Assembly (NCBI GenBank): GCA_028245195.1
Contig: JAOKCF010000005.1
Span: 1-64,000, forward strand
Source of the DNA: Vicingaceae bacterium
GTDB lineage: Bacteria; Bacteroidota; Bacteroidia; Flavobacteriales_E; Vicingaceae
DNA: 64,000 bases
Reading direction: 5' to 3'
In this document: one piece after another, positions 1 through 64,000 of the stretch
Position numbering within the stretch: the stretch's first letter is position 1
How the letters are laid out: each line of letters begins with the position of its first letter
Made by a program: the position numbers and the translations under genes
The notes under the pieces: model-generated
Seen by the model: the letters and a program-made list of their open reading frames with translations, nothing else
What the model was told of the DNA's origin: nothing
The model's database searches: none

Positions 1-980
1 GAACCAATACTCGATCTAGCTCCGTAAGTGTAAGAATTTGCTTCTCTCAAGTTTAAATTCAATTTAGAAACAAATCCTCCGCCTAAAATTCCATTAGTAA
101 TATTAGCTTTTATTGCATCTTCACTACCTGGCTTTAAATCGATAATGTTCACTGCTGAAATTACCGATTGAACAGCTCCCGGCTTATTAACAAAAACAAC
201 CTGCATAGTTTTTGGGGCAACTGGCATTTCGTATTTATGGGTTGGTACTTCCCCACTCTTCCAATCACCAAAGTATTTTGTAATTAATGCTTTTGCTTCC
301 TTTACATCAATATCTCCAACAACTGCCAAGTAGGCTACATTTGGTTTCATATAAGTGTTGTACGAAGCTTTAACATCTACTAATTGAATGTTTTTAAGTG
401 TTTCCTCTGTTGTTCTCTCACCGTAAGGGTGGTCTTTCCCAAATAGAAGAACACTTTGTACATTACCAGCAATATCATCTGGATCATCTTTCTCTGTTTG
501 CTTGGCAGAAATATACTGTGTTTTCAGCTTCTCTAATTCTTCCTCTTTAAAGTCAGAATTCTTAATAACATCAGACATTATATCTAATAACTTCTCTTGA
601 TGCTTTTTGAGAGTTGAACCGAAAATAGAACCGGCAGAAGTGAAAAATCTTGCACCCATGAAGTCTACTTCAAAATTCAATTCTTCTTTTGTTCTATTCG
701 TCGTTCCTTTAGACATTAAATCACCAGCAATTTGAGATGCTCCAGCCTTATCTCCTTCTACTATTGGGTCAATATCAAACTGTAAAGAAAATGACACTTT
801 TGGTAATTTGTGATTCTCTACAACAAAAACTTTCAACCCATTCTCTAGGGTGAATGATTGTGTTTCACCTAATTCAATTTTAGGTGCGGGGCCTGGTTCG
901 GGCATTTTACTTCTGTCTACCTGCGCTTTAACTGTACTGCACAACAAAAGCATTACTATGTTGATATATATCTTTTTCAT
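1..980 (-). CDS. M16-family peptidase-like protein, non-catalytic partner (3' end outside window)
   Basis: This gene begins with ATG at 978-980 and reads open to the left edge, so about 326 residues are visible and the C-terminus is missing. The protein starts with a signal peptide (MKKIYINIVMLLLCSTVKAQ) and then shows the M16 (pitrilysin/insulinase-like) fold, including a repeat-like stretch GAVQSVISAV and a LREANSYTYGARS segment typical of the family's second domain. The zinc motif HxxEH that should lie near the N-terminus is absent: the equivalent stretch reads QIAGDLMSKGTTNRT. It is therefore probably the inactive partner of a two-subunit M16 protease. It lies 25 bases downstream of, and in the same direction as, the catalytic M16 gene at 1006-2340, which fits an operon. 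The family is clear; the physiological substrate is unknown. Confidence 0.85.
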   Translation of the reverse strand, partial: MKKIYINIVMLLLCSTVKAQVDRSKMPEPGPAPKIELGETQSFTLENGLKVFVVENHKLPKVSFSLQFDIDPIVEGDKAGASQIAGDLMSKGTTNRTKEELNFEVDFMGARFFTSAGSIFGSTLKKHQEKLLDIMSDVIKNSDFKEEELEKLKTQYISAKQTEKDDPDDIAGNVQSVLLFGKDHPYGERTTEETLKNIQLVDVKASYNTYMKPNVAYLAVVGDIDVKEAKALITKYFGDWKSGEVPTHKYEMPVAPKTMQVVFVNKPGAVQSVISAVNIIDLKPGSEDAIKANITNGILGGGFVSKLNLNLREANSYTYGARSSIG

Positions 981-1005
981 CTCTTAATTTCTTTCTATTT
1001 CTAAT

Positions 1006-2340
1006 TTAGTTTGCTTGTTGTGCCTTTGGTAAATAGTATAGTACAACTCTATTTTCATCAGTTAAATATTTCTGAGCTACTTTTCGAATGTCCTCTTTAG
1101 AAACTTTCATATATCGCTCAATCTCGGTATTCACCAAGTTTGCATCACCAAAATAGACGTGATAGTTGGCCAAGTTTTCGGCTAAACCTTGAACACTTGA
1201 GTTTCCACTAATGAAATCATTTTCAACTTGATTTTTTAATTTCTGAAATTCTAATTCTGAAATCAACTCTTTCTTTACTATTTCAGTTTCAATGTCCATT
1301 GCATCTTCCAACTCAGTTGGTGCTACACCCATGTTGGTAATTCCAAACATTAACGCCAATCCCGGATCTTCTGTCGGCAAAGGAAATGCTCCAACAAATA
1401 ATGCCTTTTGCTTCTCATCTTTAATCACCTTTTGAAAACGTGAGCTCTCGCCCTGCGATAACAATTGAGATAACATACTCATTGCATAATAATCTTCTGT
1501 TCCTTGACCAGGCATGTGATAACCCATTACAACTGCAGGTAATTGTATGTTATCGTAAATTGTATCTCTTACTTCCGCAGTTTTATTTGGCTCAACTATC
1601 GTTGGTCTTGGAATAGCTTTAGTTCCTTTAGGTATGGTACCGAAATACTCAGCAATCCATTTTTTTGCTTGCGAAATATCAATATCTCCTGCTATTGAAA
1701 GTGTTGCATTGTTAGGAGCATAGAATGTTTTATAAAAGTCCATAAATTCCGATAATTCAGCTTTGTTGATGTATTCAGGAGATCCGCCTGGTGTCCATCT
1801 GTATGGATGTTCGACAAATGCATGACCAAAGGTTTCGTTCAAGATTGTGCCGTATGGTGTGTTTTCATTTCGCTGCTTCAATTCTTCTTTTACCACACCT
1901 CTTTGAGTTTCGACACCTTCTTGATCAATTTTAGCGTGCATAAGTCTTTCAGATTCCAACCATAAAGCTAGTTTTAATTGGTTTGAAGGCAAAATTTCAA
2001 AATAATAGGTTCTATCAAAAGAAGTATTTGCATTTAATACACCACCATTACCTTGCACAATTTTAAAAAACTCACCTCTTTCAATGTTTTCTGATCCTTC
2101 GAATAACAAGTGTTCAAAAAAGTGAGCAAATCCAGTTCTGCTAGGATCCTCATTTTTAGATCCAACATGGTACAATACTGAAACAGCAACTATTGGTGTA
2201 GATTTATCTTGATGTAAGATAACATGCATTCCATTATCTAGATCATATTCAGTAAAATCAATCTTATTGGATTGAATCTGAGCACTACTAATCCCAAAGG
2301 TCAATAGCGCAACCACTGCAAGAACAATTCTTTTTTTCAT
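1006..2340 (-). CDS. M16-family zinc metallopeptidase, catalytic subunit
   Basis: This 444-residue protein has a signal peptide ending near residue 20 (FGISSAQ). It carries the inverted zinc motif HFFEH at residues 73-77, with a downstream acidic pair near residues 152-153 (KEELKQR) that can supply the third metal ligand. Length and domain layout fit one M16 subunit of the bacterial two-chain type: an N-terminal catalytic half and a C-terminal inactive half. It probably acts in the periplasm or at the outer membrane, degrading peptides. The next gene on the same strand (start at 980) is a paralogue lacking HxxEH, so the two are likely to form a heterodimer of active and inactive halves, as known for other M16B pairs. 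Start ATG is unambiguous. Confidence 0.93.
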   Translation of the reverse strand: MKKRIVLAVVALLTFGISSAQIQSNKIDFTEYDLDNGMHVILHQDKSTPIVAVSVLYHVGSKNEDPSRTGFAHFFEHLLFEGSENIERGEFFKIVQGNGGVLNANTSFDRTYYFEILPSNQLKLALWLESERLMHAKIDQEGVETQRGVVKEELKQRNENTPYGTILNETFGHAFVEHPYRWTPGGSPEYINKAELSEFMDFYKTFYAPNNATLSIAGDIDISQAKKWIAEYFGTIPKGTKAIPRPTIVEPNKTAEVRDTIYDNIQLPAVVMGYHMPGQGTEDYYAMSMLSQLLSQGESSRFQKVIKDEKQKALFVGAFPLPTEDPGLALMFGITNMGVAPTELEDAMDIETEIVKKELISELEFQKLKNQVENDFISGNSSVQGLAENLANYHVYFGDANLVNTEIERYMKVSKEDIRKVAQKYLTDENRVVLYYLPKAQQAN

Positions 2341-2490
2341 AAAATTATTTTTAGATTTTCGAAATTACGAAAAGATGCAGAATCCTTGCACGAGATATAT
2401 GTATGGTCGGTAAAATGTAATTACAAATGGAATAAACTTGGGAGAAGTTATTATTTTTTTATATCTTCATTTCTTTAAAAATTAACCTCT

Positions 2491-4284
2491 ATGAAAAATC
2501 TTATTACTTCATTTTTAGTTTTATCTTCAATTCTTTCGTTCGCTCAAGCTACGAGTGGAGGTCCAGATAGTTTTGGGTATACATATAAATCTTCAGCACA
2601 TCCAACTGGCCCAAGTTTTCAATGGTTTGATATTTCACAAACTGGCACAATTATAACGGGATTAGCGGATGATAACTTTGTTGGCCCCTATTCGATTTCA
2701 GGATTCCCATTTTATGCAGGAAATCCAACAAATTTATACATTGGCTCCAACGGTTATATTTCTTTTACTCCTGCAAATATAGCTTCAACAAATGCGCAGT
2801 TTCCAATTATTCCACAAACCACAGGAGCGAATAACTTTATAGCTCCCCTCCTTACCGATCTTTCATTTGCAGGGGCTACTAATCCTGCATCTTGTTATTT
2901 CTATAATCTAGGAGACACCATTTGTATTACTTTTGAAAAAGCTCCTTTTTGGATTAATAATACGAGTCAATTTGGAGGAGAAAACACATTCCAAATTATT
3001 TTAAACAAAAGAGACTCTTCAATCACCGTTAATTATAAGAAACAATTAGGGTTGCCCGATCCAACATATGTCAATAATTTCCTTAGCATAGGAATCGAAA
3101 ACAGCACTGGAAATGATGGATTACAATACTATAGAGGGACTACTTTTCCAACTGATAGTACAAGTATTCGATTTGAATATCCAAATATTATTCAACCCAT
3201 TACTGATATTGCTGTCGATTATATAGGAAATCCCGGAAATGGTGGTGAGTTCTTAGCAATAAATGGGAATTTTACTGCCACTGCCTCAATAAAAAACAAT
3301 GGTAATCAAGATGTTAACTCAAATATAACTATAAATACTAGAATTATTGATCCTGCCGGTCTTACAGCGTTTAGTGCAACTCAAACTATAGACTCCCTAT
3401 TACCGGGTAATGACTCAATAAAATCATTTGGAACATTTTCCCCTGCAGTTGCCGGAAAGTTTATCGTACGAACCTATGTTTCACAAGTGTTTGGCGATGC
3501 TGCTGTTACAAACGACACAAGTGAACTTTTACTAAAAGTGTTAGATACAACACAATCTCCTATAACCTTAGACTTCACAGATGGTTTGAGTGGTGCAGGT
3601 ATTGGCTGGGCTGGCGGAAATGGTGGATGTGGAGTCTACATTAAACCACCTTATTACCCTGCTAGAATTGTTGCTGCAAACTATTTCATCACAACAGCAG
3701 CAGCGACCCCTTCATCTGGATTCCATAGTATAATTTTGGATGATAATGGAAGACAAGTAGGACAAGGAACAGTTTTAGATTCCATCTTTATTGCTGCAGG
3801 TAACATCGCAATTGGAGTATACAACAGAGTTCCTTTAACTACGCCAATAGTAGTGAATAGTGGAGGTATTTATTTGTATTGGTTAATGGATGGCCCTAAT
3901 GCGAACTTAGGCAGAAGTTTTAACTCTCCTGCTTCTCGACAGACGTATGAAATTATATTCGGATCATGGTCGGAATACAGAGATAAACTGACACAGGATT
4001 TTTTAATGAATGTTGAAGTGACTCCTTTAGCAACAGGAATAGAAAATATTAACTTAAGTACAATTGGAAAGTTATATCCAAATCCTGCAAAAGAATATGT
4101 GCGAATTGAGTTAAAGCAACCAACGAATAAAATTATTGAAGTACTTGATGTGAATGGAAGAACGGTTAATGCAAAAGTGATTCGCTACACGAGCTATTTA
4201 GAAATCTTACGAAGTAATCTAAAGTCTGGAACTTATTTCTTAAGAGTTGGGAATGAAACGAAACCTTTTGTTTGGGTAGATTAA
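2491..4284 (+). CDS. Secreted protein with type IX secretion C-terminal sorting domain
   Basis: The 597-residue product has an N-terminal signal peptide (SFLVLSSILSFAQ) and a C-terminal type A sorting domain over roughly the last 80 residues. That domain is recognisable from GKLYPNPAKEYVRIEL, a central LDVNGR turn and the closing LKSGTYFLRV. This domain targets proteins to the type IX secretion system of Bacteroidota. The N-terminal third contains SNGYISFTP-type segments, as in beta-sandwich modules of secreted adhesins and enzymes. The middle part (about residues 240-350) resembles a CARDB/Ig-like domain, with alternating asides on 'IKNNGNQDVNSN'. No catalytic motif is visible, so I call it a secreted or surface protein without assigning activity. 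Its stop codon overlaps the stop of the convergent MBL gene by four bases. Confidence 0.9.
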   Translation: MKNLITSFLVLSSILSFAQATSGGPDSFGYTYKSSAHPTGPSFQWFDISQTGTIITGLADDNFVGPYSISGFPFYAGNPTNLYIGSNGYISFTPANIASTNAQFPIIPQTTGANNFIAPLLTDLSFAGATNPASCYFYNLGDTICITFEKAPFWINNTSQFGGENTFQIILNKRDSSITVNYKKQLGLPDPTYVNNFLSIGIENSTGNDGLQYYRGTTFPTDSTSIRFEYPNIIQPITDIAVDYIGNPGNGGEFLAINGNFTATASIKNNGNQDVNSNITINTRIIDPAGLTAFSATQTIDSLLPGNDSIKSFGTFSPAVAGKFIVRTYVSQVFGDAAVTNDTSELLLKVLDTTQSPITLDFTDGLSGAGIGWAGGNGGCGVYIKPPYYPARIVAANYFITTAAATPSSGFHSIILDDNGRQVGQGTVLDSIFIAAGNIAIGVYNRVPLTTPIVVNSGGIYLYWLMDGPNANLGRSFNSPASRQTYEIIFGSWSEYRDKLTQDFLMNVEVTPLATGIENINLSTIGKLYPNPAKEYVRIELKQPTNKIIEVLDVNGRTVNAKVIRYTSYLEILRSNLKSGTYFLRVGNETKPFVWVD

Positions 4285-5045
4285 ACGTGAAACGCTAAGC
4301 CATCGTAAGCAATCTTGACATTTTTGGGTAATTCCTTTTCGGTTTCGGAGTGTTTTCCCATAAGGTGACTTATGTGAGTTAAATATGCTTGTTCAGGGTT
4401 CAACTCCTCAATTAATTCTAGCGCTTCCTCTAAATTGAAATGAGAAATGTGCTTATCCTTTCGCAGTGCATTTAAAATAAGTAATTTAACACCTTTTAGT
4501 TTTAGCTTTTCAGGTTCACTTATGTAATTGGCGTCCGTTAAATAGGCAAAATCACCAATCCGAAAACATTTTACAGGTAACTTGTAGTGCATCACGTCAA
4601 TTGGCTGAAGCAAAAAGCCTCCAGCATTGAATGGTTCTTCATCTATGCTGTTTAAATGTATTTTTGGAACACCAGGATATTTATCAGCGGCAAATACATA
4701 TTCAAATTCACGCTTCAATGCGGTTTGAACTCTTTTTGTTGCAAATACTTCCATTTCTTTGCCTTCATTCATGAAGTTAAACGCTCTGACATCATCTAGC
4801 CCTGCTACGTGATCTTTATGCTCATGCGTGAAAACCACTGCATCTAGTTTCTTAACATTCGCCCGCAGCATTTGCTCCCTAAAGTCAGGTCCCGTATCGA
4901 TAACGATTGTAGAATCATCATTTTCTACCAAAATTGAACTTCTCCTGCGGTAGTCCTTCTCGTCAGTTGACTGACAAACATAACAATCACATCCAATAAC
5001 AGGAACCCCTTGCGATGTTCCGCTTCCGAGCACTGTCACCTTCAT
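4281..5045 (-). CDS. MBL-fold metal-dependent hydrolase (PhnP-like)
   Basis: This is a 254-residue metallo-beta-lactamase-fold protein. The metal motif THEHKDH is at residues 73-79, followed by the GLDD segment, and later MHYKLPV and THISH supply further histidines. The N-terminus GSGTSQGVPVIGCDC with the C-x-C-x2-C cysteine cluster is typical of the PhnP/cyclic-phosphodiesterase branch, in which cysteines bind a structural zinc. The substrate is probably a small phosphodiester, but this is inferred from the family. It lies two bases downstream of the cysteine desulfurase and belongs to the same minus-strand operon with glmM. Confidence 0.9.
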   Translation of the reverse strand: MKVTVLGSGTSQGVPVIGCDCYVCQSTDEKDYRRRSSILVENDDSTIVIDTGPDFREQMLRANVKKLDAVVFTHEHKDHVAGLDDVRAFNFMNEGKEMEVFATKRVQTALKREFEYVFAADKYPGVPKIHLNSIDEEPFNAGGFLLQPIDVMHYKLPVKCFRIGDFAYLTDANYISEPEKLKLKGVKLLILNALRKDKHISHFNLEEALELIEELNPEQAYLTHISHLMGKHSETEKELPKNVKIAYDGLAFHV

Positions 5046-5047
5046 CT

Positions 5048-6181
5048 TTAACTGGTATAAATTTTAGAAATTACCTCTACCGTTCGGTCCACATCAGCGG
5101 TAGTATTAAAACGCCCAAAGGAGAAACGAACAGAGGGTCTGTCCATGGGAGAGTTAATTCCTCTAAGTACATGAGATCCGATATTCGATCCTGAGGAGCA
5201 AGCGCTACCACCTGAAACACTAATTCCTTCAATATCTAAATGGTACAAAAACATTTCATCTACTTCAGAATTTGGGAAGCATACGCTTAGAACAGTGTAG
5301 AGTGAATCTTTTGATTCTGAATCTCCATTAAAAGATATTCCAGGAATTTCTTCTTTCAACCTTTTAATCATGTACGATTTTATATTTTGAATTTCTGATT
5401 GATGGTAATCCAGTTCTGTGTAAGCAATTTCTAAAGCTTTTGCTAATCCTACTATTCCATAAATATTTTCTGTTCCGGCTCTCATGTTGCGCTCTTGCGA
5501 ACCACCAGTTATCATAGGTTTCAACTTTACATCACTACTCATATAAAGAAACCCTATTCCCTTAGGTCCGTGAAATTTATGTGCTGCACAGGTAGCAAAA
5601 TGAATATTTAAATCCTCAAAATCAAACGGATAATGCCCCATTGTTTGAACCGTATCGGAATGAAAAAAGGCATCGTATTTTGAGCACAATTCCCCAACTT
5701 CTTTCAACGGTAACTTGGTAGCAACTTCATTGTTGGCATGCATTAAGCTTACCAATATAGACCCTCCTTGCATGAGTAACTCTTCCAAATGGTTCAAATC
5801 AACTTTACCTTTATTGCAAACGTTGATTATACTCAATTTAACACCTTTATCATCTCTAAGTTCCTCAGCAGTGTGCAGCACTGCATGATGTTCTAGCTCT
5901 GATGTAATTATATGATTAACTCCTAAGTCTTCAACGCAGCAACGTAAAATCATGTTGTCCGCTTCTGTTCCTCCAGATGTGAAGAAAAATTCAGAAGGGC
6001 TGGCATTAAAAAATGATGCAACCTTTTTTCGGGATTTCTCAATAATACTGCGAGCCACCCTGCCGTCTGAATGAATAGATGATGGATTTCCAAAATTCTC
6101 ACTTAATACCGGAATCATTGCATCAATAACTCGGGGATCAACGGGTGTTGTTGCTGCATTGTCTAAATAAATATTCTTCAT
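5048..6181 (-). CDS. Cysteine desulfurase (NifS/IscS type)
   Basis: This 377-residue PLP enzyme removes sulfur from cysteine to give alanine and a persulfide, supplying Fe-S cluster or thio-cofactor assembly. Visible hallmarks are the N-terminal YLDNAATTPVD, the PLP lysine in AAHKFHGPKG (Lys202) and the catalytic cysteine in GGSACSSG (Cys328) on a short loop, as in the IscS/NifS class I group. The length is slightly below E. coli IscS (404) and close to NifS types. It sits between glmM (11 bases upstream) and the MBL hydrolase, without isc/suf genes next to it. Whether it feeds iron-sulfur clusters or tRNA thiolation cannot be told from context. Confidence 0.93.
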   Translation of the reverse strand: MKNIYLDNAATTPVDPRVIDAMIPVLSENFGNPSSIHSDGRVARSIIEKSRKKVASFFNASPSEFFFTSGGTEADNMILRCCVEDLGVNHIITSELEHHAVLHTAEELRDDKGVKLSIINVCNKGKVDLNHLEELLMQGGSILVSLMHANNEVATKLPLKEVGELCSKYDAFFHSDTVQTMGHYPFDFEDLNIHFATCAAHKFHGPKGIGFLYMSSDVKLKPMITGGSQERNMRAGTENIYGIVGLAKALEIAYTELDYHQSEIQNIKSYMIKRLKEEIPGISFNGDSESKDSLYTVLSVCFPNSEVDEMFLYHLDIEGISVSGGSACSSGSNIGSHVLRGINSPMDRPSVRFSFGRFNTTADVDRTVEVISKIYTS

Positions 6182-6192
6182 CTATTTCAAGG

Positions 6193-7599
6193 TTAGGCTT
6201 TAATTATTTCCTTAATATCTGAAATAATTTTCATTGCAAGATGATTTGCAGTTGTTTCAGATTCGCTTTCGGAATAAATTCTAATGATAGGTTCAGTATT
6301 TGACTTTCTCAAATGAACCCACTCTTTATCAAATTCAATTTTTACTCCATCAATTGTATTTACCGTTTGTTTCTTATATTTTTCGTGTACCTTAGAAAGT
6401 ATTTCATCCACATTAATATCGGGAGTCAATTCAATTTTATTTTTTGAAATAAAATAAGAATTGTACTTTGATCGAAGTTCAGAGCAAGCTTTATTAGTTT
6501 TTCCATTAAATGTTGCCAAATGCGATAAAAACAGACCGATTCCAACCAGAGCATCTCTACCATAGTGTGAGGCGGGATAGATAACTCCTCCATTTCCTTC
6601 TCCACCAATAATTGCATTTACCTCTTTCATTTTGTCCACAACATTTACCTCCCCTACTGCTGAAGCAAAATACTCACAATTGTTACTTTCTGTAACATCA
6701 CGTAGAGCTCGAGATGATGAAAGATTGCTTACTGTTGAACCTTTTGTTTGATTCAAAACATAATCAGCAACTGCTACTAATGTGTATTCTTCGCCAAACA
6801 TTTCTCCATCTTCCGAAACCAATGCCAATCGATCAACATCAGGGTCAACGACTATTCCCAAATCTGCATTATGTTTAATTACTGCTGCTGAAATTTCAGT
6901 TAAGTTTTCAGGTAATGGTTCTGGGTTATGAGGAAAGTTGCCGTTGGGTTCACAATACAATTCAATCACTTCATTAACCCCTAAGGCCTTCAGCAATAAC
7001 GGTAGAACAATTCCTCCAGTTGAATTTACACAATCGATGACTACTTTAAAATTCTTCTTGGCTATTGCCTCCTTGTTGACAAGAGTTAAGTCCAACACTT
7101 GTTGAATGTGTTTACTGAAATACGTGTCGTTTTTAGAATATGACCCTAATTTACTTACTGATTGATATTTAATCTCCCAGCTTTCAGCAATTTCTAATAA
7201 GGTTTCTCCGTCTTCGGCTGAAATAAACTCACCCTTTTCGTTCAATAGCTTTAACGCATTCCATTCTTTTGGATTATGGCTTGCAGTTAAAATAATTCCA
7301 CCATTTGCATTTTCTAGAGGAACAGCGATTTCAACCGTTGGTGTTGTTGATAAACCTATATCCACAACATTAATTCCCAACCCATTCAACGTTCCAACTA
7401 CCAAGTGATTTAGCATTTCCCCACTAATTCTTGCGTCTCTACCAATCACAACTTTTAAAGGAGTGTTCGCCTTGTTTCTATTCTTTAACAATTGTCCATA
7501 GGCTGATGCGAACTTTACTATGTCTTCTGGCGTTAAATTTTCACCAACAACTCCCCCAATCGTACCTCTAATCCCTGATATTGATATAATTAATGTCAT
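6193..7599 (-). CDS. glmM: Phosphoglucosamine mutase / phosphohexomutase
   Basis: The 468-residue protein is an alpha-D-phosphohexomutase. The phosphoserine loop TASHNP is at residues 105-110 (Ser107). A metal-binding DPDVDR follows, then the sugar-recognition loop GGEGNGG, and a C-terminal phosphate loop KSNTEPIIR. In Bacteroidota this type acts as GlmM, converting glucosamine-6-phosphate to glucosamine-1-phosphate for UDP-GlcNAc and cell wall synthesis. A phosphomannomutase or phosphoglucomutase role cannot be excluded from sequence alone. It is the first gene of a three-gene minus-strand unit with a cysteine desulfurase and an MBL hydrolase. The upstream 196 bases are a divergent promoter region shared with the TPR gene. 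Confidence 0.88.
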   Translation of the reverse strand: MTLIISISGIRGTIGGVVGENLTPEDIVKFASAYGQLLKNRNKANTPLKVVIGRDARISGEMLNHLVVGTLNGLGINVVDIGLSTTPTVEIAVPLENANGGIILTASHNPKEWNALKLLNEKGEFISAEDGETLLEIAESWEIKYQSVSKLGSYSKNDTYFSKHIQQVLDLTLVNKEAIAKKNFKVVIDCVNSTGGIVLPLLLKALGVNEVIELYCEPNGNFPHNPEPLPENLTEISAAVIKHNADLGIVVDPDVDRLALVSEDGEMFGEEYTLVAVADYVLNQTKGSTVSNLSSSRALRDVTESNNCEYFASAVGEVNVVDKMKEVNAIIGGEGNGGVIYPASHYGRDALVGIGLFLSHLATFNGKTNKACSELRSKYNSYFISKNKIELTPDINVDEILSKVHEKYKKQTVNTIDGVKIEFDKEWVHLRKSNTEPIIRIYSESESETTANHLAMKIISDIKEIIKA

Positions 7600-7804
7600 C
7601 TATACTTTAAATTTAGTCCAAAATTAGCCATTTTGAAGCCCACAAGTGTCCATTAAATAACGAGTTGTTAAAATTTTTCAACTGTTTCTCCAAATAATTA
7701 ATGCAGTTAATCTTGTTAATTTCTTTGTGAATAATAATACTTAACCGACCTTTGCTAATCTGATATTTTTACAATCTTTGTTAAAAGACGATTAGTTGAA
7801 CGGT

Positions 7805-9220
7805 ATGGAAAATGAATATGAGTTTTCTTTTGAAGATGGAATGGATATTACTGCCACTGTGCAGCGATTCGAGTCCATGTTGAACGAAAGGACTAATCTC
7901 TTTTTCGACGTGGAAGAATTTGAGAACTTATTAGAGTTTTACAATTCTAAAAGTAATTTCAAAAAATCCTTACACGTTGCTAAAGCCGCATTAGAACAAC
8001 ATCCCGGGTCAGCGTCGCTTTTAGTTAGTGTAGCGCAATTGTATGCGAGTATTCATAAACCTCAAGAGGCATTGAAGTTCTTGCAGCAGTCTGAGGCCAT
8101 CGAGCCTTTTAATTTTGATTTGTTTTATACCAAGGCAGGTATTTTTAGTCAACTTCGGAAATCTGAAAAAGCAATAGAGAATTACAAAAAAGCGCTTAGC
8201 TTTTCTGAACGCTATGAACGTGAAGATATACTTCTTCAATTAGCGTTCGAGTATGAAAACATGGACAAGCACGATGAAGCGATAGAGTTTTTGAAAGAAA
8301 TTTTACTTGAAAATACTGAAAATGAAACCGCTTTGTACGAATTAGGATTTTGTTTTGATATTTCCGAACGCATGGAAGAGGGTAAAAACTATTTTCAAGA
8401 CTTCGTAGATAGAACTCCATATTCCTATATTGGATGGTACAATTTAGGCATTACCTATTCAAAATTAGATCTATTTGAAAAAGCAATAGATTGTTATGAC
8501 TTTGCAATAGCAATAAAAGAAGACTTCTCATCTGCCTATTTCAATAAGGCACATTGTCTAAATCAGCAAAAGAAATATGAGGAGGCATTACTTGTTTTTA
8601 ATGAAACCTTAAAATTTGATACCGAAGACGCTCTCTGCTATCATTACATGGCAGAAAGCTTTGAAAAACTTGAGGAGTATACGAAGGCCATTTCATTCTA
8701 CAAGAAGGCAATATCATTCGACGAGTATTTGGCAGATTCTTGGTATGGAATTGCAGCCTGTTATTTCGAAATGGAGAAGGAATTAGATGCGATAGCGTAC
8801 ATTGGAAAAGCAATTAAGTTAGATGAATTTAATCCTGAGTACTTCTATCTATTAGGTGAGGTTCAAACGGAACTTGGATTTCATACTGAGGCATTGAAAG
8901 CTTTTGAAACTGTTTACGACTTGGATCCAGAAAACGACTCTATTTTAATTGATTTAGCAAATACCTCCAAGGAATTAAACATTTTAGAAGAAGCAATGAA
9001 CTATTTTGTTCTAGGTGTCCAAAACCAACCTAAAAATGGCAAGCTATTGTATAATTTTGTAGCGTTTCTATTACAAAAAGGAGATTTAATAAATGCTATG
9101 TTTTATTTAGATGTAGCACTAAAAAACCACTATAAAGATAAGGATGCGCTTTTTGAAGCTTATGAAAAAGCAAAAAACCACCCTCAAGTAATTGACTTAT
9201 TAGAGTATTACAAAAAATAA
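7805..9220 (+). CDS. Tetratricopeptide repeat protein
   Basis: The protein is made almost entirely of tetratricopeptide repeats. Helical pairs with the alternating W/L-G-Y-A-F pattern recur about every 34 residues (for example ALYELGFCFD, GWYNLGITYSKL, SAYFNKAHCLNQ, DSWYGIAACYFEM). I chose ATG at 7805, giving 471 residues; a TTG three codons upstream would add only three. There is no signal peptide or transmembrane segment, so it is probably cytoplasmic and acts as a protein-protein scaffold. It is the first gene of an operon running into comA (3-base gap), rhodanese, DUF368 and aroE. Its partner is unknown. Confidence 0.9.
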   Translation: MENEYEFSFEDGMDITATVQRFESMLNERTNLFFDVEEFENLLEFYNSKSNFKKSLHVAKAALEQHPGSASLLVSVAQLYASIHKPQEALKFLQQSEAIEPFNFDLFYTKAGIFSQLRKSEKAIENYKKALSFSERYEREDILLQLAFEYENMDKHDEAIEFLKEILLENTENETALYELGFCFDISERMEEGKNYFQDFVDRTPYSYIGWYNLGITYSKLDLFEKAIDCYDFAIAIKEDFSSAYFNKAHCLNQQKKYEEALLVFNETLKFDTEDALCYHYMAESFEKLEEYTKAISFYKKAISFDEYLADSWYGIAACYFEMEKELDAIAYIGKAIKLDEFNPEYFYLLGEVQTELGFHTEALKAFETVYDLDPENDSILIDLANTSKELNILEEAMNYFVLGVQNQPKNGKLLYNFVAFLLQKGDLINAMFYLDVALKNHYKDKDALFEAYEKAKNHPQVIDLLEYYKK

Positions 9221-9223
9221 CAA

Positions 9224-10009
9224 ATGAATTTTAACCTACCACATATACCCCACAGAACGACTTCTCCAAGAGAATCGGGACTAACAATGATGATGGACAA
9301 AGGACTTAGCTGGAGACAGTCGGAGAACTTTGTTGATTGTTCTGCTCACCTGACTGACTTAGTAAAGTTGGGTTTTGGAACTTCATATGTCACAAAAGAC
9401 TTAGAACGAAAAATCGAAATATACCACAAAGCTGGGATGAAAGTGTACTTGGGTGGAACCTTTTTCGAGGCATTTATTATCAGAGGAATGTTCAATGAGT
9501 ACAGAGACTTATTGAATAAATTAAACCTTAAAACGGTAGAAGTGTCAGATGGATCCATTGAACTGGACCACGACCTTAAATGCAAATACATTCAAGAACT
9601 AAGTAAAGACTTTACTGTACTTTCTGAAGTAGGGTCTAAAGAAGAAGGGATATTAATTAGTCCAAGTAAATGGATTAACATGATGTCTTCCGAAATAGAG
9701 GCCGGCGCTTGGAAGGTCATTGCTGAAGCAAGAGAAAGTGGTAATGTTGGAATATACCGACCGAATGGAACTGCCCATGTTGCATTGGTAAATAAAATTA
9801 TCGCAAAAGTTCCATCTGAAAGTATCCTTTGGGAAGCTCCTAAGAAACCACAGCAAGTTTGGTTCATCAAACAATTTGGAACCAATGTTAATTTAGGAAA
9901 CATAGGTCACGATGAAGTGATTCCTTTAGAGACATTGAGAATTGGTTTAAGAGGAGACACATTTCATGATTTTTTACCGGAAGAGCTTGCAAAAAAAAGT
10001 TTAAAATGA
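9224..10009 (+). CDS. comA: Phosphosulfolactate synthase (ComA family)
   Basis: The 261-residue product matches the ComA family, TIM-barrel enzymes that add sulfite to phosphoenolpyruvate to form (2R)-phospho-3-sulfolactate. Recognisable features are GLTMMMDKGLS near the N-terminus, DLVKLGFGTS, the KVYLGGTFFEAF strand, the VSDGSIEL segment and the late ISPSKWI and FGTNVNLGNI stretches. It is known from coenzyme M synthesis in methanogens and sulfolactate synthesis in Bacillus spores (YitD). Bacteroidota make no coenzyme M, so sulfolactate or cysteate is the more plausible end product. The next-step phosphatase ComB is at 50536-51270. Its stop overlaps the rhodanese start (ATGA), indicating translational coupling. 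Confidence 0.88.
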   Translation: MNFNLPHIPHRTTSPRESGLTMMMDKGLSWRQSENFVDCSAHLTDLVKLGFGTSYVTKDLERKIEIYHKAGMKVYLGGTFFEAFIIRGMFNEYRDLLNKLNLKTVEVSDGSIELDHDLKCKYIQELSKDFTVLSEVGSKEEGILISPSKWINMMSSEIEAGAWKVIAEARESGNVGIYRPNGTAHVALVNKIIAKVPSESILWEAPKKPQQVWFIKQFGTNVNLGNIGHDEVIPLETLRIGLRGDTFHDFLPEELAKKSLK

Positions 10010-10305
10010 AATTTTTAGAACTTGAAGCAAACGCTTTTAAAGCTGATATAACGCATAAAAAGAGTGCTTTTATACTTGATGTGCGCGAAGAATATGAATT
10101 TGAAGATGTTAATATTGGAGGAGTAAACATGCCAATGGGTGAAGTACTTGCCCACATCGAAGAGCTAAAAGAAAAAGGTAACATTTACCTTATTTGTAAA
10201 TCTGGTAAGCGTTCAAGAGCAGTTGCATATCACCTATCTAAAGAGTTGGATAACTGTAATGTATACTCCTGCATTGGTGGAATTGATGCATATACTGCGG
10301 TTTAG
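10006..10305 (+). CDS. Single-domain rhodanese-like protein
   Basis: This is a 99-residue protein consisting of one rhodanese domain. It has the ILDVREEYEFEDVNIGG motif and the active-site loop ICKSGKRSRAV with the catalytic cysteine at residue 64. Such domains carry a persulfide and move sulfane sulfur, with thiosulfate, polysulfide or protein persulfides as possible donors. It overlaps comA by four bases and is followed directly by the DUF368 gene (stop TAG abuts ATG). The coupling with a sulfite-consuming enzyme suggests a role in sulfur handling for that step, which is inference. Confidence 0.9.
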   Translation: MKFLELEANAFKADITHKKSAFILDVREEYEFEDVNIGGVNMPMGEVLAHIEELKEKGNIYLICKSGKRSRAVAYHLSKELDNCNVYSCIGGIDAYTAV

Positions 10306-11232
10306 ATGAAAAGATCTACAAAAGAAAATGTTCTGCTAGCCTTAAAAGGAATGGCAATGGGTGCTGTTGAGCTAGTACCTGGTGTTTCTGCTGGAACTAT
10401 TGCATTACTGACCGGTATTTACGAAGAGTTTATTGATGCACTTAAGGCATTTAGCACAGTATTTTTTATTTTGAAAAACGACGGCATAAAGGGTGCTTGG
10501 AATCATGTGAATGGAAATTTTCTGGTAGTGCTTTGTGCAGGAATGGCTGTTGGAATTGTAACACTACTTAAACTCATTAAATACCTATTAGAGTTTCAAT
10601 CTATACCTATATGGTCATTTTTCTTTGGATTAATAATTGTTTCTAGCATTTATATAGGTAAAACAGTTATTAAGTGGAAACTACCACAAGTAATTGCCCT
10701 TATAATAGGAACTGTAGCTGTTTATTTAATAACTGGTTCTGCACCTTCTGAAGCTTCTACCTCCTTGTTTTTTGTATTTGCTGCTGGCATGTTAGCCATT
10801 TGTGCCATGATTTTACCGGGTATTTCAGGTTCTTTCATCTTGGTTTTATTGGGAATTTATATTTATATTATTGAATCACTAAGCGAGTTCGATTATATGG
10901 TTTTGATAGTTTTTGGACTAGGATGTATTATAGGTTTAGTAAGTTTTACTCACTTACTATCTTATCTTCTAAAAAAGCACCATGACATTACCCTTGCGCT
11001 GTTAACGGGATTCATGATTGGATCGTTGAATAAAATTTGGCCTTGGAAAAGAACGATTTCAACTATGATTGATCGTCACGGAGAAACAGTACCAAGAATT
11101 CAAGAAAATATTTTACCTCAAAGTATGGAGGTCGACCCGCAGTTAGGTGTTGCAATTGCATCTGCTATAGCAGGTTTTCTATTAATTTTTATGATTGAGA
11201 AAGTTGCTGCAATGCAAAATAGCTCGACATGA
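10306..11232 (+). CDS. DUF368 family membrane protein (polyprenyl-phosphate transporter type)
   Basis: The 308-residue integral membrane protein has about eight hydrophobic segments. It contains two copies of the family's re-entrant motif, PGVSAGT (in VELVPGVSAGTIALLTGIY) and PGISGS (in MILPGISGSFILVLLGIY), implying an inverted internal repeat. DUF368 members were recently shown in other bacteria to return undecaprenyl phosphate across the cytoplasmic membrane (PopT), so that role is likely here. It starts at the base after the rhodanese stop and overlaps aroE by four bases. The conserved flavobacterial pairing with aroE is familiar to me but the reason for it is not known. Confidence 0.9.
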   Translation: MKRSTKENVLLALKGMAMGAVELVPGVSAGTIALLTGIYEEFIDALKAFSTVFFILKNDGIKGAWNHVNGNFLVVLCAGMAVGIVTLLKLIKYLLEFQSIPIWSFFFGLIIVSSIYIGKTVIKWKLPQVIALIIGTVAVYLITGSAPSEASTSLFFVFAAGMLAICAMILPGISGSFILVLLGIYIYIIESLSEFDYMVLIVFGLGCIIGLVSFTHLLSYLLKKHHDITLALLTGFMIGSLNKIWPWKRTISTMIDRHGETVPRIQENILPQSMEVDPQLGVAIASAIAGFLLIFMIEKVAAMQNSST

Positions 11233-11966
11233 AAAACTACGGACTTTTAGGTAAGCACCTCTCCCACTCTTTTTCTGAGAAGTATTTTAGTGAGAAGTTT
11301 TTTCGAGAAAAAATAAATGAAACTTCTTACCAAAAGTTTGAAATAGATTCGATAATAGACTTTAAGAATCTTTTACAGTCAAACCCTAAGCTATCTGGAT
11401 TAAATGTAACCATACCTTACAAAGAGTCTATCCTTCCATATTTGGATGAAGTAGACACTGTTGCAGAAGAAATTGGTGCGGTAAACACCATTCAATTTAA
11501 AAAAAATGGAAATTTAAAAGGTTTCAACACTGATGTAATTGGTTTTCGCAACAGCATTAAACCCTTTCTCGACCCAAACCATAGTAGAGCTCTTATTTTT
11601 GGAACAGGTGGAGCTTCTAAGGCCATAGCTTATGTATTAACATCAATTGGTATCCCTTTCTATTTCGTGAGTAGAAACCCTTCTTCTGAAAAAGAAATCA
11701 GCTATGAAGATCTAGATAAAACCTCAATTGAATCCTTTCGTTTTCTTATTAATTGCACTCCTTTAGGAACTTATCCTAACACAAACGTTATTATACCGAT
11801 TGAAACGAGTGCCATCGGAAAGAGGCACCTAGTCTATGATTTAGTTTACAATCCTAAAGAGAGTCGTTTACTAAAGGTAGCTGAAAGTCAAGGTGCGATT
11901 ACAGTTAATGGTTTGTCTATGTTGAAGATTCAAGCTGAAGAAAGTTGGAAAATTTGGAACTCTTAA
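11229..11966 (+). CDS. aroE: Shikimate dehydrogenase
   Basis: The 245-residue protein reduces 3-dehydroshikimate to shikimate with NADPH in aromatic amino acid synthesis. It shows the substrate-binding LLGKHLSHSFSE, catalytic Lys65 in NVTIPYKES and Asp102 in GFNTDVIGF. The cofactor glycine loop is IFGTGGASKA, and the C-terminal NGLSMLKIQAE is family-typical. It is somewhat shorter than E. coli AroE (272), as is usual in Flavobacteriia. It is the last gene of the TPR-comA-rhodanese-DUF368-aroE operon and is followed by a strong hairpin at 12033-12076. Confidence 0.94.
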   Translation: MKNYGLLGKHLSHSFSEKYFSEKFFREKINETSYQKFEIDSIIDFKNLLQSNPKLSGLNVTIPYKESILPYLDEVDTVAEEIGAVNTIQFKKNGNLKGFNTDVIGFRNSIKPFLDPNHSRALIFGTGGASKAIAYVLTSIGIPFYFVSRNPSSEKEISYEDLDKTSIESFRFLINCTPLGTYPNTNVIIPIETSAIGKRHLVYDLVYNPKESRLLKVAESQGAITVNGLSMLKIQAEESWKIWNS

Positions 11967-12032
11967 CATCCATTAGTTCTTTTGCTAATCTCATTGAAGT
12001 CAAAATCTATGATAATGGTTGCTTAAAAGTAA

Positions 12033-12076
12033 AAACCCTTTTGCTTTGCGCACTAACGCAAATTACAAAAGGGTTT
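12033..12076. terminator. Bidirectional hairpin terminator between aroE and rny
   Basis: An 11-base arm AAACCCTTTTG at 12033-12043 pairs with CAAAAGGGTTT at 12066-12076. Inside it a second stem TTTGCG (12045-12050) pairs with CGCAAA (12057-12062), giving one long hairpin. It lies between the convergent stops of aroE (11966) and rny (12100), and its A/T-rich flanks can serve both strands. Confidence 0.8.
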
Positions 12077-12099
12077 CAACATATAAATTAACTCTGTAA

Positions 12100-13641
12100 T
12101 TACTTGGCAATATTGACTGCTCTTTTCTCTCTAATTACAGTCACTTTTACCTGACCAGGATAGGTCATGTCTGATTGAATTTTTTGAGCAATCTCGAAAG
12201 ATATTTTATCTGCTTCCAAATCACTGATCTTCTCAGATTCTACAATTACTCTTAATTCTCTTCCTGCTTGAATGGCATATGCCTTTTCAACTCCATTATG
12301 AGACATTCCTAAAGTTTCTAGCTCCTTAATTCTGTTAATGTAGGATTCTACTACTTCTCTTCTAGCACCTGGACGAGCACCTGAAATAGAATCGCAAATT
12401 TGTACAATTGGAGAAATTAAGTAAGCCATTTCTATTTCATCGTGGTGAGCTCCGATTGCATTACAAACCTCAGGTTTCTCTTTGTACTTTTCAGCCAATT
12501 TCATTCCCAATAAAGCGTGTGGCAATTCTGGCTCATCGTCTGGCACTTTTCCAATATCGTGCAAAAGTCCTGCTCTCTTCGCCATTTTTACGTTTAATCC
12601 CAGTTCTGCTGCCATTGTTGCACAAAGGTTTGCTACTTCCCTACTGTGCTGCAAGAGATTTTGACCGTAGGACGAACGATACTTCATTCTTCCAACCATT
12701 CTTAACAATTCTGGGTGTAAGCCGTGAATGCCTAAATCGATACATGTCTTTTTTCCGATGTCTACAATCTCATCTTCCAATGATTTTTTAGTTTTCCGAA
12801 CAACCTCTTCAATTCTAGCTGGGTGAATTCTTCCATCAGAAACCAATTGGTGTAAAGCAAGTCTAGCTGTCTCCCTTCTCACCGGATCGAAACAAGAAAG
12901 AATAATTGCTTCAGGAGTGTCATCCACAACAACTTCAACACCGGTTGCAGCTTCTAACGCTCTAATGTTACGACCCTCACGACCAATGATTCTGCCTTTC
13001 ATATCATCAGACTCAATGTTAAATATTGAGACTGAATTCTCAACGGCTTGCTCTGTTGCTACTCGTTGAATGGACTGGATTACAATCTTACGTGCTTCCA
13101 TATTAGCATTAATCTTGGCCTCTTCAATGGTGTCCTTTATGTGTGCCATTGCGTCAGTTTTAGCCTCTTCCTTCAAAACCTCTACCATTTGAGACTTTGC
13201 CTCATCTGCAGATAAGCCCGCTGTTTTTTCAAGCATTTCTACTTGTTTTCTTAGGTTTTTATCTAATTCAACTTGACGGCTATCAACAACTTCTAATTTT
13301 TTATCAAAATTTTCTTTCAAGACCCTTAAATCCTTGTCCTTCTTATTGTTTTCATGCAACTTGTTGTTGAGAGATGTTTCTTTTTGCTTCACCCTGTTCT
13401 CAGCATCAACAACTTTGCGTTCCCTGCTTGCAATGACCTTTTCATGTTCTTCTTTCAAGCTTAAAAACTTTTCTTTCGCCTGTAAAATCTTATCTTTTTT
13501 AATGACTTCTGCCTCAGCTTTAGCTTCTTCGACTATAGCATTCGCCTTCTTCTCATTGCTCTTTTTTATTATAGCTATAGCGATTATCACCCCAACGGAA
13601 ACACCTACTAATAGACCTATAACAATACTTACGATATCCAT
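12100..13641 (-). CDS. rny: Ribonuclease Y
   Basis: This 513-residue protein is RNase Y, an endonuclease that starts mRNA decay at the membrane. Domains in order are one N-terminal transmembrane helix ([20 protein letters not shown]), a long charged coiled coil to about residue 195, a KH domain with [15 protein letters not shown], and an HD domain with [14 protein letters not shown]. Length is typical (about 520). The start ATG is at 13639-13641. It lies downstream of the probable 6S RNA and zapA on the same strand, an arrangement I recall as common in Bacteroidota. Confidence 0.95.
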
Positions 13642-13660
13642 ATTTTTAATTTAAATGTAT

Positions 13661-13866
13661 AAAAAAACCCGCCCAATTTGTTATTCTGAGTAAACACCTA
13701 AAATAAGGATTAGGGTTTTCCGGATAAATCAAACTTCCAACGTCCTCCCTAAGGAGAATCCTCCCAATAAATTGGGGCTAATTAAAGGCCTGTTTTCTTT
13801 ACCACTAAGTAAAACCCAAGATAATTAAAACGTTGAGTTTACCAAACGATAACAAACTGTGCGGGC
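13661..13866 (-). ncRNA. ssrS: Probable 6S RNA
   Basis: The gap between zapA and rny encodes on the minus strand a roughly 205-nt RNA that can fold into one long irregular hairpin. The 5' end (CCCGCACAGTTTGTTAT, top at 13865) pairs with the 3' end (ATAACAAATTGGGCGGG, down to 13668) over 17 positions with one mismatch and one G-U pair. A second stem pairs GGTAAAC with GTTTACT further in, leaving a central open bubble. A run of seven U follows the closing stem at 13667-13661 and acts as terminator. This architecture and its position beside zapA match 6S RNA, the RNA that binds RNA polymerase in slow growth. The call rests on structure and context, not on a covariance search. Confidence 0.75.
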
Positions 13867-13908
13867 ATGTTTTTAAAGTCGTCTAGATCGACTAATTTCT
13901 GCTTTTAA

Positions 13909-14193
13909 TTAAAGAACTTCCGAAATTAAACCGTTCAACACTTTCAATTGGTCGTTTAAACCTTTATCTAAAGTAGTGCTTTTATCATTGAGCTCTAAAG
14001 CTTGCGTTGCATATTGCAAAGCTACCATGGCCAACAAATCTTGTTTGTCTTTTACAGCATAATTTTGCTCATAGTCTCTAACCATTTCATCAATGGCTTT
14101 AACTGCCTTTCGAATGTTCTCCTCTTCGCTCTGTTGAACGGTTAAAGGGTACATTCTCCCTGCGATATTCACTTTTATAGATAGATCCTTCAC
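13909..14193 (-). CDS. zapA: Cell division protein ZapA
   Basis: This 94-residue protein fits ZapA, which bundles FtsZ filaments at the division ring. The N-terminal half KVNIAGRMYPLTVQQSEEENIRKAVKAID is the family's beta-rich head. It is followed by a coiled coil with VRDYEQNYAVKDKQDLLAMVALQYATQ. It follows a small coiled-coil protein gene by seven bases on the same strand, and the two are probably co-transcribed. The downstream 6S RNA and rny are on the same strand. Confidence 0.9.
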   Translation of the reverse strand: MKDLSIKVNIAGRMYPLTVQQSEEENIRKAVKAIDEMVRDYEQNYAVKDKQDLLAMVALQYATQALELNDKSTTLDKGLNDQLKVLNGLISEVL

Positions 14194-14200
14194 GGATAAT

Positions 14201-14485
14201 TTATTGGTTTAGCTGAGCGATACATTTATCTACTTCCCGTACTATTTCGTTGATTTTAAATTTAACTTCTCGCGAACTTCCATCGTTAGAACCGCCGGCA
14301 ATTCGCAAAATCTTATTTTTTTCATTCAACTCTTCTATCTCCTTGTCTTGAAGCACCGACTTTTCTCTCAATTCTTCAAGTTCCTTCCTAGCATTGCTTA
14401 ATTTCTCTTCCGATAGTTTATTCTTCTGGATTAATAGACGAACATTTCGCTCTAACCTTGAAAAATCTTCAGAAAAACTATTCAT
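14201..14485 (-). CDS. Small coiled-coil protein upstream of zapA
   Basis: This 94-residue protein is almost all heptad-like coiled coil from residue 8 to about 62 (LERNVRLLIQKNKL, LEELREKSVLQDKEIEEL). A short C-terminal tail follows, EVKFKINEIVREVDKCIAQLN. There is no signal peptide or membrane segment. A gene of this size commonly precedes zapA in Bacteroidota and may be a ZapB-like partner, but sequence similarity to ZapB is not evident to me, so the role is a guess. The gap to zapA is seven bases. Confidence 0.75.
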   Translation of the reverse strand: MNSFSEDFSRLERNVRLLIQKNKLSEEKLSNARKELEELREKSVLQDKEIEELNEKNKILRIAGGSNDGSSREVKFKINEIVREVDKCIAQLNQ

Positions 14486-14634
14486 TTTTGTAATTAAAAT
14501 TCCACTAAAAAGCCTTTCAACAAAGCTAATACTTTTTTCAAGTAACTGTATAACTTCTTTAACACTTTTACACTTTTATTTTCGAAGGCTATTATCTTTG
14601 TCTTTCTGACTTAAAGCATGTTTACATATCCTAT

Positions 14635-16347
14635 ATGATTCGATTTTTTCTCTTCACAGCACTTACTTTCAGTAATTTAATCCTTTTCTCTCAAGAAGTA
14701 CCAAAATGCTATTTTCGGTCTCCCTTAGATATCCCGCTTTTTTTATCTGGAAATTTTGGTGAATTGAGATCGAATCATTTTCATGCTGGGTTAGACATTA
14801 AGACACAAGGTGTACAAGGACAAAAGGTATACTCTATCGCGGATGGATATGTGAGTAGAATAAAGGTATCTCCTTACGGATATGGCAATGCGATCTATGT
14901 TACTCATCCAAACGGCTTCACTTCAGTATACAGCCATTTACAAAAATACAATGACAAAATACACCAAGTAGTTGAGGCTTATCAATACAAGAAAGAAGAA
15001 TTTGAGGTAGAATTATTTCCGCCTCCTTTTTCAATGCAAGTTAAAAAAGGAGAACTGATTGCTTATTCAGGAAATTCAGGTGGCTCAGGTGGACCACATT
15101 TACATTTTGAAATTCGTAAAACTTCCAATGAACACCCTATGAATCCTTTGTTTTTTGGGTTTAGCGTTTCTGATAGAGTTAAACCTGACATTTATGCCGT
15201 AACCATTTATCCCCTCAATGATACGTCTTATGTTAACGGCACCAACAAAGCGCAACGTTTCATTGCAAGAGGATCAAATGGTTCCTATACTATCCCATTG
15301 AAAAGTCAATTGAAAGTGCAAGGTAAAATTGGCTTTGGAATTGAAACCGTTGATCGAATGAGTGGAACGTCAAACAAATATGGGCTGCACAACATTCAGC
15401 TGAAGCACAATAATGAATTAATATTTGAGCAACAAATAGATGAATTTGCTTTTCACGAGGGTCGTTATATTAATTCGCACATCGATTTTGAAATGTACAG
15501 AAAAACGAGAAGAAGGGTTCAAAAAAGTTTTGTTCAAGAAGGCAATAGATTAAGGATTTACAAGAGAAAAAATGGACAAATCAATTGTTCTGATGGTGAG
15601 GAGCATGTAATGGAGTATACCGTAAGTGATCTGAATAACAACAGTTCAACCGTATCATTTACTGTTCAAAGTGTTGACTTTAATGTTCAAGCGAATTTAA
15701 CTTCAAAAGATGAAAAAGACATCACCTTCATGCCGCACAATCAAAAGAATACGTTGTTACGTCCTAATTTGTTATTAAACATACCTAATGGCGCTTTGTA
15801 TGCTGACACTTACTTTGAATACAGTGAGACTGACGGCACATCAAAAACAGTTAGTTCCGTGTATTGGTTGCACAACCACTTTACACCGCTACACAAGAAA
15901 ATGACAGTTGCCATTAAAAACAAGAAGTTAACTCCTTATCAGAAGAGTAAAGCTTTAATTGTAAGTACAACCGATAAACGCTCTTGGTACGCTGAAGGTG
16001 GAACGTGGAATGGAGATAATATTTCTGTTCGAACAAGAAGCTTTGGTGGTTACGCTATTGCATTAGATACTATTTCACCTCGAATTACACCAACTAATAT
16101 ATACCCAAATGCACAAATGACCAATAAGTGGTCCATTACTTTAAAAATAACAGACAATCTTTCAGGCATTCATTCCTACAGGGGAACTGTTGATGGGAAT
16201 TGGATAATAATGGAATATGATGCTAAAAATGATAAATTGAGTTATTTCTTTGATGAAAAAATTGCTACAGGAAACCACACGTTCAAACTGGTTGTCAAAG
16301 ATGAAGTAGGCAACAAATCAGTATATGAAGCCGATTTTGTTCGTTAA
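14635..16347 (+). CDS. Secreted M23-family peptidase (LytM domain)
   Basis: The 570-residue protein has a signal peptide (FFLFTALTFSNLILFSQ). An N-terminal LytM/M23 domain spans about residues 27-175. Zinc ligands are in HFHAGLD (His50, Asp54) and in the GGPHLHFEI motif (His155, His157). The remaining 390 residues are beta-rich with no recognised catalytic motif. A late segment DNLSGIHSYRGTVDGNWI resembles a repeat seen in other Bacteroidota M23 proteins. It probably cuts or binds peptidoglycan cross-links in the periplasm. It is transcribed divergently from the coiled-coil protein gene. Confidence 0.9.
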   Translation: MIRFFLFTALTFSNLILFSQEVPKCYFRSPLDIPLFLSGNFGELRSNHFHAGLDIKTQGVQGQKVYSIADGYVSRIKVSPYGYGNAIYVTHPNGFTSVYSHLQKYNDKIHQVVEAYQYKKEEFEVELFPPPFSMQVKKGELIAYSGNSGGSGGPHLHFEIRKTSNEHPMNPLFFGFSVSDRVKPDIYAVTIYPLNDTSYVNGTNKAQRFIARGSNGSYTIPLKSQLKVQGKIGFGIETVDRMSGTSNKYGLHNIQLKHNNELIFEQQIDEFAFHEGRYINSHIDFEMYRKTRRRVQKSFVQEGNRLRIYKRKNGQINCSDGEEHVMEYTVSDLNNNSSTVSFTVQSVDFNVQANLTSKDEKDITFMPHNQKNTLLRPNLLLNIPNGALYADTYFEYSETDGTSKTVSSVYWLHNHFTPLHKKMTVAIKNKKLTPYQKSKALIVSTTDKRSWYAEGGTWNGDNISVRTRSFGGYAIALDTISPRITPTNIYPNAQMTNKWSITLKITDNLSGIHSYRGTVDGNWIIMEYDAKNDKLSYFFDEKIATGNHTFKLVVKDEVGNKSVYEADFVR

Positions 16348-16393
16348 CATATTTTACATTCCTATTTAAAAATCAGGACTTATTTTTGAGACA

Positions 16394-17023
16394 ATGAAAA
16401 AGATTTATTTCCTTGTTTTGGCTTGTTTTACCTTGAATGCAATTTGGGCACAAGAGGAAGGTGAAAATTTAATTCAATTTTCAGGTGTTGTGGTTACAAT
16501 GGACAGCTTATCCCCTGTTCCGTTCGCGACAATAATGGTCAAAAATACTTCTAGAGGAACAACCTCAGATTACTATGGTTACTTCAGTTTTGTTGCTCAA
16601 GCTAACGACACCTTAATTTTTTCGTCAATTGGATTTAAGGATTCAGACTTTGTTGTGCCGGATGACTTGGAAGGAAATCGGTATTCTCTAATTCACAGTA
16701 TGCTACAAGATACTGTGGAGTTAGAAGAAGTTGAAATTTACCCCTGGCCTACACCTGCTCAGTTTAAGGAGGCATTTTTAGCCTTAGACCTACCTGATGA
16801 TAACCTAGAAATAATGCGAAGAAATTTAAGTGCAGATTTAATGGCCGAAAAGGCCGCTTTAATGCCTATGAATGGAAGTTTGAATTTTAAATTCCAAAAT
16901 CAGCAAAGGGCAAATCAACTTTACTTTACAGGTCAATATAGACCCAACAATTTACTTAACCCCATTGCTTGGGCTCAGTTTATTCAGGCATGGAAAAGAG
17001 GTGATTTTAAGAAGAAAGATTAA
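16394..17023 (+). CDS. Exported protein with carboxypeptidase-like regulatory domain
   Basis: This 209-residue exported protein has a signal peptide (KKIYFLVLACFTLNAIWAQ) and then a carboxypeptidase-like regulatory (Ig-like) domain over about residues 28-115. The domain is recognised from PVPFATIMVKNTSRGTTSD, YYGYFSFVA and DTLIFSSIGFKDS. The remaining part (EVEIYPWPTPAQFKEAFLALDLP) is conserved in Bacteroidota proteins of unknown function. There is no TonB receptor barrel. It is 46 bases after the M23 gene and may be co-transcribed. Function unknown. Confidence 0.82.
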   Translation: MKKIYFLVLACFTLNAIWAQEEGENLIQFSGVVVTMDSLSPVPFATIMVKNTSRGTTSDYYGYFSFVAQANDTLIFSSIGFKDSDFVVPDDLEGNRYSLIHSMLQDTVELEEVEIYPWPTPAQFKEAFLALDLPDDNLEIMRRNLSADLMAEKAALMPMNGSLNFKFQNQQRANQLYFTGQYRPNNLLNPIAWAQFIQAWKRGDFKKKD

Positions 17024-17133
17024 ATTCAATTACGAATCTGGGAATTACGAATTATTCAATTTGCTTTACTCTTAACTTATAATTCTAAATTCTACATTCT
17101 TAATTACTATCTTTATTTGTCTAATCCATTCCT

Positions 17134-17820
17134 TTGATAAAAAGTTTTTCATCTTGGTTTAAAAAATTACTCCTTTTTCTTGGAGCGTTTAGCCTTGTTT
17201 TTATAATACTATCGTTCACAAGCCTTCCTTACTGGGCTTATTACGGTTTAGCGGCAACAGACGATCAATTAGAAGTGACTCCAAGCACCATCGTAATAAT
17301 GGGAGGTGATGGAATGCCATCGCCTTCTGGTTTAATGCGATTGTACATTGGAACTGAAAAAGCACTTCAACATCCAGATTCAAAAGTGATCATTGCCTTA
17401 CCTTACAATGAATTCGATAGTACTTACCAATTGAGTTTAATGCTGTGTCAGTTAGTGGAAAAAGGAGTAGATTCTAAAAGAATTATATTTGCTCCCAATG
17501 GATTTAATACAAGGAGTCAAGCATTAGAAATTAAAGAGTTAGTAGATACTTCTGTTGCTTTATTAATTGTGAGTTCTCCCGAACACATGTATCGCAGTAT
17601 TCATAGTTTTAGGAAAGTCGGTTTTCAAATTGTTGGCGGTTCTCCATCTTTCGAAAAACCGAGTGATGAGGAAAAGTTAAAAGACGAGACTGATAAAGAC
17701 GATATGAAAGTTCAAAATTTAGCACTTCGTTACAATATATGGAGTTACATGCAATATGAAATTATTGTACTTAGAGAATACACTGCGATAGCCTACTATA
17801 GGGTAAAAGGTTGGATTTAA
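17134..17820 (+). CDS. YdcF/ElyC/SanA family membrane-anchored protein
   Basis: The 228-residue protein has an N-terminal transmembrane helix (LLLFLGAFSLVFIILSFTSLP). A DUF218 domain follows, with VIMGGDGMPSPSGLMRLY, VIIALPYNEF and the GFNTRSQALEIKEL segment that resembles the S-T-x-E-N-A region of the family. Members are linked to envelope integrity and undecaprenyl-lipid handling, but the biochemical activity is not settled. The reading frame has no usable ATG near its 5' end and I chose the TTG at 17134, which directly precedes the lysine and hydrophobic helix. A different start cannot be excluded. Confidence 0.8.
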   Translation: MIKSFSSWFKKLLLFLGAFSLVFIILSFTSLPYWAYYGLAATDDQLEVTPSTIVIMGGDGMPSPSGLMRLYIGTEKALQHPDSKVIIALPYNEFDSTYQLSLMLCQLVEKGVDSKRIIFAPNGFNTRSQALEIKELVDTSVALLIVSSPEHMYRSIHSFRKVGFQIVGGSPSFEKPSDEEKLKDETDKDDMKVQNLALRYNIWSYMQYEIIVLREYTAIAYYRVKGWI

Positions 17821-18408
17821 AGATTAGAAATTCAAAGGCGCAACAAGCAGTCTATCAACATTAATTCCAATTTAAAAGTAATTGCCGGTCTAAATCCAAG
17901 TTAGTGGGAGTCCTTTTTCAACTCCCAAAAACGGATCATTGCAATATATCTTAATCTCATATGCACTGCTATTCCAGTTTCCTCCTTTAGCTCCAATTTT
18001 TTCTACTTCTTAGGGATAAGTGACCATCAAAGATATTTAAAGAAACAAAAATAAAAGTTGTATTTAACATTTTAGATGATAGTCATCTGCTAAATCAGAT
18101 CGACATCATCAAAACATATCCAAATGATTTTGAAGTAACGCTTCCTGCCTTAAAAAAGGAATTTAATGCATGGACAAATAAAATAGCCACTAAAGGTATT
18201 TAGCATAATATATTTTGACGAAAAACAAAAAAATTAATAAATTCTTAACACAACCTATCTGTGCAATCCGAAGATACCTATATGACTTTATGGCTGAATG
18301 GATTGCTTTTAATGCCATTTGATAGAAAGTTATACAAATTAGAAAATTTGACTACCAGAAGATGTAACAAAAACCAGTTTCTATTCGTTATTTTTCCGTT
18401 CCGTAAAA
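17821..18408. other. 588-base gene-poor stretch with relics
   Basis: No intact gene is visible. Minus strand 17865-18012 carries a relic of an FGE-sulfatase-like domain end (listed separately). Plus strand 18053-18205 has an open stretch ending in ALKKEFNAWTNKIATKG before a stop, with the look of a C-terminal fragment, possibly of a sulfatase, but too short for a firm call. Further downstream 18259-18400 encodes a short open stretch (DTYMTLWLNGLLLMPF) without recognised similarity. The last bases are the promoter region of the DUF5686 gene. Confidence 0.5.
17865..18012 (-). pseudogene. Relic of a formylglycine-generating-enzyme-like (SUMF1) domain C-terminus
   Basis: Reading the minus strand from about 18010, the frame gives GAKGGNWNSSAYEIKIYCND, then PFLGVEKGLPLTWI, then a stop. 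One base shift later it continues as FRPAI. The order GGxW...S, a loop and then a terminal GFRPx is the typical ending of FGE-sulfatase/SUMF1 domains. A stop (TAA) also lies just before the start of the readable part. Only about 50 residues remain, so the rest of the gene is gone. The family assignment is by eye and moderate. Confidence 0.42.
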
Positions 18409-21042
18409 ATGAAACGATTACTCACTTTACTTAGTATAGTATTTTCCTTTGTAGCAACAGCTCAGAATTGTGAACTAAGCGGACAAGTAATTGATGAGAA
18501 TGGTAAATCAATTCCATTCGCAAGCATTTACATCTCTTCAATTGGCAAAGGTAGCATGGCGAATATTATTGGGGAATTTTCATTAAATGTTCCCTGTAAC
18601 AGCTACACCATTCAATTTCAAAGTTTGGGTTTTGAGAAAAAGGTTTTGAAGGTTGACCTTAGTAAGACAGCTGAACTTCCCATCGTTCTTAAAAGTGTTA
18701 GTTATAAAGTTGGGGAAGTCGAAATTGATGCTTCTCAGGAGAACATTGCATACAGTTATATTCGAAAAGCAACAGCTATGGCTGAGTATTATAAAAAGCA
18801 AATTGTTGCGTACAACTGCGAGCTATACATTAGAAGTTTTTACGACCCTGAAAAAATTCCTTGGCTAGCAAAGAAAATAATACCTGAAGAAGATCTTGTT
18901 GAAATGTCAACCGGTAATATAGCAGAGGTGTTATTAGAATACTCCTTTAAGCGTCCAAATACGGTAAATCAAAAAATACTCGCAGCGAAATCAGGAAAAT
19001 TAGACTCTTTAATATATGGAGCACCATATATTAACCTTAATTTTTACAATTTAGGAGGATCAAGTATTATTAACCCGTTGAGTAAAAATGCCTTTGCAGT
19101 TTATGAATTTGAACACATCAGCACCTACTACGAAGACAGTAAAGCAATTCATAAGATAAAAATTATACCACGAAGAAATGGCAATGATTTAATGAGTGGC
19201 TTTATATACATTAATGATAAAGTCTGGAACATAAATAATGTTAATGTTGAATTTCAACAGCCCTTGGCGAAGTTGAAATACCAGCAGCTCTACTCACAAG
19301 TTCGTTCAAATGTTTGGATGCCTATTAACCATAGAATTACTGCAGATGTTGAAATTTTGGGATACGAAATTCAAATCAAATACCTCTCTACATTAAGTAA
19401 ATTGAATGTGGTAACAGACCCTAAGGTAGATGAAGAAATATTGAATAGTCTGCAGCTAGCAACTGCAGAGATTAAATTCGATGGCAACATACCTCCTGAG
19501 AAAAAAATTAAACTTGATAAGCTAGATAGTAAAATGGAAGAGATTATAACCAAAGAACGTGTTACGAAATCTGAATCCTTAAAACTGCTCCGCCTTATTA
19601 AACAAAAAGAAAAACAACTTGAGGAAAAAAATGATTCAATAGACAAGTTAGAAATAACCTCTAACAAAACCGTAACCTATGCAGATAGCGTTTTCACTCA
19701 AAACGACTCTCTATGGAACTTGAATAGAACAATACCATTATCTGAGCAAGAAAAGACCATATACGTCGAACGAGATTCTCTTGAAAAAGTAGCAAGTGGA
19801 GATACTGCCATCGCTCAAGAGAAAAGCTTCTTTGGTAACCTGCTGTTTTATAATACTGCTAGATTCTCAAAGAATAAAAAATTCCGATTTACCCCTTATG
19901 GTCTTTTAAGCAAAGTTACAGGAGAGTATAATACGGTGAACGGATTCACGCCGTACAAGAATTTATTTAAGTTGGAGTGGCTTGATAAAAAGGGTAAATA
20001 CTTCAGTTTTGACCCTTCAATTGGATATGCTATTTCTAGAAATCGTTGGTTGGCCGATGGACAAGTAAAAGCACAATACAATGGGGAAAGAAGAGCTTCA
20101 TTTTTTGCTCATTTTGGAAGGTTGATGGATGATTTTAACCGAGAAGAACCTATTCCGCCGCTAGGGAACACAATTGCGTCCTTATTTTATACCCAAAATG
20201 AGAAAAAGCTTTTTGAATCGGATTTTTTTAAAATTGGTCATCAAACTGACCTTATAAATGGTCTTCAACTAGTTACAAAGTTAGATTTTGAAGATCGAAC
20301 GGCTCAACGAAACAACTCCAACTTTACCATCACAGACTGGTGGGGATTGGACTACACTTTAAATGAACCCATAAATAATGAAGTAGCAAACGACAATTCT
20401 CTTTTAAATAATAATCAATCTTTAAGTTTATATATTGAGTTAAACTATACGCCTAAGCAGTATTTTAGTATGAAAGACGGAACCAAACAAGTCTTACGAT
20501 CTAAATACCCAACATTCACTGCCAATTATAGACAAGTTGTACAAGATGTTCTAAGTAGTGACGCAAATTATCAATTTGTTTCTTTCGGTATCACACAAGA
20601 CTTATCCATTAGATTGATTGATCGGGTAACCTATTATATTGAATCAGGAACATTCTTACAAAACAACAGCACCTTCTTTGCTGATTACAAAAACTTTAAT
20701 GCTCAACCATTACTTTTCTTAAACAATGATTTAGCAAATAGTTTTAAGCTTTTAGACAATTACAGGTTTAACACCAACGATAGATATTTAGAAGCACACC
20801 TTACAATTGAAGACAATAGGATTTTATTGAAACGACTGCCCTTTTTAAGTAATTCAGGAATTTCAGAAACAATTAATGTGAATTACTTAATTACGGAGCA
20901 AAACATTAATTATTCGGAAGTTGGATATTCTGTCGATCGTATCGTTTTTGGAATGAAAATCGGTGTTTACGCGGCATTTGAAGATATGGATTTTGCAGCC
21001 TGGAACATTAGAATTGGTTTAGGTGGTTTCCTAAATAATTAA
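18409..21042 (+). CDS. DUF5686 protein with carboxypeptidase-like regulatory domain
   Basis: The 877-residue protein has a signal peptide (LLTLLSIVFSFVATAQ). A carboxypeptidase-regulatory-like domain covers about residues 20-95 (LSGQVIDENGKSIPFASIYIS, GEFSLNVP). A long DUF5686 region follows. Recognisable DUF5686 stretches are NLLFYNTARFSKNKKFRFTP and the closing beta-strand-rich part ending DFAAWNIRIGLGGFLNN. The C-terminal third resembles an outer-membrane beta barrel, with alternating aromatic strands. A charged coiled-coil-like linker (KLDKLDSKMEEIITKERV) occurs near residues 370-410. Function unknown; it is an outer-membrane protein widespread in Bacteroidota. Confidence 0.85.
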   Translation: MKRLLTLLSIVFSFVATAQNCELSGQVIDENGKSIPFASIYISSIGKGSMANIIGEFSLNVPCNSYTIQFQSLGFEKKVLKVDLSKTAELPIVLKSVSYKVGEVEIDASQENIAYSYIRKATAMAEYYKKQIVAYNCELYIRSFYDPEKIPWLAKKIIPEEDLVEMSTGNIAEVLLEYSFKRPNTVNQKILAAKSGKLDSLIYGAPYINLNFYNLGGSSIINPLSKNAFAVYEFEHISTYYEDSKAIHKIKIIPRRNGNDLMSGFIYINDKVWNINNVNVEFQQPLAKLKYQQLYSQVRSNVWMPINHRITADVEILGYEIQIKYLSTLSKLNVVTDPKVDEEILNSLQLATAEIKFDGNIPPEKKIKLDKLDSKMEEIITKERVTKSESLKLLRLIKQKEKQLEEKNDSIDKLEITSNKTVTYADSVFTQNDSLWNLNRTIPLSEQEKTIYVERDSLEKVASGDTAIAQEKSFFGNLLFYNTARFSKNKKFRFTPYGLLSKVTGEYNTVNGFTPYKNLFKLEWLDKKGKYFSFDPSIGYAISRNRWLADGQVKAQYNGERRASFFAHFGRLMDDFNREEPIPPLGNTIASLFYTQNEKKLFESDFFKIGHQTDLINGLQLVTKLDFEDRTAQRNNSNFTITDWWGLDYTLNEPINNEVANDNSLLNNNQSLSLYIELNYTPKQYFSMKDGTKQVLRSKYPTFTANYRQVVQDVLSSDANYQFVSFGITQDLSIRLIDRVTYYIESGTFLQNNSTFFADYKNFNAQPLLFLNNDLANSFKLLDNYRFNTNDRYLEAHLTIEDNRILLKRLPFLSNSGISETINVNYLITEQNINYSEVGYSVDRIVFGMKIGVYAAFEDMDFAAWNIRIGLGGFLNN

Positions 21043-21057
21043 GAAGATTCTACGTCT

Positions 21058-21625
21058 TTAAACCCTAAAATCTAAACCAGCGCCCTTCAAAAATCCTTCT
21101 ATATTGCTCTTCAATACAATCGCTTTGCTAACCCGATTCGCACGGATATCAATTGAAAAGTTTTGAGCCAATCGCAAATCAGCTTTTGTCAAATTTGTAT
21201 TTTGAAAGATGGCGGCAGATAAATTACACTCTTCAAAGATTGCATTTGACAGATCAGCCTCTGTAAAATCAACTCCAAGCATTTTACAACCTTTAAAACT
21301 AGTATTCGGCATATTCACTTCAGCAAACGACGTATTTTCCAAGTTGCATTGATCAAAGCTAACTTGAAACAAAAAAAGGCTTTATCGTTTCAAAAAACAA
21401 ACACAACATTTTACATCCTTTAAGCTTAACTTCCTGAAACATACTTTCTGTTAAGCTAACCATATTTAAATCGCAATCAACAAATTCGCATTCGACAAAT
21501 TTATTGGCTTAAAAGCTATACTCCTTAAAGTCTATTGCACGGAGCGTACATAACTCAAAATGATTCCCCTCAAAAGTGTCTTTATCAACGTCTTTGGCTG
21601 TAAATGTTTGATATTCGATAAGTTT
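21058..21625 (-). pseudogene. Broken pentapeptide-repeat protein gene
   Basis: The C-terminal half is open from about 21372 to 21058 and shows pentapeptide repeats (SFDQCNLENTSFAEVNMPNT, FTEADLSNAIFEECNLSAAI). It ends in the family's FSIDIRANRV...IEGFL tail. Upstream on the same strand, in another frame, the N-terminal half is readable from 21625 (KLIEYQTFTAKDVDKDTFEG ... FVECEFVDCDLNMVSLTESM). That half is broken by a TAA at 21509-21511. The two halves are joined by a frameshift close to the A7 run at 21371-21377. The intact family is about 190 residues, of a type that folds as a right-handed beta helix. It follows the LysE gene on the same strand. Confidence 0.85.
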
Positions 21626-21644
21626 TATATAACTAAAAGTACGA

Positions 21645-22256
21645 TCAAACAAACAAATAAACGGCTAAGCCAACCAATACAAAAACCTTAGCCCACTTTA
21701 TCAACCTTAATACTTTCAAGCTATTTAATGGTTTACGAAGTTGATTTGCTAGTAATGCAAAACTGCTAAATGTTATAAATCCAATTACCATAAATGCAAT
21801 ACCCATTATGATCATTTGCTTGGTAACACTGCCACTTTCAGGGCGGACAAACTGTGGTAAAAAAGCGATAAAGAATAACGAAACTTTTGGATTTAAAAGA
21901 TTCATTATAAAGCCTGTTCTAAACAATTTAAATGCTCCTAATTCGTTGTTTTCTTTTGTTTCAAATTGCTCTACCTTTTCTTTGGCGGATATATATGCCA
22001 AATACAATAAGTAGGCGGCTCCGGCATATTGGATGATACTAAAGGCCAACTCTGATTGTTTTAATATTAAAGAAACACCTGTTGATGCTGCTAACGTCTG
22101 AACCAAAACTCCTGAATTTAAACCGAAAGCGATTAAGATTCCGTTCCTCGATCCTTTCGCAATACTTTCAGTTAATACAAAAATATTATCTGGTCCAGGC
22201 ATTAAAGCCATGAGGAAGGATGCTAGACAAAACGATAAGAAAAAAGTTATTTCCAC
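21645..22256 (-). CDS. LysE/RhtB family translocator
   Basis: The 203-residue integral membrane protein has about six hydrophobic segments. The family's opening is FLMALMPGPDNIFVLTESIAKGSRNGI, with GPDN conserved, and the FIMNLLNPKVSLFFIAFLPQF motif follows. LysE/RhtB proteins export amino acids such as lysine, homoserine or threonine; the substrate here is not predictable. The start is GTG at 22254-22256, since the hydrophobic helix begins directly afterwards and no ATG precedes it nearby. It is 34 bases downstream of the AttH-like gene on the same strand. Confidence 0.92.
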   Translation of the reverse strand: MEITFFLSFCLASFLMALMPGPDNIFVLTESIAKGSRNGILIAFGLNSGVLVQTLAASTGVSLILKQSELAFSIIQYAGAAYLLYLAYISAKEKVEQFETKENNELGAFKLFRTGFIMNLLNPKVSLFFIAFLPQFVRPESGSVTKQMIIMGIAFMVIGFITFSSFALLANQLRKPLNSLKVLRLIKWAKVFVLVGLAVYLFV

Positions 22257-22289
22257 GTTGCAAATAAAGTAAGAAAGTCAGCGAAGTTT

Positions 22290-23363
22290 TTACTTTTTTG
22301 ATTCTTTAATTCTAAATCGATTTGTCATTTCCACGTATGAGGTACCGGTCACCTCTTGTTCCTTAATAGTTCCCGTTGCTTGGCACATTCCTTCCCAATA
22401 ATAGAATTTAGTCAAGGGTCCAAACTTCAACTCAAGCTCTTGGTTTGGAAACAAGGTTTTTAGATTCGTTGACAATCCGACTGATGGAACATCTAATTGC
22501 CAATCAATTGGATAGCTAGCAGCTGAAGTAGGACTTTCCCAATAGGCTATTTCTTCTATGTTAATTTGGTCATTTTCTAAGTATACACTCTCATTCTTAG
22601 CATTCGTATACGTTCCTCCGTAAATAACACTGCTGTCCTTCAAGCTATATAGTCGATACAACATTAACTCCGATTGTGTTTCTTTAAATTGTATCGAAAA
22701 CCAATCCCAAGCAACCTTCTTGTCAAATACTCCACTGCAATTCCATTGCCTGTCGTACCACAAATTACCATTTACATTGTACTCCTCTCCGTTAAGGTTA
22801 ATTAGCCCTTCCGTTTTTAACCTCGGAAAACTATAGTATCCTGCTTTAGCGATGTCGCCATAATTTTTATAGCCGATACCATCATGCAACACAACTTCTT
22901 TGTTTGCTCTAGTTTTCAATTGCATAGAAATAGAGTCTTCAGAGAAATGGGCATTCAATTTATAGAATCCATTTTGACCTTGTAAACTCGAGTTAAAATG
23001 CTTTTTTGACCAATAAAAATCTAATGGAAGTTCACTGAATTCACTCTTCTTTTTCAGAAAAAACTGATGGTCATAGTAAAACTCTTTAGTTTCAGGATCG
23101 CCTACGGCCATGTTTACCATCCAACCACCTTTTGCGTTAGTAGGGTTAAAATGAAAAACAACGTACTCTACACCAAGTGTTTTATTCTTCACTTTATCTA
23201 TTAAATGACCAGTAAAATACCACCACTCCAAAGAGTTTTTTAAATGAGGCGCTTCATCTTTTGGCAACTCTGCACGCTCCTCAAAAACGTCTTTTTTACT
23301 GTACGGTACTTTGCAAGAGATAATAACGACGGACAACAGCAGAAAAATCAATCTTGTTTTCAT
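22290..23363 (-). CDS. AttH/carotenoid-hydratase-like lipocalin-fold lipoprotein
   Basis: The 357-residue product has a lipoprotein signal (LIFLLLSVVIISCK, lipid cysteine near residue 17). It then shows the AttH/CrtC-like double-lipocalin fold, recognised from the opening HLKNSLEWWYFTGHL and the motifs MVNMAVGDPE, NLWYDRQWNCS and KVAWDWFSIQF. Homologues are called AttH, hydroxyneurosporene synthase-like or carotenoid 1,2-hydratase-like. Most lack a known substrate. No carotenoid genes are nearby, so a specific reaction cannot be assigned. Confidence 0.88.
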   Translation of the reverse strand: MKTRLIFLLLSVVIISCKVPYSKKDVFEERAELPKDEAPHLKNSLEWWYFTGHLIDKVKNKTLGVEYVVFHFNPTNAKGGWMVNMAVGDPETKEFYYDHQFFLKKKSEFSELPLDFYWSKKHFNSSLQGQNGFYKLNAHFSEDSISMQLKTRANKEVVLHDGIGYKNYGDIAKAGYYSFPRLKTEGLINLNGEEYNVNGNLWYDRQWNCSGVFDKKVAWDWFSIQFKETQSELMLYRLYSLKDSSVIYGGTYTNAKNESVYLENDQINIEEIAYWESPTSAASYPIDWQLDVPSVGLSTNLKTLFPNQELELKFGPLTKFYYWEGMCQATGTIKEQEVTGTSYVEMTNRFRIKESKK

Positions 23364-23389
23364 CCTTAATGGAACATTATAAATGATGA

Positions 23390-25060
<1,671 letters not shown>

Positions 25061-25066
25061 TCTAGT

Positions 25067-25969
25067 TTATTTGTATCCCATCAATTCCTTCAAGGCAGGA
25101 ATATTATCCGTTTGAATGACATCAGGGTTAAGTTCTAGTAACTTCTTATTGCCACTTTTACTTTTAGCACCAAATGTAATTACTTTCATTCCTGCATCAT
25201 GCGCCTTTTTAGATAGTTCTATGGTTAGCAACCTCGGCTTTACAGTAACTGATTCTGTGCCATTTTCAATGGCCCATTCAAGAAATTGAGGCCCTTCGCC
25301 TACAATTTCAAAAGATACCGGATATGAATTTTCTAACTCCTTCAATTTCGTCAATAAATTCTGAGAAAGCGAGATAATAAGAACTTTATTGGCGGGAACT
25401 TTTTTAGCATTCAATAGCTTTATTAATTCCAATGCAATTTTTCCCTCTAAAACCTTATTTTCCTGAGGTGTGTTGCATTCATTCCAATTTCTAACATCCA
25501 TATGTAGAAAAGGGAATTCCTTTCGCTTATGAAGGCTATCGATCAATTCCGATAAACTAATGATTCGTTCAGATTGGAACCAATCAAAAGGAGCACCCAA
25601 CTGATATTTTGTTTGCGTTAGCTCTTCTAGAGTTTTATTACCTGTACAACCTGTTAGCGTTGTTTTGTTGTCTAGATTTCCATCATGAAATAAAACAAAT
25701 TTATCATCTGCAGTCAAATGAAGGTCAACTTCTACACCTTCAACTTTATATTCATCTAATGCTTTAGATATAGAGCCATAACTATTTGAAGGAAAATACT
25801 TAAAAGGAAAGAATGAGAAAAATCCAACTCCGCTGTGGCCAATCACTTGAACTTCACCTTCGTTCAGATTTTCCAAATTCGTCTTATCGAAAGTTATTGT
25901 CCATAAAAAAACGTTGTAGCCAGCAGCAATTAAAAGAAAGGAAAGTATAGTTAGTCGAAATACCTTCAT
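25067..25969 (-). CDS. Glycerophosphodiester phosphodiesterase family protein
   Basis: The protein has an N-terminal membrane anchor or signal (RLTILSFLLIAAGYNVFLW). A GDPD TIM-barrel follows, with catalytic residues in GHSGVG, GVEVDLHLTADDKFVLFHDGNLD (Glu/Asp metal site, His) and the final VIQTDNIPALKELMG. GDPDs hydrolyse glycerophosphodiesters to glycerol-3-phosphate and an alcohol. I prefer the ATG at 25967-25969 (301 residues, MKVFRLTIL). A second ATG at 25988-25990 would overlap the TspO gene. It lies one base after the TspO stop, so both are probably one transcript. Confidence 0.88.
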   Translation of the reverse strand: MKVFRLTILSFLLIAAGYNVFLWTITFDKTNLENLNEGEVQVIGHSGVGFFSFFPFKYFPSNSYGSISKALDEYKVEGVEVDLHLTADDKFVLFHDGNLDNKTTLTGCTGNKTLEELTQTKYQLGAPFDWFQSERIISLSELIDSLHKRKEFPFLHMDVRNWNECNTPQENKVLEGKIALELIKLLNAKKVPANKVLIISLSQNLLTKLKELENSYPVSFEIVGEGPQFLEWAIENGTESVTVKPRLLTIELSKKAHDAGMKVITFGAKSKSGNKKLLELNPDVIQTDNIPALKELMGYK

Positions 25970-25970
25970 T

Positions 25971-26435
25971 TTAATTGTTAAAAATAACATACCAGTTAAG
26001 CGAAAAGGCTATTCCTAACCAGACCAAATAAGGAAGAAGTAAGAAACTTAACACTCTCATTTTACGACCAAAAAGCAAAAAGAAGGTAAGGATACATAAG
26101 AATAGCAAAGCCAAAACAACTAACGCAAATTGAGTTGCATGAAAACGAAAGAATAACGGACTCCAAGCGACATTAAATACCCACGATACAACAAATAGAA
26201 AAGAGATAAAGCGATGGCTAATAGTAACTGTTAGTTGACTAAGGTAATATGAATAAGCTAACATGATACTAAACCAAGCTGCACCAAACGCCCAACCTGG
26301 TGGCATCCATGGTGCTCTATTTAAACTAGCATACCACTCGTTATCAGCAATGCTACCCTGCAAGTAAGAACCTAAAGCCAATCCTCCAAAGTTGAATAAT
26401 AGAAAAAGTAGAAAGAATTTAAGCGGAGGTCTCAT
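25971..26435 (-). CDS. TspO/MBR family protein
   Basis: The 154-residue membrane protein is in the TspO (translocator protein) family. It shows five hydrophobic segments and the conserved stretch WYASLNRAPWMPPGWAFGAAWF in two overlapping parts (the proline-rich PPGWAF loop). The later FHATQFALVVLALL is also typical. TspO binds porphyrins in other bacteria. It is followed directly by the GDPD gene. No regulator or tetrapyrrole gene is adjacent. Confidence 0.92.
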   Translation of the reverse strand: MRPPLKFFLLFLLFNFGGLALGSYLQGSIADNEWYASLNRAPWMPPGWAFGAAWFSIMLAYSYYLSQLTVTISHRFISFLFVVSWVFNVAWSPLFFRFHATQFALVVLALLFLCILTFFLLFGRKMRVLSFLLLPYLVWLGIAFSLNWYVIFNN

Positions 26436-26483
26436 CGATGTGTTCTTAAACTGTTAAAATTAAAGTATTTCCTACACTAGTGG

Positions 26484-26511
26484 GCCTGAAACAATTTAAG
26501 TTGTTTCAGGC
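26484..26511 (-). terminator. Hairpin downstream of typA
   Basis: A perfect 11-base arm GCCTGAAACAA (26484-26494) pairs with TTGTTTCAGGC (26501-26511) around a 6-base loop. It lies between the typA stop (26534) and the TspO start (26435), in the direction of typA transcription. No clear U run follows on the minus strand, so it may be a processing or weak termination site. Confidence 0.55.
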
Positions 26512-26533
26512 TTCTTGATAAAAAAGGAACTAA

Positions 26534-28330
<1,797 letters not shown>

Positions 28331-28526
28331 GTTGTAATTCTAATAGTGACAATTAACCTAAAATGCTCATTAATAATTTTTTGAATTGATCATTACGTGC
28401 AGATTTTGCCTGTGTTTTTAAGGGTGCAAAAGTAGTTTAATTATGGTTAATAATGAGTTTTATTATTTGGTGTAACAAGGAAGGCTTTGCTAAAAGAATA
28501 GTTAAGTTTGTTTCAAAGCTTAAATC

Positions 28527-29840
28527 ATGAGAAAACTACTCGTTTTTACACTGCTAATTATAGGTTTAATTACTCAAAGTGAAGCACAAACGGATACATT
28601 TCCAGTTGCTCGTAAATTAGGCAAACAAGTAGCGGAATATTTAAAATCAAATGATTTTGAAAATATACACCAACGGTTTTCTGAAGAAATGGTAGCCGCT
28701 CTTCCTCTTGAACGAATGAAGAAAATTTTTTCTAGACTTGCGATACAATTTGGAGCTATAAATGAAATCCTAGAGTTTAATGCAAGAGAAACCGCAGAGG
28801 CAGTCTACTTTTACCAAGCCGCTAAATTTGAAAAAGAAACCTTAGACCTTGTTTTCACGCTGAATGACAAAGAAAAGTTTACAAGTTTTAGTTTGCGACC
28901 ACATCAGCAAACCTATGAATGGCTTACTCGGGAATACGCAAAAGGACCAAACGACTATGAAGAAGAATTCATTGCGATTGGAGATAGTTTGCCACTAACA
29001 GGAAAGATTACTATTCCTGATAATGGAATGGAAACAGTAGTGGTATTTGTTCATGGTTCAGGACCAAATGATATGAACGAAACTCTTGGGCCTAATAAGC
29101 TATTTAAAGACTTAGCCTATGGATTAGCATCCAATGGAATTGCTAGCATTCGCTATAATAAACGAACCTACGACTATCCATCTGCCATGGCAAAACAGGC
29201 AAATTCATTAACCATACAACAGGTTGTTGTCAAAGATGCTGTAAATGCGATAAAACTTGCTAGGGAAAATGGCGCCAAAAAGATTGTATTACTAGGACAT
29301 AGCCTTGGAGGATATTGCACACCTATGATTGCACAATTGGCTCAACCGGATGCGGTGATTGTGTTGGCTGGAAATGTTAGTCCAATAGAAGATTTACTTG
29401 TTCCTCAATTCGAGCACATCAAGGAAAATGACACAAGCATTAAAATCAACGATTTCCGGATGGCAATGATTCGAATGCAGGTTGAGCGAGTTCAAAAAGG
29501 AGATTATGATGCAACTACAGCTCCACCTTTACTGCCACTCAGTTTACCCGCGTCATTTTGGCTAAGTCTGAAAGATTATAATCCGCAAAAAGTAGCGAAA
29601 AAGCAATCATTTCCATATTTGATTTTAAACGGAGAAAGAGATTATCAAGTGACGCCAAAAGAAGCGAAGAAATGGAAAGGCGGTTCGAAAAACAAACATT
29701 CCAAAACAATCATCTACCCAAAATTGAATCACATGTTCTTCGAAGGTGAAGGAATTTGTGTGCCAGCTGAATATGAAAAAGAAGGCCATTTTTCAGAAAT
29801 AGTTTTGAAGGACATTATTAATTGGATTAGTGAAATTTAG
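28527..29840 (+). CDS. DUF3887-type N-domain alpha/beta hydrolase, secreted
   Basis: The 437-residue protein has a signal peptide (LLVFTLLIIGLITQSEAQ). A small helical DUF3887-like domain covers about residues 22-100 (VAEYLKSNDFENIHQRFSEE). An alpha/beta-hydrolase domain follows from about 150. The oxyanion segment is VFVHGSGPND, the nucleophile elbow is GHSLGG (Ser259), the acid is in NGERDYQV, and the histidine is in LNHMFFEG. An esterase or peptidase activity is plausible, without a known substrate. It is the first of three genes with gaps of three and two bases to a membrane protein and a YhdH-like reductase. Confidence 0.87.
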   Translation: MRKLLVFTLLIIGLITQSEAQTDTFPVARKLGKQVAEYLKSNDFENIHQRFSEEMVAALPLERMKKIFSRLAIQFGAINEILEFNARETAEAVYFYQAAKFEKETLDLVFTLNDKEKFTSFSLRPHQQTYEWLTREYAKGPNDYEEEFIAIGDSLPLTGKITIPDNGMETVVVFVHGSGPNDMNETLGPNKLFKDLAYGLASNGIASIRYNKRTYDYPSAMAKQANSLTIQQVVVKDAVNAIKLARENGAKKIVLLGHSLGGYCTPMIAQLAQPDAVIVLAGNVSPIEDLLVPQFEHIKENDTSIKINDFRMAMIRMQVERVQKGDYDATTAPPLLPLSLPASFWLSLKDYNPQKVAKKQSFPYLILNGERDYQVTPKEAKKWKGGSKNKHSKTIIYPKLNHMFFEGEGICVPAEYEKEGHFSEIVLKDIINWISEI

Positions 29841-29843
29841 AGT

Positions 29844-31817
29844 ATGTTATCTCAAGTAAAAAAAGAACTACCTTATTCTATAGTAATACTCCTAATTTTA
29901 GCATTTGGGACCATGTATTTATTTAATGGCACCATGAGTAAATATCCTGCTTATGTGCACGCATGGACGCAAAGTGACCGAATTGCAATTGCACAAAATT
30001 TTCAACAAAATGGATTTGATTTCTTTCATCCTGCAACTTATAATTTATTAACGAAAGATGGTATTACACAAGTTGATTTCCCAATTCACGACTACCTAGT
30101 TGCCGCTATCAGTTCAATAACAAACCATTCGGTAGTAGTTGTATTTCGTTGGTATAATCTAATTTATTCACTAATCGGACTATTCTTCTTATTCCATGTA
30201 TTCCTGCTTTTTTCAAAGTCTCCAATGCGCTCTATTATGGGAACTACCTTCGTTTTCACTCTTCCGTTCTTTGTTTATTACCAAAATGGATTTCTGCCAT
30301 CAACCGCTTCTTTCGCCAATCTTTTTATTGGCCTATTCTATTTATTCTTCAGCTACAAAAGTGGAAAGGGATACACTTTAGGCGTTGTTTTTATCACATT
30401 AGCAGCCTTGGCAAGAGCTCCCTTTTTCATCTTTCTATTCGCCTTATTCTTGAATGAAATATTGCAAGGAGTTAGATTAAAGAACTTTAAATTCTATAGA
30501 ATTAGTGCACTTCTCATTGGAATTGCACTGTTCATAACGTATTACTTGTATAATCAATACTTAGGTAAAACATACGGGAGCATGTTTTTAAACGAGACGT
30601 TGCACTTCACTAGTATATCAAACTTTACTGATGTATTACTTGGAGCTGCTGACCGTTGGAACAACCAACTTATGAGTCCTTTTCATGCCATATTATTTAT
30701 TCTACTTATTGTTACTAGCTTTTTTCAGCACAGAAAATTAAAAACAATTAGTCAGCAGAAGAGATCACTGCTTTCGTTAACGCTTATTTCCTTCATTGGT
30801 GTTATACTTTTCTTTATTGCTTTTGGTCGTCAGTTTACCGATCACGATTACTACTACATTGATAGTTTTTTACCACTATTAACGTTCTGGATCATTTTTA
30901 TGCTGTCAACCATTACAATACCAAAAAGGTGGTATACCTTCATTGGTACTGCTTGTTTCATCTTTTTCTTTTACTTTTTTGGCCATGCAAAAGACATTCA
31001 GACCTTTCGATACACTCCTCCATTTGATGATCGAGTAGAATATGCAACCAAGTTGTATGAAAGCGCCACAGAAAGCATGATAGAATGGGGAGTTACAAAG
31101 AATGACACCGTTTATGTTGTAGATGCCAACTCGACTAACATTCCTTTTACCATATGGGACAACAAGGGTTACTCCAATTTAAAAACAAGAGCTTCGATAC
31201 TAGGCCCAGAATTAGATAGCAACTTCACCTATGCTGTTATGGTAGATAGCTTTTTCTATAACAATGTGTATAAAGATTATCCTCAACTAATAACACAATT
31301 AAAAAAGGTAAATGGAAATGGACAATTGAGTTTGTATGAGAAGTCTTGTAGTAACAATGCAAGTCTATTCTTTAATAAACTACACTATGAAGTAAACACC
31401 GACTTTGAGAAACGAGGAGATTTACCAAAGTCCGCCTCAGATTGGTTGCCAATCGAGCAATCAGATAGCCTGCACGGTAATAGTTTAACGATTAAATCCA
31501 AAAATGTATACGCCCTTACGATTCGCGATACCATTCGTAACAAAGAGGATAACAAACCCCTAAGAATACAACTAGTAGGAGATTATTTTCAAAATGACAG
31601 CAGTAGAATGCAAGTTGTATTTAGAGTGGGCAATTACTATGGCGTTCATTATACCATTAGCGAATTAGAAAAGTTAGCCAAATGGCAAAAACATCAATTC
31701 AGTTACTTTGTCGATCCCTCGAAATTTAAAGAAGGAGATCCTTGGGAATTATTCTTTTGGAATCCAGATAAATCAGAACTTTTAGTAGACAACTTGAACC
31801 TTATAATCTTTCAATAA
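29844..31817 (+). CDS. Multi-spanning membrane protein, GT-C glycosyltransferase-like
   Basis: This 657-residue protein has about nine or ten hydrophobic segments in its first 380 residues and a soluble C-terminal domain of about 260 residues. Early lumenal or periplasmic stretches (HAWTQSDRIAIAQNF, QVDFPIHDYLVA) with acidic residues between helices 1 and 2 resemble GT-C fold lipid-linked sugar transferases. The arrangement (long first loop, then helix pairs) also fits. No strong signature of PMT or ArnT is visible, so this is a fold-level suggestion. It sits three bases after the hydrolase and two bases before the reductase. Confidence 0.6.
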   Translation: MLSQVKKELPYSIVILLILAFGTMYLFNGTMSKYPAYVHAWTQSDRIAIAQNFQQNGFDFFHPATYNLLTKDGITQVDFPIHDYLVAAISSITNHSVVVVFRWYNLIYSLIGLFFLFHVFLLFSKSPMRSIMGTTFVFTLPFFVYYQNGFLPSTASFANLFIGLFYLFFSYKSGKGYTLGVVFITLAALARAPFFIFLFALFLNEILQGVRLKNFKFYRISALLIGIALFITYYLYNQYLGKTYGSMFLNETLHFTSISNFTDVLLGAADRWNNQLMSPFHAILFILLIVTSFFQHRKLKTISQQKRSLLSLTLISFIGVILFFIAFGRQFTDHDYYYIDSFLPLLTFWIIFMLSTITIPKRWYTFIGTACFIFFFYFFGHAKDIQTFRYTPPFDDRVEYATKLYESATESMIEWGVTKNDTVYVVDANSTNIPFTIWDNKGYSNLKTRASILGPELDSNFTYAVMVDSFFYNNVYKDYPQLITQLKKVNGNGQLSLYEKSCSNNASLFFNKLHYEVNTDFEKRGDLPKSASDWLPIEQSDSLHGNSLTIKSKNVYALTIRDTIRNKEDNKPLRIQLVGDYFQNDSSRMQVVFRVGNYYGVHYTISELEKLAKWQKHQFSYFVDPSKFKEGDPWELFFWNPDKSELLVDNLNLIIFQ

Positions 31818-31819
31818 AA

Positions 31820-32815
31820 ATGAGCAACAATCTATACAAGGCATTTGTAGTGCGTGAGAATAAAGACGGCACTTTTAGCCGTTCTATTGAAGACAAAAAC
31901 ATTGATGATTTACCTGAAGGCGAAGTGTTAATTCGAGTAAAGTACGCTGCCTTAAACTATAAAGATGCGTTATCCTCTTCAGGTCATAAAGGAATAACTA
32001 GAGAATATCCTCATACACCTGGTGTAGATGCTTGTGGCATTGTAGTTAGCTCAGCAAGCTCCGAATTTAACGAAGGAGACGCTGTTATTGTTACTTCCTA
32101 CGACTTTGGTATGAATACTTCTGGTGGCTTTCAGGAATATATTAGAGTGCCTGCAAAATGGCCTGTGAAGCTACCACCAAAGCTGACCTTAGAAGAAAGC
32201 ATGATTTTGGGAACAGGTGGTTTTACTGCAGCCCTTTCGCTCTTTAAAATGGAAATGAACGGCCAAAACCCAGAAATGGGTTCCATTTTAGTCACCGGTG
32301 CCACAGGTGGTGTTGGAAGTATGGCTGTTACAATTTTGGCCCAAAATGACTATAAAGTAATTGCTGCAAGCGGAAAAAAAGAAGCCCACGATTATTTGAG
32401 AGAATTAGGTGCAACAGAAATAATATCAAGAGAAGAGACAAATGACCAGAGTGGACGTCCTTTACTTCGACCAAAATGGGCAGGTGCCATTGATACAGTT
32501 GGTGACAATACTTTGGCCACTTGCATTAAGGCGTGTGGAAGAAACGGAAGTATTGCGGTTTGCGGGTTGGTAGAATCTCCAAAATTAGATACTACAGTGT
32601 ATCCTTTCATCTTGAACGGAGTGAATGTGTTGGGTATCGAAACAGCAGAAACTCCTAGAAAATTTCGCTTAAAAATTTGGGAATTACTAGCCGACGAATG
32701 GAAACCAAACCACTTAGATAAAATAAAAAAGGTCATATCTCTAGATGAATTAGAGCCTTACATTCAAGCTATGTTGGAAGGTAATTCTAAAGGAAGAGTA
32801 TTGGTGAAGTTTTAA
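31820..32815 (+). CDS. YhdH/YhfP-type zinc-independent medium-chain reductase
   Basis: This 331-residue protein of the medium-chain dehydrogenase/reductase superfamily belongs to the YhdH/YhfP/AcuI group, which reduces acryloyl-CoA-like or quinone-like substrates with NADPH. Visible marks are the opening VRENKDGTFSRSIEDKNI, PHTPGVDACGIV, the cofactor-binding VTGATGGVGSMAVTIL, and the late GLVESPKLDTTVYPFILNGV. The zinc ligand pattern of alcohol dehydrogenases is missing, as expected in this group. It is the last gene of its three-gene operon. Physiological substrate unknown. Confidence 0.9.
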   Translation: MSNNLYKAFVVRENKDGTFSRSIEDKNIDDLPEGEVLIRVKYAALNYKDALSSSGHKGITREYPHTPGVDACGIVVSSASSEFNEGDAVIVTSYDFGMNTSGGFQEYIRVPAKWPVKLPPKLTLEESMILGTGGFTAALSLFKMEMNGQNPEMGSILVTGATGGVGSMAVTILAQNDYKVIAASGKKEAHDYLRELGATEIISREETNDQSGRPLLRPKWAGAIDTVGDNTLATCIKACGRNGSIAVCGLVESPKLDTTVYPFILNGVNVLGIETAETPRKFRLKIWELLADEWKPNHLDKIKKVISLDELEPYIQAMLEGNSKGRVLVKF

Positions 32816-32898
32816 GGATACTTATCTTTAAAAAAAGTAATTCCTTACGGCCCAATTACGAGCAGTTTTTATGGAACTTTGCCTCCTCAATCATTCCT

Positions 32899-33285
32899 AT
32901 GTCAAAAACAGCAGAACTTTTAATTTACAACGAACGAAAACTAAGTTTTCAAGAAGAACCTTTGGAAGCTTACTTGCAACATCACGAAATCGAAGATGCC
33001 TTCCTCTCCTACTCGTCAGAAAATGAACGAGGGTATATAGGGATTTGGGAAATCGTAAATAATCGGTTAAAGTTAGTTGAACTGAAGGGGTTTGACCACA
33101 ACATGAAAATGGTGGGCATTGAGGATTTGTTTCAAAATCCGGACAATGTATTTGCTTCTTGGTACAGGGGAGAAATCAACATCTTTATTGACCATTCGTT
33201 CGATCCTAACAAAAGAGATATAAAAAAACGGCGACTTATTTTCGAAGACGGCGTTTTGGTTGATTATATTGACCTTCCTAGATAA
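32899..33285 (+). CDS. Hypothetical 128-residue protein
   Basis: The product is a small soluble protein without signal peptide or membrane segments. It contains ENERGYIGIWEIVNNRLKLVEL, similar in shape to a Bacteroidota family with a 'WRGYVATWEI.D.KLYL' stretch. It ends in RRLIFEDGVLVDYIDLPR. I do not recognise a function. It starts 84 bases after the reductase gene and may be separately transcribed. It is the last intact gene before the decayed blaI region. Confidence 0.7.
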   Translation: MSKTAELLIYNERKLSFQEEPLEAYLQHHEIEDAFLSYSSENERGYIGIWEIVNNRLKLVELKGFDHNMKMVGIEDLFQNPDNVFASWYRGEINIFIDHSFDPNKRDIKKRRLIFEDGVLVDYIDLPR

Positions 33286-33312
33286 AATTTATCTTAAATT
33301 TTATTGATTTAC

Positions 33313-33360
33313 TTTCATTACTATAAATGTAGTTATTAAACTACATTTATAGTAATGAAA
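33313..33360. promoter_or_regulatory. Perfect 22-base inverted repeat, BlaI/MecI-type operator
   Basis: Two exactly complementary 22-base arms, 33313-33334 and 33339-33360, surround a 4-base centre (ATTA). Each arm contains the quasi-palindrome ACTATAAATGTAGT or its complement, the ACTA...TAGT pattern resembling BlaI/MecI operator half-sites. The right arm covers the blaI start codon at 33355. It most likely bound the BlaI-type repressor encoded next to it, so the repressor would have regulated its own gene. A hairpin role in RNA is possible too. Confidence 0.72.
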
Positions 33361-33730
33361 AATTTAAGTGAAAAGGAATTAGAACTTATGAATCATCTCT
33401 GGGAGATTAACAAGGGATATATGAAAGACATTGTTAGTAAGTATAAGGATCCAAAGCCTGCCTATACTATAATTTAAACCCTAATAACTAGACTTTTAGC
33501 TAAAAAACATATTGGATTTACATTAAATGGTAGAGATAAAGAGTACTACCCTATTTTAAAAAAAAACTTCCTATTTTAAGCAAGAATTTACTCAAATTAT
33601 GAATAAGTACTTTGATAAATTGCCCAGTCAATTCGGGTCCTTTTTTACAGAAGAAGCCAATATTGATCTAACACAATTGGAAGAGTTGCAAAGTATGATT
33701 AGCAAAAAATTGAACAAAAATCCAAATTAA
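33355..33730 (+). pseudogene. Broken BlaI/MecI-type repressor gene
   Basis: The frame from ATG 33355 begins KNLSEKELELMNHLWEINKG and YMKDIVSKYKDPKPAYTII, the winged-helix start of the BlaI/MecI/CopY family. It is stopped at 33475-33477 (TAA, codon 41), where the family has a serine in the TVSTLI segment. Further on (ITRLLAKKHIGF, GRDKEYYPIL) the frame shifts at an A9 run near 33559-33567. It then continues to 33730 as YFKQEFTQIMNKYFDKLPSQ and ISKKLNKNPN. One nonsense change and one base insertion make a non-functional gene. It is directly followed by the decayed M56 protease, the usual blaI-blaR1 pairing. Confidence 0.85.
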
Positions 33731-33731
33731 A

Positions 33732-35060
33732 ATGACACTATTTTTATTCAAAGCCTTCACAATCGCATGCGCACTTTAACTCTTTTATAGAGTTATTCTT
33801 CATGCATCAGGCAATTTTAAGTTTAACAGATTTTATTTATTAAGCGCACAAGCACTTTCAATAATATTACCTTTTATATCATTTACCGTTATAACTCCTA
33901 ACCAAGACAACTTACTATTTACAGAAGGCAATAAGATATTAACTGAAGTCGCCGCGGTGAGTAATAAGATTCAAGAGTCTACTATTTTCCAAGAGAATAC
34001 TTTTGAGTGGATGACGTTCTTCAGCTTGCTTTACAAATTGGTCGCTGTTTGTTTATTGATCAGATTAGTTTTCAATTCAAGAACGTTGCTATTTAAGCAA
34101 ACTAAAAGTGATTTAACGTTAAATGGAATGCAGGTATACTTTTATAAAGGAAAGCTGATCTATAGTTTTTTCAATCGACTATATGTCCCAGAATCATACC
34201 TTAATGAAATAGTTGAAGAAAGTGTTTTAAAACATGAACACACCCTCTACAATCAATTACACAGTATTGATAATGTAATTAGCGAAATCTATTCCATTGT
34301 ATTCTGGTGTAATCCAGTTTCCTGGTTAATTAAAAAATCAATTAGAACCAACCATGAATATTTAGCAGATGATTAAGTTATCAAGCAAACTATTGCTACT
34401 TCGTATATGCAAACAATTATAAATCTCTCTAGTCAACCTAGTCAAATTTTATTAGTTAGTAACTTCTCTTATTTATCCATTAAAAATAGATTCAAAATGA
34501 TTCAAAAGAAAAATTCAACTTTCAAACAACTATCAGCATCTTCGTTAAGTATGATACTTGCATTTGGGCTTTTTACCCTTTTTGCCTTTAAAGCTGAAAA
34601 AGTAAATCAGACAATTGATCGTCAAATTACCAATCAAACAGGTTTTGGTTTGTATAAAAAGCCAAGTGGAATTCCTGTACCCTATGATGCGATTAAAAAA
34701 GTTTCGTCTGAATTTGGCATGAGAATACATCCTATTAAGATGGTGAATGTTATGCACAACGGTGTTGACATTATCTCGGACGAAGGAACGCCAATTTTAG
34801 CAGCACAAAATGGAACTGTACTAAAAGTAATTAGAGATAAAAAGGGCTATGGCAACCATATCATTATTAAACATAACATTAAATACAAAACCCTATATGC
34901 TCATTTAAGTAGCATTGATGTAAAAGAAGGGGAAGTTTTAAAAGAGATACAAACCATAGGGCTAATTGGAAATTCGGGGACTTCAATAAAAACTCTTCTA
35001 CACTACGAAATTCATGAATTTGATAAACCAATTGATCCTGACATTAAAGAAGGTTGTTAA
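33732..35060 (+). pseudogene. Broken M56 (BlaR1-like) membrane protease fused to an M23 domain
   Basis: One continuous frame of 443 codons runs from ATG 33732 to 35060 but contains two TAA stops, at 33777-33779 and 34374-34376. The first half is an M56/BlaR1-like membrane protein (LLSAQALSIILPFISFTVI, VFWCNPVSWLIKKSIRTNHEYLADD). The zinc motif that should be HExxH reads HEHTL, so its second histidine is lost. The last 160 residues are an M23 (LytM) domain with FGMRIHPIKMVNVMHNGVD and a TLLHYEIHEF ending, where the family has HLHFEI. The 5' part and the reading downstream of the second stop are still aligned, so decay is recent. Confidence 0.85.
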
Positions 35061-35076
35061 TCTACTATTTAAAAAT

Positions 35077-35108
35077 AAAAAGGGCTGCGAAAATCGCAGC
35101 CCTTTTTT
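35077..35108. terminator. Hairpin terminator between the decayed M56 gene and fabI
   Basis: AAAAAGGGCTGCGA (35077-35090) pairs with TCGCAGCCCTTTTTT (35094-35108) around a 3-base loop, giving a stem of about 14 pairs with A/T-run flanks on both sides. It serves both the plus-strand pseudogene and the minus-strand fabI. Confidence 0.9.
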
Positions 35109-35130
35109 GATATATTATATCCTTACTATC

Positions 35131-35940
35131 TTAAGAAAACTTCTCAATCACTTTTTGGGTAACTCCTGTATTCGAGAATCCTCCATCGTGAAACAAGTTT
35201 TGCATGGTCACGTATTTTGTCAAATCAGAGAACATGGTAACGCAATAGTTTGCACAGTCAAGTGCTGAAGCATTTCCTAGTGGAGACATATCTTCAGCAT
35301 AATTAATGAATCCATCAAAGCCCTTTACTCCGCTTCCTGCTGTTGTAACTGTTGGCGATTGAGAAATAGTATTTACTCTTACTTTTTTTGCTTCACCATA
35401 ATGGTATCCAAAACTTCTTGTAATTGATTCTAACAACGACTTAGCATCTGACATATCATTGTAATCAGGAAATACTCGCTGAGCCGCTATATAGGTTAAA
35501 GCAACCACAGAACCCCACTCATTGATGGCATCCATTTTTTTTGCTACTTGCAATACTTTGTGTAAACTCATAGCAGAAACATCCATGGTTTTATGATACC
35601 AATCGTAGTTAGTTCCATCATAAGGTCTACCTTTTCTAACGTTTGGTGACATTCCTATTGAATGTAGAATAAAATCAATCTTACCGCCCAATACTTCCAT
35701 TGATTGAGTAATTAGATTTTCTAAATCTTCCACTGAGGTAGCATCAGCAGGAATAACTGTTGCATTGCAAGCGTCTGCTAACTTTTGAATCTCCCCCATT
35801 CTCATTGCAATTGGAGCATTGGTTAAGGTAAATGTTGCACCTTGGGTTTTCGCTTGCTCTGCAACTTTCCAAGCAATTGATTGCTCGTTCAATGCACCAA
35901 AAATAATTCCTCTTTTTCCTTGTAATAAGTTATTTGACAT
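35131..35940 (-). CDS. fabI: Enoyl-[acyl-carrier-protein] reductase (FabI)
   Basis: This 269-residue short-chain dehydrogenase catalyses the last reduction step of each fatty acid elongation cycle with NAD(P)H. It shows the N-terminal GKRGIIFGALNEQSIAWKVAEQ and the FILHSIGMSPN motif. The active site Tyr160-x6-Lys167 lies in DYNDMSDAK. Length matches FabI (262 in E. coli). A TATATTTG box on the minus strand at 35963-35970 is a likely -7 element just upstream. Triclosan-type inhibitors target this enzyme family in general. Confidence 0.95.
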   Translation of the reverse strand: MSNNLLQGKRGIIFGALNEQSIAWKVAEQAKTQGATFTLTNAPIAMRMGEIQKLADACNATVIPADATSVEDLENLITQSMEVLGGKIDFILHSIGMSPNVRKGRPYDGTNYDWYHKTMDVSAMSLHKVLQVAKKMDAINEWGSVVALTYIAAQRVFPDYNDMSDAKSLLESITRSFGYHYGEAKKVRVNTISQSPTVTTAGSGVKGFDGFINYAEDMSPLGNASALDCANYCVTMFSDLTKYVTMQNLFHDGGFSNTGVTQKVIEKFS

Positions 35941-35979
35941 GTTATCCGGTTTTGTAAGTACGCAAATATAGTTTTTCTC

Positions 35980-37635
35980 TTAAATCTGTAATAATTCTCT
36001 AGCATTATTCATTGCAGCATCTGTCATCGTTGCACCACTCAGCATTTTTGCTACCTCCTCAACTCGGTCTGTTTGCGAAAGCTTTTTCAATTGTGTAATG
36101 CTTCTTTCATCTACAACTTCTTTGTAAACAAAGTAGTGGTGTTCTCCTTTCGCAGCTAGCTGTGGTAAATGGGTGATCGATATTACCTGACGTTGATGCC
36201 CCATGTTTGCTAAAATAGCACCCATCTTTTCGGCTATTTCTCCCGAAACACCGGTATCAATTTCGTCAAATAATATAGTGGGTAAATGTTGGTGTTTGGC
36301 CAATATTTCTTTGATGGCTAACATTAATCTAGATGTTTCTCCTCCCGATGCCGTTTTGGAAACCAATGCAGGTTGAATTCCTTTATTGGCTGAAAATAAG
36401 AAGTCAAATGCATCTTTTCCGTCCTTCGTATACTCAGAAAGTTGTTGATGCTTTACTTCGAGTTTTGCAAATGGAATACCTATAAGTTTTAGCGTTTCCT
36501 CAACCTGTTGTTGAAATGCCTCTAAAACCGACACTCTACCTTTGGTTAATTGAGTGCTTTGATCCTTTAGCCTCGTCTCTATTTTAACTAATTCGATTTC
36601 TAACTTTCTAAGCGCGTCATCAGAGTTGGTTAAGCACAATAATTGAGTTTGGATGCTCTCTTTTTTCTCTATCAAATCATCTGCGTTCACACACATATGC
36701 TTCTTTTGAAGTCTATGAATTTCTCCCAATCGCTCCTCAACATATTGATGTCGTTCAGGATCGTATTCAAACAATTGAGCCTTATCCTCCAGTTCACTTG
36801 CAACATCTTGCAGTTCGATTAAAGTGCTATTGACACGGGTCAGCAATTCTCCAAAACTTTCGTCGTAGCGCTCTGATTGGGCTAAAACTTGTTTTAAAGA
36901 TGCCAACTGGTCAGTAATATTCTCCTCCTTATCAGAAAGTAAGTTTTGTCCCAACGACAAATTTCTAAGAATTTCTTCACTGTTTGCAAAACGCATCTGC
37001 TCCTGCTCCAACGTCTCGTTCTCCCCTTTTTGGAAGTTGAGTTTAGTTAACTCTTCAAATTGAAAATTTAAATAATCTTCTTGTTGTTTCGCTTCGGCAA
37101 GATCTGCTTGAAAAGAGCTAATCTTCTTCTTTAAATCACTGTAATTTTTAAAATTAAGTTTATATGATTGAAACAAATCAGCACTACACGCTAAGGCATC
37201 AATTATTTTAAGTTGAAAAGTAGCATCGTTAATTTGAAGGGTTTGTTCTTGAGAATGGATATCTATCAGCTGAACACCTAGTTTTTTAAGAACGTCAAGG
37301 GTGCACGGTGTGTCGTTTATAAAACTTCTGCTTTTTCCATTTCCATTAATCTCCCTACGGAGAATACTTTCGTCAGAATAATCTAAATTATTTTCATCAA
37401 AGAATTTTTGAAGCGAATAGTTTTTCAACTTAAAGTTCCCTTCCACAATGGACTTTTTCGTGCTATCTTTTAAAACTGAATGGTCCGCTCTATTTCCAAG
37501 AATCAACCCTAAAGCTCCCAAGAGTATCGATTTTCCAGCACCAGTCTCTCCTGTTATAACAGAAAGTCCGCTATGAAAATCAATTTCGACTCGATCGATT
37601 AAAGCGAAATTTTTAATGGAAAGTTGTTTCAGCAT
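35980..37635 (-). CDS. recN: DNA repair protein RecN
   Basis: The 551-residue protein is an SMC-like ATPase for repair of double-strand breaks. It starts with LSIKNFALIDRVEIDFHSGL and Walker A GETGAGKS. A long coiled coil follows in the middle (for example QEEQMRFANSEEILR). Signature TASGGETSRLMLAIKEIL and Walker B TILFDEIDTGVSGEIAEKM are near the C-terminus. Length is typical. It is the last gene of the bamD-rpoZ-coaBC-DUF4835-recN minus-strand cluster, 45 bases after DUF4835. Confidence 0.95.
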   Translation of the reverse strand: MLKQLSIKNFALIDRVEIDFHSGLSVITGETGAGKSILLGALGLILGNRADHSVLKDSTKKSIVEGNFKLKNYSLQKFFDENNLDYSDESILRREINGNGKSRSFINDTPCTLDVLKKLGVQLIDIHSQEQTLQINDATFQLKIIDALACSADLFQSYKLNFKNYSDLKKKISSFQADLAEAKQQEDYLNFQFEELTKLNFQKGENETLEQEQMRFANSEEILRNLSLGQNLLSDKEENITDQLASLKQVLAQSERYDESFGELLTRVNSTLIELQDVASELEDKAQLFEYDPERHQYVEERLGEIHRLQKKHMCVNADDLIEKKESIQTQLLCLTNSDDALRKLEIELVKIETRLKDQSTQLTKGRVSVLEAFQQQVEETLKLIGIPFAKLEVKHQQLSEYTKDGKDAFDFLFSANKGIQPALVSKTASGGETSRLMLAIKEILAKHQHLPTILFDEIDTGVSGEIAEKMGAILANMGHQRQVISITHLPQLAAKGEHHYFVYKEVVDERSITQLKKLSQTDRVEEVAKMLSGATMTDAAMNNARELLQI

Positions 37636-37680
37636 GACTCAAAGTTAAGCCGTAATCCTGTTTAATAAAATAAGAAAGAT

Positions 37681-38574
37681 TTATTTTCTCAATTTATCGT
37701 ACTTGTTCGAGTTTCCAGGATCAATAATAATCAGAAGCTCACTAATCTCTGATTGTTCCTGAGGGGTAGCTTCTTCATATAGATTTAATAACTCTTGCAG
37801 TTTCGCATTGAACAATGCTTGCAAATTGTATGAAGATGGTGCAACGTTGTGAATTGGACGTAGGGACCTTAAACTAGCTGTAATCTGCCTTCTTGCCCTT
37901 CCCATATCTTGTTGCATCATATCAAATCCATTGATGTGATAATCGTAGTACAATTTCCGTAATGGCTTAAACCGTGCACTTAAGGCATTATCCACCAACC
38001 AATACCTATTTCGCTGATCTTCGAAAGCCTTCCATCCGCTTTGAGAGGAAGCTTGAGCAAAGTTTACGATTTGCTGTGCCTGTTGGAAAAACTTTGTTCC
38101 TCCCTCAAAAGAGTAACTATCGTAATCATAACCCAAAATCATATAAACATAATATCCGAGTATGGTCGCTAACTCACCACCATAAGCACTTTCGTTATAA
38201 ATTAACGGTTCAAATTGATTGAACCGAATAACAAAATCCTCATCTCTTATATTCATGATCGGGCTTTTATAACCGGAATTAAATATTGGTCGTGAAACTT
38301 GAACTTGAATATTCCCCTTGAACTCATTGGCACTAACCCGCTCAGTCAGGTTGATTAATATACTACAATCAATTCTCTCATGTGTTTGAAATTCGTCTGA
38401 AGTCCATTTGCGGCCATTCACCAAGTCAAATATCTGCCGTTGCATTTCATCAAACATTGTCCGCTCACTTCCATTTACCTGACGAGAATTTACATCAACT
38501 ACACAATTTAACTCTTGAGATAAAACAATACCTGTAAGCGAAAAAAGAAGTGAAAAAAAAATTATCCGAGCCAT
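37681..38574 (-). CDS. DUF4835 family exported protein
   Basis: The 297-residue exported protein has a signal peptide (IIFFSLLFSLTGIVLSQE). It belongs to DUF4835, recognised from NCVVDVNSRQVNGSERTMFDEMQ and the NPGNSNKYDKLRK-like tail (here DPGNSNKYDKLRK). Many aromatic residues and the pattern YNYYVYMILGYDYDSYSF-like (YYVYMILGYDYDSYSFEGG) occur mid-protein. It is almost always found between coaBC and recN in Bacteroidota. Its start overlaps the coaBC end by 13 bases. Function unknown to me; possibly linked with type IX secretion. Confidence 0.88.
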   Translation of the reverse strand: MARIIFFSLLFSLTGIVLSQELNCVVDVNSRQVNGSERTMFDEMQRQIFDLVNGRKWTSDEFQTHERIDCSILINLTERVSANEFKGNIQVQVSRPIFNSGYKSPIMNIRDEDFVIRFNQFEPLIYNESAYGGELATILGYYVYMILGYDYDSYSFEGGTKFFQQAQQIVNFAQASSQSGWKAFEDQRNRYWLVDNALSARFKPLRKLYYDYHINGFDMMQQDMGRARRQITASLRSLRPIHNVAPSSYNLQALFNAKLQELLNLYEEATPQEQSEISELLIIIDPGNSNKYDKLRK

Positions 38575-39746
38575 TTCAATTGTATGCTATCTATAATATC
38601 CTGCGCCACTGCGGACTTACTTTTTAACTCAAAATCGACCACGTTATTGTCCTTGTGAAGAATGGTAGTTTTATTGTTGTCGCCACCAAACCCGGCTCCA
38701 TTATCGCGCAAGGAATTTAAAACCATCATGTCGCAATTTTTACGTTCCATTTTAGTTTGAGCGTTTTCTAATTCATTGTTTGTTTCGAGGGCAAAACCCA
38801 CTACAAAATCTCCTTTCTTCTTATGGGCTCCAATTTCTGCCAATATATCAACGGTAGGAGTCAACTCAAGCGACAAGTCTTCAGTTTTCTTCTTTATTTT
38901 TTGATTTGCGGGCTTTGCTACAGTGTAATCTGCAACTGCAGCAGCACATATGTATAAATTGGCCTTGTTTCCTCTAACCGCTGCTAACATTTCTCCAGCC
39001 GATTTAACCTTTATGAGTTGTGCACCATTTGGAGCCGTCAATTGAGTGGGTCCTGAAATTAGAATTACTTCTGCACCTTTATTTAATACTTTTTCTGCCA
39101 AGGCAAACCCCATTTTACCAGAACTATGATTTCCAATAAATCGAACAGGGTCAATTGCTTCGTAAGTAGGACCGGCAGTAATAACTACTTTTTTCCCTAC
39201 CCAAGAACTGTCTTCAGATGAAATGGCTTTTATAATACTCTCCACTTCTGCCATTCTTCCTTCGCCCACTAGTCCGCTTGCTAGCTCGCCACTTTCAGAA
39301 GGAATAAGAACATTGTCAAATCCCTCCAATCTCTTTATATTCTGTTGATTTGACGGGTGTTTAAACATATCCAAATCCATTGCAGGAGCGAAAAACGTTT
39401 TGTTTTGCATTGAAAAGTAAGCGGCTAGAAGCAAATTATCACAAATACCATTAGCCATTTTAGCGATGGTATTTTGTGTTGCTGGAGCCAACAAGAAAAA
39501 GTCAGCCCATTTGGCTAACTCAACATGATTGTTCCACTCTCCAGTCTTCGCATCAGAATATTCCGAGTAAACTGGGTTTTTGGAAAGTGTTGATAAAGTA
39601 AGAGGTGTAATGAAACCGACTGCATCAGGAGTCATTACCACCTTGACGTGTGCACCCTTTTTAATAAGTTCTCTGCACAACACTGCTGATTTATACGCTG
39701 CGATGCTGCCACTTATTCCTAAAAGTACATTTTTGCCTTTCAGCAT
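38562..39746 (-). CDS. coaBC: Bifunctional phosphopantothenoylcysteine decarboxylase / phosphopantothenate-cysteine ligase
   Basis: The protein joins CoaC and CoaB to convert phosphopantothenate to phosphopantetheine in coenzyme A synthesis. The N-terminal flavin domain starts GKNVLLGISGSIAAYKSA and contains LAPATQNTIAKMANGICDNLL (the FMN-binding and ASANT-like region). The C-terminal ligase has ITAGPTYEAIDPVRFIGNHSSGKMG and FALETNNELENA. I chose the ATG at 39744-39746 (394 residues). A longer frame starting at 39794 overlaps rpoZ and adds a non-conserved leader. The gap to rpoZ is one base. Confidence 0.95.
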   Translation of the reverse strand: MLKGKNVLLGISGSIAAYKSAVLCRELIKKGAHVKVVMTPDAVGFITPLTLSTLSKNPVYSEYSDAKTGEWNNHVELAKWADFFLLAPATQNTIAKMANGICDNLLLAAYFSMQNKTFFAPAMDLDMFKHPSNQQNIKRLEGFDNVLIPSESGELASGLVGEGRMAEVESIIKAISSEDSSWVGKKVVITAGPTYEAIDPVRFIGNHSSGKMGFALAEKVLNKGAEVILISGPTQLTAPNGAQLIKVKSAGEMLAAVRGNKANLYICAAAVADYTVAKPANQKIKKKTEDLSLELTPTVDILAEIGAHKKKGDFVVGFALETNNELENAQTKMERKNCDMMVLNSLRDNGAGFGGDNNKTTILHKDNNVVDFELKSKSAVAQDIIDSIQLKWLG

Positions 39747-39747
39747 G

Positions 39748-40080
39748 TTATGCTTCTTCTGTATCGTCTTTTGGATTTCTGTAGTACGTACCACCTGTCA
39801 TGTATTCTTTCATTGCTATTGCATTAGACTTTGGTAGACTTTCGTAAAATTTAGAAATTTCGATTTGCTCTCTATTTTCAAAAACTTCGTCCAGATTATC
39901 TGTAGTTGTTGCAAATTCAGCTAACTTGCCATTTAACTCTTCTTTCATTTCAAGAGCAATTTGGTTTGAACGTTTTGATATGATAGCAATCGCTTCGTAA
40001 ATGTTACCAGTCTTTGAATCAATATCAACAATGTTTCTAGTGATTGTTGATTTTGCTGCGTCTACTTCTTTATAATTCAT
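39748..40080 (-). CDS. rpoZ: DNA-directed RNA polymerase omega subunit (RpoZ/Rpb6-like)
   Basis: This 110-residue protein fits the Bacteroidota omega subunit, with AKSTITRNIVDIDSKTGNIYEAIAIISKRSNQIA as the omega/Rpb6 core. In that core a KSxTRN start is followed by the helix that binds the beta' subunit. It starts inside the end of bamD (11-base overlap) and is followed one base later by coaBC. The C-terminal half is a lineage-typical extension. The name rests on this core and on the well-known bamD-rpoZ-coaBC order. Confidence 0.85.
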   Translation of the reverse strand: MNYKEVDAAKSTITRNIVDIDSKTGNIYEAIAIISKRSNQIALEMKEELNGKLAEFATTTDNLDEVFENREQIEISKFYESLPKSNAIAMKEYMTGGTYYRNPKDDTEEA

Positions 40081-40897
40081 CTTTACTTCGTTTTTCAGCT
40101 AAGAAACGTTCTTGTTCCCTAATTAGTTTTGCATAGACAAGCTTTGCTTCTTCTATACTGTTTCTATCTGCAAAATTATCAATAAAATCATAATAAGCCT
40201 CTATTCCTTCGTCAAATCGTTGTTTTTTCTTTGAAACAACGGAGTTTGAAGCCAAGTAATAGTAACTTTTTAATACAGTTAATTTAATCTCTTCTAAGTA
40301 TTTTGTATCTGGATACTTGGTAATCATATTGTTAAGTGCTACAATTGCCGATTGGTATTTTCGAATTTTGAAATATTGATATGAATTTAAAAACTCCTTT
40401 GCCTCTAGTTTGCTATTCAATATATCTACTAAAGTGTTCGCAGAATCAACTAATTCACTTTTAGGATAGGTATTTACAAAAATTTGAAGCTCCTCAAGCG
40501 CAAGTTTTGTGGGTGTTTGGTCTAAGCTTGGTCCTGGAGCATCTAAATAATTACAATATGCACTCATAAACAAAGCCTCTTGAGCATATTCACTTAGCGA
40601 ATAAGTTGAAGCATAGCTTCGAAACATATATGCCGCTTGAAACAAATCATCTATATGGTAATTCGCATAAGCATAATAGAAAAAAAGCTTCTGCCCTTTT
40701 TCTGTTCCTTTATATAAGGGCAATAATTCTTCGAACAAAGGCATCGCTTTAAGATACTCCCCATTTTCATAATACTCAATACTTTTTGTGTACTTCAATT
40801 CAGGGTTAGGACTCTTCAATACTTTCTGATATTCGCTGCAGCCTGCAAAGAATAGAGAAACAATAAGAACCATAAAAAAGACATACTTCTTTACCAT
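40070..40897 (-). CDS. bamD: Outer membrane assembly lipoprotein BamD
   Basis: The 275-residue lipoprotein has the lipobox FFAGC (lipid cysteine near residue 19). Several tetratricopeptide-like repeats follow: EYLKAMPLFEELLPLYKG, YAQEALFMSAYCNYLD and YQSAIVALNNMITKYPDTKY. BamD belongs to the BAM complex that inserts outer-membrane proteins. It opens the operon with rpoZ, coaBC, DUF4835 and recN. Its start sits right behind a strong TTG-N19-TATTTTTG promoter (40902-40931), so the mRNA may begin at or within a few bases of the ATG. Confidence 0.92.
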   Translation of the reverse strand: MVKKYVFFMVLIVSLFFAGCSEYQKVLKSPNPELKYTKSIEYYENGEYLKAMPLFEELLPLYKGTEKGQKLFFYYAYANYHIDDLFQAAYMFRSYASTYSLSEYAQEALFMSAYCNYLDAPGPSLDQTPTKLALEELQIFVNTYPKSELVDSANTLVDILNSKLEAKEFLNSYQYFKIRKYQSAIVALNNMITKYPDTKYLEEIKLTVLKSYYYLASNSVVSKKKQRFDEGIEAYYDFIDNFADRNSIEEAKLVYAKLIREQERFLAEKRSKDEL

Positions 40898-40901
40898 GTT
40901 G

Positions 40902-40931
40902 CAAAAATACTATTAAACTTAAGCTTGACAA
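40902..40931 (-). promoter_or_regulatory. Bacteroidota-type promoter of the bamD operon
   Basis: On the minus strand TTG (40929-40931) and TATTTTTG (40902-40909) are separated by exactly 19 bases, matching the published TTG-N19-TAnnTTTG promoter of Bacteroidota. The -7 box ends only five bases before the bamD ATG at 40897, so transcription should start at or very near the start codon. Confidence 0.72.
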
Positions 40932-41043
40932 TACAAGTTGGTTGCAAAATATGTTAAGAATGCTATTAATAACGGACTGTTGAAAAGAGTATTGATCCCA
41001 CCGCTGTGAATTGACTAAATGGCTATAAATTTGAAAAAAAAAG

Positions 41044-41568
41044 ATGAAAATTTCACTCACGCTATTTTTAATCACTTTATTCTTTTCTATTAAAGCACAA
41101 CATTCAATCGTATTAAAGTCGGGTGATAAGATTGATTGCGTGGTACTTTCGCTAAACAATGATATGTGGAAAGTGTATGAAGATGGAAAAGAACGAATGA
41201 TTTCGATGAAAGAAGTCACCAGTGTTTTCTTTAACGAATACGTGCCATACGACGGAGTTTTTATCCCAACAGGCAATGAAACAACGTTAAAAATTGGAGA
41301 TTTTACTGTGAAATACTTAATGAAAGACCGTAAAATGATTCGTGAACCAAAAGTTTCTATTGGTACACAGGACAAAGGAACGGTTGTTGTAAAAGTTGTT
41401 GTAGACCGTTACGGAAATGTGCTTTCTGCAGAGCCGGGCCAATCAGGAAGTACTACATCTAACAATTATTTATACATTAAGGCAGAAACCGCTGCAAAAA
41501 CTGCTAAGTTTGATGAAAATTTAAAAGGACCTCTTAAAACAGAAGGAACCATTACTATTGTATATTAA
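41044..41568 (+). CDS. Exported protein with TonB-like C-terminal domain
   Basis: This 174-residue protein has a signal peptide (KISLTLFLITLFFSIKAQ). The middle part (SIVLKSGDKIDCVVLSLNND) suggests a short beta domain. The C-terminal 65 residues (KGTVVVKVVVDRYGNVLSAE, PGQSGSTTSNNYLY and AETAAKTAKFDENL) match the TonB C-terminal domain: GxV, a DxxGxV turn, then a helix and the ITIVY end. It has no transmembrane anchor as TonB proper has, so it is probably a periplasmic or outer-membrane protein using this domain differently. It lies seven bases before the outer-membrane barrel gene. Confidence 0.78.
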   Translation: MKISLTLFLITLFFSIKAQHSIVLKSGDKIDCVVLSLNNDMWKVYEDGKERMISMKEVTSVFFNEYVPYDGVFIPTGNETTLKIGDFTVKYLMKDRKMIREPKVSIGTQDKGTVVVKVVVDRYGNVLSAEPGQSGSTTSNNYLYIKAETAAKTAKFDENLKGPLKTEGTITIVY

Positions 41569-41574
41569 GCAATT

Positions 41575-42288
41575 ATGAAATCAATCAAAGTATTACTCGC
41601 AGCTATCTCTTTTTTCTCAACTAGTGTGCTCTTTGCTCAGTTAGCTCACCCCCACTTTATTTCCTTGAATGCCGGATCAAACATACCGTTTTCGGAATAT
41701 GGGGAGATTGATAGTCTAAGCAATGCAGGTGCAAACCCAGGGATATATTATAGTTTTGAAGCTGGCGCCTATTTTTCTAAACTGTTGGGCATAGGCTTAA
41801 ACATTGGGGCTTTCAATAACTCCATTGACGACCAAGGTATTATCGACCAACTGAAAAGTGACTTTCGTTTTCGGAATTCAACCTTTGATGTCACGTCAAA
41901 AAGTTGGACAAATGGTTACATTATGGTTGGACCCTATTTCTCTTTTGGTTCGCAAAGGTTTATTGTAGATTTAAAAGTGTTGGGTGGAATAATTAATTCT
42001 GAAAGACCATTCATTAACATACAGTCTAATGACGACCAATATGAATTTAATTCAGCTGCGGTTAATGGAACTTCTTTCGGAGTTAATTACGGGATGCATT
42101 TTAGAATCCAATTAAAAGGGAAATTTGCGCTTAGAATAAATGGCGAAGGAATGCTAACGAAACAAGAATTTGAAGAAAAAATTACCGAAACACTTGCATC
42201 AGGAACTCTTCAAGCAGAAAAAAGGCAAACTGTAACGAGAGAAATATCTGTACTTAACTTGGGTGTTGGGCTAATTATTAATTTGTAA
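41575..42288 (+). CDS. Outer-membrane beta-barrel protein
   Basis: The 237-residue protein has a signal peptide (SIKVLLAAISFFSTSVLFAQ). Alternating hydrophobic/aromatic strands follow, for example YIMVGPYFSFGSQRFIVDLK and FGVNYGMHFRIQLKGKFALR. The closing strand LNLGVGLIINL is typical of small outer-membrane barrels. It is next to the TonB-like domain protein and shares its direction; both may be expressed together. Ligand or function not recognisable. Confidence 0.75.
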   Translation: MKSIKVLLAAISFFSTSVLFAQLAHPHFISLNAGSNIPFSEYGEIDSLSNAGANPGIYYSFEAGAYFSKLLGIGLNIGAFNNSIDDQGIIDQLKSDFRFRNSTFDVTSKSWTNGYIMVGPYFSFGSQRFIVDLKVLGGIINSERPFINIQSNDDQYEFNSAAVNGTSFGVNYGMHFRIQLKGKFALRINGEGMLTKQEFEEKITETLASGTLQAEKRQTVTREISVLNLGVGLIINL

Positions 42289-42430
42289 TGAAAAAGTTGT
42301 TTCAGTTTCTTTTCAGCATTATAAATAGATTGTTCCCAAGAATTCACCAAAAAGATTTGAACCGGTTATCTTCAATTCAAAAAACGGTGGTCGGCATAAA
42401 GTATTGGCTCACATTAAAATTGATAGACTA
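42287..42430 (+). CDS. Small 47-codon ORF overlapping the barrel gene's stop
   Basis: The ATG overlaps the preceding stop (TAATGA arrangement), and the 47-residue product begins MKKLFQFLFSIINRLFPRIH and ends in GIKYWLTLKLID. It has one amphipathic or hydrophobic N-terminal helix and basic residues. The tight coupling favours translation. Its end runs into the 3' end of the convergent DCC gene. It could also be the remnant of a longer protein. No family is recognised, so confidence is low. Confidence 0.4.
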
Positions 42431-42891
42431 ACTATAAGTACTATTAAACCAAGTAAGTAATATTTCCAATAAGGTTTGGGGTTTGCAGGGTTTTTTCCAA
42501 AGAGTCGTATGGTTATTTTAGACATAGTATCTCTATGATCCGCTATAAACTGATAAGCGAAATCACTTAAGTTTCTAAACCAAGTCTTTTCTATATACCA
42601 AAGGTGTAAAAATTTTACTTTGTTTTTATTGAAGTAAGTAATATAGGCGGCATCAGGACCAGTAAAAACATTCCCTTCTAAATCAATGTAGCGCACAGCC
42701 TCTTTAAAATGTTGTTCTGAAATATCTTTAAAATTTTTAGCAACCTTTTGGTAAGGCTTGTAGTCCACCTCTAGGCCACTTATTTTTTTCCAACGAATTA
42801 CCCAATATTTACAAAAACCGCAGTTTCCATCGAAAACCATTAAAGGTCTTTCACCAGGAAGGTATGTAGTTCGCTCAATCTTACTAAACAT
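42409..42891 (-). CDS. DCC-family (DUF393) thiol-disulfide oxidoreductase-like protein
   Basis: The 160-residue protein starts with the DUF393 signature VFDGNCGFCKYWV, with cysteines at residues 24 and 27 in the CxxC arrangement of a thioredoxin-like redox site. It ends in a transmembrane helix (YYLLGLIVLIVSLSILM). Likely a membrane-anchored thiol-disulfide exchange protein, with substrate unknown. It is ten bases downstream of a small membrane-protein gene on the same strand. Confidence 0.88.
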   Translation of the reverse strand: MFSKIERTTYLPGERPLMVFDGNCGFCKYWVIRWKKISGLEVDYKPYQKVAKNFKDISEQHFKEAVRYIDLEGNVFTGPDAAYITYFNKNKVKFLHLWYIEKTWFRNLSDFAYQFIADHRDTMSKITIRLFGKNPANPKPYWKYYLLGLIVLIVSLSILM

Positions 42892-42900
42892 TGTACAAAA

Positions 42901-43338
42901 TTAAGACCTAGTAACAGATCTAACTATCATTACGGAATAAAAAGACACAGCTATGATGTGCATAGGAATGGAGAGCCCTGAAAATTCATCCGGAGTAATT
43001 ATTCCATCGGGTAATCCATTTGACAGCGGACCCAATAAACTAACCAACGTAATAAATGCCAATGTCCCTAAAAATGTTACCAAAGCATTTTTATCTGTCA
43101 TTATTCTTCTAAGTATGAAATAATAAATACCAGAAATAATACCAGGTATTAAAGAAGCTAAGGCAACAGACCCTATATTTATCACCTCAGGAATCGAAAA
43201 TGAGGTTATAGATTTATGCAGGTACATGTAAATTAAATTTAGAAACGCAGCTGCAACGCCGGATATAAGTCCGGTTGTTAGAAATGTAGTCAATCTATTA
43301 TTGTGCTGTGGGAGAATAATGGATTCGGTAGATGTCAT
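42901..43338 (-). CDS. Small four-helix membrane protein
   Basis: This 145-residue protein has about four transmembrane segments (FLTTGLISGVAAAFLNLIYMY, INIGSVALASLIPGIISGIYY, LVTFLGTLAFITLVSLLGPL, SIPMHIIAVSFYSVMIV). It resembles DUF6069-like membrane proteins without a known role. It lies 45 bases downstream of the lipoprotein gene on the same strand and ten bases before the DCC gene, so the four genes 45397-42409 may share a transcript. Confidence 0.7.
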   Translation of the reverse strand: MTSTESIILPQHNNRLTTFLTTGLISGVAAAFLNLIYMYLHKSITSFSIPEVINIGSVALASLIPGIISGIYYFILRRIMTDKNALVTFLGTLAFITLVSLLGPLSNGLPDGIITPDEFSGLSIPMHIIAVSFYSVMIVRSVTRS

Positions 43339-43383
43339 ATAATCTATCTATTTTTTTAACTACATAACATCAACAATTAATTA

Positions 43384-44793
43384 TTACTCCAGTGGCGGCG
43401 TGCTTTCTAGCGAGTGAAATGTTCTGAAAACCGTTTCACTTCTATTTATTCCGATTTGAAAATCAATTGTTTGTTTATTTATTCCGTTGCCATTTGTCAC
43501 CAAATTAACATCATGATTTCCAGTTGCTAAAGAAACCCTTTGGTAGTAGATAGAGTGAGGTAGACTTTGCCAATTTCTTGTGTCAGCCTTTTCGGTAATT
43601 GAGTTTAATGCAGAAAGCACAAACCCTGCGTCTTTATTTTGATTTGAAGCCACAATTTCTGCAGCTTGTTTTAAAACTAATCGTGTAATTGATTTACCTA
43701 TTTCACGAAGCATTCGATCTTCCAAACCTGCAAAAGCAATTTGTTCAACATCTTCGGCTAACTCCATGTTTATTTTTTTACCATCAACCACTAAGTAAGC
43801 TTCCGAAATCAAAGGTTTTCGAGCCTTATATTTGGGTACAGCCATTCTCACAAAGCGAACGTCTGCTAATCCTTCTTGTTTTGAGTTATTTACTTGATTG
43901 GTAATATTTATTGGAAAGTTGTAAGGCCCGCTTTCATTGGCAAATACCAAATTATCGCCAGTCCCTTCACTTCTAACCAAATTCATACTAAACTCTCCTT
44001 TTACTGGACTAAGGCCGTTCAACCAGAAAAAAACCAGCTCACCATCGGTTGAATTTTCTTTCTCGTACTTTATACCAAACTCCAACTCGTATTGTTGTAA
44101 CTCCTTTCTAAATCCATTTAAGGCAGCAGTGCGCAATAAGTCTTTTTTAAGTTGCTCAGGTACTGTTACGTGAAATACTTCGCTGTATAATCTTTGATAT
44201 ACGTTGAGGGAATTTCTATAAGCGATGAAAGCGTTATTAAAATCGTTCTTTGCTTCGTATATAATTCCCATTAACAAATGAGCAAAAGCATCTTCCTTAT
44301 ACCTGTTCTTTTTATCTTCGTATTTATCATTTAGTTCATTAAGAGAAATATTCACCCGCCTTACTTCCACTAATGCTGCATCAAAGTCTTTTAACTGAAT
44401 ATAGTTAATTACTTTATAGAAATGAATTAAAACTACTTCATGGTCCTCGGCCTTGTATGGTTTCAACATAGGGTTGGCTAATGAGCCAATAATGTCGTAC
44501 TTAAAATTTTTGCGAAAATCTTGATTATACAGGTAGGCCTTTTCAAAATAAACATTACTAGCCTCATAGTTACCGAGCATTTGCTCTACAACTCCACGGT
44601 CTAAAAAAAAAAGTAAACGATCTTTCTTCTCTGCGGCTTTCTTCTGACTAATAAGAAATGCTTGAGCCTCTTTAATGTTCCCGCTTGAAAATTGCTGCTG
44701 AAACTGATAACTCTTATGGTAATAAGAAGCACAGGATGAGAAAAGAAATATCGTCAACACTATACTGATGACGATATTTTTTGTGGCTATCAT
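43384..44793 (-). CDS. COG3014-like lipoprotein
   Basis: The 469-residue protein has a lipoprotein signal (VLTIFLFSSCAS, lipid cysteine near residue 21). Helical repeats resembling tetratricopeptides follow (ASNVYFEKAYLYNQDF, AFAHLLMGIIYEAKNDFNNA). The C-terminal half is beta-rich (LVFFWLNGLSPVKGEFSMNL, VRFVRMAVPKYKARKPLI). The layout matches the COG3014 group of uncharacterised lipoproteins found next to LpoB-like lipoproteins. It is eleven bases after the LpoB-like gene on the same strand. A joint role in cell-envelope synthesis is plausible but unproven here. Confidence 0.75.
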   Translation of the reverse strand: MIATKNIVISIVLTIFLFSSCASYYHKSYQFQQQFSSGNIKEAQAFLISQKKAAEKKDRLLFFLDRGVVEQMLGNYEASNVYFEKAYLYNQDFRKNFKYDIIGSLANPMLKPYKAEDHEVVLIHFYKVINYIQLKDFDAALVEVRRVNISLNELNDKYEDKKNRYKEDAFAHLLMGIIYEAKNDFNNAFIAYRNSLNVYQRLYSEVFHVTVPEQLKKDLLRTAALNGFRKELQQYELEFGIKYEKENSTDGELVFFWLNGLSPVKGEFSMNLVRSEGTGDNLVFANESGPYNFPINITNQVNNSKQEGLADVRFVRMAVPKYKARKPLISEAYLVVDGKKINMELAEDVEQIAFAGLEDRMLREIGKSITRLVLKQAAEIVASNQNKDAGFVLSALNSITEKADTRNWQSLPHSIYYQRVSLATGNHDVNLVTNGNGINKQTIDFQIGINRSETVFRTFHSLESTPPLE

Positions 44794-44803
44794 TTTGGAC
44801 GCT

Positions 44804-45397
44804 TTATTCTATGACCTTTTTAATTTTTTTGTCACCAATCCAAACTTTCTCGTTTGTTTCCATATTCGTTAATTCTAGGTCAGTTTGATAAAATACTATT
44901 TTTTGCTTTCCGTTAGAATCTACTATTGAGTTCAAAACTCCTTGTAAAATAAAGTCAGCTCCTAATTCTCTACCCCACTTTGCTGTTGATGCAGGTGTAG
45001 CAAACTCATTTTGGTCTGCTCTTTCTTTTCTCAGCTCTTCTCGAGCGTCACCGGCAGTCACCAAACGAACTTTTCCAATATTTAATACCGACTTTTCTAT
45101 GTTTTTAATAAACGTCTCTAATGCAATGTGCTCATGACTTTTGTTTTTTACGATTCCTACTACTAAAACTGGTCTTCTTCCTTTAGCATTTTCAAATTCT
45201 GCCAACCAAGGACGTAACATCATATCACTTACCATTTCCTCTGCTACTAATCTGGAATCTGTTTCATTCCATCGACCGCTTAAATCAATCACGGCATTCT
45301 CATCTACTCTTGTTACTTGTGTAGTTCCTTTACAAGCGTCGAAAAGTGTTGATATACTTACTAATGCAGTCGCTAATAATATTGTTTTAAATTTCAT
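44804..45397 (-). CDS. LpoB-like lipoprotein (penicillin-binding-protein activator family)
   Basis: The 197-residue lipoprotein has a signal with lipobox STLFDAC. It then has the LpoB-like core: LSGRWNETDSRLVAEEMVSD, RPVLVVGIVKNKSHEHIALE, ARELGADFILQGVLNSIVDS-like (GRELGADFILQGVLNSIVDS) and KVWIGDKKIKK. In enterobacteria LpoB activates a bifunctional penicillin-binding protein. The Bacteroidota copies are named from similarity only. It heads a minus-strand unit with the COG3014-like lipoprotein, an arrangement seen in other genomes. Confidence 0.8.
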   Translation of the reverse strand: MKFKTILLATALVSISTLFDACKGTTQVTRVDENAVIDLSGRWNETDSRLVAEEMVSDMMLRPWLAEFENAKGRRPVLVVGIVKNKSHEHIALETFIKNIEKSVLNIGKVRLVTAGDAREELRKERADQNEFATPASTAKWGRELGADFILQGVLNSIVDSNGKQKIVFYQTDLELTNMETNEKVWIGDKKIKKVIE

Positions 45398-45505
45398 CTT
45401 GTTGATTTTTTAGGTTTAAAAAGTATTAGTCAATAGTTGTGCCAAAGGAACAAAAACAAAGCCAGCCTAAAAATTCGGACCGGATTTGTTTCTTTGATTT
45501 ATTTT

Positions 45506-46116
45506 TTAGTTAATCAAAAGTACTTCAGAGTTTGATAAGTTACTTTTTTCTGACGCAATACATTTAACAGCTTCAGCATCTATTGAAGTAATACCATTTT
45601 CAGTATAATAATTCAATTTATTACTAGCAACATCAAAAGATACTAACTTGTTTGTTTCTCCATTCTTTTCAAAACTCCAAGCATAATCTTTGGTATCAAA
45701 AGCCATTGAGCCCAAATCAATCGTATTTACTCCTTCAAATTTAACGAAGGCCATTTTGTTTTGAGTTGCTGTTACTTTATACGTTACTCCATTAAATTTT
45801 TTTAATTTTTCCTCTATCTGTCCTGGTTTCATAGAAATCGGATTTCAATCTATCCAAAATTCCAGTAGGTTGAAGATTATTATATTTATAAATATGTGAC
45901 ACTATATACAGGAACAATGTTCAACCCATAAAACAACAATATTTTTAGTATATTGTTATCTACTCCACTCGGGTTAAATTCGTTAACCTTTTTAATCAGC
46001 GAAAAAGAACCAAAACAAGCAGTCTGGGTAATCAATAGCGATAAGGCAGATGCCAAAAAAAATACTTTTTTTATAAGTTTAATGATTAAAATGAAATATA
46101 AATCCAGCATAAACAT
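45506..46116 (-). pseudogene. Broken DUF3332 gene
   Basis: Three pieces in two frames together cover a DUF3332 protein. The N-terminal part (46116 downward) reads TACFGSFSLIKKVNEFNPSG and LFYGLNIVPVYSVTYL and then meets a stop. After a frameshift the frame continues as IIIFNLLEFWID, where the family has the IEFW segment. It then hits TGA at 45845-45847 and continues NPISMKPGQIEEKLKKFNGV with TYKVTATQNK to 45506. The order agrees with intact DUF3332 proteins (lipoprotein start SCFGSF..., then NP..MK.G). A plus-strand ORF on top (45953-46162) is a shadow. The function of DUF3332 is unknown. Confidence 0.82.
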
Positions 46117-46207
46117 TCCATATTTTAGAATTATTATTTGTAATAATCAACTTAATCAATAAGCCTCCGTTGAACTTAATGGACAACTTTCGTAATATTG
46201 TGCTTTA

Positions 46208-48223
46208 ATGAATTTTATTGCACCAGAGTTTCTTTATGCACTTGGCTTCCTAGCAATTCCTATTCTTATCCACCTTTTCAATTTCAGAAGGTATAAAACA
46301 GTTCAATTCTCTCAAGTTCGCTTTCTTAAGAGTATTAAAAAACAAACTCAGTCCACTTCTAGATTAAAAAACCTGATTGTTTTAGCTTGCAGATGCCTCG
46401 CGCTAGCTGCTCTCGTTTTTGCATTTGCACAACCCTACCTCATCGACAATAAATCGGTTGAAGTTTCTGGAAAAAAAGGTGTGGTTGTATACATAGACAA
46501 TTCCTTTTCTATGCAAGCTAGTGCAAAAGTTGGTAGTTTGTTAGATGATTCAAAAAACAAAGCAATTACCATTGCAAACGCATACAAAGAGTCAGATAAA
46601 TTTCAATTACACACCAACCAATTCAATGCAAATGAGCAACGTTGGCTAAATAGAGAAGCATTTATTGATCAATTACAAAAGGTTGATTTTAGTGCCAACT
46701 TTAGAACAATAGATGCTATAACCAATAGACTTAACTCAGCTGAAAATGACAATGATTTAAGTTTAGATTATTATCTAATTGGGGATTTGCAAAAATCAAG
46801 TTACCAACCAAATAACATACAAGATAGTGCGAACTTCTATGTTGTACCTGTTCAATCTCAAGAACAGCAAAACAGCTATATAAAAGCGTTTACAAGTTTT
46901 CAACCTTTTCACTTGCCTTCAATGAACGAGAGCTTCAACTTAAGAGTTCAACAAAATGAAGATGGGGAAAGAAATCAGATAAATGGAAAGTTATTTTTGA
47001 ATGATAAATTGAAAAATCCATTTATCATTGAGATGGAAAGAGATTCTGCAGAAAAGGAAATCAACTTTATCAACCCTGAAACAAATCAAGTATTAGGTAA
47101 AGTAGCCATAAAAGATTATCCTGTTATTTTCGATGATACATTTTACTTCTCCTACCCTGCGGACAGGGCTATCGAAGTTTATCATTTATTTGAAGACATC
47201 GATAACAAAAGCATGAGTAGCTTATTTTCGGAGGATAGTTTAATTGATTTTAAAAGTACAACAGTTAAAAACATAAACTATTCAAAATTAAAAACGGCCA
47301 ACCTTGTGGTTCTTGAAAATTGTCGCAGCCTATCAACTGGGCTTATTTTTGAATTAACTTCCTTCATTAAAAATGGTGGGACTGTTTTATTTTTACCAGC
47401 TCTGAACATGGACGTTGTTGCTGTAAATTCATTATTCAACCAGTTTGGCATAGCAGGTTATGGAAAAGAAATTAAAGACACCATTTGGGTAAATCAACTC
47501 AATAGCAAAGCATCACTATTTGACAATGTGTTTGAAGAAAAACCAACTAATATAAATTATCCTGTAAGTTATAACTCATGGATCATACAGCAAAATCAAA
47601 ATAGTATATCTGAACAACTACTTGCTTTTTCAAACGGCACTTCTTTCTTGAAAAAATACGAAATTAACAGTGGTGCACTATATCTATGTGCAAGTAACTT
47701 AAGTACCAATGCGAGTAACTTTGGTAAGCATGCTTTATTTGTGCCCACCATCTACAACATGGCCCTTGAGTCAGCCAGAAGAATTCAGACCTCTTATCAA
47801 ATGAATGATTCTAAAATTGTATTGAATGCAATACAAGCATCCGAATCTCCAATTAAATTTAAAAAAGGAGATTATGAGTGGATTCCAAAGCAAAAATGGA
47901 AAGAAAATTCGGTTGATATTTTTCTTGGCAATAGCATCTCCGAACCAGGGTTTTACAGCGTGATACAAGACAACAAAGTAATTGAACAATTGGCTTTTAA
48001 TTATAATAGAGATGAGTCGGACTTAAAGAAGTTTAAAGTTGAAGAGTTCAAAGAACAAGCAGCACAAAAAGGATTGACAATAGAATTTCTAAATGGCGAT
48101 GCCGAAACACTTTCGGCAAGTATAAATGCCCTAGGAAAAGCTGCAGGCATTTGGAAGTATTTCATTATTTTGAGTTTAATTTTTATTGCGCTAGAAATTT
48201 TATTTCTTCGTATAATAAAGTAA
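46208..48223 (+). CDS. BatA-domain membrane protein
   Basis: The 671-residue protein begins with the BatA N-terminal segment: FLYALGFLAIPILIHLFNFR, a transmembrane helix, then the VQFSQVRFLKSI basic stretch and a second helix (LIVLACRCLALAALVFAFAQ). A von Willebrand-like domain follows (GVVVYIDNSFSM, residues about 90-210, with the DxSxS metal site as DNSFS). The rest is a long periplasmic part and a final transmembrane helix (YFIILSLIFIALEILFLRII). BatA-type proteins are linked with aerotolerance in Bacteroides; the role here is inferred. Its end is six bases from the next gene's start. Confidence 0.9.
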   Translation: MNFIAPEFLYALGFLAIPILIHLFNFRRYKTVQFSQVRFLKSIKKQTQSTSRLKNLIVLACRCLALAALVFAFAQPYLIDNKSVEVSGKKGVVVYIDNSFSMQASAKVGSLLDDSKNKAITIANAYKESDKFQLHTNQFNANEQRWLNREAFIDQLQKVDFSANFRTIDAITNRLNSAENDNDLSLDYYLIGDLQKSSYQPNNIQDSANFYVVPVQSQEQQNSYIKAFTSFQPFHLPSMNESFNLRVQQNEDGERNQINGKLFLNDKLKNPFIIEMERDSAEKEINFINPETNQVLGKVAIKDYPVIFDDTFYFSYPADRAIEVYHLFEDIDNKSMSSLFSEDSLIDFKSTTVKNINYSKLKTANLVVLENCRSLSTGLIFELTSFIKNGGTVLFLPALNMDVVAVNSLFNQFGIAGYGKEIKDTIWVNQLNSKASLFDNVFEEKPTNINYPVSYNSWIIQQNQNSISEQLLAFSNGTSFLKKYEINSGALYLCASNLSTNASNFGKHALFVPTIYNMALESARRIQTSYQMNDSKIVLNAIQASESPIKFKKGDYEWIPKQKWKENSVDIFLGNSISEPGFYSVIQDNKVIEQLAFNYNRDESDLKKFKVEEFKEQAAQKGLTIEFLNGDAETLSASINALGKAAGIWKYFIILSLIFIALEILFLRIIK

Positions 48224-48228
48224 AGAAG

Positions 48229-49491
48229 ATGGATGTATTAATCAAACAAGCAACAATAGTTTCTGAAGGTAGCCCTCACAATTTAAAAGTGAAGGACATT
48301 TTAATACAAAAAGGAAAAATTATAAAAATTGACAACTCTATTATCGCAAAAGGAATTAAGGAAATTACCGCAAAGGGACTGCATGTTTCTCTAGGCTGGA
48401 TTGACTTGCAAGCAAACATTCAAGATCCTGGATTTGAACACAAGGAAGATATCGCATCCGCTTCAAATGCCGCCGCTGCCGGAGGGTTTACAAAAATTAT
48501 CGTTTCACCACTAAGTGACCCTGTTAGAGATTCGAAATCACAACTAGAATACTTAAAAAAGAACGCTACAAAAGCTGTTGAAATTTTGACTCTTGGAGCA
48601 CTAAGTAAAGGTGCAAAAGGGAAAGAACTAGCAGAGCTGTATGATTTAAAAGAAGCAGGTGCAGTTGGATTCTCAGATGGAAAACACCCGATAAAAAATC
48701 CCAACGTTTTAAACCGCGCTCTGCTCTACACTCAAGCATTTGATGGAGTTGTATTTAATTATCCACATACAGACGAAGTAGCTTATCAGGGTGTAATGAA
48801 TGAAGGAGAAACGAGTACACACCTTGGACTAAAAGGCATTCCTGAATTAGCAGAATCTTTGATGGTGGCTAGAGACTTGAACATATTAGAATATACTGGC
48901 GGCAAACTTCACTTTAATTGCATCTCTACTTCAAAATCACTTGAATTAATTGCTAAGGCAAAAAAAGAGGGCATGCAGGTTACCTGTGATTTGGCTTCTT
49001 ACAGTCTATTTCTAGACGAAACTAAGCTTGCAGAATTTGATACCAGATTAAAAACCTTACCTCCTCTTCGATCTAAAAGTACCATTAAAAATCTAGTAAA
49101 AGGTATTAAGAATGGCACAATTGACGCAATTTGCTCAGACCACACACCCGAAGATGTAGAGGAAAAAATGAAAGAATTTGATCATGCAGCATTTGGCGTA
49201 ATTAACTTACAAACCTCTTTTTCAGCAGCTAATTCAGCATTAAAAAATGCACTCACGATATCGGAGGTTATTCCGCTTTTTACGAGTGGTCCGGCAAAAG
49301 TATTGGGGCTTGTTCTCGGTACAATTGAGGAAGGTGAAAAAGCTGAATTAACCCTTTTTCAGCCAGAAGAAGAATTCACTTTCACAAAAAAGATGGTGCT
49401 TTCAAAATCAAAAAACTCTCCGTTTTACAATCGGAAACTAAGTGGAAAGGTTATAGGTATTATAAATGATGGTAAAGTAGTGTTGAACTAA
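48229..49491 (+). CDS. Dihydroorotase-like protein lacking the HxH metal motif
   Basis: From ATG 48229 the protein has 420 residues of the dihydroorotase/amidohydrolase fold: a beta-sandwich start (MDVLIKQATIVSEGSPHNLK), then the barrel. At the position where PyrC has DxHxHxR..G the sequence reads GWIDLQANIQDPGFEHKEDI, so both HxH histidines are gone. A late DAICSDHTPED keeps the SDH motif. It resembles the flavobacterial 'second dihydroorotase' that lacks these ligands and may be a non-catalytic subunit or partner of another enzyme. It is translated six bases after the BatA gene. An upstream start at 48151 inside that gene is unlikely. Confidence 0.85.
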   Translation: MDVLIKQATIVSEGSPHNLKVKDILIQKGKIIKIDNSIIAKGIKEITAKGLHVSLGWIDLQANIQDPGFEHKEDIASASNAAAAGGFTKIIVSPLSDPVRDSKSQLEYLKKNATKAVEILTLGALSKGAKGKELAELYDLKEAGAVGFSDGKHPIKNPNVLNRALLYTQAFDGVVFNYPHTDEVAYQGVMNEGETSTHLGLKGIPELAESLMVARDLNILEYTGGKLHFNCISTSKSLELIAKAKKEGMQVTCDLASYSLFLDETKLAEFDTRLKTLPPLRSKSTIKNLVKGIKNGTIDAICSDHTPEDVEEKMKEFDHAAFGVINLQTSFSAANSALKNALTISEVIPLFTSGPAKVLGLVLGTIEEGEKAELTLFQPEEEFTFTKKMVLSKSKNSPFYNRKLSGKVIGIINDGKVVLN

Positions 49492-49557
49492 TACAGAAGA
49501 TAAAAAAATTAGTGTTATGCCTGTTTTTCTGCCTTCATTCTTCCATTCTAATGAGAA

Positions 49558-50531
49558 TTAGTCGTCATGACTCCTTCCTTTAATTTCTCTTTTCTGATAA
49601 GCGTCTTCAGCCTCTTTTTGCTCTTTCGCCAATTGCTCTTCATATACTTCTCCAAACGTATCTAAATCAGGCTGTCTAGCATTTACCCAAGCGGTGAACC
49701 AAATACTCCCAACCATAACAATCGCCTTTCTCATTCTTTCTTCAACCATGTCCCCCATTCTATTTGTGTAAGCTAGTGTAAATTGCTGATAATATTGTCT
49801 CACCGTACTTTTTCCTCGCGTTTCAAAAGCGTATTTCTGATCAGAATGTATTTTTGCTGTTGCATCCCTTTCAATAAATAAGACGGAGTCCAGGTAAGAA
49901 TGACTTTCTTCAACAACATCCCAAATGGCATGGATTGGTTTGTCAATGTGTTCGCTCTTCCAACAAAATAATCATACTCGTCTGCAGTAAGTTCAGGGAT
50001 TCTCGATTGCCACAATCCGTGAATTCCTTTTTGATTGGTTAATTGTCCATTATAATTTTCAGTAGTATGCAGAGGCACATGAGCATTTGCAATATAGTGT
50101 CCAATATCAGCTGATGTTGAGAGAATTCGATTCACATCCCTTCTTTCAAAAGCTTTAGTTGACCAATTGGTCATTCCTGAAACGTGCCACGGAACAATTA
50201 CGTAGTCCTGCAAGGTGTCTTCGGTAAATTTTTCTACCGCGTCATATCAATTCCTTGGCATTACTTCAGATGAATTTTCACCCCCTTTGACATAATGATC
50301 TATATCGATATAGTGTCGCGGAGCTTCATTTTTAGAAGCATACCTTCGTTTATCGGGATCTACCGCATGAGCTGTTACAAACTCAATATTTCTCTTATAG
50401 AAACCCACCATTTCCGGTGGTAAGGTAAAAACTACCATCCGATTAATTCTGCGATGACCATAAAATCCCCATGACTGGCAAACAAGAATTACTGCAATTA
50501 ATACAACACTAGCCCACCCAATTCTTTTCAT
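49558..50531 (-). pseudogene. Broken zinc-dependent phospholipase C / S1-P1-nuclease-like gene
   Basis: The frame from ATG 50531 gives a signal peptide and SWGFYGHRRINRMVVFTLPP, with the family's first metal-binding W and H. It then stops at 50247-50249 (TGA), where homologues have a tryptophan (PRN-W-YDAVEKFTEDTL). Reading on in the same frame reveals YVIVPWHVSGMTNWSTKAFE and ADIGHYIANAHVPLHTTENY, both metal motifs. A one-base loss near 49967 moves the frame, and it continues EHIDKPIHAIWDVVEESHSY to VRQYYQQFTLAYTNRMGDM and a natural end at 49558. One nonsense and one frameshift mutation make the gene inactive; the metal ligands are still present. Confidence 0.85.
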
Positions 50532-50535
50532 GGTT

Positions 50536-51270
50536 TTATATTTTTAATCCTACACCATCAAAAATAGGCACCAGGTCGGTAGTATCTATTTGAAGGCAAT
50601 ATTCTATGTCTTTTTCCAAATTTAAGCGTTGTAATCTTCTTCTATGGGAAGAATTTTTCAAGAAATCATTAAGGTTGCCTTTTGCTGATTGATACATCTG
50701 TTTTGCAGCCAATGAAGAGTCAGTAATTCCTGTAAAAACCTTGCTCCCTTCAAAATAATTGACTACTGCCCCTGCAAAAAGAGAATCCTCCAAATTGTAT
50801 CTTCCCTTCCATCCTGCACAAAGTAGAATAACATCTTTATTTTCCCTTTCTAAGTGCTTACAAACAGCGGTTAAATTTAAAAATGAACCGATAATGATTT
50901 GTTCCGCTGATTTCGCTTTTTCAATAGCTTGTGTTCCGTTAGTTGTGCTTAAAACAACATCCTTACCTTTTAATTCGGGGTTCATGTAACTAAAAGGAGA
51001 GTTACCTATATCAAATCCTTCAACAATTTCACCATGTCGTTCAGCAGCTGCAAAATATCCTTTTGCTTGATAGGCTCTGGCTTCATCAATTGTCGCAACC
51101 GGTATTATTTGGTTAATACCTTCTTGAAAAGCAGTACAAATGGCAGATGTTGCTCTAAATACATCAATCACAACTACTACACATTCCTTTTTGGTATAGT
51201 AAACGGGAAAAAGGTCAGGTGAATAACAAACCTCTAACTTCCGTTGGAATTCATTCTCAGTTGTTTCCAT
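50536..51270 (-). CDS. comB: 2-phosphosulfolactate phosphatase (ComB family)
   Basis: The 244-residue protein matches ComB, which removes phosphate from phosphosulfolactate to give sulfolactate. The opening VVVVIDVFRATSAICTAFQ, then GNSPFSYMNPELKGKDVVLS and STTNGTQAI are characteristic of this phosphatase group, as is the acidic NLEDSLFAGAVVNYF helix. Together with comA at 9224-10009, it gives two sequential steps from PEP and sulfite to sulfolactate. Its neighbours (gcvT, a broken lipase) do not show the onward steps. It is two bases from gcvT and may be co-transcribed. Confidence 0.9.
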   Translation of the reverse strand: METTENEFQRKLEVCYSPDLFPVYYTKKECVVVVIDVFRATSAICTAFQEGINQIIPVATIDEARAYQAKGYFAAAERHGEIVEGFDIGNSPFSYMNPELKGKDVVLSTTNGTQAIEKAKSAEQIIIGSFLNLTAVCKHLERENKDVILLCAGWKGRYNLEDSLFAGAVVNYFEGSKVFTGITDSSLAAKQMYQSAKGNLNDFLKNSSHRRRLQRLNLEKDIEYCLQIDTTDLVPIFDGVGLKI

Positions 51271-51271
51271 A

Positions 51272-52351
51272 TTACTTTACAAAAGGAAGTTTTACAATTT
51301 CGCACTTCAACTGGCGACCTCTAACTTCTACAAAAATTTCTGTTCCAATTTTCGAAAGCTCCTTGGTTACATAACCCATTCCTATACTTAATTTTAAAGT
51401 GGGAGAAGAAGTTCCAGAAGTAACTACCCCTATAGAATTACCTTCAGAATCATTGATTTGATATTCTTTTCTAGGAATTCCTCTATCAATCATTTTAAAA
51501 GCAACGAGCTTTCTAGTTATTCCTTTTTCTTTTTGCGCTAAAAGAAATTTACTGTCAACAAAGTCATTTGTAAACTTCGTTATCCAACCCAAACCGGCTT
51601 CAATTGGGGAAGTTGTATCGTCTATGTCATTACCGTATAAGCAAAATCCTTTCTCTAACCGTAACGTGTCTCTAGCTCCTAGACCCGCGGGCATAATTCC
51701 GTTTCCTTGACCTGCTTTCATAACGGCAGCCCAAATTTTTTCAGCATGTTCGTCATCAAAATAAATTTCAAACCCTCCTGAACCAGTATATCCTGTGGCT
51801 GAAACTAATACGTTATCTACTCCGGCAAATTTTCCTTTTTCAAAGGTGTAATACACCATTTCGGTTAAATTAATATCAGTTAAGCTTTGCATAGCCTCTG
51901 CAGCTTTAGGTCCTTGAATAGCCAATAAGGTTGTTCGGTCAGAAATATCCTGTAGCGTTGCTTTAAAGGTATTGTTCTTTTGAATCCAGTCCCAATCCTT
52001 TTGAATGTTAGAAGCATTTACTACTAACATGTATACTTCTTCCTCTAATTTATAAATCAGTAAATCATCAACAATTCCTCCTCTACCATTTGGCATACAA
52101 GAATACTGTACTTTCCCAACCTCTAACTTTGAAGCATCGTTAGTACTAATTTTTTGAATTAAATCCAGAGCTTCTGTTCCTCTAAAAATAAACTCTCCCA
52201 TGTGAGAGACATCAAAAACCCCAACGCTATTTCTTACTGCCAAGTGCTCTTGCGTTAATCCAACGTATTGCAAAGGCATGCTGTAGCCTGCAAATGGTAC
52301 CATCTTGGCCCCTAATTCTATGTGTACTTTATTTAGTGCGATCTCTTTCAT
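51272..52351 (-). CDS. gcvT: Aminomethyltransferase (glycine cleavage T protein)
   Basis: From ATG 52349-52351 the protein has 359 residues and matches GcvT, which transfers the glycine-derived methylene group to tetrahydrofolate. Marks are GVFDVSHMGEF, VYMLVVNASNIQKDWDWI, ATGYTGSGGFEIYFDD and GARDTLRLEKGFCLYGNDID. A TTG at 52358-52360 would give three more residues but the ATG is preferable. No gcvH or gcvP genes lie nearby. Downstream on the same strand are comB and the broken phospholipase gene, with two and five base gaps. Confidence 0.95.
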   Translation of the reverse strand: MKEIALNKVHIELGAKMVPFAGYSMPLQYVGLTQEHLAVRNSVGVFDVSHMGEFIFRGTEALDLIQKISTNDASKLEVGKVQYSCMPNGRGGIVDDLLIYKLEEEVYMLVVNASNIQKDWDWIQKNNTFKATLQDISDRTTLLAIQGPKAAEAMQSLTDINLTEMVYYTFEKGKFAGVDNVLVSATGYTGSGGFEIYFDDEHAEKIWAAVMKAGQGNGIMPAGLGARDTLRLEKGFCLYGNDIDDTTSPIEAGLGWITKFTNDFVDSKFLLAQKEKGITRKLVAFKMIDRGIPRKEYQINDSEGNSIGVVTSGTSSPTLKLSIGMGYVTKELSKIGTEIFVEVRGRQLKCEIVKLPFVK

Positions 52352-52352
52352 A

Positions 52353-53256
52353 TCATTCAATTATTTCTTTCAAATATTTTAAATACAACTCTTTTGTGGA
52401 AGAAACTGAATATTTGTTGATCACGGTTTCTCTTCCTGCTCGACATATTTGCAAACGTAATTCTTTATTCTCAATCAACTTTGATAATTGTTCATACCAA
52501 TAGTTTTCCGTTGTAGCTAATAATCCATTTTCACTGTGGGTCACGATATGCGTATTCACACCAACTGGAGACATTACAGTTGCGGATTCCATTGCCATGT
52601 ATTGTAGTACTTTAGAACCGCATTTCCCTCTACTCCACTGATCATCTGATAAAGGCATTATCCCTATATCAATTTCTTCTAGTTGTTCAATTTCTCTTTC
52701 CTTATTCCATTTTTCATTTTTCAGGTCAATGCCTTCTGCATTCCATGGTTGATCACAAATAACTTTAAAGTAAATTTTGTCTCCATAGGTTAAGGTTAAT
52801 CTTTCAAAAACAGGCTTTACCATTTCAAGATACTTTCTAGTAGTTTCTGTTACCGTCCAACCCAATACAAATACGATTTGAAGTATTCTGATTTCTGAGC
52901 TTATGATAATCAGTATCTATTGTAGTAGGAATAATTTTGACATCAGAGCAAAACTCAGAAGCATAGTCGGCCAAATGTTCATTTCCAGCAAAGACCATAT
53001 CTGCGCAGCTTATAATTTCTTCAGTTTTAGAAGGATTCTTCAACATTTGAAGAGCCTTGTTTCCAGAAGAGACGTTAGGCAGCCAGATGGCGTCATCAAA
53101 ATCGAAAACTACCTTTGCTGAAGAACTTGCAAACTTTCTTTCAAAAAAAGTACTAGAAGTTAACAAGGCTTCCCTGAAAACGAAAATTTTATCGAATTAG
53201 TTCGCACGCTACACATCTCTTTTTCTCATTCTCCAAGCTCTTTTCGCTATTAATGC
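52353..53256 (-). pseudogene. Broken glycosyltransferase (GT4-like), N-terminally truncated
   Basis: The minus strand from about 53256 encodes KRAWRMRKRDV, then stops, then FREALLTSSTFFERKFASSS and KVVFDFDDAIWLPN, a DFDDA motif of GT4-type glycosyltransferases, followed by a segment up to NRICIGLDGNRN. There the frame shifts, and after that GWTVTETTRKYLEMVKPVFE and DIGIMPLSDDQWSRGKCGSK continue the same family's nucleotide-binding C-terminal half (GxxE-type). Several stops (TAG, TAA near 53215-53205) and a frameshift interrupt it. The first ~80 residues of the enzyme are missing. It overlaps the gcvT start region's end by no base. Neighbour of a second broken glycosyltransferase. Confidence 0.82.
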
Positions 53257-53259
53257 TTT

Positions 53260-53751
53260 TTAAAGATATTTTCCTTCACCCTTAAAATAACTGTAAAGGA
53301 AACTGTAGAGAGGATTCTTTAGGTTCCATATTTTACCATCTACCCTTTCGTTAGCCCAAAAACCTCGAATATCAAAAATGAATTTGATGCCCGTTTTTTT
53401 TGTAAGGTTTCACCCACCATAGCAGGTATTATAGACCGGCAATGGACTACTTCAATTTTATTTTGCTGTGCTATTTTTAAGACTTTGACCCTTAACTTTC
53501 GAACAGTTAAAAAGGATGAAATAACTGGAATAGAGTTATTGTAATCGATGTAATGCCAGTCGATATTTACCTCTTTGCATTTTTGAGAAACAATGGAATG
53601 GTTTTTTTTAAAATTTTCCGGCTTTTCGCAACTTAAAATCGAAATATTATGACCTTTTCTTAGAAAGTCCAATTAAATAGGGTAATATCTGCGCTTGCCC
53701 TAAAGAATCGGTTAGGCCGTCGTAACTGATGAATAAAACATTCTTAATCAT
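53260..53751 (-). pseudogene. Broken glycosyltransferase (second GT4-like), C-terminally truncated
   Basis: ATG at 53749-53751 starts NVLFISYDGLTDSLGQAQIL, then the frame shifts and reads FLRKGHNISILSCEKPENFK and KIEVVHCRSIIPAMVGETL. Another shift leads to FIFDIRGFWANERVDGKIWN and NPLYSFLYSYFKGEGKYL before TAA at 53260-53262. This is the N-terminal half of a GT4-type enzyme (DSLGQ, HCRSY-like, DIRGFWxxER motifs). About 160 codons remain of about 400. It appears fused head-to-tail to the second broken glycosyltransferase, which lacks its own N-terminus, suggesting a deletion across the junction. Confidence 0.8.
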
Positions 53752-53991
53752 TCTCTAACCATTTCATTTGCTATAATCTACACCAACTAAATTTCCATCA
53801 AAATAGGAAAAGAACTTTTTACAGACTCCACTTAACGTTAAACTCCTTTTTTCAATCAATGTATTCTCCATGTTCTTAGCGGCAACAAAGTAAATAAAAT
53901 CTTGCACGTAACATAATTAATGCCTTCCAAACGCTTTAAAATTCAATTAGAGAATGGTTAATTTTGACCAACTAAATAAAATAACTTTTCA
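53752..53991. other. 240-base intergenic region before the thiolase
   Basis: No convincing gene. The minus strand has a 34-codon open stretch from 53871 (MENTLIEKRSLTLSGVCKKF) that ends before the broken glycosyltransferase, with no family recognised. The region probably also holds the thiolase promoter, but no perfect promoter motif is evident. Confidence 0.5.
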
Positions 53992-55173
53992 ATGAAGGAA
54001 GTATATATAGTATCAGCAGTTAGAACTCCAATGGGAAGTTTTAATGGAACGTTATCAGGTATTTCTGCACCTAAATTAGGAGCAGTTGCTATTAAAGGAG
54101 CACTAGATAAAATTGGACTAGATAAAAACGAAGTGCAGGAAGTGTACATGGGCAACGTACTCCAAGCAAATATCGGCCAAGCACCTGCAAGACAAGCAGC
54201 TATTTTTGCTGGTTTAAGTGAAAATGTTCCTTGTACAACCATCAATAAAGTATGTGCATCAGGCATGAAAGCTACTATGTTAGGTGCGCAATCAATTATG
54301 CTAGGCGATAATGACGTTGTAGTTACTGGAGGTATGGAAAACATGTCTCAAGCGCCTTATTACTTGGACAAAGCGAGAACTGGATACAAGTATGGGAACG
54401 GTCAAGTAATCGATGGCTTAACCAAAGACGGTTTAATAGATGTTTATAACAATTATCCGATGGGCAATGCAGCAGAGTTGTGTGCAAAGGATTGTAATAT
54501 TTCTAGAGAAGATCAAGATGCTTTTGCAATAGACTCTTATAAAAAATCTGCTGCTGCATGGGAAGCTGGAAAATTCAATGATGAAATTGTACCGGTTATG
54601 ATTTCTCAACGAAAAGGCGATCCAATAGCATTTGATCATGATGAAGAATACAAGAATGTATTTTTTGATAAGATTCCTAACCTTAGACCTGTTTTTGATA
54701 AAGACGGAAGTGTAACAGCTGCTAATGCCTCTACTATTAATGACGGAGCTTCTGCATTAGTATTGATGAGCAAAGAAAAGATGGAAAGTTTAGGTTTGAA
54801 ACCACTTTCAAAAATTGTTTCTTTTGCAGATGCTGCTCAAGCACCTGAATGGTTTACAACTGCACCGGCTAAAGCTTTACCAAAAGCTATTGAAAAAGCA
54901 GGCTTAAAATTGAGCGATTTAGATGCGATAGAATTAAACGAAGCATTTGCAGTTGTTGGAATAGTTAATACTCAACAAATGAGTTTAGATCCTGCAAAAG
55001 TAAACATCAATGGCGGCGCGGTATCTTTAGGTCATCCACTTGGAAACTCAGGATCAAGAATATTGGTAACTCTTATCAATGTATTAAAGCAAAACGGCGG
55101 AAAATATGGTGGAGCAGGAATTTGTAACGGCGGCGGCGGTGCTTCTGGATTTGTGATAGAAAACATTCAATAA
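53992..55173 (+). CDS. Acetyl-CoA C-acetyltransferase (thiolase)
   Basis: The 393-residue thiolase has the nucleophile in TTINKVCASGMKA (Cys88), LNEAFAVVGIVNTQQ, the GGAVSLGHPLGNSG histidine loop and the acid-base cysteine in GAGICNGGGGASG near the C-terminus. It interconverts two acetyl-CoA and acetoacetyl-CoA, or acts in beta-oxidation; sequence alone does not separate the two. It is preceded by a 240-base gap and followed 18 bases later by an NlpC/P60 gene. Start ATG at 53992 is unambiguous. Confidence 0.95.
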   Translation: MKEVYIVSAVRTPMGSFNGTLSGISAPKLGAVAIKGALDKIGLDKNEVQEVYMGNVLQANIGQAPARQAAIFAGLSENVPCTTINKVCASGMKATMLGAQSIMLGDNDVVVTGGMENMSQAPYYLDKARTGYKYGNGQVIDGLTKDGLIDVYNNYPMGNAAELCAKDCNISREDQDAFAIDSYKKSAAAWEAGKFNDEIVPVMISQRKGDPIAFDHDEEYKNVFFDKIPNLRPVFDKDGSVTAANASTINDGASALVLMSKEKMESLGLKPLSKIVSFADAAQAPEWFTTAPAKALPKAIEKAGLKLSDLDAIELNEAFAVVGIVNTQQMSLDPAKVNINGGAVSLGHPLGNSGSRILVTLINVLKQNGGKYGGAGICNGGGGASGFVIENIQ

Positions 55174-55191
55174 AATTTTCTTTCAAAAGGA

Positions 55192-55971
55192 ATGAAGTAC
55201 GGAATAGGACATTTAAGCGTAGTACCTTGCAGAGCTGAAGCTGCAGATAGCAGTGAACAAGTGACTCAATTACTTTTTGGAGAAACCATAAAAGTATATG
55301 AAAAGAAGCGAAGCTGGCACAGAGTTAAGACGGCTCACGATAACTATGAATGTTGGATGGACGAAAACCAATTTAAATTTATAACACAAAGGGAATTTGA
55401 GCAGCTAAATGAGCAAAAACCATTTGTTGTTTCTGATTTAGTAGAGGTTTTGACGAAAGAAGACGGAACTGAGTTGATGACCGTTTTAATGGGCTCCAAC
55501 ATTCCTAATATTGAAAATAATCTGGTTGACGTAAAAGATTCCGTTTGGAAATTTGAAGGAAACAGTCATGATTCTAATAAAGTACATGAGAAGAAAAAGC
55601 TGACAGAAAATGCCTTTATGCTTTTAAATGCTCCTTACCAATGGGGAGGAAGATCTCCATTTGGGATAGATTGTTCAGGTTTTGTTCAGTTGGTTTACAA
55701 GTTAAATGGAATTTACTTGCCAAGAGATGCATCTCAACAGGCATCTATGGGACAGCCCCTTTCATTTATTGAAGAGGCTGAAGAAGGCGATTTAGCTTTT
55801 TTCGATAATAATGAAGGAAACATTACACATGTTGGTATTATTTTGTCAAACAATAGAATCATACATGCTTCTGGTAAAGTACGAATTGACAAATTAGATC
55901 ATCAAGGTATTTATAATCAGGAAAAACGAGGATACAGCCACAGGCTGAGATTAATTTCGAGTATTTATTAA
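55192..55971 (+). CDS. NlpC/P60 family hydrolase
   Basis: The 259-residue protein has an N-terminal SH3-like half (residues about 5-130; VTQLLFGETIKVYEKKRSWH, CWMDENQFKF). A C-terminal NlpC/P60 domain follows, with catalytic Cys161 in GIDCSGFVQLVYK, and histidine in ITHVGIIL near residue 216. Such enzymes cleave peptidoglycan stem peptides, mostly D-Glu-L-DAP bonds. I see no signal peptide at the N-terminus, so the cytoplasmic or exported location is unclear; it may act on recycled muropeptides. It lies 18 bases downstream of the thiolase. Confidence 0.88.
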   Translation: MKYGIGHLSVVPCRAEAADSSEQVTQLLFGETIKVYEKKRSWHRVKTAHDNYECWMDENQFKFITQREFEQLNEQKPFVVSDLVEVLTKEDGTELMTVLMGSNIPNIENNLVDVKDSVWKFEGNSHDSNKVHEKKKLTENAFMLLNAPYQWGGRSPFGIDCSGFVQLVYKLNGIYLPRDASQQASMGQPLSFIEEAEEGDLAFFDNNEGNITHVGIILSNNRIIHASGKVRIDKLDHQGIYNQEKRGYSHRLRLISSIY

Positions 55972-56016
55972 TAGAATTTGGCAAACTATTTGCCTAAATT
56001 TAAAACAAATAATAAA

Positions 56017-56631
56017 ATGAATAAGATGAAAAAACTATTAGGAGGAGTATTGGTATTAATGATAACTATTTCTTGTGCAGCTCAGAGTAAGCTAGCAGAT
56101 GGTTTATATGCCAAAATAAAGACTTCAAAAGGAAGTATTTTAATAAAACTTGAAATGGAAAAAACGCCATTAACGGTTGCCAATTTTGTAGGTTTAGCTG
56201 AAGGTAAAATAAAAAATAGCAAGGTTCCTATGGGCACTCCTTTTTACGATGGCATTAAATTTCATAGGGTAATAGCCAACTTTATGATCCAAGGTGGAGA
56301 CCCTACAGGAACCGGTGCAGGTGAAATTGGGTATTCCTTTAAAGATGAATTTAATGCTAATTTAAAGCATGATCGAGCCGGAACGTTGTCTATGGCAAAC
56401 AAAGGACCTGCAACTAACAGCAGTCAATTCTTTATTACACACCAACCTACGCCACACTTGGACGGAAGACATACTGTATTTGGTTACGTTATAGAAGGAC
56501 AAGGCACAGTAGATTTAATTGCTCAAGGTGACGAAATTAAAAACATTGAAATTATTAGAAAGGGAGCTGCAGCAAAAGCATTTGCTGCAGCTGCAGTTTT
56601 TGAAAAACTAAGCGGCATTTCTCAAAAATAA
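56017..56631 (+). CDS. Cyclophilin-type peptidyl-prolyl isomerase, lipoprotein
   Basis: The protein has a lipoprotein signal ([16 protein letters not shown]) and a cyclophilin domain. Recognisable marks are [16 protein letters not shown] and [24 protein letters not shown], covering the catalytic arginine and hydrophobic pocket. It is probably periplasmic or on the outer membrane and catalyses proline isomerisation in folding of exported proteins. I start at ATG 56017 (204 residues); a TTG at 55978 is less likely because the signal begins after it. A strong hairpin follows at 56653. Confidence 0.9.
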
Positions 56632-56652
56632 ATTTATACGTTATTCAGCGAT

Positions 56653-56684
56653 AAAGGCGATTTCTTTAGAAGTCGCCTTTTTTT
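56653..56684. terminator. Hairpin terminator between cyclophilin and DedA-like genes
   Basis: AAAGGCGATTTC (56653-56664) pairs with GAAGTCGCCTTT (56669-56680) around the loop TTTA, with one G-U pair, and is followed by a T run to 56684. It ends the cyclophilin gene on the plus strand. The minus-strand VTT gene ends at 56683, so its stop codon lies inside the T run. Confidence 0.88.
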
Positions 56685-57309
56685 ATACCAAATTCAATAG
56701 AAACAGAGCATAGCCAAATATTCTAACAAACCTAAAAAGTGCCAGAATCAAAAACGTTTTAAACGGAAAACGCACTGCACCCGCCACTGAACAGATAGAA
56801 GAAAAGGGCAAGGGAAATAATGCTGCAAAAACAATTAACACCCCACCCCACATTCTAATCATAATAAAATGCTTGTCAAACTTTGCAAGAATCCAAGATT
56901 CAACAATTGGCAAACCTCCAACATATTTTCCAATGAAATAAGCCAGCACCCCTCCTACGTAAGAAAGAATCGCTAGGAGGGACACCATCTGGTATGGTGA
57001 ATCGAATTTTTTAGCCCAAATGATAAATAGGTCAGGAGGAATTAAGCCCAATATTATTTCTGAAGCAAAAAAAATGGAAAGTGCCCACAAGGTGTTAATG
57101 CTATTCAATACATTTTCTAACTTGGCATCGTAGTTCGGAACATATTCTTTAAAAATTAAAAACGCACCAATAACAATAGCAAAACCTATAGAGATTTTTA
57201 AACTATTTTTCCATAAAAAATTATAAACCCCTTTGCGTTTATAATAGTGATGGTAAGTATTTACCCTACTTTTTCGCTTGCCTTCGGCTTTTAATTTCAT
57301 GGGGGACAA
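56683..57309 (-). CDS. VTT/DedA-family membrane protein
   Basis: The 208-residue protein has about five hydrophobic segments and the VTT-domain core: GLIPPDLFIIWAKKF, the glycine-rich SYVGGVLAYFIGKYVGG, and FAALFPLPFSSICSVAGAVR. These match DedA/YqaA-like proteins, several of which are undecaprenyl-phosphate flippases (UptA). A cytoplasmic N-terminus rich in lysine and arginine precedes the first helix. Together with the DUF368 protein at 10306-11232 the window encodes two families linked to polyprenyl-phosphate recycling. The activity here is inferred. Confidence 0.85.
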   Translation of the reverse strand: MSPMKLKAEGKRKSRVNTYHHYYKRKGVYNFLWKNSLKISIGFAIVIGAFLIFKEYVPNYDAKLENVLNSINTLWALSIFFASEIILGLIPPDLFIIWAKKFDSPYQMVSLLAILSYVGGVLAYFIGKYVGGLPIVESWILAKFDKHFIMIRMWGGVLIVFAALFPLPFSSICSVAGAVRFPFKTFLILALFRFVRIFGYALFLLNLV

Positions 57310-57403
57310 AATTACGTTCTTTATTCACATCATTTTAGAACCCTTTAAAAACTATTTATTAAAACTTTTGTTCAGTAAATAATGTTTCATGAACTAAAAA
57401 TTA

Positions 57404-57973
57404 ATGTTAGCTGTATTTCCATTAAACATATCTATTTTACCAGAAGAATCCGTTGCCTTACACCTGTTTGAATCAAGGTATAGACAGCTTTACGCGGATC
57501 ACAAGAGTGGCAAAGAATTTGTCATTCTTTATCAGAGCAAAGGCGTTAATTCAACCTTCGGCGCGCTGGTTTATATTGAAAAAGTAATAGATGAATTTCC
57601 TGACGGTACTGTAGATGTTATTGTTAAAGGAGTTCAAGTTGTCAAAATACTTTCTTTTGAGCAGATAATGCAAGGTAAATTGTATGCAGGAGTTGAAATT
57701 GAGAGGTGCCCACTATTTACAGGTGCCGGCAATCGGCTTGTTACACATTTTAAAAATTACTTAACTAGTATTCAAAAGAGTACCAATAAACCTAGTCCTT
57801 TTAGTTTGTACCATGTAGCCAATCGCTTGCAACTTTCTAACGATACGAAAAATGAACTAATGAGCATTGCTGATGAACAGTTAGCGAATTCCTTTTTAAT
57901 TAATGAAATCCGTTTTCTCAGGAAAATTAGGGAACAAGAAGCTTCTCTGAATCATAATTTTCATTTGAATTAA
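57404..57973 (+). CDS. Lon-N-terminal-domain (LON substrate-binding) protein
   Basis: The 189-residue protein consists of a Lon N-terminal (substrate-binding) domain: AVFPLNISILPEESVALHLF, SRYRQLYADHKSGKEF and VYIEKVIDEFPDGTVDVIVKG. The C-terminal part is helical (LSNDTKNELMSIADEQL). No ATPase or protease domain is present, as in the free-standing group of this family. Its function is unknown, possibly a regulator or chaperone-like role. It is transcribed divergently from the VTT gene. Confidence 0.88.
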   Translation: MLAVFPLNISILPEESVALHLFESRYRQLYADHKSGKEFVILYQSKGVNSTFGALVYIEKVIDEFPDGTVDVIVKGVQVVKILSFEQIMQGKLYAGVEIERCPLFTGAGNRLVTHFKNYLTSIQKSTNKPSPFSLYHVANRLQLSNDTKNELMSIADEQLANSFLINEIRFLRKIREQEASLNHNFHLN

Positions 57974-57982
57974 AAAAGTAGA

Positions 57983-58348
57983 TTAATAGGTATTTGCTGA
58001 AAGCATTACCAATGTGCAAGCGTTAACAACCTCAATTCCTTCTTTTTCCAGTTGTTCCATAAAGTCATGGTTGATGGTCCCAGGATTAAAAATGACTCTT
58101 TTAGGATGCAGTTCTTTAATGTAGTCATAATACTGCGTCTGTTTTTGCGGCCCCAAATATACTGTAATGGTATCTACTCCATCCATTACTGCATCTGCTG
58201 CGATTATTTTTATACCTTCAATCTCTCCTTTTTTTATTCCCACTGGAACTACCTCGTGTCCATGTTTTAATAATTTTTTAACTGCCATGTTGGAATATCT
58301 TGAAGCGTTGGTAGATGCCCCCAATACTATAGTCCTTTTTACTTCCAT
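57983..58348 (-). CDS. CoA-binding domain protein (YccU-like)
   Basis: This 121-residue protein is a Rossmann-type CoA-binding domain: VLGASTNASRYSNMAVKKLL, HEVVPVGIKKGEIEGI and the VIFNPGTINHDFMEQLEKEG segment. It resembles YccU and the CoA-binding part of succinyl-CoA/acyl-CoA synthetase-like proteins. Its biological role is unknown. It is convergent with the Lon-N gene, with 9 bases between their stops. Confidence 0.9.
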   Translation of the reverse strand: MEVKRTIVLGASTNASRYSNMAVKKLLKHGHEVVPVGIKKGEIEGIKIIAADAVMDGVDTITVYLGPQKQTQYYDYIKELHPKRVIFNPGTINHDFMEQLEKEGIEVVNACTLVMLSANTY

Positions 58349-58474
58349 ATTTTGAATATGCTCAACTAAGTTGGTATATGATTATGTTTTAAGGCGAATA
58401 GTTGACATGCACAATTCTGATTTAACTGAGCTAAGAGCAACTGCAAAAAAGGTTGCTGACTGTAAAAAAGTAGA

Positions 58475-59329
58475 TTAAAACGTCTTGATGTATTTCTTTA
58501 AGCCGTAGGCGTTATAATTTTGTATGTAATCAGAATTATTATTGCTTTTCAAGGTATTTTCCCATTCACCATACATTACATTTGGAAGCACGATGAATTT
58601 TTTACCAAACTGATTCCTATACTTCTCTATTAAAGCTTTTCTTTCGTTAATGGAAAGCTCTTCATCAAACCCATCTGTAAAGTCTGCTAAATTATCGCCA
58701 ATAAGAATCACAATATTATATTTAGACATTACTTTCTCTCTTCGTTCTATTTTTTTACTGTCATTCGATTTTAACAGCACATCAGAACGATTTACTGTAA
58801 TGCCCGCGTTTTTAAGGTTTGCAATAGTCGCTTCTAGGTCATCAATTGACCTGTTACTAATGTACATTATTTTAATACTTTGATTGGTAGCTTTTTCTAT
58901 AAATTCAAGTGCTCCGGGAACAAGCTCCGCTTTAGCAATATTGCACCATTCTGTCCAACTTTCTACATTGTAGGTTTTGTTGTTCTCAATTAACCAACCG
59001 TTGTAAGGAGAGTTATCTAAAACAGTCTCATCCAAATCCATTACGATGGCCATTTTTTTGTTTGGTGATGTTTGATCTACCATTGCAGCTCCTGTTTCTT
59101 GATCAATTACGTCAAGGTCTGAATTATTAATTATATTTAATCGATAAGTCGCTACGTTAAATGCTTGGTGACAAAGCGCCTCGTATTCTGCAGATGTTTG
59201 TTGCCAAAGTACAGCACTAAGTTTTGAATCTTCTGTTGCACCACTTTGCGCATTGCTTAAGGTGGATTGTGAACTAGAGCAGGACAACATCATGGATGTT
59301 GCTGCGAAGGAGAAAAGTAGTTTTTTCAT
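58475..59329 (-). CDS. 5'-nucleotidase, lipoprotein e(P4) family (acid phosphatase)
   Basis: This 284-residue HAD-type phosphatase is a lipoprotein (signal SFAATSMMLSCSSS, lipid cysteine at residue 17). The DxDxT motif is in AIVMDLDETVLDNSPYNGW (Asp98, Asp100), with KIMYISNRS and VILIGDNLADFTDGF as further HAD motifs. The e(P4) family in Haemophilus frees nucleosides from nucleotides at the outer membrane. It is four bases downstream of the DUF4249 gene and so in the same operon as the TonB receptor pair. Confidence 0.92.
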   Translation of the reverse strand: MKKLLFSFAATSMMLSCSSSQSTLSNAQSGATEDSKLSAVLWQQTSAEYEALCHQAFNVATYRLNIINNSDLDVIDQETGAAMVDQTSPNKKMAIVMDLDETVLDNSPYNGWLIENNKTYNVESWTEWCNIAKAELVPGALEFIEKATNQSIKIMYISNRSIDDLEATIANLKNAGITVNRSDVLLKSNDSKKIERREKVMSKYNIVILIGDNLADFTDGFDEELSINERKALIEKYRNQFGKKFIVLPNVMYGEWENTLKSNNNSDYIQNYNAYGLKKYIKTF

Positions 59330-59332
59330 TTT

Positions 59333-60202
59333 TTATTGAATTATAACTTCAAATTTACTAATTGCGGATAACGAAAATAAGCCTAAAACTTCATCTTGTG
59401 GATTACCCGCAGCATCAAATATATTTGAGCGAATATTGGAAAGAGGAACTGCAAATAAACCATCGTTGCCTGAAGAGTTTACCAATTGATCTAAAAACTG
59501 GTAAGCAGATGAATTTAAACTGTGAAGTTCAACAGATGAAGTATCGCCCAAAACAAAAGGATTATCTTGATCTGTAATAATTGCTCTTAATGGTTCTATA
59601 AAAACCAGTCCGTCTCCTGCTTCCCCGCCAAACGTGGCATCCTCGGAAAGGATCATAAATGTGGGATCATCGTATACCGGTTTACCATTTCTAAATGGTT
59701 TAATCCAATAGAAATCTTTTCTTCCACCGAAATCTCTAGCGTAAAACTGCGCGTAATATCCTTCTTCTGTTCCAAAACCGGCAGGCTCAAAAGCATAGGG
59801 CATACTATCGATAACCGGCACTGGGTTTAATAAGGAAGTGGAAGTATATGCACTTCCTTTATAATCAATTTCTAATTTGTAATTGAAACCTATACTGTCG
59901 ATTGCTCCCAAGGTATTTGGATTGTACTCGTAATTCCCATTACCATTGGAAATAAAATTATAGGTTAAGTTATTGGGTCCAATTAATCTAACGCTTGCAA
60001 AGTTCTCAGACGGTGTAGCGACGTTTGAAAAATAAGGAGCAGAAGAAGTTAATCGAATGGTTTGAATTGAACTCTCGTTATTCAAGAAACCATCCACTAC
60101 CAATTGATTCTTTCCATTATCTAAATCCAATTCAATGATGTCTTCGCATGAACTGAAGGTCAATGCTACGAATACAGCAAAAAGTATGTATCTCATCTTC
60201 AT
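59333..60202 (-). CDS. DUF4249 family lipoprotein
   Basis: The 289-residue protein has a lipoprotein signal (YILFAVFVALTFSSCED). DUF4249 features are IELDLDNGKNQLVVDGFLNN and STSLLNPVPVIDSM, then DDPTFMILSEDATF. DUF4249 proteins are surface lipoproteins almost always paired with a TonB-dependent receptor, as here: the receptor gene (62596-60206) ends four bases upstream. The pair probably imports an unknown ligand, in the manner of SusC/SusD but with an unrelated partner. Confidence 0.9.
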   Translation of the reverse strand: MKMRYILFAVFVALTFSSCEDIIELDLDNGKNQLVVDGFLNNESSIQTIRLTSSAPYFSNVATPSENFASVRLIGPNNLTYNFISNGNGNYEYNPNTLGAIDSIGFNYKLEIDYKGSAYTSTSLLNPVPVIDSMPYAFEPAGFGTEEGYYAQFYARDFGGRKDFYWIKPFRNGKPVYDDPTFMILSEDATFGGEAGDGLVFIEPLRAIITDQDNPFVLGDTSSVELHSLNSSAYQFLDQLVNSSGNDGLFAVPLSNIRSNIFDAAGNPQDEVLGLFSLSAISKFEVIIQ

Positions 60203-60205
60203 CGC

Positions 60206-62596
60206 TTAAAAGTTAAAGTTATAAGAAACTGCTGGTACAAAGTTTCCGATTACCGAGAATCGAACGGCATTGGTTACTCGAGGTTCTGCATCATCTTGTT
60301 CAAAGAATATTGAAAAAGGGTTTCGTCGATTGTAAACGTTGTAGACAGAGAATACCCATTCACCATTAAATTTTCGATCTTTATTCTTTTTCGGCGTCAA
60401 AGTTGCCGAAATGTCTAAACGATGGTAATCTGGAATTCGATAATTGTTCCGTGCATCTTTATCATTGTGTGGCAATACCACGCCTTGAATTTCATATCGG
60501 TTGGTTGGAAAGGTAGCTGGTGTGCCACTTGAATATACAAAATTGGCTGAAAAGTTCCATTTGTCAGTTAACTCATAACTTGAAACCACACTAAGGTTAT
60601 GGGCTCTGTCAAATCGTGTTGGATACCATTCATCTCTGTTAATTCCGTTAACTTGCCTTTCCGTTTTTGAAATAGTATAACTGATCCATCCAGTTAATTT
60701 TCCTTGATTTTTCTTTACGTATAACTCTAGTCCATAGGCCCTGCCATCTCCAGTTAACAAATCTCCCTCTAACTGCGTGTTGAAAAAGATGTCTGCATTG
60801 TCTATATAATCTATTTGATTTTGAAAGTCTTTGTAATACACTTCTAATGAAGTCTCGTATTTATTTTGCTTGAAGTTTTTGAAATAACCAACAGCTACTT
60901 GATCCGCAATTTGCGGTTTAATGTTGTTCGTTGTTGGCAACCATAAGTCAACTGGAGTTGAAGCTACTGTGTTAGAAATCAAATGTAAATATTGAGTCAT
61001 TCTGTTAAAGCTTCCCTTAAGAGAACTTGTTTCGTTGAGGGAATAATTGATGGCTAAGCGAGGCTCAAAATTCGTGTAGTTTGTTTCCGACTTGTAATTT
61101 CTGTAAGAAGGTATCCACCCCCAAATGTTCACTTGGTGAAAAGTAGATTCATTTAGCGTTTCAGATTTTAACACTTTCCGAAGGCCTGCCTCTCCTTCAA
61201 AATACTCTTGCTCTCTATCGCCTTCATAGCGAAAGTGAGAAACCCGCGCCCCGTACAAAACAGACAACCTTGCTCCTATTTTCTGTTCGTTTTGAGCATA
61301 AAAGCCACTTTCGTTGCCGTACTTTCCCGGCAAACTTAAGCTGCTTATTTGTCCATTACTTGCAAAGGAAGCCTCTGCCGGTTTGAAATCGTAATAGATA
61401 ATTTGCCCCCCAAATTTGATGGTGTTTTTATTGTTTAAGTAGTAAGTAAAGTCAGGTTTTATACTTCCACTTACAATACTCGACGACCATTTGAAATCAT
61501 CATCAGGATCGCTGTCTTCCAATCCAAAAGAATAGTCGTAATCGCTATAAAACGTAGTGACGTTCATAAATAGTTTCTCATTAAATATGTGATTCCAACG
61601 TGCCGTAGCTGTTGCGTTTCCCCAATTAAAAACAAAACCCGAACCAAAAACATCTCTACCAAAATAACCCGACAAGAAAATTCTATTGTTTTCGTTTATT
61701 CGGTGATTTATCTTGGCAGTTAAATCGTAGAAGTAAAATTTGCTTCCTCGTAAGTCTTCATTTAAAAATGGCTTTGCCAACACATCTGCATACGATCTTC
61801 TACCAGCCACAATGAAAGAAGTTTTATTATTTATTGGTCCTTCGAGCGCCAAACGACTAAAAATTACACCAAGCCCTCCGGTTCCGGTAAATTTCTTGCT
61901 ATTCCCTTCCTTCATTCTTACATCTAAAATAGAAGAAAGTCGACCACCGTATTCGGGAGCAATTCCACCCTTTAATAGCTTTACGTTTTTAACGGCATCT
62001 GGATTAAAAACTGAGAAAAAACCAAACAAGTGCGAAGAGTTGTATACCGGTGCTTCATCTAACAACACCAAATTCTGATCAATTCCACCTCCTCGAACAT
62101 TAAACCCTGTACTTCCTTCACCAACCGTACTTACACCTGGTAGCAAAAGCACACTCTTTATAACATCAGCTTCCCCTAACAATGCGGGAATTTTTTTAAT
62201 GTCTTTAGCATCTATTTTATTCACACTCATTTCAATGCTTTTCACATTTTGCTCCGCTCCTTCTGCCTCAATCACAACTTCATTAATCTCATATACGGAT
62301 TCACTGAGCTCCATATCGATTTTTTGATTATAAGAAAGTTCTACCGTTTTTACTTTATCAGTGTAACCAATAAAAGAATAGGATACCTCATACGTGCCTT
62401 TTGGAAGTGTTAAAGAATAGAAGCCATAAACATTGGCGCTAACTCCTGTTCCAAGTGATTTAACAGCCACCGTGGCTCCAATCAGCTCTTCTCCAGACTC
62501 TGTCATGGTAACGTACCCGCGAATGGTAAATTTTTCTTGTGCTGCGCTTATTAATGATAATAAAACGCTAATAAGCAGTATGTTTAATTTTTTCAT
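60206..62596 (-). CDS. TonB-dependent receptor with carboxypeptidase-like domain
   Basis: This 796-residue outer-membrane receptor has a signal peptide (ILLISVLLSLISAAQ). A carboxypeptidase-like regulatory domain follows (RGYVTMTESGEELIGATVAV, NVYGFYSLTLPKGTYE), then the plug with VLLLPGVSTVGEGSTGFNVRG and YNSSHLFGFFSVFNPDAVKN. The barrel ends in the terminal FVPAVSYNFNF strand. It is the first gene of the unit with DUF4249 and the e(P4) phosphatase. A TAAATTTG box at 62613-62620 is a candidate -7 element. Substrate is unknown. Confidence 0.94.
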   Translation of the reverse strand: MKKLNILLISVLLSLISAAQEKFTIRGYVTMTESGEELIGATVAVKSLGTGVSANVYGFYSLTLPKGTYEVSYSFIGYTDKVKTVELSYNQKIDMELSESVYEINEVVIEAEGAEQNVKSIEMSVNKIDAKDIKKIPALLGEADVIKSVLLLPGVSTVGEGSTGFNVRGGGIDQNLVLLDEAPVYNSSHLFGFFSVFNPDAVKNVKLLKGGIAPEYGGRLSSILDVRMKEGNSKKFTGTGGLGVIFSRLALEGPINNKTSFIVAGRRSYADVLAKPFLNEDLRGSKFYFYDLTAKINHRINENNRIFLSGYFGRDVFGSGFVFNWGNATATARWNHIFNEKLFMNVTTFYSDYDYSFGLEDSDPDDDFKWSSSIVSGSIKPDFTYYLNNKNTIKFGGQIIYYDFKPAEASFASNGQISSLSLPGKYGNESGFYAQNEQKIGARLSVLYGARVSHFRYEGDREQEYFEGEAGLRKVLKSETLNESTFHQVNIWGWIPSYRNYKSETNYTNFEPRLAINYSLNETSSLKGSFNRMTQYLHLISNTVASTPVDLWLPTTNNIKPQIADQVAVGYFKNFKQNKYETSLEVYYKDFQNQIDYIDNADIFFNTQLEGDLLTGDGRAYGLELYVKKNQGKLTGWISYTISKTERQVNGINRDEWYPTRFDRAHNLSVVSSYELTDKWNFSANFVYSSGTPATFPTNRYEIQGVVLPHNDKDARNNYRIPDYHRLDISATLTPKKNKDRKFNGEWVFSVYNVYNRRNPFSIFFEQDDAEPRVTNAVRFSVIGNFVPAVSYNFNF

Positions 62597-62711
62597 TGTA
62601 ATAAATTCGGCGCAAATTTATGTTTATTCCCAAGCAAAACCATTTGATTATGTTAAGAAATGGATAGAATTAACATTAAAATGATAGTAGGAAATAAAGC
62701 GGTATTGATGG

Positions 62712-63173
62712 TTAAATTTTCAAGGCTCGATCCATTTGCCGTTTGGCATCTTTCTCTTTTAAACTTTCTCGCTTGTCTGCGATTTTTTTACCCTTTACAA
62801 GCGCAATGTTAAGTTTAGCGTAACCTTTATTGTTGATAAACAGCAAAGTTGGAATGATGGTTAACCCTACGTCTTTCTTTTTCTTAATCAGTTTATCAAT
62901 TTCTTGCTTGTGCAATAATAACTTTCGTGCCCGTTTGCTTTCATGATTGGTAAAACTTGCATTTTCATACGGCGTAATGTTAATGTTGTAAACAAACAAC
63001 TCGCCATTTTTAAATGCACAATAGCCCTCTTTAATACTGGCTTTTCCCATCCGTATAGATTTAATCTCTGTCCCTTTTAATTGAATTCCAGCTTCAAACT
63101 TCTCGAGAAATTCATATAAGAATGATGCTTTCTTGTTCCGAATGTTCACCTCTTTACTCAACTGCTCTCCCAT
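62712..63173 (-). CDS. smpB: SsrA-binding protein SmpB
   Basis: The 153-residue protein matches SmpB, which delivers tmRNA to stalled ribosomes. It reads EVNIRNKKASFLYEFLEKFE, GIQLKGTEIKSIRMGKASIK, YENASFTNHESKRARKLLLH, and the C-terminal basic tail (KKIADKRESLKEKDAKRQM). Length is typical (about 155). The matching tmRNA gene is not seen in this window. It is nine bases downstream of the GIY-YIG gene, on the same strand. Confidence 0.96.
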   Translation of the reverse strand: MGEQLSKEVNIRNKKASFLYEFLEKFEAGIQLKGTEIKSIRMGKASIKEGYCAFKNGELFVYNINITPYENASFTNHESKRARKLLLHKQEIDKLIKKKKDVGLTIIPTLLFINNKGYAKLNIALVKGKKIADKRESLKEKDAKRQMDRALKI

Positions 63174-63182
63174 GGTTCAAAA

Positions 63183-64000
63183 TTAATTTATAAAAACTAC
63201 ATCTTCTGGTTTTGACTTCTTTAGCCATGCATGCACAATAATCGACATGTCTTGATCATCATAAGCAGTATTTATTTGAGTCTTTAGCAATTCTACATTC
63301 ACTAAATCAGCAGATAGCGGTACTTTTCCGTATCCTTTGTACCTACCGTTTTCCACCAATACAACAGCTTGCTCAGCTCTTTCCTGAGTTTTCTCACGTA
63401 ACACGTAAGTCGTATTTCTGTTGACCTTCTCTTCAACTGCCTGCAACACTCGTAAATTATAGGTAGAAGTTTCTTCCTTCCCTTCGCAAGCACCACGACA
63501 ATCTAACTCTTCCACATAATTGCACTTACCCGAAGAAATGGGCTGCAAACCACACAAACGCGGACATAAGTTATATTTCTCAATCATTTCTTTCAGAAAT
63601 CCTTTCAACTCCAACAAATTTTTAAACGACTTAATTGGCTTATCATGTTTCCCACATCTGCCCGAATTAAAGCGCTCGTAACCATTACGGTCAATATATT
63701 TATACAAGCCGTAATTGAGCGTAATTCGCTTATACGAGCGATTGTGTATGGGCCAGTGTTTTTTAATCTCTGTCACTTCAATAATGTCTGCCAATAGCGT
63801 ATTTGGAATGACCTTAAAGTCGATACCAAAGATATTTTTTACAAAATGGTATTTGGACTTGGTGTTGGTATTCCCTGAAAAATGCGAGTGCACTCTTTTT
63901 TTAATGTCTTTTGCTTTGCCAATGTAGATTACTTGCTTCCTTTCGTTGAGCATGTAGTAGATTCCTTGCTTTTTCGGAAGTGCAATAAAATCCTCTTTTG
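63183..64000 (-). CDS. GIY-YIG nuclease-domain protein (5' end outside window)
   Basis: The frame is open from 63183 to the right edge. The visible start is FIALPKKQGIYYMLNERKQVIYIGKAKDIK, a GIY-YIG domain of the UvrC type (GIYYML and VIYIGKA with the following IKKRVHSHF). A cysteine-rich stretch (RCGKHDKPIKS, LCPRLCGLQPISSGKCNYVE) and a C-terminal segment ending KPEDVVFIN follow. In Bacteroidota this type usually has an N-terminal DnaQ-like exonuclease domain, which would lie outside the window. An ATG at 63953 would cut off the GIY motif, so the gene most likely begins further upstream. Confidence 0.88.
   Translation of the reverse strand, partial: KEDFIALPKKQGIYYMLNERKQVIYIGKAKDIKKRVHSHFSGNTNTKSKYHFVKNIFGIDFKVIPNTLLADIIEVTEIKKHWPIHNRSYKRITLNYGLYKYIDRNGYERFNSGRCGKHDKPIKSFKNLLELKGFLKEMIEKYNLCPRLCGLQPISSGKCNYVEELDCRGACEGKEETSTYNLRVLQAVEEKVNRNTTYVLREKTQERAEQAVVLVENGRYKGYGKVPLSADLVNVELLKTQINTAYDDQDMSIIVHAWLKKSKPEDVVFIN

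Follow-up and report, generated by a model that had tools for sequence, protein, structure and literature searches.

The stretch of DNA analysed (the window) comprised 64,000 nucleotides at the start of contig JAOKCF010000005.1 from a Vicingaceae bacterium (assembly GCA_028245195.1). Reading of the window placed comA and the adjoining rhodanese gene in a plus-strand run of five genes, TPR-comA-rhodanese-popT-aroE, which is larger than the two-gene segment (9224-10305) singled out in an earlier note (Table 1). The end of the TPR gene (start taken as the ATG at 7805; the ORF list has a TTG at 7796) and the start of comA are separated by 3 nt, the comA stop codon (TGA, 10007-10009) overlaps the rhodanese start codon (ATG, 10006-10008), the rhodanese stop codon is followed by the popT start with zero gap, and popT and aroE again overlap by ATGA. 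The ATGA overlap of comA with a single-domain rhodanese gene had been reported in the earlier note, and its coordinates proved exact on re-reading. The PopT homologue matched the NCBIfam polyprenyl-phosphate transporter model at 6e-108, below that model's cut-off. A comB homologue was located about 40 kb from comA, 1 nt from gcvT (aminomethyltransferase, 51272-52360), the pair spanning 50536-52360 on the minus strand. The opposite (minus) strand immediately before the operon carries, at 4281-6181, a class V aminotransferase/cysteine desulfurase-like gene (5048-6181) and an MBL-fold gene.

Table 1. Positions of the comA operon features and of comB in the window
Feature	Position	Strand	Basis
TPR-repeat protein (operon gene 1)	7805-9220	+	TPR Pfam families
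comA, phosphosulfolactate synthase homologue, 261 aa	9224-10009	+	PF02679, E 4.9e-87; PDB 1u83, 1qwg
ATGA stop/start overlap, comA/rhodanese	10006-10009	+	Read directly
Single-domain rhodanese, 99 aa, loop CKSGKRS (Cys64)	10006-10305	+	PF00581, E 4.8e-9
popT, PopT/DUF368-type undecaprenyl-phosphate translocase homologue, 308 aa	10306-11232	+	PF04018, 2.2e-88
aroE, shikimate dehydrogenase, 245 aa	11229-11966	+	PF08501, 1.8e-19; TIGR00507, 8e-49
comB, 2-phosphosulfolactate phosphatase homologue	50536-51270	-	PF04029, 5.3e-81; NCBIfam 2-phosphosulfolactate phosphatase family, 7e-62

The comA product matched PF02679 over the full length of the profile (positions 2-243 of 243; 291.8 bits against a cut-off of 25.2), and its nearest solved structure was that of B. 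subtilis YitD (PDB 1u83, E 9e-49). Altogether, 47 residues were identical in the window ComA, Methanocaldococcus jannaschii ComA, YitD and more than 97% of 222 alignment rows, with K48, K63, K139, E168, R170, R239 and R243 among them. The score against the archaeal equivalog model TIGR03849 (251 bits) was below its cut-off of 280, and the window protein is therefore named a ComA homologue and not the archaeal equivalog. Sulfite is the established substrate of the ComA family, and the window protein, judged by its sequence, looks like a genuine member, predicted to catalyse the formation of phosphosulfolactate from phosphoenolpyruvate (PEP) and sulfite. There was no sign of a non-catalytic relative, against which the kept residues and the presence of ComB both speak. 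Two apparently longer ComA fusions (L171 and L172) were rejected, their extra N-terminal part reading as low-complexity sequence from an in-frame extension upstream and not as a domain.

The downstream protein is a predicted rhodanese-fold sulfurtransferase, matching PF00581 with 37 bits (cut-off 22.2) and carrying D25, R27, C64, G67, R69, G91 and G92, which were invariant in a 27-row alignment. The catalytic loop CxxGx[R/K], in its fuller form CxxGx[R/K][S/A], was kept in 123 of 123 intact linked rhodaneses whose loop region was complete; a degenerate rhodanese was ruled out, as the catalytic cysteine is present in every intact linked copy. Scores against the GlpE and PspE equivalog models (19 and 18.4 bits) were far under the cut-off of 102, and the closest named NCBIfam models of the linked rhodaneses were MoeZ/MoeB C-terminal rhodanese domains, not thiosulfate enzymes.

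Within the order, comA was found in 42 of 46 genomes, including all 32 with at least 90% completeness. A profile built from linked rhodaneses was searched for at the same-strand position immediately after comA, and by this search a rhodanese was present there in 39 of the 41 comA genomes that could be assessed and absent in two (G302 and G310); G314 was left out, its contig ending at the comA locus. The four order genomes lacking comA, all incomplete, contained only weak paralogous rhodaneses (53-72 bits, versus about 88-143 for linked copies). Among the nearest 80 comA loci with named records, the rhodanese was adjacent or fused in 68 of 79 that could be assessed (7 of these 68 fused), and the spacing of the two genes, taken over 116 loci, had a median of 8 nt; it did not exceed 50 nt in 105 loci, was an overlap in 32 and had the same -4 value in 16. 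The earlier note had proposed a functional link between comA and the rhodanese, to be regarded as accidental if the two were rarely neighbours in other genomes; adjacency throughout the order and at the near loci bears the link out, and the fusion of the two proteins described below goes further still. Chance overlap of the two genes is ruled out by conservation and fusion. In the wider class, which was sampled by the 150 best-scoring comA matches so that family fractions are approximate, a linked rhodanese occurred in 16 of 42 families and comA stood without such a neighbour in about 26 of 42, which makes the rhodanese an accessory and not an obligate partner, and indicates that ComA can work without a rhodanese neighbour. 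The presence of the rhodanese changed at least nine times on the comA tree, so the neighbourhood is not merely frozen.

At eight loci (L060, L063, L064, L067, L068, L070, L076 and, in genome G516, L164) ComA and the rhodanese were encoded by a single ORF of 378 aa. ComA occupied residues 10-245 and the rhodanese residues 278-369, both above Pfam cut-offs in the three fusions scanned; the fusions were constant in total length, had an intact catalytic loop (CRSGARS) and corresponded to one event on the comA tree. An AlphaFold model of the fusion contained two folded parts and a low-confidence linker (227-272); the alignment was shallow and the mean pLDDT 70.8 (moderate quality), and the model was therefore used for domain layout only. 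When proteins that are elsewhere separate occur fused, this is usually the best genomic indication that they cooperate, and here, at the level of sequence, the fusion is the strongest evidence for a predicted partnership of ComA and rhodanese. That the two act together is very probable, and the functional link is well supported by genomics.

The TPR gene was upstream of comA in 113 of the 116 loci at which the rhodanese gene is separate and in 8 of 8 fused loci, and the gene order TPR-comA-rhodanese-(translocase)-aroE was otherwise often kept. The slot after the rhodanese (10306-11232 in the window; L032, L041, L055, L064 and others) was occupied by popT/DUF368 in many loci and by DedA in others; the comA tree shows six or more switches between them, and the comA-rhodanese pair persisted whether the downstream gene was popT, DedA or neither. 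As the third gene is exchanged while the pair is kept, it is ComA with which the rhodanese keeps company. The PopT and DedA families are unrelated, and for each of them a function as undecaprenyl-phosphate flippase has been reported (PMC9876793, PMC12893004); a flippase role applies to one of three DedA subfamilies only (PMC10127716), and the downstream protein at L064 was assigned at DedA family level only. A correlation of the rhodanese with a popT/DedA translocase (110/118 versus 18/78) looked strong, but is not claimed, since it represents about five independent contrasts on the tree. In a lineage without the rhodanese (L056, L061, L069, L073, L079), a protein of about 295-300 aa, with WD40-looking repeats on inspection by eye, was encoded a few nucleotides after comA. 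In another class of the same phylum (L082, L100 and similar loci), a gene resembling, again by eye, the N-terminal part of glycogen/starch synthase followed comA as a different conserved neighbour.

Among 395 genomes of the class, comA was present in 321 and comB in 325, 307 having both, 14 comA alone, 18 comB alone and 56 neither (overlaps of comA with comB, and with CFAT below, were obtained by comparing genome tables, as counts not corrected for phylogeny). ComC (Ldh_2, PF02615) was found in 0 of 46 order genomes, the window's own genome included, and a coenzyme M route past sulfolactate is therefore not indicated. The window's genome does encode an orthologue of cysteate-C-fatty acyltransferase (CFAT; L229 1438-2679, minus strand, contig C7), which matched CFAT structures (PDB 28eh, 2e-174; 7u7h, about 1e-174) versus 6e-69 for serine palmitoyltransferase. 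CFAT was present in 348 of the 395 class genomes, so that sulfonolipid capacity looks very widespread in the class, and in the same uncorrected counts it occurred in 306 of 321 comA genomes (95%) versus 42 of 74 comA-less genomes. The high proportion among comA genomes suggests that the ComA sulfonate may feed capnine lipids, perhaps with sulfopyruvate and cysteate as intermediates between sulfolactate and the capnine sulfonolipids. In the pathway as described, cysteate for sulfonolipids comes from L-phosphoserine, via cysteate synthase (PMC11211663); in the 1.75 Mb read of an assembly of 2.33 Mb, the only proteins bearing on the presence of a cysteate synthase were one PLP protein of cystathionine beta-synthase type and one that is threonine-dehydratase-like.

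A PF01507 match was present in 45 of 46 order genomes, and most of the order genomes have both CysD and CysH (the longer match being taken as CysD and the shorter as CysH, as read from one genome in which both lie beside cysN), which provides another sulfite source there. A CysH-size match was absent from 6 of 32 near-complete order genomes (G297, G312, G322, G327, G329 and G333), and comA-rhodanese was kept in all six. The window's genome has cysC, cysD and cysN in one place (L292 8855-11684, contig C12), and cysH was not found by a whole-genome family search and a reading of 1.75 Mb of this MAG, which is 84% complete. Retention of the pair in the CysH-less genomes, and cysCDN without cysH, indicate that the sulfite need not derive from sulfate reduction, and a non-assimilatory sulfite source in the window's genome is plausible. 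With this gene set, PAPS may be formed as a donor for sulfation and not as a step towards sulfite. The same genome encodes a 467-aa protein with an MBL fold and a rhodanese domain (L281 420-1820, contig C23), related to PDB 3r2u/3tp9 and a possible candidate for providing sulfite or thiosulfate.

The gene pair, its conservation, the fusion, the intact catalytic motifs and the co-occurrence with ComB and CFAT are the observations that a mechanism has to accommodate. Rhodaneses release sulfite from thiosulfate, and the best single mechanism is a supply of sulfite by the rhodanese to ComA, to which we would give an even chance; both the rhodanese substrate and the direction of sulfur flow are what we infer from the setting. 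Sulfane sulfur from thiosulfate, or from a similar compound, would move onto the catalytic cysteine of the rhodanese, and sulfite released close to ComA would be consumed there at once in the reaction with phosphoenolpyruvate, the resulting phosphosulfolactate then being dephosphorylated to sulfolactate, presumably by ComB. Consumption by ComA would also pull the sulfite-inhibited rhodanese reaction and hold free sulfite low. For E. coli PspE, the product sulfite is a strong inhibitor (PMC2593051), for which reason pairing with a sulfite consumer would help, removal of sulfite by ComA favouring the release direction. Against supply count the occurrence of comA without a rhodanese in many families, CysD/CysH in most order genomes, the preference of TST discussed below, the MoeZ/MoeB-like nearest models and the fact that fusion arose just once.

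A further-reaching version of sulfite supply, offered tentatively as possible but on the unlikely side, is a thiosulfate-driven sulfonate synthase, in which sulfite from thiosulfate or a persulfide would be passed to ComA in a complex or within the fused protein, giving a second cysteate route beside cysteate synthase. If this were true, Bacteroidota without assimilatory sulfate reduction would be able to turn reduced inorganic sulfur into sulfolactate and cysteate and, through CFAT, into capnine sulfonolipids.

It is unlikely that the rhodanese works in the reverse direction, passing persulfide sulfur to sulfite to form thiosulfate and so balancing or removing sulfite unused by ComA (detoxification or flux control). 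Human TST does form thiosulfate out of sulfite and a persulfide (GSSH) with much higher efficiency than it runs the reverse, but it differs in having tandem domains and another loop, CRKGVT (PMC10135228); and while the MBL-rhodanese protein in the window's genome would suit a buffering role, a fusion of two competing sulfite consumers is harder to explain than one of a supplier and a consumer. Quite unlikely, too, is carriage of persulfide to another, MoeZ/MoeB-like acceptor, or regulation of ComA by persulfidation, with ComA serving for docking and not receiving sulfite: the nearest NCBIfam models and the cysteine desulfurase-like gene nearby on the other strand would be consistent with it, but the operon has no sulfur-carrier protein or E1-type gene, and the fused or adjacent partner is ComA, which uses sulfite. 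Mere inheritance of the two genes within a conserved TPR-comA-rhodanese-translocase-aroE operon, without direct function between their products, is improbable, for although TPR, popT/DedA and aroE are conserved neighbours as well and have no known sulfonate role, the pair outlasts swaps of the downstream gene, the presence of the rhodanese changes repeatedly on the comA tree, and the two reading frames are joined at eight loci.

Sulfonolipids are characteristic lipids of Bacteroidota, whose way of forming the sulfonate is understood only in part. Across the class as sampled, ComA and ComB are very widespread and co-occur with the first sulfonolipid enzyme, in one large lineage they are tied to a dedicated rhodanese, and the 378-aa fusion is one protein in which the origin of the sulfite can be addressed. 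C3 sulfonates such as sulfolactate are reported to be important in the environment as currencies of carbon and sulfur (PMC11382572). Within the open-access literature searched, no paper was found that names both ComA and a rhodanese, and none that links ComA with sulfonolipids, in agreement with the view of the earlier note that such a two-gene module is not known as a characterised unit in Bacteroidota. The enzymes are of known kinds; their pairing and the fused architecture are apparently undescribed within the literature searched.

Among known systems, the coenzyme M pathway of M. jannaschii shares with the present one a full-length ComA family protein with the invariant residues and a ComB homologue, and the first two steps are predicted to be the same; it differs in that the 46 order genomes have no ComC, that ComA here scores under the TIGR03849 cut-off, and that the pathway as described has no rhodanese partner or fusion, both of which are present here. 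B. subtilis YitD (PDB 1u83) is a bacterial ComA homologue, and the nearest one with a solved structure, but the neighbours of yitD are sulfate-activation and reduction genes and are not known to include a rhodanese, whereas one adjoins comA here. The capnine/sulfonolipid pathway (cysteate synthase, CFAT/SulA, KCR) is represented in the window's genome by the CFAT orthologue; its described start is L-phosphoserine (PMC11211663), whereas a feed from ComA and ComB is a proposal only. The persulfide dioxygenase-rhodanese fusions (BpPRF, CstB-like) offer a precedent for a rhodanese fused to an enzyme of sulfite metabolism, and BpPRF (5ve3) was itself a profile match of the linked rhodaneses; the partner in those fusions is a dioxygenase of metallo-beta-lactamase fold, whereas here it is the ComA barrel, with a different chemistry.
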